From a virus, in IMG/VR virus record IMGVR_UViG_3300030382_003405, positions 1-33,369 of that record: a stretch of 33,369 bases of DNA; one strand, 5' to 3'. Of this stretch, positions 1 to 33,369 are shown piece after piece (position 1 is the stretch's first letter; each line of letters starts with the position of its first letter). A model generated the notes under the pieces. The model had not been told where the DNA came from and searched no databases. It saw only the letters and a list, made by a program, of their open reading frames with translations. A program made the translations under genes and the position numbers.

Positions 1-1
1 C

Positions 2-388
2 GGTCTGGCGCAGGCGCTTGGTGAAACGGACCCGCCGCCGTGCTTCGAGGATCATCCGCCGCTCGCTGGCGACCTGATCCCGTGGACGGAGAAGCCGCAC
101 GAACGCCTGGACCATCACTTCACCCTGGACGTCACCCGATTCTGCCGCGAGTGCCAAGAGGACGAGACGATCGAAGTCGAGGTCGGCGTCGACATGTGGT
201 GCGAGGACCCGAGTCCTTGCCACGTCGGGACGAGTTGGTTCAGCGTCGAGAAGACCACGGCCTTCGTCTTCGTCTCAAACGACGACGGCGACTTCTACGC
301 GCCTTTCGACCTCACCCACGCGGAAGAGGAGAGGGCCGGGGAGATCGCCGTCGAAATGGCCGAAAGCGCCGACCGGGAGGACGCATAA
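2..388 (+). CDS. Early protein with cysteine pairs, 5'-truncated by window edge
   Basis: The frame is open from base 2 to a TAA at 386-388 with no start inside it that looks used, so this is the C-terminal part of a gene. The visible 128 residues are acidic and contain CREC, CED and PCH cysteine clusters (FCRECQ, then CEDPSPCH about 30 residues on), which could bind zinc. It reads in frame with the truncated gene at the right window edge if the shared 15-bp repeat is merged; the joined protein would be about 202 residues. No family recognised. It is the first visible member of the rightward early block. Confidence 0.7.
   Translation, partial: GLAQALGETDPPPCFEDHPPLAGDLIPWTEKPHERLDHHFTLDVTRFCRECQEDETIEVEVGVDMWCEDPSPCHVGTSWFSVEKTTAFVFVSNDDGDFYAPFDLTHAEEERAGEIAVEMAESADREDA
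27..41. repeat. 15-bp repeat shared with the right window end (left copy)
   Basis: CGGACCCGCCGCCGT here is identical to the last 15 bases of the window (33355-33369). In both copies the coding frame reads DPPP. This suggests the two ends belong to one gene on a circular or circularly permuted molecule. Bases 1-26 are not matched at the right end. Confidence 0.6.
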
Positions 389-392
389 ATAT

Positions 393-455
393 GGGCGGGA
401 CGGCGGACATACGTGTGGATGCTACGCCGGACACTCCGGCACCGCCGTCCCGTCT
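393..455 (+). promoter_or_regulatory. Nested hairpin in leader of the gene at 475
   Basis: An 11-bp perfect inverted repeat (396-406 with 442-452, CGGGACGGCGG against CCGCCGTCCCG) encloses a second perfect hairpin (426-431 with 435-440, GCCGGA-CAC-TCCGGC). It lies between the stop at 388 and the strong ribosome-binding site at 464-469. No T-run follows, so it is not an obvious terminator. It could control translation or protect the transcript. An ATG at 391, in frame with the next gene, means it might instead be coding. Confidence 0.5.
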
Positions 456-474
456 CAACCTGGAAGGAGAGAAG

Positions 475-723
475 ATGATGAAACTCTGCCCCGCCTGCCG
501 CGCCGCCGGACGGATCCGTTTCGCGACGTATCGAGTCCGAGCAATTCACCCGACCGGGACGGTGGAGGTCCGCACTTGCGCCGACCACTTGCCTCGGATG
601 TTCCACGGGGAACCGAAGACCGTCGATATAGAGACATCGACTTCGACGATCTCCGCGTCTATGGTTGAGGACCGTCCGTCGGTCGATGACGGACAAAGCG
701 AATCAATAGAAGGGACCATCTGA
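475..723 (+). CDS. Small zinc-ribbon-like protein (82 aa)
   Basis: It starts MMKLCPACR; CPAC at residues 5-8 and a later C-A-D-H pair (about residues 39-42) make a plausible single zinc site in a compact N-terminal half. The C-terminal half is Ser/Thr/Asp-rich and probably disordered. The start at 475 is chosen because AAGGAG lies at 464-469. An in-frame ATG at 391 (with GGGAGG 10 nt upstream) would add 28 residues through the hairpin region. Its stop overlaps the next start (TGATG). Function unknown. Confidence 0.65.
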   Translation: MMKLCPACRAAGRIRFATYRVRAIHPTGTVEVRTCADHLPRMFHGEPKTVDIETSTSTISASMVEDRPSVDDGQSESIEGTI

Positions 724-1061
724 TGAAGGACCACCAACTCAAACGCCTTGCGATGTCTCGCAATGTTTTCGATGTCTTGACTGATGAGATGAAAACTCGC
801 CTGACGACAGTCATGGATGAATCTGATCAGACGATGAATTTGATGCTCGGCATGATGTTCACCAAATATCAGGAAGGGTCCGATCTGCTCGGGTCCAGCA
901 ATGCGATTCTGATCGACTTCGAGAAGGCAATGCTCGACGCCGAAAATGAAGCGATGGAACGTGAACACGATGTTCGCCCAATGGGCTGGACTGAAGCGAT
1001 CAATGAGATCCGTACGCGGGTCGGAAAGGATGATGATGAATCCTCCACAGTCTCCAACTGA
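723..1061 (+). CDS. Hypothetical early protein (112 aa)
   Basis: Translationally coupled to the gene before it by a 1-nt overlap. The protein is Met- and acid-rich, mostly helical in character and ends in an Asp/Ser tail. I see no catalytic or metal motif and recognise no family. Base composition in this gene is noticeably less GC-rich than its neighbours, which may mean later acquisition. It overlaps the start of the RecT-like gene by about 26 nt, so it probably belongs to the same transcript as the recombination genes. Confidence 0.65.
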   Translation: MKDHQLKRLAMSRNVFDVLTDEMKTRLTTVMDESDQTMNLMLGMMFTKYQEGSDLLGSSNAILIDFEKAMLDAENEAMEREHDVRPMGWTEAINEIRTRVGKDDDESSTVSN

Positions 1062-1881
1062 TATGACCACGCCGAGGCGCGATCCGCTCGGCCTCCAGAT
1101 CGGAAGCGTCGATGACGCCTATCGGATGGCGCAGGCGCTCGGCCGGTCCGGCCTGGTGCCGTCCGCGCTTCGCGGCAAGCCGGACGACATTCTTCTGATC
1201 CTTTTGTGGTCGAACGAACTCGGGATCGGTGCCGCGCAGGGACTCGCCGGAATCCACGTCATCGACGGCAAGGCCGGACTCTCGGCTGAGATGATCATCG
1301 CACTCGTGCACCGGCATCCATCCTGCGTGTATTTCCGCCTCGTCGAATCGACGGAGGAGCGGGCGACGTATGAGACGATTCGAGAGGGCTCGCCGGAACC
1401 GACGACGCTGACGTGGACGATCGAGGACGCGCAAAGGGCCGGACTCCTCGGCAAACAGAACTGGAAGAAATACCCGGCCGAGATGCTCCGAGCCCGCGCC
1501 GCGAAAGGTCTCGGAAAGGCCGAGTATCCGGACGTGCTTCTCGGCGTCGTGACTCAGGACGAACTCGAAAACGACATCGCGCCGACGGCGCCGCCGCCCG
1601 CTTCACCTGCGCCGATCGCGCAGATCGCCGAGGCCGAGGACGCGGAGTTCTCCGAATCGGAGGAGGCTCCATCGGTCCAGACCTTCGTCGACGAACTCGC
1701 CCGCTGCACGGATCCCGACGACCTGGACCGCATGGGCGCGGAGATCGCCGAGATGGACGCGGATACGCGGGACCAGTTGAAGATCCACTTCATCGACGCC
1801 CGAAATCGTCTCCGACCGGTGGATCATAACCGTCGCGAACCGGCGGATCATAACGTCCAGCAGGAGGATCTCCCGCTATGA
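1036..1881 (+). CDS. RecT-like phage recombination protein (putative single-strand annealing protein)
   Basis: The N-terminal two thirds follow a pattern I know from phage RecT-type annealing proteins: AYRMAQALGRSGLVPSAL, then LLWSNELGIGAAQGL, VIDGKAGLSAEMI, and MLRARAAKGLGKAEYPDVL near residue 155. The tail after about residue 180 is acidic and Ala/Pro-rich. The next gene is a RecB/Cas4-like nuclease joined by an ATGA overlap, matching the usual exonuclease-annealase pairing. Three in-frame ATGs (1030, 1033, 1036) follow GGAAAGG at 1023-1029; 1036 gives the best spacing. Family membership is from memory of motifs and is not proved. Confidence 0.55.
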   Translation: MNPPQSPTDMTTPRRDPLGLQIGSVDDAYRMAQALGRSGLVPSALRGKPDDILLILLWSNELGIGAAQGLAGIHVIDGKAGLSAEMIIALVHRHPSCVYFRLVESTEERATYETIREGSPEPTTLTWTIEDAQRAGLLGKQNWKKYPAEMLRARAAKGLGKAEYPDVLLGVVTQDELENDIAPTAPPPASPAPIAQIAEAEDAEFSESEEAPSVQTFVDELARCTDPDDLDRMGAEIAEMDADTRDQLKIHFIDARNRLRPVDHNRREPADHNVQQEDLPL

Positions 1882-3095
1882 AATACGGAAGCGCGAGCGC
1901 GTGGCCGCGGATCGTCGCCTGCCCGACGTCGGTCGTGCTGCCCCAGTCGAACCCGGACGTCGCATCTGCGGCGGCGGCTCGGGGCACGGCGATCCACGCC
2001 TTTCTCGAAGACGTCGCAAACGGGACGCCGGTCGAGGAGGCGATCGCCGCAACGGCGCCGGAGCATCGTGGGACCGTGGAACAGATCCAGATCGGAGACC
2101 TCGGACTCGATTCGATCGCCGCCGAGGTCACGTTCGCGATGCTGCCGGACGGCCGCGCCCGCGAGATCGGGCGTGGGCTGAATCGCGACTACTCGGCCGC
2201 CGGTCCAGACTCGATCGTGGGCACGGCGGACGTCGTCGGCATGATCGGCGAGGCCGTCTACGTGGCCGACTACAAAACCGGCCGCGCTCGGCAGGTCCCG
2301 GCGGGCGATCATTGGCAGCTTCGCATCCTCGCCGCGATGGCGGCGGACGCCTACTCGACCGACGAGGCGATCGTCGAGATCATCCAGATCGGACAGGCGG
2401 GCGAGATATTCCGCGACCGTGCGACGCTCGACGCCTTCGACCTGGCCGCGATCCGGAAGACGGTCCGCGAGACCTGCGCGACGATCGACGAAGTTCGGAC
2501 CCGACGGCGACTTGACCGCACCCTGGACTGGAACGAGATCGAAGTCCGCGAGGGAGATCACTGCCGATTCTGTCCGGCGATGGCCTCCTGTCCGGCGAAG
2601 ACTAGACTGCTGCGCGTTATGGCACAGGAAAATGGCGCAACCGCCGTAGGATCGCGTCTAACGGAAGAGAATTGCACGGACGCCTTAGACGTCTATCTGC
2701 GAATGAAGTCCGTTCTAGACGCCGCTGGACGCGCTCTACACGCCTTCGCTCGGGAGCACCCGATTCCGTGCGGCGACGGGAAGGTCTACGGACCGGTCGA
2801 GACGACCCGCGAGAAGGTCGACGGCGCGGTCGCGCATGACGTCCTGGCGGCGGACTTCGGACCCGAGGTCGCGGTCTCCGCTTGCTCGATGTCGACATCG
2901 AAGACTGCGATAACCGACGCCCTTCGAGACGAATGGAAACGCCGCAAAGCCGACGGCGAAGAAATCACGCTCAAGTCGCTGACCGAGGGAACCCTCCACC
3001 GGATCCACGGCGCGGGCGGGATTGAGTCGAAAACAAGCACGCGATTCGACCGGGTCGCACCGGAGCGGATCGCACTACCGGAAGGGATTGAATGA
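1878..3095 (+). CDS. RecB/Cas4-like PD-(D/E)XK exonuclease (DUF2800-type)
   Basis: 405 residues. Nuclease motifs are in order: RGTAIHAFLE with His40, GTADVVG with Asp118, and ADYKTG (130-135), the D-x-K core of the RecB-family nuclease fold. Four cysteines, C15 near the N-terminus and C229, C232 and C238 (CRFCPAMASC) after the nuclease core, match the iron-sulfur clasp of AddB/Cas4-type enzymes. It likely resects double-strand ends to give single strands for the RecT-like partner upstream, with which it overlaps by 4 nt. The last 150 residues match the phage DUF2800 architecture as I recall it. Confidence 0.8.
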   Translation: MKYGSASAWPRIVACPTSVVLPQSNPDVASAAAARGTAIHAFLEDVANGTPVEEAIAATAPEHRGTVEQIQIGDLGLDSIAAEVTFAMLPDGRAREIGRGLNRDYSAAGPDSIVGTADVVGMIGEAVYVADYKTGRARQVPAGDHWQLRILAAMAADAYSTDEAIVEIIQIGQAGEIFRDRATLDAFDLAAIRKTVRETCATIDEVRTRRRLDRTLDWNEIEVREGDHCRFCPAMASCPAKTRLLRVMAQENGATAVGSRLTEENCTDALDVYLRMKSVLDAAGRALHAFAREHPIPCGDGKVYGPVETTREKVDGAVAHDVLAADFGPEVAVSACSMSTSKTAITDALRDEWKRRKADGEEITLKSLTEGTLHRIHGAGGIESKTSTRFDRVAPERIALPEGIE

Positions 3096-3802
3096 TGAAA
3101 CGCATCGAGATCGGACCGGAGGCCCAGCGCCTCTACGAATCCGGGCACTCCAACGCGGAGATCGCCGACCGCTTCAACGAACTGGGATTGACGACGGCGA
3201 GAGGGCTCGTCTGGAAAGATTACCTGGTCGCGTCGCTTCCCCGGTCCGGCGCCTATTGGCCCGGAAAAGTCAGTCCGCACGGACACTCGTCCGCGCATCA
3301 TCTGAACATGACGGAGCCGCCCCAGGTCCTCGGCGAGATCGGTCCGTGGATCGAGGAAGAATCTCGTCGAGGATTCAACACCACCCAAATCTCGCAACAG
3401 TTGAACTTCTTCGAGTGTCGTCCGGCGCGGTCGAAAGTCTGGAGCGGGCACGTCGTCGCGTCGATTTTGAAGAACCGAAGGAAGGACCCGGATCGCCAAT
3501 GCGTCTACTTCCGGACTCCGGCGAGCGCTCAGTTGGAGATCGTGACCCCGGCGCCGGTGAAGTCTGCGGACCCTCGGTCCGAATCGCTGCGGGCGTTGCT
3601 CTTGAACGGGTCCACGGAACCGGATGAGACTACTGCCGTCGAAGCGGACTCGATGGACTGGGATCGACATCGGGTCCATTGCGCTTCGATCGTCGCCGCC
3701 GGTCTGGTCCAGCGGATCGACATGATCGACGTATCGGGAATCGCTCGGACATCGATCGAGATCATCGCAGCGATCGAGGACGCGCAGATCGGGACCCAAT
3801 AG
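3092..3802 (+). CDS. Protein with two recombinase-type helix-turn-helix segments, no catalytic domain
   Basis: Residues about 8-50 (AQRLYESGHSNAEIADRFNE, then a W and VASL) and about 80-125 (ISQQLNFF, W, VASIL) each resemble the Recombinase domain of large serine recombinases, where an 'eIA..LN' helix is followed by 'W....v..iL'. The Ser-containing catalytic resolvase domain is absent, so it is probably a DNA-binding protein, not an integrase. It starts by 4-nt overlap with the exonuclease gene (GGAAGGG upstream) and is the last gene before the terminator. A role in regulating or assisting recombination is inference. Confidence 0.6.
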   Translation: MMKRIEIGPEAQRLYESGHSNAEIADRFNELGLTTARGLVWKDYLVASLPRSGAYWPGKVSPHGHSSAHHLNMTEPPQVLGEIGPWIEEESRRGFNTTQISQQLNFFECRPARSKVWSGHVVASILKNRRKDPDRQCVYFRTPASAQLEIVTPAPVKSADPRSESLRALLLNGSTEPDETTAVEADSMDWDRHRVHCASIVAAGLVQRIDMIDVSGIARTSIEIIAAIEDAQIGTQ

Positions 3803-3813
3803 CTATAGTATTC

Positions 3814-3863
3814 GTGACCGGCGGTCCCTTCTCCAACTGAGCCGCCCAGTTTCCGCCGGTTAC
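3814..3863. repeat. Inverted repeat between convergent gene blocks
   Basis: GTGACCGGCGG (3814-3824) pairs with CCGCCGGTTAC (3853-3863), 11 positions with one G-T pair, across a 28-nt loop. It sits just upstream of the rightward terminator and lacks a T-run of its own. It could be a transcript-end stabiliser or a protein-binding site. Confidence 0.5.
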
Positions 3864-3886
3864 TTCATCATCTTCTGGGTGGCTCG

Positions 3887-3919
3887 GCCCGGCTCGTCTT
3901 CGGACGGGTCGGGCTTTTT
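3887..3919 (+). terminator. Intrinsic terminator of the rightward block
   Basis: GCCCGGCTCGTC (3887-3898), a TTCG tetraloop, then GACGGGTCGGGC (3903-3914) form a 12-bp stem with two G-U pairs, followed by TTTTT (3915-3919). It is placed 85 nt after the last rightward gene. The stop codon of the last leftward gene (3918-3920) lies in its T-run. On the minus strand no T-run follows, so it is efficient only for rightward transcripts by this criterion. Confidence 0.9.
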
Positions 3920-4163
3920 ATTGCAGTCCGTCGGAGAGTCCACGCTGGAACTCGGTCTCGACGGCTTCGGCCATGACAGAAACCAGACTGTCCGACACGG
4001 ACTCGACCGCCTCGGTGGAAATGGCTCCGAGTTCCTGCCCGGTTGCGTAGCCGACCTGGTAGGCGAGAGCGCCTACGGTCTCGGGTTGAATCGAAGCGCA
4101 CCCGGAGGTCCCGAGGGCGGCGGCCAGTAGGCCGAGGGTGAGGGCGATCTTCCAGTCAGGCAT
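3918..4163 (-). CDS. Small predicted lipoprotein (81 aa)
   Basis: The N-terminus MPDWK is followed by a hydrophobic stretch and a lipobox-like TSGC at residues 19-22, so cleavage and lipidation at Cys22 are likely (the -3 residue is Thr, not the usual Leu). The rest is Ala/Glu/Ser-rich and helical. GAAAGG precedes the start by 6 nt. It is the last gene of the leftward block, after lysis and fibre genes. An outer-membrane spanin role, or a late superinfection-exclusion lipoprotein, are possible, but the protein lacks the Pro-rich character of Rz1, so function is open. Confidence 0.65.
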   Translation of the reverse strand: MPDWKIALTLGLLAAALGTSGCASIQPETVGALAYQVGYATGQELGAISTEAVESVSDSLVSVMAEAVETEFQRGLSDGLQ

Positions 4164-4176
4164 GATGAACCTTTCG

Positions 4177-4455
4177 TCAATCGAACCAGTCGGCCAGGCC
4201 TCCGGTGACTTCGGCGACCTCCTCGCGGTTCGTGTGTTTCTGAGCGCGAGCCCGCGCCCGCTTGAGTTCTCGAGGCGTGAACAAGAGGACGAGTTCCTCG
4301 GAATCCGCCACTTCGATCCCGACCTTTGCGATTTCTTCCGACGTTCCGACGTTCCCCACCTGGAGGCGCACCGCCAGATATTCCGCCCGCTCCAATCGTT
4401 TCCGTTCGACGTTCTGAACCAGAACGATCGTCCCGCGTCTTGGCTTTGACATCAT
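4177..4455 (-). CDS. Hypothetical protein (92 aa)
   Basis: Starts MMSKPRRGTIVLVQN. The N-terminal half looks like a small beta-rich domain, followed by basic RELKRARARAQK and an acidic end. The start at 4455 overlaps the previous stop as ATGA (4452-4455), showing translational coupling. No recognised family. It sits between fibre-like genes and the terminal lipoprotein gene, so a late role is likely. Confidence 0.6.
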   Translation of the reverse strand: MMSKPRRGTIVLVQNVERKRLERAEYLAVRLQVGNVGTSEEIAKVGIEVADSEELVLLFTPRELKRARARAQKHTNREEVAEVTGGLADWFD

Positions 4456-4697
4456 TCGACCTCCGTCCAATCAGACTCGGCGAGGATAGCAATAATATCG
4501 GGGTGCGAATACTTGGTGATCCCATCGAAAACCGCCGGATGTCCGAGTATCGGATCGTATTTCAGGATCACGCGATCCACGCTTTGGACGGAATGCCGCA
4601 GGGTATCCCTCGAAGTTTCCTGGGAAGCGGCAACCATCTCGTCGGTGACATCTGCGTTGGCAACCACCATGTAGATTTGCGTGTGGTGATGACTCAT
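4452..4697 (-). CDS. Hypothetical protein (81 aa)
   Basis: Starts MSHHHTQIYMVVAN. It is coupled on both sides by 4-nt ATGA overlaps. It is soluble, with mixed alpha/beta character and the segment DEMVAASQETSRDTLRHSVQ. I see no metal or catalytic motif and recognise no family. Its position directly after a LamG-type fibre gene could fit a fibre chaperone or small tail accessory protein, but nothing in the sequence proves it. Confidence 0.6.
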   Translation of the reverse strand: MSHHHTQIYMVVANADVTDEMVAASQETSRDTLRHSVQSVDRVILKYDPILGHPAVFDGITKYSHPDIIAILAESDWTEVE

Positions 4698-5509
4698 GAG
4701 GGAACATCCTCTTCCAAGTCACCGGACTCCAGATTCGTGCCGGTCAGGTTCGTCGCATTATCGATACCAGAGAGGTCGTAGATCGTGGTGTTTGAATCAC
4801 TGTCCCCGTCTCCACATCGCCACCACCCGGCAAGGTTCCCAGTTCTGTCAGTGTCGTAGCTTGCCGCATTCAGGAGATCATTGGGCTCGCCTGAGTTGCG
4901 AATGGCTGTAATGTCCGCCGCCGAAAGGGCGACATTCCAGATCGCGGCTTCGTCGATGTTGCCGGTGAAATAATCGCCGTAATGGGCGTGCGCCCGACCG
5001 ACCCGAATCAAGTCGAAGACGTTGGCTCCATCGTTCAGTTCGCCATCCCTTGACCCGGTACCGACGGAACTGCCGTCGATATAGGTGGTCATCGTCGACC
5101 CGTTCCATGTGGCTGCGAAGTGGTGCCAGTTGCCGTCGTTGTAGCCGCTGCCGTTCGTCGAGATCAGCCGCCCGGTACTGGACGTGATGTCGAACCACGC
5201 CACGCCTGTGCGGTGTCCGATGAACATGCTTCGTGCGGTGCTTTTCCCAAACGCAAGAATCACCTCGTTCCCGCTCGCAGACGATTTGAACCAAGCGGCG
5301 ATCGTTGCCGCTGTTGAGATGCTCTTGATCGGGGAGTCTGCCACGACAGTCGCCGTCAGATACTCGTCTGACCCGTCAAACAGAATTGACTTCGCGTTGC
5401 TGTAGGCCGGTGTCGCAGTGACCGAAATAGGATTCTGTGCCGAGCCCATCCGCTGATTCGATCGCCAGTGCCCATGGACCCCGTGCTGGTGCTGCCGCCG
5501 CCGGATCAT
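4694..5509 (-). CDS. LamG/concanavalin-like domain protein, probable tail fibre or receptor-binding protein
   Basis: 271 residues. From about residue 38 it follows the LamG-like lectin fold pattern: SILFDGSDEYLTAT, AATIAAWFKSS, GNWHHFAATWNGS with YIDG, and FTGNIDEAAIWNVALSAADI, ending with NLAGWWRCGDGD. Such domains in phage tails bind sugars on the cell surface. The chosen start at 5509 overlaps the previous stop by 4 nt; the first 20 residues are basic and unlike the rest. An internal start at 5449 (MGSAQNPIS) is possible. The upstream gene also looks like a beta-rich virion protein. Confidence 0.7.
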   Translation of the reverse strand: MIRRRQHQHGVHGHWRSNQRMGSAQNPISVTATPAYSNAKSILFDGSDEYLTATVVADSPIKSISTAATIAAWFKSSASGNEVILAFGKSTARSMFIGHRTGVAWFDITSSTGRLISTNGSGYNDGNWHHFAATWNGSTMTTYIDGSSVGTGSRDGELNDGANVFDLIRVGRAHAHYGDYFTGNIDEAAIWNVALSAADITAIRNSGEPNDLLNAASYDTDRTGNLAGWWRCGDGDSDSNTTIYDLSGIDNATNLTGTNLESGDLEEDVPS

Positions 5510-5877
5510 CCGACGAACTCGACGCCCACGGCGTTGAAAGACAGATCACCCGAGGAGGCATAGACGCGGATGCGGGCTTCTTCCCCGAGGTAGAAGACCG
5601 GTGATTCCCAAGTGTCTGCGTTAGCGAGCGAGACGTCGTAGGCGACGAACTCCTTCGTCGCGGGCGATGCGCCACTTCCGTCGGTGTCGAGCGACAGACG
5701 GAACGTCGACGCCGACCCGCCGCGATTAGCGACCACAACGTAGAACTCGGCAGACGTTCCCTCGGCGACTTCGTAGAGCGTCGTGTAGGTCGTCGCGCTC
5801 GGTGCTTGCTGTCCGAGTATCCCGCGATTCTGGATGAACGCGGACGGGTTCAATTGGTTCTGGAGGTATCGTTTCAT
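5506..5877 (-). CDS. Small beta-rich virion or fibre-associated protein (123 aa)
   Basis: Starts MKRYLQNQLNPSAFIQNRG and continues with alternating hydrophobic and Gly/Ser/Thr segments (TTLYEVAEGTSAEFYVVVAN, YLGEEARIRVYAS), typical of a beta sandwich in tail appendages. The start overlaps the M15 peptidase stop by 4 nt and the stop overlaps the LamG gene start by 4 nt. The position between endolysin and lectin-like gene suggests a structural role in the fibre. No family named. Confidence 0.6.
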   Translation of the reverse strand: MKRYLQNQLNPSAFIQNRGILGQQAPSATTYTTLYEVAEGTSAEFYVVVANRGGSASTFRLSLDTDGSGASPATKEFVAYDVSLANADTWESPVFYLGEEARIRVYASSGDLSFNAVGVEFVG

Positions 5878-6254
5878 TTCGAGGTTCCGTAAAAAAGGAC
5901 GCGCCCCGGCTTGTCCGGGTCGAGGTCCGCGTGAATGTGGGAAGCGTAGACACCGATGCGCTCGAATCCTACACGAACAAGAGACGACGCGATCGTCCAG
6001 GCGGTCGACCCGTCGGGCGCCTTGAGATCAACGGCCAGTCCACGGAGGTGACTCGACGACGGGCTCCCGCCGACCGCTTCATTCCTGGCCGGGCAACGGT
6101 AGGCCGAGTTGATGATGAACGGAACGCACGCGATCTCTCGGGCGGCGTCGAGGAGTCGAGCCATCCGGAAGTCGAACTGGACCGACCCGCAGCACGGGCA
6201 CGCGAACTCGTGCCGTCTGAAATATCGCAAAGTGCGCCCTTCCTCGATTGTCAT
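5874..6254 (-). CDS. Peptidase M15-type endolysin (D-Ala-D-Ala carboxypeptidase-like)
   Basis: 126 residues, the usual size of single-domain M15_3 enzymes. Zinc ligands are visible: His69 and Asp76 in SSSHLRGLAVDL, and His108 in SHIHADLD. The family's AYRCPARNEAVGG segment precedes them, and the N-terminal FACPCCG is common in this family. It cuts peptide cross-bridges of peptidoglycan at lysis. The start at 6254 overlaps the holin-like gene stop (ATGA) and has GGAGCGGGA upstream. No signal peptide, so release would depend on the holin. Confidence 0.88.
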   Translation of the reverse strand: MTIEEGRTLRYFRRHEFACPCCGSVQFDFRMARLLDAAREIACVPFIINSAYRCPARNEAVGGSPSSSHLRGLAVDLKAPDGSTAWTIASSLVRVGFERIGVYASHIHADLDPDKPGRVLFYGTSK

Positions 6255-6511
6255 CGTTCCCGCTCCAGCGCGACCCGCCCGCGCTCGTGGACGCCGATCG
6301 CCGCCGCCGTGATGATGAACGCTTGCAGAACGTCGTGTAAGAGACTCAGAGACGTCGGACCGCCGGACCTGACGTCTAAGGCGACCGAGAGCAGAAGTGC
6401 CGTTAGAAGGGCTGCCAGCGGCGCTCTCGACGACGGGAGGCCCACCGCCCGGAGGACCGCGACGACAGTGATGACCAACGGGACGCTCGACGCGAGTCCG
6501 GTGCCGGTCAT
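6251..6511 (-). CDS. Holin-like small membrane protein (86 aa)
   Basis: Three hydrophobic segments are visible: SVPLVITVVAVLRAVGL (about residues 8-24), PLAALLTALLLSVAL (about 30-45) and VLQAFIITAAAIGVH (about 60-75), with a basic tail ARGRVALERER-like at the C-terminus. Size and topology fit a phage holin that permeabilises the inner membrane. It is coupled by 4-nt overlaps to the coiled-coil membrane gene before it and the M15 peptidase after it, the classic lysis order. The start at 6511 is chosen from the ATGA overlap. Confidence 0.7.
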   Translation of the reverse strand: MTGTGLASSVPLVITVVAVLRAVGLPSSRAPLAALLTALLLSVALDVRSGGPTSLSLLHDVLQAFIITAAAIGVHERGRVALERER

Positions 6512-6756
6512 GGCCCGAGCATCCGGGCGAGGATCTCGACCCCGTTCCCGCCGAGGATGACCGATGCGATGGCGGTGATCGGGATCGACCACCACGGGGC
6601 ACCGTGTCGGACCTCTTGGAGCGTCAGTCGCATCTCGCGGACCTCTCCCGCCAATGACCGAACGTCTTGACGCATTTCGTCGAACTGTTTCTCAATCTGG
6701 ATCACCGTCGCCTCCAGCTTCGAGAGCCGCCGCTCGTGGTCGATCTTCGCGTCCAT
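6508..6756 (-). CDS. Coiled-coil protein with C-terminal membrane anchor, second holin or antiholin candidate
   Basis: Residues 1-55 are a charged helix with heptad-like spacing (RLSKLEATVIQIEKQFDEM). The C-terminus, PWWSIPITAIASVILGGNG, is one hydrophobic segment. Many phage lysis cassettes carry such a tail-anchored coiled-coil protein beside the holin. The start at 6756 has GGAGAGGG just upstream and lies 65 nt inside the preceding hydrolase gene. It could be a pinholin-type partner, an antiholin or a scaffold; sequence alone does not decide. Confidence 0.65.
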   Translation of the reverse strand: MDAKIDHERRLSKLEATVIQIEKQFDEMRQDVRSLAGEVREMRLTLQEVRHGAPWWSIPITAIASVILGGNGVEILARMLGP

Positions 6757-7336
6757 ATCCCTCTCCCCACCATCCCGGCACTTCTGCTCCGAAGAGCGCC
6801 CACTCGAAGAACGTGACGAGGTGCGTTTGTGCCGCCCGGCTTCTGTTGATGAATCCATGCTTCTCTCCGGCGTAGACCCTCAGCTTGGCCGCGCCTCCTG
6901 CCGATGATATCCGACGGTCGATGATACTCATCAGGCCCGCAAAGCGCCCGCGCTCCCGTCCGCCGCGCATCTGAAGCACCGGAGTCCGGACGGAATCGGG
7001 AAACGCTTCCAGTCCCCAGTGCGGACCTCCCGCACCGGAGACCGCGAGGTAACCACCGTTGAAGAGATCAGGGCAGGCCGCTACCGCAAGCTGCGCGACC
7101 GGGACGCCCTTCGATGACCCGATCAGCGCGATCCGCTCGACCCCGGCCTCGCGCATTCGCAGCGCCTCGTCGATGATCTCCTCGCAGTCGATCGGCTTCG
7201 GATCGTCCCAGGTGAAGAGACGGACGTCCACCTGAAGCGGCGCGAAGTCCTCCGGCGGCGGCATCGTAACCTCGTTGATCCCGCGACCAGCGGAGACGAT
7301 GAGCCCGACGACGATCGAAGCGGAGACGGTGCTCAT
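6692..7336 (-). CDS. Alpha/beta-hydrolase-like protein (esterase or lipase candidate)
   Basis: 214 residues. ERIALIGSSKGVPVAQLAV contains a nucleophile-elbow motif G-S-S-K-G (residues 73-77, Ser75). YAGEKHGFI gives the expected late catalytic His160. The usual acidic residue after the sixth strand is replaced by VLQMRGGRERGRF, so the third catalytic residue is unclear. It starts by a 4-nt overlap with the tail hub gene, and its 3' end overlaps the next gene by 65 nt. A tail-borne surface esterase or a LysB-like lysis esterase are both possible; neither is proved. Confidence 0.65.
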   Translation of the reverse strand: MSTVSASIVVGLIVSAGRGINEVTMPPPEDFAPLQVDVRLFTWDDPKPIDCEEIIDEALRMREAGVERIALIGSSKGVPVAQLAVAACPDLFNGGYLAVSGAGGPHWGLEAFPDSVRTPVLQMRGGRERGRFAGLMSIIDRRISSAGGAAKLRVYAGEKHGFINRSRAAQTHLVTFFEWALFGAEVPGWWGEGYGREDRPRAAALEAGGDGDPD

Positions 7337-10227
7337 TGCGCGACCTCCGGCGCCGCGGCTTCGATGATGACCGGTCCGGGTCCCGAGTCGTCTTCTTCAA
7401 TCGGCACTCCGAAGCGAAGGCGGCGGAACTCGACCTCCTCGATCTTGACGTGACTCTCGAAATCGCCCTCTCCCATCGTCCACGAACTCCCGTCGTCGAC
7501 CCTCTTCCCCGCCTCGTCAATCTTCTCGATTTTGACAAGCGAAAGCTTGACCGCTTGGATACCTTCGAGGTCGCCGTCGTGGCCGCCCCACTTCCCATAA
7601 TCGAGGAAAGGCCGGTCCGTTCCAGCGGTGTCGGATACTTGAGCATTCCCCGCGCTGAGTGTGATGGACCAGCGTGACGGTTTGTCATAACCAAAGTGGC
7701 CCGTCTCGCCCGTCGGCGCATGTCGGTCGAACCAACTCCACCGATGCGAGGACTCTAACCGTAACGTGAATGGGTCGTCGTTGACGTTCGTCTCCGTCAC
7801 TGTGCCCGAGAGCGAAAACGGCCAGTAGTCCTCGAAAAAGTCACTCCAGTAGAGCCAGCTGACGAGAATATCGTCTCCGACCTGAACGCCACGCGAGACC
7901 CAATCCAACTCGCCCGTGTCCTCTTGACGATAGAAATACTCCTGGTCGACGTCGCCCTTCGTCGCTCCGTAACTCGCGTCCCAGCCTTTGATCGTGCCGC
8001 CCTCTTCGATCGGGTCCGGGTGCCGGATGTCCGGGCCGCGCTTCTGGCCTGGGCAGCATATCGAATGCGTAAACTCGCCCACCTTGTCGATCTGCCCGTC
8101 AAGACGGAACGGGATCTCGACGATCTCCGACCATTCGACGGCGAGCGGTTCCTGGATTCCGCCGATCGTCAACGTCGGACCAGAGAGAAGAGAAAGTCTG
8201 ACCGTGGCGATCCAGTGCCCGGTCGTGATGCTCTTGTTTATCATCGTCCACGAGCATCGAAGCCGGACGTAGTGGAAGGCGGACTGAGTCCCCATCTCAT
8301 ACGATTCGCAAGCGATTGCGCGAGGCACATTGTAATAAACAGTCACCGGACCGATATGCGCCTGGTCGACTAAATAAAGCCAATAGACCGCCTCCCGTTG
8401 ATTCCCTACGTCGGCCCATCCGCCTTCGTGTTCGGCTCCCGTCCCGATTGCTCGGCCAGTCGCATATTGGCGATCATTCGGTCCGATCCAATTCGGTCGC
8501 GGGTCGCCTTGGTTCCATCCCAGCGGCGACGGTTGATCCCATGACCCGGACGAGTGCGCGATCTCGTTGGCATAGACCCAGAGCGGAGCCGAGCCCGTCG
8601 ACGGATTCCGCATTCCGAGACGCAGCGAAACGGCGACGGTTCCGGCCATCGGGTCCGGCTTCGTCGAGAGGACCTGGCCGGATGCGCTTTCTTCTATCGA
8701 TGTCATTCCGATTTGCCTCATGGCGACATTTGGAATGTGGCTCGAACCGATTCGGACGGTATCCCCCACGGAGATCGTCGCGCCTTTGCGGGCCTGGATG
8801 ACGAGGTCGAGCGTGATCGACGGAAGGAATCCGGCACGGAGGATCCGAGCGGCGGCCTGGTGGAGCGTATGAACGTGATCAGACGGGAGTCGCGCCGCAT
8901 GATCCAGCGGGATCGTCCAGTCGGTCGATTCCCATGATCGACGAAACCCGGCGTAGCGCACCGGAAAATTGAGCGTGTCGAGCTTTGGTCCGGGCCGAAG
9001 CGAATGAACAGTGTCGTCCCAGTCGGCGGGCGGATCGACCTCTTCGCCGTCCGGATCCCGGTCGCGGCCGCTGTCTTCCCAGATTTTTAGCGCCTCGAGA
9101 TCGCCCTGAGCCATGAATACCCCGGCGGCGTCGACCTTCACGTCTCGACCATCCATCCGTCGACCCTGCCGGAGATCGCCAGCGTAGGGGACGACCTGGA
9201 CCTGGTGCGCTAGGAGGTATTTCCCGAGATCGTTGTTCTCGTAATTTTTCAAGTCCTGGACTACTGCGTCGGTCGTTGCGATGTCGTCGAACGAATCCCA
9301 GCACAGAAGTCCGTAATTCATCGTCACCGATCGGACGCGGTCATCGGCGGCCCATTTCGTCGATACCGAGACGATATCATCGTCCCCGATTGTCACCGCG
9401 CCGAAGAATGGACCCTCGTCTGGATCCTTGTCCCGCGGCTGGATCTCGGGCAGTCGGTAGGCCCCGCCCGGATATCGTGAAAGGAAAAAGCCGAAAGCAG
9501 GCGTGAGCGCCTCCAGGAATCGCTTCGGGTCGGATGCTTCGGGAAGTCCGCGCTTGATTAGCGTCGAGCCGAGTAGCCGCGTATCGACGGGAGGAAGTCC
9601 CGCGAGATATCCGAACCAGGCACCGATGTCGCCCTCGTCGATCACGGACCCCTCTCGCGGGTCGATCCCCGCCGCCGTCGAGAGTGCAAAATTCAGCACC
9701 GCAAGAACTCCACCGAACGCGATCGATATATCATTGGTCGAAAGAGGACTCCCCCACATCGTTTCGGACGGACTGATCGATCGATCGAGGCGCCGGACCA
9801 GGTCCATCCCATCGGTCGCCCGAACCGAGAACTCGGTCGCGTTCATCGCGGGCCATCCGACGACGTAGCCGGAGAAGACTTCGAGATAGTCCGCTTCGGC
9901 CATGTTGTCGAAGCCGAGCAGAACGCCAAGTTCTCGCCATGCGTCGGGACCCTGCGCGAATAGTTCCGGTTGCGTGATCGCGCCGCCGTCGATATCCATC
10001 GGAAGCAGGCCGACCGTCATGTCGCCGACCTTGGACGAAAGCGTCGAAAGGTTGAACGTAGACGAAATCGCAGAGGCGGACGTCACGAACGGCCGAGCGC
10101 CGACGCCACCAGTCGCGTATTTGACCTTCCAGTCCGCATCCCCCGGCGCCCGAAACCCAACGACGATCCGAGGCCGCCGATCGAGCGCGGCATTCCTCTC
10201 GACGAACGCGGACGACGGTCCTGGCAT
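7333..10227 (-). CDS. Large tail tip/hub protein (964 aa)
   Basis: The largest gene in the window. The N-terminal 350 residues are beta-rich with a hub-like layout (DGMDLVRRLDRSIS, VFSGYVVGWPA, FLEALTPAFGFFLSRYPGGA), resembling baseplate-hub domains of siphovirus tail-tip proteins. The C-terminal part has Trp/Gly-rich beta segments compatible with surface-exposed virion domains. It comes right after the gene at 10227-11270 (1-nt overlap, TGATG) and before the hydrolase, the normal place for the adhesion tip complex. It probably forms the tail tip that contacts the cell. Domain names are inference. Confidence 0.65.
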   Translation of the reverse strand: MPGPSSAFVERNAALDRRPRIVVGFRAPGDADWKVKYATGGVGARPFVTSASAISSTFNLSTLSSKVGDMTVGLLPMDIDGGAITQPELFAQGPDAWRELGVLLGFDNMAEADYLEVFSGYVVGWPAMNATEFSVRATDGMDLVRRLDRSISPSETMWGSPLSTNDISIAFGGVLAVLNFALSTAAGIDPREGSVIDEGDIGAWFGYLAGLPPVDTRLLGSTLIKRGLPEASDPKRFLEALTPAFGFFLSRYPGGAYRLPEIQPRDKDPDEGPFFGAVTIGDDDIVSVSTKWAADDRVRSVTMNYGLLCWDSFDDIATTDAVVQDLKNYENNDLGKYLLAHQVQVVPYAGDLRQGRRMDGRDVKVDAAGVFMAQGDLEALKIWEDSGRDRDPDGEEVDPPADWDDTVHSLRPGPKLDTLNFPVRYAGFRRSWESTDWTIPLDHAARLPSDHVHTLHQAAARILRAGFLPSITLDLVIQARKGATISVGDTVRIGSSHIPNVAMRQIGMTSIEESASGQVLSTKPDPMAGTVAVSLRLGMRNPSTGSAPLWVYANEIAHSSGSWDQPSPLGWNQGDPRPNWIGPNDRQYATGRAIGTGAEHEGGWADVGNQREAVYWLYLVDQAHIGPVTVYYNVPRAIACESYEMGTQSAFHYVRLRCSWTMINKSITTGHWIATVRLSLLSGPTLTIGGIQEPLAVEWSEIVEIPFRLDGQIDKVGEFTHSICCPGQKRGPDIRHPDPIEEGGTIKGWDASYGATKGDVDQEYFYRQEDTGELDWVSRGVQVGDDILVSWLYWSDFFEDYWPFSLSGTVTETNVNDDPFTLRLESSHRWSWFDRHAPTGETGHFGYDKPSRWSITLSAGNAQVSDTAGTDRPFLDYGKWGGHDGDLEGIQAVKLSLVKIEKIDEAGKRVDDGSSWTMGEGDFESHVKIEEVEFRRLRFGVPIEEDDSGPGPVIIEAAAPEVAQ

Positions 10228-11270
10228 CAGAGGGCTCTCCCCATCGGCTGGACGATTCCACCGATCCGCTGTTCGCGACCCGAGAACGAGAATTGATAAC
10301 GCTCGGCGCCGGCCGGCCGGATCAGGAAGTTCGCGTCCTGCTCCAGAACGAGCGACGGGAACCAGTCCTTCGAGCGATCGGTTCGGTCACGAGCGAATCC
10401 CCACCTCGCACCCTGAACGGCATCGAGCCAGAAGGCGCGACCGTTCCGGTAAAAGTCATAGTCTTCATCGTTCGAGGAGATCGACAAGGCGCCGATATCA
10501 TTCCAGAAATCGGTCTGCGTCACGCCTCCCATCGATGTTACCGAGGTAGCTCGCCTGGAGAGGACGTTTGAAAAGTTGACATACTTCGAGAAGTTGAGCG
10601 CACGCCCGGCGGACATGCCCGACACGATCAGCGAGTCCTCGAATCCGGCGACCGAATCCTTCATTCCGATCTGGCACGATACCCGCCAGTCGGAGTTGCT
10701 CAAGTATGCCTCGACGTCCGCCAACACCAGAAACTCGGCCCACGTTGCTGTTAGATTCGTGACGGTCGTCGTGTAGGTCGTGCTGACCGTCGATCCGCCG
10801 GTCTCGGATAAGACTTTGAGATTCGCCTTGACGCTATCGATGTTCGTCTGGGCGCTTCCGCCCTTCCGCCAAAAGCCGTGGAAATACCACGTCTCCTTCT
10901 CGTCTTGTGCGGGTCGATGCTTGTTTCCTTTTCCGTTCACATAGTCGATGGCGGCGTAGCCGTGGTTGGCAACATCCCGTCCTGAGTTGAGCTTGAGAGA
11001 AAGCGAAGCGTCGAAAACCCGCTCGTTGATGGGACGCGACTTCGAGGAACCCGCTCCCTCGTGCGGCCACGTAACTCGCTGCGGGTAGTCCGCGTGGAGT
11101 TCATTGTCGCCGCCGAGGCTCCTCCAGAACTTGCCGTCCGTTTCCGGGTTGACTCCGGCGACGCCTGCGTGAGTGACGTCCTCCGCTCGTCGGTGGTTGA
11201 CAGAGACGTCTTTCCCGCCGACCGGAATCCACTCGACAATCGGGTATGCGACGGAGGTGATGATTGCCAT
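10227..11270 (-). CDS. Distal tail protein candidate (347 aa)
   Basis: Follows the tape measure by a 1-nt TAATG overlap and precedes the large hub protein, the slot normally used by distal tail proteins. It is beta-rich with many Asn, Ser and aromatic residues (WYFHGFWRKGG, FWNDIGALSIS, DYDFYRNGRAFWLDAVQ). There is no signal peptide or catalytic motif. I do not recognise a named family, so the role is inferred from order, length and composition. Confidence 0.6.
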   Translation of the reverse strand: MAIITSVAYPIVEWIPVGGKDVSVNHRRAEDVTHAGVAGVNPETDGKFWRSLGGDNELHADYPQRVTWPHEGAGSSKSRPINERVFDASLSLKLNSGRDVANHGYAAIDYVNGKGNKHRPAQDEKETWYFHGFWRKGGSAQTNIDSVKANLKVLSETGGSTVSTTYTTTVTNLTATWAEFLVLADVEAYLSNSDWRVSCQIGMKDSVAGFEDSLIVSGMSAGRALNFSKYVNFSNVLSRRATSVTSMGGVTQTDFWNDIGALSISSNDEDYDFYRNGRAFWLDAVQGARWGFARDRTDRSKDWFPSLVLEQDANFLIRPAGAERYQFSFSGREQRIGGIVQPMGRAL

Positions 11271-13021
11271 TAGACCGCGAGCCCTTCGTAGTCGTTCGTT
11301 CGGATAAGGTCGAGAAGTTCGGCGTGGAGATTCGCCGCGAACTCTCGGGCGCCGCCGGGTCCAACGAACGTCCCGCCGCCGATGTTGATCGATACGCCGC
11401 CCATGCTTCGGCCGTTCGTCGCGTTTAGTGCGTTGACTGCTCCCGCTCCACCGATGCCCGCGACGGCGGACCTGGTGAGGACGCCCTCGCCCGGAGTTAG
11501 AAAAGCTGGAATTGTGTCGGTCCCTTTGGGGCCGCTGGAAAATCCGTTCGCCGCGTAGACGACGCCGCCCTGCGCGTAACCTGGGACCATCCCGCCTTGA
11601 CTTCTAAGCAGGAACCCAAGCGGACCAGCGGCGCCGCCGGTCATAGCGACGAGAGCGTTGTATATCTGTTGCTTGATGATCGCCGCAGCAATTTCGGAAA
11701 TAATGTTGCGCCAGATGCCCTCAAGACTGGCGAGCAAATCCTCCGCCGTGCTGAGTCCGGCGACCCAGTCCCCAAGCGCGGCCGCTCCGCTATCGATGCC
11801 AGTGACGAGCGCCGATTGAGCCACTTCGCCGAGACGCTCCATGTCGGTGATCGCCACGTTGATCATTTCGTCGACGTCCTCGAGACCAAGCTCCGCATCG
11901 GTAAACGGATCTTCTTCGGGCTCGAATAGCTCCTCCATTTGGAGTCCTGTCGCCCCGAGTCGACGTGTCGGGCGTGGGACGCTCCATGCGGCGTCTTCTG
12001 GAACCAGGCCCATGTCCTCTAAGCCCGAAGGCCCGATGTCCGTAGATGGCCGTGGCGGCGCAGGCGCAGGCGCTCTTGCTCCTCTAACTCCGGTCGTTAC
12101 AACGGCACCTATAAGGCCAGACAGTCCTCCTCCGCCGAACAAACCAAGATCTTGAAGGATGCCCTTGAAGCCGCCCCCTTTGCGGAGTAGGACCATTCCT
12201 TCTGCAACGGCCCTTTCCCCTGCGGCTATATCGAAAAATCCATCGGAAATAGACTGGAGTTTCAGTCCCTCCCACGCCGCCGACAAATCGGCACTCGAAT
12301 CTGCCAAGCGTTCGGCCTGCTCCGCCGCTTCGGCGTTTGCGATTCCAAAGTGTTCCGCCTGCTCGGCCGCCGATGCGATCGTGTCGAGCATCGGAAGAAG
12401 TTCCGCACCGGCTTCCGATAGCAGAATCATCGCGATCTGGCTTCGCTCGGCGTGTGATGCGATGCCCAGTAGTTCGTCCGATACGCGCTGGAACATTTCC
12501 TCGGGTCCGAGGGTTTGCAAATCTTCTAGCGTGATTTCGAGCTTTTCAAATGCAAGCATCGCCGACGTCGATCCGTCTATCGCGTCGGCTTGCATCTTGT
12601 TTAGCGTTCGGATCGCGTTGGTCACCGCCTCGACGGATGTTCCCGCCTTGGTCGCCGCGAATTGATACGCCTGGATCGCTTCAACATTGACGCCGACCCG
12701 CTTGGAGAGCTTGGCGAGTTGGTCCTGAAGTTCCAGCGTCTGTCCGATGGCGTCCTTCATGCTTCGGACCATCTGCACGCCGAACGCTGCGACCGCTGCG
12801 ATTCCGATTCCCTTGACGACGTCGTCTAGCTTGGCAAATGCTTGGTTCGCCTTTTTCGTCGCGTCGGTTGCTTTCTTTTGCCCGTCGCTGATCTTTTTTC
12901 CGGCGTCCTTGCCAGCTTTCCCGGTTTTCTCGACTGCCTTTTGCTGTTCCTTCTGGCCCTTTTTGAATTTCGGCGTCGCGTTGTCGACCATGTCCAGGGT
13001 CAGCTTGAGTTCGCTGCTCAT
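11270..13021 (-). CDS. Tail tape measure protein (583 aa)
   Basis: Long, Ala-rich and helical. It starts MSSELKLTLDMVDNATPKF and continues with Lys-rich coiled coil (residues about 18-65), a hydrophobic segment (VVKGIGIAAVAAFGVQMV), a central helical domain and further hydrophobic segments (IISEIAAAIIKQQIYNALVAM). The Gly-rich C-terminus FLTPGEGVLTRSAVAGIGG is a common tape measure ending. It sets tail length; at roughly 1.5 angstrom per residue this gives a tail of about 85-90 nm. It follows the two tail chaperone frames directly, the conserved order. Confidence 0.88.
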   Translation of the reverse strand: MSSELKLTLDMVDNATPKFKKGQKEQQKAVEKTGKAGKDAGKKISDGQKKATDATKKANQAFAKLDDVVKGIGIAAVAAFGVQMVRSMKDAIGQTLELQDQLAKLSKRVGVNVEAIQAYQFAATKAGTSVEAVTNAIRTLNKMQADAIDGSTSAMLAFEKLEITLEDLQTLGPEEMFQRVSDELLGIASHAERSQIAMILLSEAGAELLPMLDTIASAAEQAEHFGIANAEAAEQAERLADSSADLSAAWEGLKLQSISDGFFDIAAGERAVAEGMVLLRKGGGFKGILQDLGLFGGGGLSGLIGAVVTTGVRGARAPAPAPPRPSTDIGPSGLEDMGLVPEDAAWSVPRPTRRLGATGLQMEELFEPEEDPFTDAELGLEDVDEMINVAITDMERLGEVAQSALVTGIDSGAAALGDWVAGLSTAEDLLASLEGIWRNIISEIAAAIIKQQIYNALVAMTGGAAGPLGFLLRSQGGMVPGYAQGGVVYAANGFSSGPKGTDTIPAFLTPGEGVLTRSAVAGIGGAGAVNALNATNGRSMGGVSINIGGGTFVGPGGAREFAANLHAELLDLIRTNDYEGLAV

Positions 13022-13353
13022 GCGGACACCTTCTCTCTATTCTCGCGGGCGACGCGGTGGATCGTTGCGATCAGGCGCCGGAGACGAGTGCGCGTGTTTT
13101 CGTCGGGCTCTTCGCTGGCAAGGACGGAATCCCATCCACCGAAATCAGCCGCGAACGCGCCCCAGGTCGAATAGATTCCGATCGATCGATAGACAATAGG
13201 AGGCACGCCGAGCCACCCGCACGGCGGACCGCCCAGGAACGAATGACACGGTCTAGAGGACTCCGGCTTCGTTTCCACGCAGGGCTGACAGCCCATCGGC
13301 CACTTCGGGAATCTCAGAGCGTGTTCGACTGCTGCCGTTGCGAAATCGGGCAT
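13018..13353 (-). CDS. Tail assembly chaperone, second frame (gpT-like part)
   Basis: It lies in the +1 frame relative to the upstream chaperone gene and overlaps its 3' end, then runs to the tape measure start (ATGA overlap at 13018-13021). Content after the overlap, WPMGCQPC, GWLGVPPIVYRSIGIYSTWG and FAADFGGWDSVLA, resembles C-terminal chaperone extensions. Expression could be by +1 slippage (site listed separately) or from the ATG at 13353, which has AAGGAG 10 nt upstream. A frameshifted product would be about 281 residues. Confidence 0.6.
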   Translation of the reverse strand: MPDFATAAVEHALRFPKWPMGCQPCVETKPESSRPCHSFLGGPPCGWLGVPPIVYRSIGIYSTWGAFAADFGGWDSVLASEEPDENTRTRLRRLIATIHRVARENREKVSA

Positions 13354-13864
13354 CCGATTCGATCTCCTTCTGGTCGCGTTCCTCCTCGAATCGGGCAAGG
13401 TCGACGACAAGTTCCGCAACCCATCGAGCGAGTCCCGGCGCGATTTCAACGAGGACGGCCTTGTTCTCTGCCGAACACTCGAACGGCTTGTCATCGGGTC
13501 CGATAATGCCTTCCCAGTCGACGACTGCCGCCTGGAAGAGACGCAAGCCGACGCGGAGGTGGAGTTGATTCTCGTCGACGATCTCGGTCGGCACCTGGCG
13601 ACGGGAGACGACCTCGCGAGGCTTGCCGCGGTTCGCTGCGGTGATGTCTTCGAGAATCTCCTCGGTGACGAGTTCGGTTCGAGTCATTTCAGCCCGTGCT
13701 TCGTTCCAGATCCGCATGACGTCGGCGGAGTTCATCGATTCCAGGACGAGACGAACGTCGTCGGCATCCAGGACGCTATAGGAGTCGCCATCCTTGCCGT
13801 TTGCTGTTCGTGGAACGTCGAACGTGGCGCGGCGGTCCGTCTTCGATTTGATCGTGAAGCTCAT
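13253..13864 (-). CDS. Tail assembly chaperone, first frame (gpG-like)
   Basis: 203 residues beginning MSFTIKSKTDRRATFDVPR, between the tail tube gene and the tape measure gene, the invariant position of the tail chaperone. It is acidic and helical (DDVRLVLESMNSADVMRIWN, VAELVVDLARFEEERDQKEI). The protein holds the tape measure and recruits tube subunits during assembly and is absent from virions. Its last 100 nt are shared with a second frame, as in lambda G/GT-type pairs. The role follows from position and the overlap; sequence family not named. Confidence 0.72.
   Translation of the reverse strand: MSFTIKSKTDRRATFDVPRTANGKDGDSYSVLDADDVRLVLESMNSADVMRIWNEARAEMTRTELVTEEILEDITAANRGKPREVVSRRQVPTEIVDENQLHLRVGLRLFQAAVVDWEGIIGPDDKPFECSAENKAVLVEIAPGLARWVAELVVDLARFEEERDQKEIESDARFRNGSSRTRSEIPEVADGLSALRGNEAGVL
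13306..13309 (-). promoter_or_regulatory. Candidate +1 programmed frameshift site (CCC-G)
   Basis: In the first chaperone frame the codons read ATT CCC GAA. A tRNA-Pro on CCC could re-pair with CCG one base forward, giving ...EIP-KWPMG. Some phage chaperones (Listeria PSA, SPP1 type) use +1 shifts at CCC codons. No pausing signal was established here. Confidence 0.35.
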
Positions 13865-13872
13865 CGTTTCCC

Positions 13873-14931
13873 CTAGCTGAGAATCGTCCCGTATGCGATC
13901 GCGTTGTTATTCAGAATGACCATCTGCCACGCCGCGTTGTTCGTCGTCGCGACGGTCGAGTGGACCGAAGTCCCGGCATCGTAGGCGAAGCAGTCGTAGC
14001 TGATCGTGTGATTCATCCGGTCGGGTCCGTCGGTCGCGGCGGTGAAGGACCGAACCCGCATATTCGGAATGATGAGCTTCCAAGAGCAAGCGGTATCGCT
14101 GACCTCGGCACCGGGGAACGTGAAGTTCGCCGACTGCGGTGTATCGCTCGTGAAGTTCACCAGGTCGGCGGCGGCGACCCAATTTGGAATCGAGATCTCT
14201 AGCGTGCAGTTGTGCGCCCCGGTCTCGTCGGGAAGCCCGACGTATTCCTGGCCAGTGGATACCATGTCGCCCGAGCGCGGGATCTCGTAAGAAAACGTGA
14301 AGCCGGAGATCGAGAAGTTGGCCGGAGCAGTCCCAGACCCCTGATCCGCGACCGCGAAGAAATCGGTGTCGGCGGCTTCCATCGGCAGGAACCCGGTCGG
14401 CTTCGGCATCGTGGCGTTCAAGGTCTCCGAGGCGGACCTCTCCATCTTCTGCCCGAGCAGGCTGAACGTCGCCGTGAGTTGATTGCCGACCTCGCCGGAG
14501 ATCGAGAATCCAGTCCCCGCGACGGTGTCGACCGTTCGATACGCGGCCGTGCCTGCGCCGTCCGCGTTCGGGATGCTCTCGATCATCGTAAGGAGCGGAG
14601 TTCGTGCCGTCGTCGCGGCCGTGATCGTGTGCGTATAAGGCGCCGACCCGCCCGTCTTGACGTCCGTCCCGAAGTAGTTCAGAAGCCGAGGCATGTTGTC
14701 GTAATGAAGCGGGAGAGTCAGATCACCGGTCGCCGCTCCGACGCCGCCCTTGTTCGGGGATCCGGAAATCGTCACGCCGGTCGCCTCGCTGGCTGGACCT
14801 CTTTCGCGCTCGTGGCCGCCGAGGCCGAAGGAGTTGTAGAAGAGATTCCCGTCGGCGAAGTTCACCGAGACGGGCGTGCCCCACGTCGACGCGAGGTTGA
14901 TCGCGAGTTGATTCATCTTTCCGGAAGGCAT
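13873..14931 (-). CDS. Major tail (tube) protein (352 aa)
   Basis: It starts MPSGKMNQLAINLASTWGT and follows with a duplicated beta-rich layout: LTLPLHYDNMPRLLNYFGTD, HTITAATTARTPLLTMIES, GNQLTATFSLLGQKMERS and later ISGFTFSYEIPRSGDM. The Phage_tube_2-type pattern of 'L..L..D....LL...G' with HT(I/F)T is what I recognise. Length and position before the chaperones fit the tube subunit of a siphovirus. The gene is flanked by short spacers of about 10 nt, each enough for a ribosome-binding site. Confidence 0.78.
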   Translation of the reverse strand: MPSGKMNQLAINLASTWGTPVSVNFADGNLFYNSFGLGGHERERGPASEATGVTISGSPNKGGVGAATGDLTLPLHYDNMPRLLNYFGTDVKTGGSAPYTHTITAATTARTPLLTMIESIPNADGAGTAAYRTVDTVAGTGFSISGEVGNQLTATFSLLGQKMERSASETLNATMPKPTGFLPMEAADTDFFAVADQGSGTAPANFSISGFTFSYEIPRSGDMVSTGQEYVGLPDETGAHNCTLEISIPNWVAAADLVNFTSDTPQSANFTFPGAEVSDTACSWKLIIPNMRVRSFTAATDGPDRMNHTISYDCFAYDAGTSVHSTVATTNNAAWQMVILNNNAIAYGTILS

Positions 14932-14941
14932 TTACGGACTC

Positions 14942-15442
14942 CTAGCTGTATTCGACATCGATGCGAAGCGTTAGGCGAATCTCGCAACCCCAAAGGGCGC
15001 CGCCTGGTGCTTCAGGAAAGTGTAGCACTTGAACCGACTCGGGCGTTTGAACGATGGTATCAGAACGACCGAGGCGGATATTGTTGACAAGACAGGCGTC
15101 GAGAATCTGTGCGTATTCGAGGGCGGTCTTGATTCCTGTCAGTTCGAGGCCCTTGACCTCCCGCCCGACGGCGGTGACCAGGACCGGCACCATCCACGCC
15201 GCTCGTCCCTGGGTCGTGAAGTATTCGATCGGGGCGGTCGCGCCCTGGGCGAATGGAAGGACGAATACCGCCGGGAACTTCTGGTGTCGAGCGCGGTCGT
15301 AGTCGGACTGGATCAATCGGAACTCCGAGGACGCGGGCGTCGCAGCGAGTGACACATCCAGCCGCGTCTTCTCCGTCGCGAACTGACCCGCAAGCGTAGA
15401 CCGGAGCGCCTCGACGACGTTGTATGCTTGAGAGTCCGCCAT
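14942..15442 (-). CDS. Tail terminator-like protein (166 aa)
   Basis: Starts MADSQAYNVVEALRSTLAGQ. It shows the alpha/beta character of tail terminator or neck proteins (FPAVFVLPFAQG, AWMVPVLVTAVGREVKGLEL, GCEIRLTLRIDVEY). Located between the Mu G-like gene (1-nt overlap) and the tube gene, the normal place for the ring that caps the tail tube. Function is assigned by order and secondary-structure pattern only. Confidence 0.55.
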   Translation of the reverse strand: MADSQAYNVVEALRSTLAGQFATEKTRLDVSLAATPASSEFRLIQSDYDRARHQKFPAVFVLPFAQGATAPIEYFTTQGRAAWMVPVLVTAVGREVKGLELTGIKTALEYAQILDACLVNNIRLGRSDTIVQTPESVQVLHFPEAPGGALWGCEIRLTLRIDVEYS

Positions 15443-16098
15443 CAGCGCGGCCCTCGTCCCTGGATCGTTCCGTCTTTGATTGCTGCCCTCGCCAATCCTG
15501 CCATATCGACGGCAACGAACTCCCCCATATCCCGACGTGCGCGGATACCTAACTCACGCGCAATCGGAACGGCGATCGCGGCTCGCCAAACTCGACCCTC
15601 CTGGCCTCGGGGATTCCATCCGAGAAAGTTGCGACGAGGCATGTGTTTGGTTCCGGTCACATGGGCTGTCGGATATCCAAACCCCTTCGAGCTTGTGACG
15701 CTGGTGCCATAGGTGAAGCCGTGCGGGCGTCCTTGCCAAATAGATCCATCGCCGCCATCGGTCAAGGACCGTTGCATCCGACCGGACAACGAAAGAATCT
15801 GCGCGTAATACTTGCCCTTTGGTCCGTCGTATTTCACCGTCTTCCACATCGCATACTTTTCAGACAGCTGGGTCCACTTGCCGCCGGTTGCCTGATTGCC
15901 CCCTTTTTGGAACGCCTTCTTCATTGCGTTCTCAATGTTGTCGCGGATTTCTCCGTTGAACAGTTTCGATAGGTCGCGCATGTGGGTCGACCATCGATTA
16001 ATCGCGATTCCAAAGGCGTAGCCGTTGGTCTCGGTGACGTAGGCGACATCCTGTCTGCCAGGGATCGACCCGCGGACCGTCTGCATCGCCGCAGGCAT
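15442..16098 (-). CDS. Phage virion morphogenesis protein (Mu G-like tail completion)
   Basis: 218 residues. The segments LFNGEIRDNIENAMKKAFQKGGN, WTQLSEKYAMWK, ILSLSGRMQRSLTD and the late MPRRNFLGWNPRG match the phage virion morphogenesis family to which Mu gpG belongs (two short helices, then 'L..tG.L..s', then 'iPaRpFLG'). These proteins finish the head-tail joint. The start at 16098 overlaps the previous stop by one base (TAATG). Confidence 0.72.
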   Translation of the reverse strand: MPAAMQTVRGSIPGRQDVAYVTETNGYAFGIAINRWSTHMRDLSKLFNGEIRDNIENAMKKAFQKGGNQATGGKWTQLSEKYAMWKTVKYDGPKGKYYAQILSLSGRMQRSLTDGGDGSIWQGRPHGFTYGTSVTSSKGFGYPTAHVTGTKHMPRRNFLGWNPRGQEGRVWRAAIAVPIARELGIRARRDMGEFVAVDMAGLARAAIKDGTIQGRGPR

Positions 16099-16592
16099 TA
16101 GAAGCGATCCGACCGTTGAAAGGCGCGTCCGTCCTTTGCGTCGTCGACGATGTCGGTGTCGTCGGTGAAGATCGACCGCATCGGCGGCGCCACCGGCACC
16201 TCGGGTCCGCCGGTGATCGTGGTCGCGTCGACCAGGTAGCCGGGGACGTTCGCGACCGCTTCGAGGAACTCCTGGTGTTTCGCTTCGAGCGCGACGACAT
16301 CGTTCGACATGTCGCCGGTCACCGGCGTATATCCACGAGCCCGGTATACGTAGGCAGCAACTCCGCTAATTAGCGCGAGGTAGATCGTGCCCCAGGCGTA
16401 AGGCGAATCCGACGACGAGACCGGGACCGAGTATCCCGCCCGCTTCATGGCGGCGTTAGCTTCGGCCTCGATCCGGTCTCGGACGACACCCGCCTGGACG
16501 AGCGTCGGTTCGGTCGACGATGTCAGCGTCTGGTCCGGGCGGAAGCCCGACAGGTCCGCGTTCAGATCCGAGACGCCGATGTAGCTCGCCAC
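16098..16592 (-). CDS. Head-tail connector-like protein (164 aa)
   Basis: Begins MASYIGVSDLNADLSGF, with a helical core VVRDRIEAEANAAMKRAGY and IYLALISGVAAYVYRARGY, as expected for gp6-like or DUF1320-type adaptor proteins that sit under the portal. The rest is acidic. It is placed between small head-associated genes and the Mu G-like gene, which fits a neck component. Confidence comes mainly from position. Confidence 0.55.
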   Translation of the reverse strand: MASYIGVSDLNADLSGFRPDQTLTSSTEPTLVQAGVVRDRIEAEANAAMKRAGYSVPVSSSDSPYAWGTIYLALISGVAAYVYRARGYTPVTGDMSNDVVALEAKHQEFLEAVANVPGYLVDATTITGGPEVPVAPPMRSIFTDDTDIVDDAKDGRAFQRSDRF

Positions 16593-16593
16593 G

Positions 16594-16764
16594 TTATTCG
16601 CCCTTCTTCGCCGCCTTTGCCGGGGCCTCTTCGGCCTCGTTGATCCGGATCAGCGAGAGCGCCGTTTCGATTGGCAGCTTCACGATCGAGCCGATGCTGT
16701 GCCACTTGCTCCACGCCTTCATCGCTCGGCCGAGGACCTTCACCTTTATCATCGTGTCACTCAT
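16594..16764 (-). CDS. Small head-associated protein (56 aa)
   Basis: Starts MSDTMIKVKVLGRAMKAW and ends in a Lys/Ala tail (APAKAAKKGE). The start at 16764 overlaps the preceding gene by 8 nt. It is too short to classify. Its neighbour also ends in a Lys-rich tail, so both may bind DNA or a charged surface during head assembly. Confidence 0.55.
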   Translation of the reverse strand: MSDTMIKVKVLGRAMKAWSKWHSIGSIVKLPIETALSLIRINEAEEAPAKAAKKGE

Positions 16765-16948
16765 CGCTGACCTTCGCTTTCTTCTTCTTCGCCTTGGCCT
16801 TCGGTTTCGGCGGCACAACGACATCAACGGACCCACGGGCAGCAAGACCGGCGGCCTCCAGCGCGGGGAGGTCGACGATCGCGCCGACACCGTAGGCGAT
16901 GCCGTTGTGCTTGACAGGCGTCTTGAATACCACGGTCATTTCATCCAT
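16757..16948 (-). CDS. Small protein with Lys-rich tail (63 aa)
   Basis: The N-terminal 45 residues (MDEMTVVFKTPVKHNGIAYG, then VDLPALEAAGL) look like the small phage domain often found near head-tail connector genes, with 'g..Y..G..v.lp...a..L...G' spacing. The C-terminus is PKPKAKAKKKKAKVSDE, strongly basic. It overlaps the next gene by 8 nt. Function unknown; head-proximal location. Confidence 0.6.
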   Translation of the reverse strand: MDEMTVVFKTPVKHNGIAYGVGAIVDLPALEAAGLAARGSVDVVVPPKPKAKAKKKKAKVSDE

Positions 16949-16964
16949 GGGTTACTCCTCCCGA

Positions 16965-17384
16965 TCACGGTGCGTAGGTATAGATAACGCCCACGAGTGA
17001 TCCGCCACTCGAAGCGTTCTGCGCGTAGAGCGCGGTGCCCTCGGCTAGCCCACTCGCGGCGTCGTCGATCTCGCCGAACGTATAAAGGTCTTTGTCTCCT
17101 TTGCCCGAGATATCGACGGCATCGGTGACAGCGGTGAGGGACGCGGTGCTCGTACCAGACTTCAACTGCATCGTCTCGCCGGTGTCACCGGCGGTATTCA
17201 TCACGCCCCAAGCGAACAGGATCAGTTTCTTGCGTCCGGCCGGGAGGATCTCGCGAGCGGCAGTTCCCGAGCGGTCGCCGGTGATATTCCGAAAAGAACA
17301 GAGCGCCACGCCTTCCGTATCTTTGTCGGTGTCTTTCATTTGCTGCGGGGCGATATTCGTGTATTTGCGGGACGGGCGGGCCAT
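16965..17384 (-). CDS. Hypothetical head-region protein (139 aa)
   Basis: Starts MARPSRKYTNIAPQQMKDTD. After a polar N-terminus it is Gly/Ser/Thr-rich with short beta segments (LILFAWGVMNTAG, LYTFGEIDDAASGL, GVIYTYAP). It lies after the major capsid gene with a similarly sized beta-rich neighbour; both might be decoration or head-fibre proteins. No family recognised. Confidence 0.55.
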   Translation of the reverse strand: MARPSRKYTNIAPQQMKDTDKDTEGVALCSFRNITGDRSGTAAREILPAGRKKLILFAWGVMNTAGDTGETMQLKSGTSTASLTAVTDAVDISGKGDKDLYTFGEIDDAASGLAEGTALYAQNASSGGSLVGVIYTYAP

Positions 17385-17393
17385 GACGGTCTC

Positions 17394-17687
17394 CTATTCG
17401 GCCTTGTAGGCGATTGCGTAATTACAGCCGGTGCCGTTCACGGTGACACGGACGCCGGTATCAAGTCGGATCGGTGGATTGAAACTCACGCTTGCGGACT
17501 CCTTCGCGATCAGTGTGTACACGACGGGCGTGGTTCCGCTCGTGTTATTCACCAGCGTGATCGTGGCGAGGTTCGTGCCGTCGCCGGTCACCGTTAGGGC
17601 AGAGACGTATCCCGCCGCCGCGACAACATTCGCCGCAGACGTTCCACTCGTCGCATCAAACATCATCGTCTTATTGGCGATTCCCAT
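17394..17687 (-). CDS. Hypothetical head-region protein (97 aa)
   Basis: Starts MGIANKTMMFDATSGTSAAN and is an all-beta-like protein (YVSALTVTGDGTNLATITLV, VYTLIAKESASVSF, VRVTVNGTGCNYAIAYKA). The start at 17687 has GGGAGA upstream and lies 1 nt after the stop of a possible 23-codon leader frame. Composition resembles small decoration proteins, but no family is recognised. Confidence 0.6.
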   Translation of the reverse strand: MGIANKTMMFDATSGTSAANVVAAAGYVSALTVTGDGTNLATITLVNNTSGTTPVVYTLIAKESASVSFNPPIRLDTGVRVTVNGTGCNYAIAYKAE

Positions 17688-17688
17688 A

Positions 17689-17760
17689 TCAGCAATCTCC
17701 CAAAAGATCGGAGGACCGGCCCGTGCTAGGGGAAGCACTGTGTTTGACCTGGATTGTCAT
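17689..17760 (-). CDS. Possible 23-residue leader peptide frame after the capsid gene
   Basis: ATG at 17760 follows a strong AGAGGAGG ribosome-binding site, reads MTIQVKHSASPSTGRSSDLL and stops at 17689, one base before the next gene's start. It fills the only gap near 100 nt inside the head genes. It could couple or tune translation of the next gene. Such a short frame can also arise by chance. Confidence 0.3.
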   Translation of the reverse strand: MTIQVKHSASPSTGRSSDLLGDC

Positions 17761-17788
17761 GGACCGATCCTCCTCTCTTATTGTGATC

Positions 17789-18778
17789 TTAGACTGCGTC
17801 TTCGATCAAATATCCGCCGATGGAATCGCCCGGGGTCGATCCGTCTTGGCAAACGAACTCAAAGTCCCAGTTCGAGACCGCATTCAGCAACGTGGCACGC
17901 TTCCCCGGAAGGGCAGTGCGCTCGATCGCCAGCGGGACACTCGTGAACCGATAGCCGTAGGAGGGCTGACCGATTCCCGGAGACGGTGCGACGTAGGCCA
18001 GGATGGCATCCTCGCCCCAAACGTCAGACATGGACTCGGTAGCTCCATCGTCCGCCGTGTTCTTGATCGCGGCCCCAACGTGGATGCTCTGGATACCGAC
18101 CTGTTGGAACAGGGTGGCTACCGAGGCTTCCGCGCCGAGGCTCGGGCTCGTGTACTTGAGAATCTCGATGACGTCAGGGTGCTGGATCAGCTTGGCCCAA
18201 GGTGCGGCCCCCATCACCATCGTATTCGGGTAGCGACCGATCGAAGAACGAACGGCCTCCGCGCCGGTAATCACATCGGAGATGGGATCGCTGACGCCGC
18301 TGGTGAAGTCCGACCACTGACTGGTCCCAGAAAGCTGGGTCCGGTTCGAGGACGGGTAGTTCCCCTGAGTCCGCGCCTTTGTCGCCGCCATGATCTCGCG
18401 AGTCAACTTCAACCTTTCGGTGATGAAATTCGCGTGATCTCGGAAGGCGTTCAGCGGGGCGTCCTGATTCCGGAGTTCGGATTCGGTGATCGTCGCTGCG
18501 GCGGCATACTGGATGCAGCTGTAGCTCTGAGTCGTCCGTCCGTCCGTCAGCACGTTGAAGTCGCTTCCGTCTTCCCAGGCGAATGCGGCCTCGGGCTCGT
18601 TGCCGAATCCGAAGACCTCACGGCCTCCGACGGTGCCGAACACGAAGTATTTGTCGGAATCCTTTTGGACGCGAAGTTCAGGGAACAGCGCATCCGCGAC
18701 GAATCCGGGTTGAGAATATCCAAGCGCCATGTTGGTGAGCGCTTGGTCGATGTGAACGTCACTCTTGTAGAGAGGCAT
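17789..18778 (-). CDS. Major capsid protein (329 aa)
   Basis: Starts MPLYKSDVHIDQALTNMALG with PGFVADALFPELRVQKDSDKYFVF, a pattern I know from capsid proteins next to ChaB/Mu I-type proteases and DUF2190 cement proteins. A central helical part (ITERLKLTREIMAATKA) and a late beta domain fit the HK97 fold. Length is normal. There is no obvious N-terminal scaffold domain; the upstream protease gene likely supplies scaffold function. About 10 nt separates it from the cement gene. Confidence 0.8.
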   Translation of the reverse strand: MPLYKSDVHIDQALTNMALGYSQPGFVADALFPELRVQKDSDKYFVFGTVGGREVFGFGNEPEAAFAWEDGSDFNVLTDGRTTQSYSCIQYAAAATITESELRNQDAPLNAFRDHANFITERLKLTREIMAATKARTQGNYPSSNRTQLSGTSQWSDFTSGVSDPISDVITGAEAVRSSIGRYPNTMVMGAAPWAKLIQHPDVIEILKYTSPSLGAEASVATLFQQVGIQSIHVGAAIKNTADDGATESMSDVWGEDAILAYVAPSPGIGQPSYGYRFTSVPLAIERTALPGKRATLLNAVSNWDFEFVCQDGSTPGDSIGGYLIEDAV

Positions 18779-18790
18779 TATTCATATCTC

Positions 18791-19177
18791 CTAAGCGTCA
18801 GACGCATGGGCGATGGATTGGTAAACGAGGATGGAAGCAACGTCATCGGCGTCGGCGTTCGAGAGGAGCATCCCGTAGGAGAACTCTCCGGCAGCGTCGA
18901 CCTGCTCACCCTTGCCTGCGGATGTCGCGGTGACGAGATCACCAGGCGTCATCGACGCCTCGCCCATCACGTGCTTGCTCACCCCGGCGACCCGCACGAT
19001 GGCGGTCTCTCCGGCGGCGGGCTTGTTCTGCAAAATACCAACGACCTTCGCATTCGCGTCAGCAATGACCACCTTGAACGGATTCGAGGCGTCGAGCTTC
19101 ACCGCCAAATACTGCGAAGTCGCAAGTGTCGCCGTCGCTTCAAAGCTGACGTCGATCTCGCTTCCTGATACAGACAT
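18791..19177 (-). CDS. Head decoration / capsid cement protein (DUF2190-like)
   Basis: 128 residues, beta-rich: YLAVKLDASNPFKVVIADAN, VVGILQNKPAAGETAIVRVA, MTPGDLVTATSAGKGE and YGMLLSNADADDVASILVY. The 'a.G...vGv.....a.Ge.v.v...G' order with a late 'G..l' repeat is typical of DUF2190 capsid cement proteins. It sits directly before the major capsid gene, the usual location. It would stabilise the expanded capsid from outside. Confidence 0.75.
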   Translation of the reverse strand: MSVSGSEIDVSFEATATLATSQYLAVKLDASNPFKVVIADANAKVVGILQNKPAAGETAIVRVAGVSKHVMGEASMTPGDLVTATSAGKGEQVDAAGEFSYGMLLSNADADDVASILVYQSIAHASDA

Positions 19178-19186
19178 CGATAACTC

Positions 19187-20404
19187 CTAGAGCCCGAGAT
19201 AAGCGGAAGCCAGCGAGGGATCGTCGGCCATCACCTGGTCGCACGCGGCGGCGTAGGTCAGCCCATCCTTTTCGCTCATCGCCTTCTTGGCTCGTTTGTC
19301 CAATTCGTCGGCCGGGATCGATTCCCGGCTGCCGCCGCCTGCGGGAACGCCCTTCTCCTCGAAGGAGATCACGGGCTCCGCGTCGCGGAAAAATTCACGC
19401 GCCTGGTCGAGATCGGCGAGCGCCAATTTGGTCGCGGTCTCGCGCTGGGCCGGGACGATCTTGCCGTCCTCCATGAGACCGTTGACGAAGGTCGTCGCCT
19501 CGCGGATTGCCTCGCGGCCCTCGAGTTCGATGACGCGCTTCGTCGTTCGGGCGAGTTCATCGCGGAGACCCTTGGCCTCGGTCTCGGTGCCGATCACCGT
19601 TGTCGCGGCGTCGATCTTTTCGTCCAGTGCGGTGAGGAGAGCGGTTTCGTCACCGGGCTCTACACCGAGCTTGTCGGCCACGAGGGCCAGCGTCTTCTCT
19701 TTCATTTCGTCCTCCTCCGCGATGTTCGCGGCCTGCTGGGTTGCTGCGAGTGCGGCCATTCCACGAAGGAACGGTCGATTCGTCAGTGCGGCGCCGACGA
19801 GCGTGGGACCAATTTGGCGCCCTTCGTCGGTGCGGTATTTCAATGCGATCTCCGGCGAGATATGTCGGAAGGACCCGGAGCGGACGAGGTCGCGCCCTTC
19901 GTCGGTCCAGAGAACTCGGGCTTCGAGCTTGTCCTCGTCGTGTCGAAGTTCGACGATCCGGCCGACGGCGCGGAAGTCCGTCGCGGGAACGGTCTGCCCT
20001 TGGGTCGCTCGGAGATCCGGATGGAGGAGGTTCACCGGGATCTCTCCACCGGCGGCGGCGAGGTTCGCGGCGAACGACTCGAACATCTTGCGGCTCAGGT
20101 CGAGTTTCTTGCCGGACCAGTGCTGGAACTCGCCCGCCTTTGCGATTTGGATCCAGGATTCGGTCGCGTCGTCCTGGCAGGCGATCGGGAAGGACATCGT
20201 TTCCTCCTCCTCGTCGCCGCCGTCGTCCTCTTCGAGCGTCGCATTGGCGGCCGCGAACGCCTTCCGCTCCGCCTCGTCGGTATCGTCACCGTCTTCGATG
20301 GCGGCGTCGTAGACCTCGTTCCAGACTGCGACCCATTCAGACTGGGCGTCCTCGTCGAGTTCGCGGACGTTGTCGGGGATGTCTTCCGGTTTCAGATACG
20401 GCAT
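19187..20404 (-). CDS. ChaB-domain fused to Mu I-like head maturation protease/scaffold
   Basis: 405 residues. Residues 1-55 (MPYLKPEDIPDNVRELDEDA, then W..VWNEVYDAAIEDG and AERKAFAAAN) match the ChaB fold. An acidic linker follows, then a Mu gpI-like protease region from about residue 75 (FPIACQDDATE, IPVNLLHPDLRA, AVGRIVELRHDEDKLEARVLW, FRHISPEIA, GAALTNRPFLRGM). The last 170 residues are helical and acidic and probably act as scaffold. The start at 20404 has CCAGGAG about 8 nt upstream. It cleaves or guides capsid subunits during head assembly; NRPF and SPE are family hallmarks. Confidence 0.78.
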   Translation of the reverse strand: MPYLKPEDIPDNVRELDEDAQSEWVAVWNEVYDAAIEDGDDTDEAERKAFAAANATLEEDDGGDEEEETMSFPIACQDDATESWIQIAKAGEFQHWSGKKLDLSRKMFESFAANLAAAGGEIPVNLLHPDLRATQGQTVPATDFRAVGRIVELRHDEDKLEARVLWTDEGRDLVRSGSFRHISPEIALKYRTDEGRQIGPTLVGAALTNRPFLRGMAALAATQQAANIAEEDEMKEKTLALVADKLGVEPGDETALLTALDEKIDAATTVIGTETEAKGLRDELARTTKRVIELEGREAIREATTFVNGLMEDGKIVPAQRETATKLALADLDQAREFFRDAEPVISFEEKGVPAGGGSRESIPADELDKRAKKAMSEKDGLTYAAACDQVMADDPSLASAYLGL

Positions 20405-20408
20405 AAAA

Positions 20409-20792
20409 TCAACTCCTGGGGACGCCGACGAGCGTAGCACGGGCTGCCGCGTCGATCGCTGGTGATGCTGTGACCTTCGTCGCGGAGACGCGGACCTTCG
20501 CCCAGAGAACGGGCGAGAGGACCATCGAGGCTCCATCGTTGAATGCGATCTGCTTCGATGGCGCGAAGTCGTCTCGACTCGCGATCTGGATCCACCCGGC
20601 GGACTGATCCATATCCGGATCCAGGCCAGCGTCGACCGTCGCCTCGATCTTCGCAGTCAAGACATTCCCCGAGCCGCCGATGTTGTCGACGACGATTCGG
20701 ACCTCGTCGTATCCGGAGACGTCCCAGACTTCGAGAAGTTTCGCCGCCGCCGTGAGTTCGCGGATCGCGCCGACCTGGATGTCGAGGGCCAT
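20409..20792 (-). CDS. Small beta-rich virion protein A (127 aa)
   Basis: Starts MALDIQVGAIRELTAAAKLL, followed by beta segments (YDEVRIVVDNIGGSGNVLTA, WIQIASRDDFAP, VLWAKVRVSATKV). One of three consecutive small genes between portal and protease with alternating beta patterns and similar sizes, possibly distant paralogues. A role as head-surface or neck protein is inferred from place. No motif for catalysis. Confidence 0.6.
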   Translation of the reverse strand: MALDIQVGAIRELTAAAKLLEVWDVSGYDEVRIVVDNIGGSGNVLTAKIEATVDAGLDPDMDQSAGWIQIASRDDFAPSKQIAFNDGASMVLSPVLWAKVRVSATKVTASPAIDAAARATLVGVPRS

Positions 20793-20798
20793 CGGTGC

Positions 20799-21152
20799 CT
20801 ACCATAGCGTTGCGGTGACGGAGAGGATGTAAGAGGGCGAACCGGACCCGGCGAGCGTGCGATTGACCCGAGCATATGCGCCGCCGACCGGGATGCCGGG
20901 GACGATCACCTCGTCGGCCTTGTCGAAGAAATCGATCTCGGACGCGAGCGCCTTCGTGCCGCTCGTCGCCTGGTTGTCGTCGGTGAACTCGACGTAACAG
21001 ACGAGACCGGGGTCCGTCCCGGCGGGCGTCGAGACCTTGTAACGCACATTCATATACGAGTAATTCCCGACGGGCTGCCATTCATCCGCCCCGCTCGGCG
21101 TGCTGGCGGCGTCGATCGTAAGATAGTCGACGACTCGAACTGTCGTTGCCAT
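20799..21152 (-). CDS. Small beta-rich virion protein B (117 aa)
   Basis: Starts MATTVRVVDYLTIDAASTPS, with WQPVGNYSYMNVRYKVSTPA, GLVCYVEFTDDNQ and YILSVTATLW. The pattern suggests a jelly-roll-like fold. Its two neighbours have the same size and spacing (6-10 nt gaps). Function unknown; probably a structural head or neck protein. Confidence 0.6.
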   Translation of the reverse strand: MATTVRVVDYLTIDAASTPSGADEWQPVGNYSYMNVRYKVSTPAGTDPGLVCYVEFTDDNQATSGTKALASEIDFFDKADEVIVPGIPVGGAYARVNRTLAGSGSPSYILSVTATLW

Positions 21153-21161
21153 ATCGGCCTC

Positions 21162-21545
21162 CTACATTTCGGTAGCGAAAACGTCGGTCGTGACCGTCGT
21201 TCCGCTGCTGCTGGTGAGGGTAATTCGTAGGTACTTCGGAGAGCCATGCGTGGCGCGGTCAAGTACCTCATACGCGACCGTGTTCGCGGCCGGAGTCAGC
21301 GTATTGTTGAGGATCGTCAACCAGTTCGTGCCGTCCTCGGAAGCGTCAATGGTGCTCGCGGTGATTGCATTGCTTCCGCCGCTGTTGAAAACTTTTACGG
21401 TCATGCCGCAATACCGCGAGTAGAGGGCCTTCTGAAGCGTCCCGTTCGTGTCGGACTCGCTCGGCCAGACGTAGGTCTTGGTCCCAGCTGCGAGCGTGTG
21501 ACCGGTCTGCGTGTATCGTCGTTGGAATGGGCTTCCACCTGGCAT
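21162..21545 (-). CDS. Small beta-rich virion protein C (127 aa)
   Basis: The start at 21545 (MPGGSPFQRRYTQTGHTLAA) is chosen because GGAGGAG lies just upstream and the portal stop is 2 nt away; an upstream ATG at 21602 would overlap the portal gene. Beta segments include YCGMTVKVFNSGGSNAITAS, WLTILNNTLTPAANTVAYEV and KYLRITLTSSSGTTVTTDVF, like discoidin or Ig-type surface domains. Probably a virion protein. Confidence 0.62.
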   Translation of the reverse strand: MPGGSPFQRRYTQTGHTLAAGTKTYVWPSESDTNGTLQKALYSRYCGMTVKVFNSGGSNAITASTIDASEDGTNWLTILNNTLTPAANTVAYEVLDRATHGSPKYLRITLTSSSGTTVTTDVFATEM

Positions 21546-21547
21546 GT

Positions 21548-23908
21548 CTACTCCTCCGTGGCTAGTTCGGTCTCCCACGAATACACGTAGAAGCACCGGC
21601 ACTGATTTGAACCCTGGCCCGCCTGGGCCGACAAACAGTCCGAGTTCGGTGGCTTGTTTCGATCATACTCTACGCTCCCGACAACGAAATCCTCGCCGTC
21701 CAGGGGAGCGCAGGCGCTGCATACCCGGTCGTCGAGAAGCGTGGAATATGTCGCAATTTGGAGACCCTGGCTTTTTGCTTCGATGCCTCTTCCATTATCA
21801 AATCCAGTCGCGACGACTCGACGGGCTCCGGCGAACATCGGCCCTTTGCTCATTCGGGTCATCGTATCGCCAACCGCCTGCAAATTGGGAATCGCGGTCC
21901 CAGCTTGTCCGACGACCTCGTCCACCGCCGCCCCTGTTATTTGATCGACGGTCTTCCGGATCGTCTGCTGTGCCAAGGATCGCAGATATCTTTTTGTTTC
22001 GGCCTCGGTCGTGATCGGATTGAAGCCGCCGGTCTTCGGCGCGTTGGGCGCTCGAGGCGTCACTGGACCACGCCCTTCGGCGCGGAGCCTGGCAAGTTCG
22101 CCCTTCACCTCGCGGCGTCCTCTTTGGATCTCGGCGTTTCCGAGCGCGGACAGTTTCCTGGTGAACTCGTCGACGTATTTCGTTTGCTTGGCCAAGCGTT
22201 CGATCTCCTGCTTCGTTAGCGGGCGATTCTTCGCAAGTGCCTTTCTCGAACGGTCCAGCGTGTCGGCGATCACCTTGTCCCGGAACTGTTCCAGAAGTGC
22301 CCTCGCGCTACCGTCCGCCTGATCCCAGTCGATCGCCATTTGCTGCAAGTTGACGATCATTTCCAACGGCGTCGGCTGTCGCCAAAATCGGCCCTCTGAT
22401 GCTTTTGGGCTTTTGGCGTCCACCACGAAAGCGAACGAGAGCGGCGCCTCCTCCTCCTCGGGCGCCTCGACCTCGACGTCTTCCTCGCGAGCCTCTTCGC
22501 GCTGTGGAGCGGGCGCGGATCGGGCCTCCTCGCCTTCGAGCATCGACGCGATCCGGTCGTCCGGCATTCCGAGCGATTCCAGGAGGACCCGCGCCTGGCC
22601 GGTCGTGATCGAGCCCAGCGTCCGACGTTCGAGAATCGAAAGGGCAGCGTCGACGAGTTCTTTCGACATCGAACCGGCCGAAGTCGTCGCGCTTTCGTCT
22701 GTCTGGACGGCCTCGACGGCGACCTCGGGCGCCCCGGCTCGGCGCAGAATGTAGCGTTCGAGTTCGGGCGTCTTGTGGATACTCCCAGCGCTGATCGCTT
22801 GGAAGAGCGGATCGAGTTCGGTCGACCCATCCTTCGCCCGGAGGTCGGTGAAGGAGAGACGCGGGACGTCGACGCCCTCGCCGAAGTTCGCCCGGACCAT
22901 CGGCGCGAACCATTCGGTCCGTAGCTTCCCGGTGATGTAGAGCGCGTCGCCGACCATCGAGGCCCAGAACGGCGACTCCTGGACCGAGGCGACCGCTCGG
23001 CTGCCGGATTGCTGGCGGCCGATGTTCATGAAGTCGGCGAGGATCCTGCGACGATAGGACTGGTCGGCATACTCGACGACCTCTTGCGCCTTCCCGATCG
23101 CGTCCGCCATCCCGGTCGGTTGCCACTCCACCCCGTAGGCGTCCGACTCGATGATGTAGTTTTTCTGGTGCGCGAGGTAGTCGCGGGCCGTTTGAACCGC
23201 GTCGTCGTCCTCGCCTTTCGAGATTCGGCCGTCTTTGCGGACCATCTTCAGCACGCCGCCGGAGCGTTCGAGGAGGACGTTCCGAATGTTCCGCGCTTCC
23301 ATCTTCGAGTAGAAGTCACCCCAGCAGGATCGGAGGATCGATGTCCCTTCGACGTTATTCGCTTCCTGGTTGTAGACAAAATGTAGGAGATCCTTCGCCT
23401 CGATCGGGGCGGACTGGGTCCACTTGCCCTCGTCGGAATAGAACTGCTGGACGACGGAGGAGATCCGGATGCCGTCGATGTTCCATTGCCAGATCGACTC
23501 CGGCGGGCGCGGCGACAGGTAGGACCCGACGAGCCCGTCCGGTCGCTTGAACCAGACCCGCTCGAAGAGCATGTTTCCGAGCCGCCGATAGTAAAGGATC
23601 TCCTGTAGCAACTGCCGCCACGGGAGCGCCTGCGGGTGCATCGGATCGAAGACGCAGGACTGAATGAACTCGACCGCCCGGTCGTCGTCACCCTCGACCG
23701 TCCACGTCGCCGAGAGATAGGGCCACTCGATTAGCGCGAGGGTGGCGGCGGCCTCGCTGTCCGATAACCAGATTTGTCTAAATCGGTCATACTTCGCGTC
23801 GCCATCCCACTGACCGAGCGAGTCCTGGTAGTCCGCGCCTGTGAGGATTCCATACGAATCAAGGACGCGGTAGGGCGCACCTTTAGCGCGGCCGGTGGTC
23901 ATCGGCAT
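21548..23908 (-). CDS. Portal protein fused to Mu F-like head morphogenesis domain (786 aa)
   Basis: The N-terminal 450 residues match DUF935/Mu gp29-type portals: LALIEWPYLSATWTVEGD, WRQLLQEILYYRRLGNMLFE, LHFVYNQEANNVEGTSILRS and MNIGRQQSGSRAVASVQES. The middle is an acidic linker (EAREEDVEVEAPEEEEAP). The C-terminal part carries the Mu F signature: VVATGFDNGRGIEAK, LLDDRVCSACAPLDGE and SNQCRCFYVY. These are usually two genes; here they form one continuous frame. GGAGTCCTAG precedes the ATG at 23908. It forms the DNA entry ring plus an internal head protein. Confidence 0.85.
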   Translation of the reverse strand: MPMTTGRAKGAPYRVLDSYGILTGADYQDSLGQWDGDAKYDRFRQIWLSDSEAAATLALIEWPYLSATWTVEGDDDRAVEFIQSCVFDPMHPQALPWRQLLQEILYYRRLGNMLFERVWFKRPDGLVGSYLSPRPPESIWQWNIDGIRISSVVQQFYSDEGKWTQSAPIEAKDLLHFVYNQEANNVEGTSILRSCWGDFYSKMEARNIRNVLLERSGGVLKMVRKDGRISKGEDDDAVQTARDYLAHQKNYIIESDAYGVEWQPTGMADAIGKAQEVVEYADQSYRRRILADFMNIGRQQSGSRAVASVQESPFWASMVGDALYITGKLRTEWFAPMVRANFGEGVDVPRLSFTDLRAKDGSTELDPLFQAISAGSIHKTPELERYILRRAGAPEVAVEAVQTDESATTSAGSMSKELVDAALSILERRTLGSITTGQARVLLESLGMPDDRIASMLEGEEARSAPAPQREEAREEDVEVEAPEEEEAPLSFAFVVDAKSPKASEGRFWRQPTPLEMIVNLQQMAIDWDQADGSARALLEQFRDKVIADTLDRSRKALAKNRPLTKQEIERLAKQTKYVDEFTRKLSALGNAEIQRGRREVKGELARLRAEGRGPVTPRAPNAPKTGGFNPITTEAETKRYLRSLAQQTIRKTVDQITGAAVDEVVGQAGTAIPNLQAVGDTMTRMSKGPMFAGARRVVATGFDNGRGIEAKSQGLQIATYSTLLDDRVCSACAPLDGEDFVVGSVEYDRNKPPNSDCLSAQAGQGSNQCRCFYVYSWETELATEE

Positions 23909-23957
23909 CTAGGACTCCTGATCGTCGACGGGTTCGCGGGCATGATACACAATTTGT

Positions 23958-25286
23958 TCACATCGTCATCCCGGCGAACCTGGAGCCGCCCGCGACACCG
24001 AGGACGTCAGCGATCCGATCCTGGGTTCGAGGTCCTCGGACCGGTGCCTCGCGGTGGATCCAATAGCCGATGGCGTCGGAGGCGTGAGTGAGGTTCCGGT
24101 CGCCGGTCTTGTCGATGATGCGGGACCCGTCCTTCCACGCGACCCGCGCCAGGTCGTCGAGCAGTCGTTTGCATTGCGGGTGGATCACGACCCGGTCCTC
24201 GCGTAGCTCTCGATTGACCGCGTTGATCCGGTCCACGATCGGCGGGTTCGCCTTCGGCACGTCGGACCCGAGGAACCGTGTCCCGAACGCGGGCCGGAAG
24301 ACCTCGTCGATCAGACGATAATCGGAGACCGCCGCCTTCGTCGATCGGCTCGACCCCGCCGCGTCGCCGTAGACTAACACGTCGCCCTCCCAGTGGCCGA
24401 AGCGCCGGACGAACTCGGCCGCGACCTCGGGCGTATCACTGCCGCCGGAGATCGTGATCTCGTCGTGGATCCAGAACCGACGACCGTCGAACCACCCGAT
24501 CAGCGTGCAAGCCGGGTCTACGTTGAAGTCCCAAGCGTGGACGAGCGGACCTGGTGGAGCGAACTCGAACTCCTCGACGTGTCGGTCCCGGTCGAACCCG
24601 GTGTAGACCTGGCCCCGGTGAAGGTCGACGAACTCGCCGAGCAGGTATGCGCGTTGCTGGTCGGCGTCGTAGTCCGCTTCGAGGGACGCGACGAACTCGT
24701 CCGGTAGCGTGACGTTCTCGGAGGTCGGCGCCCGAAAGACCTCGTAGTCGTCGCGGTCACCCTTGCCGAACGTGTTCCATACCCAGTTGAATCCTTCCGG
24801 CGTCGTCGTGATCGCGAGCCCGTGGCGCCGGGCGTTCGGATCACGGACGCGGGAGAGCGCGACCTGGAACACCGAGTAATCCATCAGCGCGGCCTCGTCG
24901 AGAATGGCCCACGCGAGGTTCAGACCCTTCAGCTTCCGAGCGTCCTCGCCGGATCGGAATATGATCTCGGCGCCGAACCACGGAAGGCGGATCTTCCAGG
25001 CGGACCGGATCTCCTCGAATGGGATGTCGTTCGCCTCGAGGATCTCGATCATCGTCCTGTAGGTCGTGTCCGACATCATCCGATACGTCGGCGAAATGAT
25101 CGCCCCGACGGTCCCGGTCCCGGCGTTGGCGGCGGATAAGTAGATCGCTTCCCAGCACGCCGCCCAGGTCTTTCCCGCTCCATATCCACCGATGAACGCC
25201 TTGCGCGGAGCGGTCGACCGATGAAACGCGGCCTGGGCCGGGAAGGCGTCGTATCCGATCGTGGACGTTCCGCTAGTGTCGGCCAT
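23958..25286 (-). CDS. terL: Terminase large subunit
   Basis: 442 residues, normal length. Walker A GGYGAGKT (33-40), Walker B AWAILDEA (125-132) and the coupling motif TTP (about 160-163) define the packaging ATPase. The nuclease domain shows Asp253 in AWDFNVDP, Asp308 in YGDAAGSS and Asp404 in THASDAIGYW. It cuts phage DNA and pumps it through the portal. Its start overlaps the small subunit gene by 14 nt, and the portal gene follows after a 49-nt gap. Confidence 0.95.
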   Translation of the reverse strand: MADTSGTSTIGYDAFPAQAAFHRSTAPRKAFIGGYGAGKTWAACWEAIYLSAANAGTGTVGAIISPTYRMMSDTTYRTMIEILEANDIPFEEIRSAWKIRLPWFGAEIIFRSGEDARKLKGLNLAWAILDEAALMDYSVFQVALSRVRDPNARRHGLAITTTPEGFNWVWNTFGKGDRDDYEVFRAPTSENVTLPDEFVASLEADYDADQQRAYLLGEFVDLHRGQVYTGFDRDRHVEEFEFAPPGPLVHAWDFNVDPACTLIGWFDGRRFWIHDEITISGGSDTPEVAAEFVRRFGHWEGDVLVYGDAAGSSRSTKAAVSDYRLIDEVFRPAFGTRFLGSDVPKANPPIVDRINAVNRELREDRVVIHPQCKRLLDDLARVAWKDGSRIIDKTGDRNLTHASDAIGYWIHREAPVRGPRTQDRIADVLGVAGGSRFAGMTM

Positions 25287-25698
25287 TGACCGATCCGTTC
25301 GAGGTCCCGTTCACGGCGACCTCCTGCTCGACGGTCCTGTCTCGAACCTCGACGATCACCTTCTGCTGGTCCGGATTCGCGTATGGATTCTGGTCGCCGA
25401 ACTCCATCTTGCACCGGGACCGAAGCCAGAAGATCGTCGCCCTCGTGGACCCGGCGCGGATCTGCTTGTGGAGTTCCGCCATCACGGTCGCGGCGCCTTT
25501 CGCTCGGGCCATATCGAGGGACGTTGCGAAATCCTTGTCCCGCTCCTTCCATCGGAGGACCGTGGACGGATGGACGCCGACGAACTGCGCGATGGAGCGA
25601 TCGACGAAGCCAAGCTGGGCCATCATCTCGGCCTGCTTGCGGATCTCGTCGTCAAGTTTCGTCGGTCGGCCGGTCTTCTTCTTCTCGTTCTTCGCCAT
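25273..25698 (-). CDS. terS: Terminase small subunit
   Basis: 141 residues from ATG 25698 (MAKNEKKKTGRPTKLDDEIR); an in-frame ATG at 25731 is possible and the ribosome-binding site is weak for both. A helix-turn-helix is visible at MAQLGFVDRSIAQFVGVHPS followed by TVLRWKERD, then helical oligomerisation (ARAKGAATVMAELHKQ, TRATIFWLRSRC). It recognises the packaging site on phage DNA. It lies directly before terL and overlaps both flanking genes. Confidence 0.85.
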   Translation of the reverse strand: MAKNEKKKTGRPTKLDDEIRKQAEMMAQLGFVDRSIAQFVGVHPSTVLRWKERDKDFATSLDMARAKGAATVMAELHKQIRAGSTRATIFWLRSRCKMEFGDQNPYANPDQQKVIVEVRDRTVEQEVAVNGTSNGSVNGRH

Positions 25699-25879
25699 GC
25701 GGGAACCGTAGCACGTCGACCATTCCATCATCGAAGATCGCGGCGTCCGATAGCCGGTCAAGCGTCGACGGTCCGGTCGGCGTTTCCATCCTGAACGGGC
25801 AGCAATAGCCGACGGGATCCACCGATGCGCGTCGCAGAATCAGCCCGGCACGCAATCGGGACGCGGGTGTTCGGCTCAT
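25652..25879 (-). CDS. Hypothetical protein (75 aa)
   Basis: Starts MSRTPASRLRAGLILRRASV at an ATGA overlap with the nuclease gene (25876-25879) and ends with very acidic GEEREEEDRPTDE inside the terminase small subunit gene (47-nt overlap). The middle has CCPF. No family seen. The coupling supports translation, but the overlap with terS makes it less certain than its neighbours. Confidence 0.45.
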   Translation of the reverse strand: MSRTPASRLRAGLILRRASVDPVGYCCPFRMETPTGPSTLDRLSDAAIFDDGMVDVLRFPHGEEREEEDRPTDET

Positions 25880-26325
25880 CCTTTCGCATCCGGATCGTTG
25901 CCACACTCCTCGCAGGGCGCCCGATGATAGCCGGGCAGCGGCTGCCAGGGATTCACCTCTTGCCCTGCGTTTTCTGGTTTCGGCCCTCCGGCATCCTGGA
26001 CGAGCTGGATCCAGTCGGCCATCTTCATAACGACCACCGAGTCCTTCACGTAGTCCTCTTTGATGACGGCGACGGGAATGTCTCCGACCAGTCCGTCCAT
26101 GGAGGCCGCAAACTGCGCTTGCTTCATCGCCGCCAGCGGACGAGGCCGGGCGCCGACCTTCGCTTCGATCCAGAATCGGCCAAGGCGCACGTCGGGCTCG
26201 AAGGACCGGGCAGCCTGGAGTCCCCGCAGGATCGTGACGGGAGAATCAGGGAATGCTTTCTTGAACAAGCGAATCAGATAACGCTCGAAGTCGTGCCCTT
26301 TGCGGCGGGACGCCTTGCCGCCCAT
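25876..26325 (-). CDS. Holliday-junction-resolvase-like PD-(D/E)XK nuclease
   Basis: 149 residues. SRRKGHDFERYLIRLFKKAF (Glu14), then SFEPDVRLG (Asp45) and FWIEAKVG (Glu54, Lys56) give the E...D...ExK core used by Hjc-like and VRR-NUC-like phage resolvases. A C-terminal CEEC pair may bind zinc. The upstream gene ends 1 nt before its start. It likely resolves branched DNA before packaging, fitting its place just before the terminase genes. Confidence 0.72.
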   Translation of the reverse strand: MGGKASRRKGHDFERYLIRLFKKAFPDSPVTILRGLQAARSFEPDVRLGRFWIEAKVGARPRPLAAMKQAQFAASMDGLVGDIPVAVIKEDYVKDSVVVMKMADWIQLVQDAGGPKPENAGQEVNPWQPLPGYHRAPCEECGNDPDAKG

Positions 26326-26787
26326 CTATTCGCCCACCCTCGTCTCGGTCGTCCCGTCTACAAGAGACACGCCCTTCCCGTCCACGCTGATCGAGCGCGG
26401 TGCCTGGATGTGGGTGATGAGTTCCTGGGCGACTGTTGAACTTCTCTCCTCCGACTTCTTCAGGTTCTCGATAAGTTGCTGCGCCACGATCGACTGCCGC
26501 TCCTCGACTCGCTTCAAGTTGTCGATCAGTTCTCGCGCAACCATGGACATCGGGTCCTCGGTGTCTGCCCCGGTCATGCTTTGGAGGCAGAGACACAAAG
26601 CGCCCACGACTGCGGTGATCATTGCGCTGAGGATTCCAATTGAATCTCCGTCTACGTAGAGGCTACTGAACACCATGATGCAGACCAGAACAACGATGGC
26701 GATCAGGCTGCCCTTGGCAAGCCAGACTGCTGCCGCGTCCTTTAGGTTGCTCCCGCCTTGTGATGGTTCATTCTTCAGTTGCGGCAT
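26326..26787 (-). CDS. Two-segment membrane protein with repeated coiled-coil tail (153 aa)
   Basis: Two hydrophobic segments are visible: AKGSLIAIVVLVCIMVFSSL (about 24-43) and GILSAMITAVVGALCLCLQS (51-70). They are followed by two full 18-residue repeats and part of a third (ARELIDNLKRVEER, AQQLIENLKKSEER, AQELITHIQ). GGAAGAGG precedes the start, which overlaps the prior tiny gene by 20 nt. The protein is likely anchored in the inner membrane with a helical cytoplasmic rod. Unusual in a replication-to-packaging position; it may be an exclusion or host-takeover factor. Function unknown. Confidence 0.65.
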   Translation of the reverse strand: MPQLKNEPSQGGSNLKDAAAVWLAKGSLIAIVVLVCIMVFSSLYVDGDSIGILSAMITAVVGALCLCLQSMTGADTEDPMSMVARELIDNLKRVEERQSIVAQQLIENLKKSEERSSTVAQELITHIQAPRSISVDGKGVSLVDGTTETRVGE

Positions 26788-26917
26788 CGTCCTCTTCCTT
26801 TCTCATCTGCTTCATGCGTTCAATTTCCGCTCGAATCTCGTCCGGCGCATTCGCATCCCCATTGAAGAGTCGTTGAAGCATATCCACCTGTCGAGCAAGC
26901 ATCTCGTCTGGTGTCAT
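26768..26917 (-). CDS. Small acidic helical protein (49 aa)
   Basis: Reads MTPDEMLARQVDMLQRLFNG then IRAEIERMKQMRKEEDD. It is coupled by a 4-nt ATGA overlap to the basic 44-residue gene upstream and overlaps the next gene. Its acid-rich helix next to a very basic protein suggests a possible paired function, which is inference. Too short for a family call. Confidence 0.6.
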   Translation of the reverse strand: MTPDEMLARQVDMLQRLFNGDANAPDEIRAEIERMKQMRKEEDDAATEE

Positions 26918-27048
26918 CCGTCCACCCTCCGATCGCGTGCCTTCCGCTTCTTCCGCAGGTGCTTCCGCCTCCGCTTTGAGAGACGTCCGGCTCGGGCCTT
27001 CCCGCCGACGCGGTGATTCGATCCGCCGGTGATTCGCTTGTCGGTCAT
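26914..27048 (-). CDS. Small strongly basic protein (44 aa)
   Basis: Reads MTDKRITGGSNHRVGGKARA then GRLSKRRRKHLRKKRKARDR and ends with VDG. Over a third of residues are Lys or Arg, so nucleic-acid binding is likely. ATGA overlaps with the cytosine methylase stop (27045-27048) and with the next start (26914-26917) support real translation. Function unknown. Confidence 0.62.
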   Translation of the reverse strand: MTDKRITGGSNHRVGGKARAGRLSKRRRKHLRKKRKARDRRVDG

Positions 27049-28115
27049 CGTTCTACCCTTTCGCGTTCGATCTCTACGATCCGCCTTCCGGCCCGGTAGG
27101 CGACCTGGGGAACGACGGCGTTTCCGAGGGCTCGGAGCTTGGCGACTCGTTCAGGACATCCGCGTACCACTCGCGGTATCGGTCGATCTCCGAAGCCGTC
27201 GCCTCCTCGCTCAAGTGCAGCCAGCGCACCGGGAATCCCATTAGCCAGCACACCCAAACAGGGCTCAGGGAGCCAAGCGCCTTCCCCGTGCGTTGATCTC
27301 GAACATGGATCTCCCGGCCTAGCAGACTGTTCACGGGGACATTCTGGCACGATTTTGCCGATCCGTCCTTCCAGTCCCGCGCCGTCGGCGTCGGCCACAT
27401 CTTCCCGCTGCGGGCCGGAGCTGCTCCCACTGCGCCCGTCAATGTTGGATAGTCGCGGCCGTTCGCCGTCTGATATCCGTGCCGCCTGGTCGCCTCCGAG
27501 ACCGTCGGCGTCGGCCACATCTGGACCACCTCCGAAAGTCCCGGTCCCCCTTGCGCGTTCGGTCCCCTGATGCCGAAATGGGCCTCGCTCGCCTTCGGCG
27601 TTGGCCACATCGCCGTGCCTGGTGGCAATGATGAAAAGCCGATCCCGACGGTGAGGGGCGCCGACGGCGGCCGCCGGGATATGATCCCATTCCGCATCGA
27701 ACCCGCTCTCGTGAAGGTCACAGAGAACTCGGTCGAATCCCAAGGAAAGGTGACCTGGCACGTTTTCAAAGAGCGCGTAGCGGGGTCGTATAGCGCGTAG
27801 GATTCGGACGACATCGGGCCAGAGGTGCCTCGGGTCGTTTTCGCCCTGGCGGTTGCCGGAGTAACTGAAGGGTTGGCAGGGATACCCGCCGACGAGGACG
27901 TCGACCGCCTCGAGGTCGGTGGGGTCGATCGTTTTGACATCGTCGAATCTCCTAACGTCGGGCCAATGGTGCGCGAGAACTTTCTGACAGAACGGATCGA
28001 TCTCGACCTGCCAGCGGACCTCGAAACCGAGCCACTCCAGGCCGAGGTCGAGACCGCCGATCCCCGAGAAGAGAGAGCCGACGGTCAGCCGCCGATCAGG
28101 CATCATCCGGTCCAT
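27045..28115 (-). CDS. C5-cytosine DNA methyltransferase (Dcm-type)
   Basis: 356 residues. Motifs in order: I, LFSGIGGLDLGLE (15-27); IV, GGYPCQPFS with catalytic Cys80; VI, ENVPG (117-121); VIII-like, GAPHRRDRLFI (152-162); X, LRALGNAVVPQVAYRAGR (328-345). Residues 165-290, the target-recognition region, carry three repeats DVA(N/D)A(E/D)G at 169, 199 and 239. It methylates cytosine in a specific site, likely protecting phage DNA; no restriction partner is visible. The start at 28115 overlaps the previous gene by 20 nt; 28106 and 28103 are alternatives. A second long frame overlaps it. Confidence 0.92.
   Translation of the reverse strand: MDRMMPDRRLTVGSLFSGIGGLDLGLEWLGFEVRWQVEIDPFCQKVLAHHWPDVRRFDDVKTIDPTDLEAVDVLVGGYPCQPFSYSGNRQGENDPRHLWPDVVRILRAIRPRYALFENVPGHLSLGFDRVLCDLHESGFDAEWDHIPAAAVGAPHRRDRLFIIATRHGDVANAEGERGPFRHQGTERARGTGTFGGGPDVADADGLGGDQAARISDGERPRLSNIDGRSGSSSGPQREDVADADGAGLEGRIGKIVPECPREQSARPGDPCSRSTHGEGAWLPEPCLGVLANGIPGALAALERGGDGFGDRPIPRVVRGCPERVAKLRALGNAVVPQVAYRAGRRIVEIERERVER
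27074..27814 (-). CDS. Out-of-frame open frame inside the cytosine methylase gene (MWPTP-repeat protein candidate)
   Basis: On the same strand but another frame than the methylase, open from 27940 to 27074. From ATG 27814 (MSSESYALYDPATRSLK) it gives 246 residues with FPWDSTEFSVTFTRAGSMRN, three MWPTP motifs (MWPTPKASEAH, MWPTPTVSEATRR, MWPTPTARDWKDG) and LSPVWVCWLMGFPVRWL near the end. From memory, this order (WPRSGxMRNG, WPTPT, EWLMGFPIGW) occurs in many phage database proteins. It may be a real overlapping gene or a widely mis-annotated shadow; the ribosome-binding site is weak. Confidence 0.35.
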   Translation of the reverse strand: MSSESYALYDPATRSLKTCQVTFPWDSTEFSVTFTRAGSMRNGIISRRPPSAPLTVGIGFSSLPPGTAMWPTPKASEAHFGIRGPNAQGGPGLSEVVQMWPTPTVSEATRRHGYQTANGRDYPTLTGAVGAAPARSGKMWPTPTARDWKDGSAKSCQNVPVNSLLGREIHVRDQRTGKALGSLSPVWVCWLMGFPVRWLHLSEEATASEIDRYREWYADVLNESPSSEPSETPSFPRSPTGPEGGS

Positions 28116-28299
28116 TCGGGAGCGCCCACCGCTCGATCGCTTCGATGAATTCGTGCTCTCTCACTCCGTCGGGATTCTTGCCGACGTCGAGTCCGATGAT
28201 TTGAGCGAGTGCGACCAACTCCATGCCTCGGAAGTTCCCACCCCGGACCGAGGCGAGAATCTGCATTCGGTCCTCGGTCGTCCATTTCTTCGTCGTCAT
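28096..28299 (-). CDS. Hypothetical protein (67 aa)
   Basis: Starts MTTKKWTTEDRMQILASVRG and includes MELVALAQIIGLDVGKN and EFIEAIERWALPNG. It is coupled to the N4/N6 methylase gene by an ATGA overlap (28296-28299) and overlaps the cytosine methylase start. The small, mostly helical protein sits between two methylase genes, so it might assist one of them, but no motif shows this. Confidence 0.6.
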   Translation of the reverse strand: MTTKKWTTEDRMQILASVRGGNFRGMELVALAQIIGLDVGKNPDGVREHEFIEAIERWALPNGPDDA

Positions 28300-29318
28300 C
28301 GCTCCGCCTCAATTTCTGCGACGAGGCTCGAGCCGTTGATTGTGTCCGCTGCATGGATCATTGATTCGAGAGTCATCTGTTTCGACTCTGAATGTCGGAT
28401 GCTCTCCATATTTCGGATCGCTTGGCGGAAGTATGTGTCCTTGAGTTCTATCCCAATTCCGCGCCGTCCATTCATCACGGCGCTATATACTTCAGACCCG
28501 ACTCCCATAAACGGCGTGATGACGGTCTCGCCCGGATTGCTCCACAAAGTTAGGCATCGTTCGATAACGTCTAGCTGTAGCGGGTGAACGTGTTTCTCGT
28601 CATCTTCGCCCCGAGCTTCCTTGAATGGAAGCACGCGGTCCAATCGAACATCGTCCCAGAATGCCGACGCATATTGACGCCAGATCCAATGAGAGAACCG
28701 GTTCATTTTTTGGTCGCCGTCATATCCTTCAAACGCTGCGTATTCCTCGGGCATCTCTCTCGCACCCGCATATTCATGGAGCCCGGTCGGATGCGCTATT
28801 GGGACTGGGTTCGTTCCACCGCGACGGAAGACGAGCAGGTAATCCGCGCTCGCGTTTGAGCATCGGCTGGAATCGTCGACGATTGACTTGTGCGCGAGGC
28901 TCTTCATCATCGTCCTATTCCGGACCCCCAGCGGCTCTTTCCATACAGAATATCGGGCCGCGTAACGGAATCCTATTTTCTGATGGAGCCGAATAATGTC
29001 GCCGGGAAAATCTATTAGGCTATCGCAGCCCGTATTCCCACTCGGGACATCCATGCAATGGACGGCGGTCATCCGCCCCGGCATCGTAAGACGATATAAG
29101 TCACGAACGACAAATTCGTAATGCTCAAAGAACTCGTCATACCCGGCACAATTCGACATGTCACGCTCGCTCGACGAGTATTGATACAGTCCAGCGAATG
29201 GGGGCGAATATATCGAAAGGTGGACGCTTCCAGACGGAAGGCCCGGCATCACCTCGCAGCAATCGCCGCGATATATCGCATAATCGTCTGTCACTCGTTG
29301 ATCCATGATTAGATCCAT
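28296..29318 (-). CDS. N4-cytosine/N6-adenine DNA methyltransferase (beta group)
   Basis: 340 residues. Catalytic motif IV SPPF (38-41) comes before motif I PFMGVGS (269-275), with HPLQLDVIER at 245-254 and GIGIEL at 288-293, the order of the beta group. SPPF occurs in N4-cytosine and some N6-adenine enzymes. It likely marks phage DNA against host restriction, or toggles binding of phage proteins. It overlaps the helicase gene by 10 nt. No restriction endonuclease gene lies nearby. Confidence 0.88.
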   Translation of the reverse strand: MDLIMDQRVTDDYAIYRGDCCEVMPGLPSGSVHLSIYSPPFAGLYQYSSSERDMSNCAGYDEFFEHYEFVVRDLYRLTMPGRMTAVHCMDVPSGNTGCDSLIDFPGDIIRLHQKIGFRYAARYSVWKEPLGVRNRTMMKSLAHKSIVDDSSRCSNASADYLLVFRRGGTNPVPIAHPTGLHEYAGAREMPEEYAAFEGYDGDQKMNRFSHWIWRQYASAFWDDVRLDRVLPFKEARGEDDEKHVHPLQLDVIERCLTLWSNPGETVITPFMGVGSEVYSAVMNGRRGIGIELKDTYFRQAIRNMESIRHSESKQMTLESMIHAADTINGSSLVAEIEAER

Positions 29319-30676
29319 GTCGGCATCTCCAATTTATTCCCAGGTGAATAACTCCCCCGATCGATCGATAGCTGATCCCGCATATGCCCGACGAGTCGAT
29401 CGAACATGAGATCGGCCGCGTCTGCCTTTTGTTTCAAGTTCTGGAGGACGCCCTCGCCGCTCGGTGTGGTGACGATATCTACCGTCACGGGCCGGTCCTG
29501 GCCAAATCGCCACGATCTCCGGACCGCCTGATACCACTGCTCGAAACTGTGACTCGGGAAATAGGTGTGATGAGCGCAGTGCTGCCAATTCAGGCCGAAC
29601 GCGCCGATCTTCGGCTTCGTGACCATCACGCGATATCGACCTTCGGCGAATCCTAGAAACTTCTCCTCTTTCGCCTCGTCTGTATCGGACCCGCTCACCT
29701 GAACGGCGTCAGGAATGAGCCTCTCCAGTAGATCGCCTTCGGCGTTGTAATGACACCACGCGACCGCCGGATCTGAATGATCGACAAGTTCGGCAACCTT
29801 GGCGCATCGTTCCTCGATCGTTTCGCGCTGCTCTTTCCTCTGTTCATCCAATCCACGAGCGGGAACATGGAATAAATGCCCCTCCATCGGCGCGACATCG
29901 TGAACGATATTCTCGTTGACGTGAAGCGGCGGAAGCGCGAAGCGTTCATCGCTATACCCGAGATCCGACGGACGTCGCACCGCTCGCGCCCATGAACACA
30001 CCCACCGCCAAAAAGGCTCCTCAGCGTGGCCTTTGAGTCGCCATTTTGCCACTCCGCCCCATTGCCGACCCGTCGCGATATTCCCCTGGTCGTTCTTGAA
30101 GAACTTCCCGAGCATATCCGTATATCCGAGTTCGCCGAGTGCTTCGGAACTGGTGCCGAGTTCGTGATAATCATTCGGCGCAGCGGTCGCGGTGCATAGG
30201 AGCCGATATCGCATCTTTCGCATAAACGACGTAATCTCGGCCCGGCGCTTTCCGCTGAAGTTTTTCAGGATGCTCGATTCGTCACATACGACTCCTGCGT
30301 AGTCGTTCGCGTTGAGTTTGTGGAGTTGCTCGTAGTTCGTGACCGTGATCCCTTGACGCCCAGGTCCAGCGCGGTCGCAATCTATGCCGAATTTCTCCGA
30401 CTCTCGAAGCGTCTGATGCGCGACCGCCAGCGGCGTCAAGATTAGAACGTCGCCGCCCGTATGTCGGCGCACATTCTCCGCCCATACAAGCTGCATCGGC
30501 GTCTTTCCTAATCCGCAATCTGCGAAAATTGCCGCACGCCCTCGCCGGATCGCCCACGTCACTAGATCCTGCTGGAAATCGAAGAGAAACGACGGTTCCC
30601 AATTCGGCGCGAATCCGTGGTTCCCTCCTAGCTGGCTCTTCTTTTCAAGAAATCCTCCATATTCTCCATTCCTCAT
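29309..30676 (-). CDS. SNF2/SF2-type DNA helicase or translocase
   Basis: 455 residues from ATG 30676, chosen by its ATGA overlap with the preceding stop; the frame extends upstream but is a shadow there. Motif I ADCGLGKT (52-59), motif Ia LILTPLAVAHQ, motif II DESS (132-135), motif III-like TATAAP (162-167) and motif VI QAVRRSWRFGQ (383-393) define an SF2 helicase close to phage SNF2-type proteins. It probably unwinds or remodels replicating DNA. It sits with replication genes and two methylases. Confidence 0.88.
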   Translation of the reverse strand: MRNGEYGGFLEKKSQLGGNHGFAPNWEPSFLFDFQQDLVTWAIRRGRAAIFADCGLGKTPMQLVWAENVRRHTGGDVLILTPLAVAHQTLRESEKFGIDCDRAGPGRQGITVTNYEQLHKLNANDYAGVVCDESSILKNFSGKRRAEITSFMRKMRYRLLCTATAAPNDYHELGTSSEALGELGYTDMLGKFFKNDQGNIATGRQWGGVAKWRLKGHAEEPFWRWVCSWARAVRRPSDLGYSDERFALPPLHVNENIVHDVAPMEGHLFHVPARGLDEQRKEQRETIEERCAKVAELVDHSDPAVAWCHYNAEGDLLERLIPDAVQVSGSDTDEAKEEKFLGFAEGRYRVMVTKPKIGAFGLNWQHCAHHTYFPSHSFEQWYQAVRRSWRFGQDRPVTVDIVTTPSGEGVLQNLKQKADAADLMFDRLVGHMRDQLSIDRGSYSPGNKLEMPTWI

Positions 30677-31242
30677 CGCTCCACCTCCGTGCCCCAGTCC
30701 GGACCCTCGCCGATCGCGAACACAAGACGCTCGACATCCTCGACGGTCGGATATGGACGCCATCGCGACTCCTCCAGCGCGTCGACGAGTTCGTCCACCG
30801 TGACGACCATCGGAACACCGAGAACGTCGGCGGTCCGGCGGACCCATCGCGCCCAGTGCGTAGCGCGGAACATCATCGAGTCGGATAGGCGCGGACCCAT
30901 CTCCGGCCGACTCGACATCCGGGGCGCGAGCTTGTCGAGTTGGGCGCGGACCTCGGCGCGGTCGCTTGCGGAGATGCCTGGTCGGTCAACGGTCGAGGCA
31001 AGGCGCCGGTAAGTCTCGACGATTTCGCGCCGCCCGTCTTCGGCGTTGCACTCGCGATGGTCGCAAATCAGCACCGCCGAGCGGAGGATCTGTTGCCCAT
31101 CGAAGCGCGGCCAGTGAACGTGACCTGCACCTCGACAAAGCGGGCACACGCTCTTCTCGACGCGGAGTTTCGAGTGCGGTCGTTCCTCGTCGAGCTTCGC
31201 GCACTTCGCGAGCCCTTTGCGGATTTTATCAGGAATCATCAT
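30673..31242 (-). CDS. Zinc-ribbon protein of the replication module (189 aa)
   Basis: Residues 33-36 are CPLC, and CDH-REC follows about 25 residues later, a four-ligand zinc site. The C-terminal part is helical with many Arg/Trp (MFRATHWARWVRRTADVLG, VDELVDALEESRW). AGGAGG stands before the tandem ATGs at 31242/31239. It overlaps the initiator-like gene by 14 nt and the helicase gene by 4 nt, so it may be a helicase loader or primase-like accessory. No named family. Confidence 0.62.
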   Translation of the reverse strand: MMIPDKIRKGLAKCAKLDEERPHSKLRVEKSVCPLCRGAGHVHWPRFDGQQILRSAVLICDHRECNAEDGRREIVETYRRLASTVDRPGISASDRAEVRAQLDKLAPRMSSRPEMGPRLSDSMMFRATHWARWVRRTADVLGVPMVVTVDELVDALEESRWRPYPTVEDVERLVFAIGEGPDWGTEVER

Positions 31243-32125
31243 CGGGTCCTCCTGTCAATTTTGCGAGGAGTCCACGGATCTCCGGATCGGCGACCGTGGA
31301 TTCTTCGCGGCGGTCGTATCGTGTCTCCGTCAATCGACGCTCCGGCGGCCGGTAGCCTTGCGCCGCCTTGAAGACGTAATTCGGATTTGGCGCCCCAGCA
31401 CGGACCGCGACCTCGAACCCGTGGACCCATGCCGCCGCCGCGATCTGCGGGTGCGTCTCCATCTTCGACACCAACGGGTCGAGAAGGTCGCGCACGATCC
31501 GCGAGTCGGCCATCGTGCCGGACTTGTTCTCCTCGCATTTAATCCGGACGAGTTCGCGGGCGAAGTAGTCGAGACCCTGGTCGCGGTTCGCGATCTTCGC
31601 GAGGGCGGCATTCTTTCGCGCCTTCCAATCGACATCTCCCGACGACGTCTTCGTCGGCGAAGAACGCGGCTTGTCGCGTTTTCTCCCTGTCTTATTGTCT
31701 TGTATCGTTAAGTCCTGTCCTGTCCCGTCGTCGTCTCCGGCGTCTCGTAACGCGTGTAGACGTCTACTTCCGTCTACTTCCGTCTCGTTCGTCTTCTCAC
31801 GCCACCTCTTCTGCCGGTCGGCCTTGTTCGGGTCCGGCTGGAATCGACGCCAACCGGGGATCTCGATCCCGTGGTCCGTCTCGACCACGAGCCCGGCCTC
31901 GACGATCGCCGCCATTCCGGTCTCGACGACTTCCTCGGGGACGCCGGTGATCCGCGAGATCCACGCGGCCCGCCAGAACTTCGCCGCGAGCGTGTCCCGG
32001 TCGCCGTGCAGCTTCGTCAGCCGACAAACGCGCTCGAAGACGACGGCGCCTTCCCATCCGGCCGCGACGACGTCGGGGTGCTGATCGTAGGTGGATTGCC
32101 AGCGAATCCAGCCCGCGCTACTCAC
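31229..32125 (-). CDS. Replication initiator / replisome organiser-like protein (298 aa)
   Basis: Residues 1-110 look like the winged-helix N-terminal domain of phage replisome organisers: MSSAGWIRWQSTYDQHPDVV, then a helix-rich region (WISRITGVPEEVVETGMAAI) and EIPGWRRFQPDPNKADRQKR. A polar linker (about 115-165) leads to a helical C-terminal domain (YFARELVRIKCEEN, AAAWVHGFEVAVRAG). It overlaps the regulator gene by 8 nt and would be the first replication gene expressed. DNA encoding the linker has origin-like repeats. A DnaD- or O-like role is inference. Confidence 0.65.
   Translation of the reverse strand: MSSAGWIRWQSTYDQHPDVVAAGWEGAVVFERVCRLTKLHGDRDTLAAKFWRAAWISRITGVPEEVVETGMAAIVEAGLVVETDHGIEIPGWRRFQPDPNKADRQKRWREKTNETEVDGSRRLHALRDAGDDDGTGQDLTIQDNKTGRKRDKPRSSPTKTSSGDVDWKARKNAALAKIANRDQGLDYFARELVRIKCEENKSGTMADSRIVRDLLDPLVSKMETHPQIAAAAWVHGFEVAVRAGAPNPNYVFKAAQGYRPPERRLTETRYDRREESTVADPEIRGLLAKLTGGPDDDS
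31681..31790. other. Candidate replication origin inside the initiator-like gene
   Basis: Tandem 10-bp units CGTCTACTTC, CGTCTACTTC and CGTCTCGTTC occupy 31761-31790. They are preceded by a perfect 12-bp palindrome, GTAGACGTCTAC (31756-31767), and by an AT-richer stretch with TTATTGTCTTG and TATCGTTAAG (about 31690-31712). Iterons next to an AT-rich segment within the initiator gene are the lambda O arrangement. The evidence is structural only. Confidence 0.4.
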
Positions 32126-32357
32126 CGACCCGATTGCCCGTTTCTGCGAATTGTTCGATCAGGTCCGTCAGCGTGATCCCGCCGCCCTCGCGGTTGATCA
32201 CATCGACGACGCGAAGGAGCGGACCGGCCTGGACGCCGACATCTGGTCGGAACATTCGCGAGACGGTCGGCTGAGTGACCTGGGCCTCGCGGGCTATGTC
32301 GTCTTGGCGGAGTCCGAGTTCGAGGGCTCGGGTTCGGAGGACGTTGTGCTGGAACAT
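32118..32357 (-). CDS. Cro/CI-type helix-turn-helix regulator (79 aa)
   Basis: Residues 17-36 (LRQDDIAREAQVTQPTVSRM spans the motif) form a helix-turn-helix of the Cro/CI family. The small size fits Cro-like repressors. The start at 32357 has GAAAGG 5 nt upstream. It is the first gene of the leftward block and lies beside the control region, so it likely represses one or both divergent promoters. No lysogeny genes are seen, so a Cro-like timing role is more likely than a prophage repressor. Confidence 0.8.
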   Translation of the reverse strand: MFQHNVLRTRALELGLRQDDIAREAQVTQPTVSRMFRPDVGVQAGPLLRVVDVINREGGGITLTDLIEQFAETGNRVGE

Positions 32358-32387
32358 GGGGGCCTTTCGGGTGGGTGGATGTCTCGG

Positions 32388-32417
32388 ATCATACGCCTCC
32401 GAATCTATATAGATCAA
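32388..32417 (-). promoter_or_regulatory. Leftward promoter candidate
   Basis: On the minus strand TTGATC (32412-32417) and TATGAT (32388-32393) are separated by 18 bp, about 30 nt upstream of the regulator start. The -35 box partly overlaps a 12-bp palindrome, suggesting repressor control. Confidence 0.5.
32403..32414. promoter_or_regulatory. Palindromic operator candidate
   Basis: ATCTATATAGAT is a perfect 12-bp palindrome overlapping the leftward -35 box. Nine bases of it (TATATAGAT) recur at 32484-32492, close to the rightward TATAAT. In a GC-rich genome these AT sites between divergent genes are good operator candidates for the neighbouring helix-turn-helix protein. Confidence 0.5.
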
Positions 32418-32497
32418 CCACGAAGATCCTCCACGGGTCATCGAAAAGTTTTTCCCTGTTTCGTGTCGATTGTTTCCCCTTTGTATATAGATGTGTG

Positions 32498-32503
32498 TAT
32501 AAT
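32498..32503 (+). promoter_or_regulatory. Rightward promoter -10 candidate
   Basis: A perfect TATAAT in the divergent gap, 50 nt before the gene start at 32553. No good -35 box lies at 16-18 bp (TTGTTT at 32470-32475 is 22 bp away). The repeated TATATAGAT half-site (32484-32492) lies in the would-be spacer. The transcript would start near 32510. Confidence 0.5.
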
Positions 32504-32508
32504 TCTGG

Positions 32509-32555
32509 GTATGGAGAAGCACGGCGAAAGCCAAAACCCGAAGGAGAAGATGATG
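32509..32555 (+). promoter_or_regulatory. Repeated translation-leader module, copy 1
   Basis: TGGAGAAGC is followed by a CGAA..AGCC segment and then CGAAGGAGAAGATGATG (32539-32555). The same order recurs at 33063-33113 before the next rightward gene, with the last 17 bases identical. The AAGGAG is the ribosome-binding site and the tandem ATGs are the start. Confidence 0.6.
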
Positions 32556-32996
32556 AAGAACAAGCTGATGAAGATGACGAAGGCCGAACTGGTCGCGAAG
32601 ATCCACGAGTTGACCAGGCAGCATGTCGAGGATCTCGATCTGTTTGATCAACGCTACAAGGCTGCGGCCAAGTTGAATATTCAGGTTGCCGAGAAGGACG
32701 ACCGGATCGAGGCGCTGACGATGGGCCGCGAGGCGTATCGGGTGAAGTTCCTCGATGCCCGCGATGCGGCGAAGAAGAAGAACGCCAGCGTGAATACCGA
32801 CCTCGCGACCCTATGCGACCGCGTCACGACGCTCGTCTCGGAGATCCGGTCCACCGAGGTCATCGCGGCGCACTCGTCCTTCGAGGACATGGACGAAGAC
32901 GGACCCGGTGATCTCCCGGCCATCATGGCGCTCGTCGTCGAGATCGCTAAACGGCACAACATCTGGCTTTGCTACCACACCATCGATCGGTCCTAA
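32553..32996 (+). CDS. Coiled-coil early protein (147-148 aa)
   Basis: Starts MKNKLMKMTKAELVAKIHEL. It is almost all helical with heptad spacing through about residue 80 (DLDLFDQRYKAAAKLNIQVA, KDDRIEALTMGREAY) and ends ...AKRHNIWLCYHTIDRS. AAGGAG (32541-32546) supports the start at 32550 or 32553; an ATG at 32511 would lie almost at the predicted transcript start. First gene of the rightward block, facing the regulator gene. No family recognised. Confidence 0.65.
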   Translation: MKNKLMKMTKAELVAKIHELTRQHVEDLDLFDQRYKAAAKLNIQVAEKDDRIEALTMGREAYRVKFLDARDAAKKKNASVNTDLATLCDRVTTLVSEIRSTEVIAAHSSFEDMDEDGPGDLPAIMALVVEIAKRHNIWLCYHTIDRS

Positions 32997-33062
32997 CCGG
33001 GGCGGCGTGGGGATCGCCGCAAAACTCCCCAAGTCCGAACGTCGGGCCGGTCCACTGCGAGG

Positions 33063-33113
33063 ATGTGGAGAAGCGGAGCCGAAGAGCCGCCACGAACGAA
33101 GGAGAAGATGATG
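33063..33113 (+). promoter_or_regulatory. Repeated translation-leader module, copy 2
   Basis: TGTGGAGAAGC, CGAAGAGCC and CGAAGGAGAAGATGATG (33097-33113) repeat the leader at 32509-32555. A looser version, GGAAGGAGAGAAGATGATG, precedes the gene at 475. The conserved distance from ribosome-binding site to tandem ATG suggests shared control. Confidence 0.6.
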
Positions 33114-33369
33114 CAGACCCTCACCCGATGGATCGCCCTCCGCCGCATCGCTCGCATCGGCCAGTTCCACGCGATGGAGTATCCCGGCCTTTGTCCCGAC
33201 CTGGACGTCGCCGAGCCTCGCGACCGCGAGATCGGTATCGACCTGGGCGTGGACCCGTATCTCGCTCGCGACGAGTGGCGCCGCTTCGTCGCCGCCGTCA
33301 GCAATGACGACCTCGCCCGCCGCGCCTTTGAGGCTGGGTTCGATCGCGGGATCCCGGACCCGCCGCCGT
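33108..33369 (+). CDS. Early protein, 3'-truncated by window edge
   Basis: Starts MMQTLTRWIALRRIARIGQF after AAGGAG (33099-33104) and stays open to the window end (...FDRGIPDPPP). The visible 87 residues are helical and charged, without a known motif. When the last 15 bases are laid over 27-41 the frame continues into the cysteine-containing protein ending at 388, giving one protein of about 202 residues. Simply abutting the two ends instead leads to a stop. Confidence 0.65.
   Translation, partial: MMQTLTRWIALRRIARIGQFHAMEYPGLCPDLDVAEPRDREIGIDLGVDPYLARDEWRRFVAAVSNDDLARRAFEAGFDRGIPDPPP
33355..33369. repeat. 15-bp repeat shared with the left window end (right copy)
   Basis: CGGACCCGCCGCCGT, identical to 27-41 and in the same coding frame (DPPP). 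It reaches exactly the last base, as expected if the sequence closes on itself. Confidence 0.6.

Follow-up and report, generated by a model that had tools for sequence, protein, structure and literature searches.

We found that two same-strand open reading frames sharing one stretch of phage DNA very probably encode the two subunits, alpha and beta, of a C5-methyltransferase that is a heterodimer made from overlapping genes. The window (the whole virus record analysed, 33,369 bases) carries terminase, Mu-type portal and capsid genes, and therefore represents a tailed phage or prophage. In the arrangement that we propose, two overlapping genes on one mRNA would give rise to a two-subunit DNA (cytosine-5) methyltransferase: frame A would supply the catalytic chain, with SAM binding, the catalytic Cys and motifs I-VIII and X, and translation of frame B, from a ribosome-binding site of its own within frame A, would yield a small-domain subunit with motif IX and a variable region that would contact and recognise the target. 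The two chains would assemble into one functional C5-methylase marking the phage DNA, most likely against host restriction, and the frame B product would probably be the methylase's missing DNA-reading half. A sequence-only reading of this DNA had reported a 288-codon second frame inside the methylase gene, which is indeed present at 27074-27940 (minus strand) in the +1 frame of 27045-28115 (minus strand), with its ATG at 27940 (27938-27940), its stop at 27074 and 336 codons from stop to stop. That this frame holds motif IX, and probably the target-recognition domain, went unrecognised in that reading. The features are as follows.

27045..28115, minus strand: frame A, putative alpha subunit, 356 aa; motifs I-VIII and X without motif IX (PF00145, M.HhaI profile alignment, AlphaFold)
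27074..27940, minus strand: frame B, putative beta subunit (288 aa) in the +1 frame of A; holds motif IX and the putative target-recognition part (PHROG_1008, stop depletion, substitution ratios)
27873..27881, minus strand: motif IV PCQ with catalytic Cys80, frame A (sequence; invariant in the family alignment)
27639..27653, minus strand: motif VIII HRRDR, frame A (sequence; H155, R157 and R159 invariant in the family alignment)
27105..27140, minus strand: motif X LRALGNAVVPQV, frame A (sequence; G331, N332 and P336 invariant in the family alignment)
27948..27953, minus strand: candidate Shine-Dalgarno AGGAGA for frame B (7 nt before the ATG; -7.3 kcal/mol)
27629..27940, minus strand: N-terminal module of frame B, over frame A motifs IV-VIII (1 stop versus 269.6 expected in relatives; dN/dS of B 0.34/0.62)
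27296..27628, minus strand: probable frame B target-recognition region, carrying MWPTP three times (between motif VIII in A and motif IX in B; B more constrained than A)
27221..27268, minus strand: motif IX LSPVWVCWLMGFPVRW, frame B (profile match, E 7e-12, to one-frame relatives themselves aligned to M.HhaI KLHPRECARVMGYPDSY)

In frame A, the Pfam family PF00145 covers residues 11-172 only (E 2e-45). When the frame A family profile is aligned with M.HhaI, the main match spans residues 4-178 of the latter (motifs I-VIII), and a further, weak segment falls at 296-319 (motif X). AlphaFold gives a pLDDT of about 95 for residues 11-170, mostly below 50 for 171-310, and 81-94 for the motif X helices at 321-356, the low-pLDDT stretch being the place of the small domain in one-chain enzymes. 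Foldseek matches for frame A were M.HhaI and M.HaeIII, with a TM of about 0.44 on the query. No QGFP-type motif IX is found in frame A, and the window departs from the full-length one-chain PF00145 layout in having motif IX in the +1 frame, out of frame with motifs I-VIII. Directly upstream on the same strand lies an N6/N4-type DNA methylase gene (28296-29318, minus strand; PF01555, E 6e-15), two methylases thus adjoining.

Frame B has no match in Pfam, and its sequence has none in the PDB, but residues 14-250 match positions 39-288 of the 329 in PHROG_1008 (E 1e-29). The most strongly conserved frame B stretch in the family, LNPxWVEWLMGFPxGW, is read from frame A together with motif X in relatives L034, L102, L103, L105, L118, L178 and L197, where it aligns to the motif IX of M.HhaI, KLHPRECARVMGYPDSY. 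Because the frame B profile matches these L118-type relatives over exactly this stretch (E 7e-12), we assign motif IX to frame B. When frame B was modelled alone with AlphaFold the mean pLDDT was 59, and only the motif IX helices reached 77-88. The PHROG_1008 label reads DNA methyltransferase and is silent on a beta subunit overlapping alpha; the database proteins of this family are predicted to be the beta subunits of these methylases. Where the end of the PHROG_1008 profile matches motif X of the window, it does so in frame A alone (E 0.04).

The sequence-only reading had also pointed to similar phage proteins deposited separately, and such proteins do exist: beside the PHROG_1008 match, both frames are annotated as separate CDSs in Paenibacillus phage Leyra (gp61/gp62) and Mycobacterium phage Firecracker (gp6/gp5). 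The motifs it had listed in the second frame, SYALYDPATRSLK, FTRAGSMRNG and CWLMGFPVRWL, are all present, as are three copies of MWPTP (at about 27596-27610, 27506-27520 and 27386-27400), the three methylase-frame repeats (DVANAEG, DVADADG and DVADADG) and the identical 21-bp repeats at 27382-27402 and 27502-27522. It was right to caution that repetition in either frame is bound to produce repetition in the other; MWPTP mirrors DVADADG. This mirroring, and the fact that conserved frame A motifs dictate some frame B residues, would be expected if frame B were a non-coding shadow whose conservation came from the methylase protein alone, in which case the database family would be a shadow of Dcm genes. 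We regard this as exceedingly improbable given the stop counts and substitution ratios of the relatives.

We collected two sets of loci, the first from frame A queries only (L022-L137) and the second from frame B queries in viruses and genomes of many phyla (L138-L297), and derived expected stop counts by synonymous codon shuffles within each frame A gene that keep the methylase protein. The window alone has no stops in frame B versus 2.5 expected (P = 0.048), which is only weakly above chance. Across the overlap in 134 relatives, however, the +1 frame contains 4 stops versus 545 expected, whereas the +2 frame of the same relatives has 1284 versus 1348, as expected. Because the first region tested ended where the frame B match ends, we repeated the test with borders set by frame A only, and found 1 stop in the +1 frame versus 269.6 expected over motifs IV-VIII, 4 versus 121.8 from motif VIII to VIII+70, and 271 versus 236.6 before the frame B start. 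Ordinary bacterial C5-methylases (17 one-chain enzymes), which were taken as the control because a first set of one-chain viral methylases related to L051 turned out not to be neutral, show no depletion over motifs IV-VIII (65 versus 72.7). Frequent stops among homologues, which the sequence-only reading had named as evidence against a second gene, are thus nearly absent.

Pairwise similarity in excess of that forced by frame A was pronounced at motif IX (Z 4.9) but gave no clear answer for the variable region, where alignments differ by frame, and for this reason we replaced it by substitution ratios. The dN/dS values are simple pairwise counts, uncorrected for multiple hits, from 37 independent pairs, given for each frame first where the other is silent and then where the other changes. 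Before the frame B start the +1 frame is already at 0.64/0.98 and A at 0.14/0.21; over motifs IV-VIII the ratios are 0.34/0.62 for B and 0.16/0.30 for A; in the variable region between VIII and IX they are 0.32/0.54 for B and 0.52/0.89 for A; and at motif IX they are 0.09/0.20 for B and 0.37/0.82 for A, with a +2 control of 0.8-2.1. The constraint therefore shifts from frame A to frame B at motif VIII and is strongest in B at motif IX; it would return to A at motif X, since motif X is conserved in A. This is selection on the second frame beyond that imposed by the methylase, and a shadow is refuted at the family level by the stop counts, the bacterial control and dN/dS. On the evidence of sequence, frame B is a real, conserved gene under purifying selection, and the scarcity of stops and the selection in homologues support two proteins sharing one gene across many phages, as the sequence-only reading had suggested as one of its two options.

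Frame B also has a start signal of its own in the sequence. In the window, a Shine-Dalgarno sequence TTAGGAGA lies 7 nt before the frame B ATG (the sequence directly ahead of it reads TTAGGAGATTCGACG), with a strength of -7.3 kcal/mol that equals the site of the capsid gene. In frame A the AGGAGA is read as a tandem AGG-AGA Arg pair; only 2 of 27 genes contain tandem AGR pairs, and AGR accounts for 10% of the codons used for Arg. The other gene with tandem AGG/AGA pairs (13018-13494, minus strand) has three of them and is overlapped by an ORF at 13253-13864, possibly marking another internal ribosome-binding site. Candidate starts were present in 119 relatives, whose best sites have a mean of -5.5 kcal/mol (-1.1 in shuffles), and many of these starts lie 16-27 codons before the PC of motif IV. 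These Shine-Dalgarno-led starts in the window and relatives favour independent initiation over a programmed frameshift after motif VIII, by which motifs I-VIII from A would be fused to the target-recognition domain (TRD) and motif IX from B. Some actinophages, in which frame A terminates a little past motif VIII at a point where frame B has no stop, would fit such a shift, but we consider it very unlikely: frame B is kept open well ahead of the place where a shift would be of use, reaching back to some 20 codons before motif IV and no further, the Shine-Dalgarno-led starts sit at this upstream limit, and a single shift would leave the main class, with motif X in A, without a complete enzyme.

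The two frames keep a fixed relation. Frame B is in the +1 frame of frame A in all 135 loci of the first sets that have both parts, and an overlap check that the sequence-only reading had proposed found 158 of 160 frame B-selected loci overlapping a methylase in this same relative frame. Standalone copies, which that reading would have taken as proof of a gene, were not found among these 160 loci, the two exceptions being truncated or broken (L163 is an indel-broken copy), and wherever frame B occurred there, the motif X end of frame A, at the least, was present too. L156 and L019 have another gene in place of motifs I-VIII (SGGKDS PAPS-reductase-like in L156, with a start resembling a helicase in L019) but retain motif X in A as well as the TRD and motif IX in B; assembly chimeras are possible. 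This association bears on whether frame B is an overprinted protein unrelated to methylation, such as an inhibitor or a separate anti-host factor. The frame B N-terminal module is kept, and another +1 ORF with a different C-terminus lies over one-chain methylases that need no extra TRD, both of which would suit an unrelated product; however, B has the enzyme's motif IX that is absent from A, is accompanied in all these loci by the motif X end of A or more, and in actinophages also has motif X, which makes this reading very unlikely.

The heterodimer that we favour resembles an overlapping two-part arrangement known from a few bacterial enzymes, which is very common in the phages examined here; our literature search found no description of it in phages. 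The small gene of M.EcoHK31I lies in another frame within the large gene. M.EcoHK31I and M.AquI each consist of two polypeptides, and in M.EcoHK31I motifs I-VIII, X and the predicted TRD are in the large subunit with motif IX in the small one (PMC3404938). The window is thus like M.EcoHK31I (YGGCCR), with a large chain carrying I-VIII and X but not IX and a small chain carrying IX, a likeness of motif layout. It differs in being a phage gene where M.EcoHK31I is a bacterial enzyme, and in that the TRD of M.EcoHK31I is predicted in the large chain, whereas the window's variable region is more constrained in the small one (B 0.32/0.54 versus A 0.52/0.89). M.AquI (CYCGRG) is split after motif VIII within the variable region with the rest in the small subunit, like the phages Firecracker, Wile and Vash, and has motif X in the small subunit where the window has it in the large. 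M.HhaI and M.HaeIII share the frame A catalytic domain and, through the one-frame relatives, the frame B motif IX, but unlike the window they are one chain in one frame with the TRD and motif IX following VIII in that frame.

When 294 loci were sorted by strict motif tests, 238 were of the window type (X in A, IX in B), although some contigs recur between scans and locus counts are not independent events. In 5 (Firecracker, Wile, Vash, L208 and L165) frame A terminates past motif VIII and both IX and X lie in B, and 9 were called as having IX and X in A with a PTP-rich region in B, a class of about 8 given that L139 proved on reading to be of the window type. Aside from 1 ordinary methylase and 3 that run off the contig edge, the remaining 38 were not sorted by the motif patterns, many having IX in B with no X recognised. 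In 77 of 95 loci, exactly 38 nt separate motif IX (+1) from motif X (A). Among the relatives that we read, the +1 frame held the PTP-rich variable region. In L003 and the L118-type relatives named above, motif IX is in frame A with the PTP-rich region still in +1, which amounts to a change of frame for part of the small domain. In L006, L007, L008 and L208, but not in the window, the small chain carries motif X, as in M.AquI. For the mycobacteriophages and Streptomyces phages in which A ends just after VIII with IX and X in B, the second ORF would therefore be needed for a complete enzyme.

When loci were selected on the catalytic frame only, the strict motif tests placed 87 of 117 in the window type. 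This layout is therefore common among phage C5-methylases, and the same-strand overlap that it entails is both long and widespread. Among the phage and plasmid records that we viewed, several annotate the alpha frame only and others name both halves as separate methyltransferases. Gene callers that bar large same-strand overlaps lose or mislabel one half of such enzymes, and alpha alone would be expected to fail in activity assays. Because function would be tied to both frames, the locus is also a natural experiment on one DNA satisfying two proteins.

The non-neutral viral control related to L051 led us to a second overlapping ORF, which we call B-prime. It is a conserved +1 ORF of 150-200 aa in one-chain phage C5-methylases (L051, L298-L326, L357-L436, L438, L439 and probably phage P1 dmt, L437:2298-2786) that starts at a place similar to frame B, ends about 45 codons after motif VIII and has the C-terminus SLSDVLETGxxPxKYFLSPKACRGILRRAEKRGR. 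It matches PHROG_16143 and has no match to a Pfam family. Observed/expected stops are 1/35.2 and 0/11.0 in 20 loci, where the start signal is -7.2 versus -1.2 kcal/mol, and 2/152.5 and 0/39.6 in 76 B-prime-selected loci; its dN/dS is 0.28/0.32 after motif VIII versus 1.0/1.0 before its start. In each of the 80 loci of a B-prime-selected set it lies in the +1 frame of a C5-methylase, and in 61 of them that methylase itself carries motifs IX and X. The +1 frame over motifs IV-VIII might thus be a general overlapping-gene site of phage C5-methylases, used for a beta subunit (TRD and IX) in one lineage and for B-prime in another, a generalisation to which we give slightly less than even chances. 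If the shared N-terminal module has a function of its own, it would represent an unrecognised accessory factor of phage C5-methylases. The B-prime stretch is present in the +1 frame of phage P1 dmt, which probably belongs among the one-chain methylases with B-prime.
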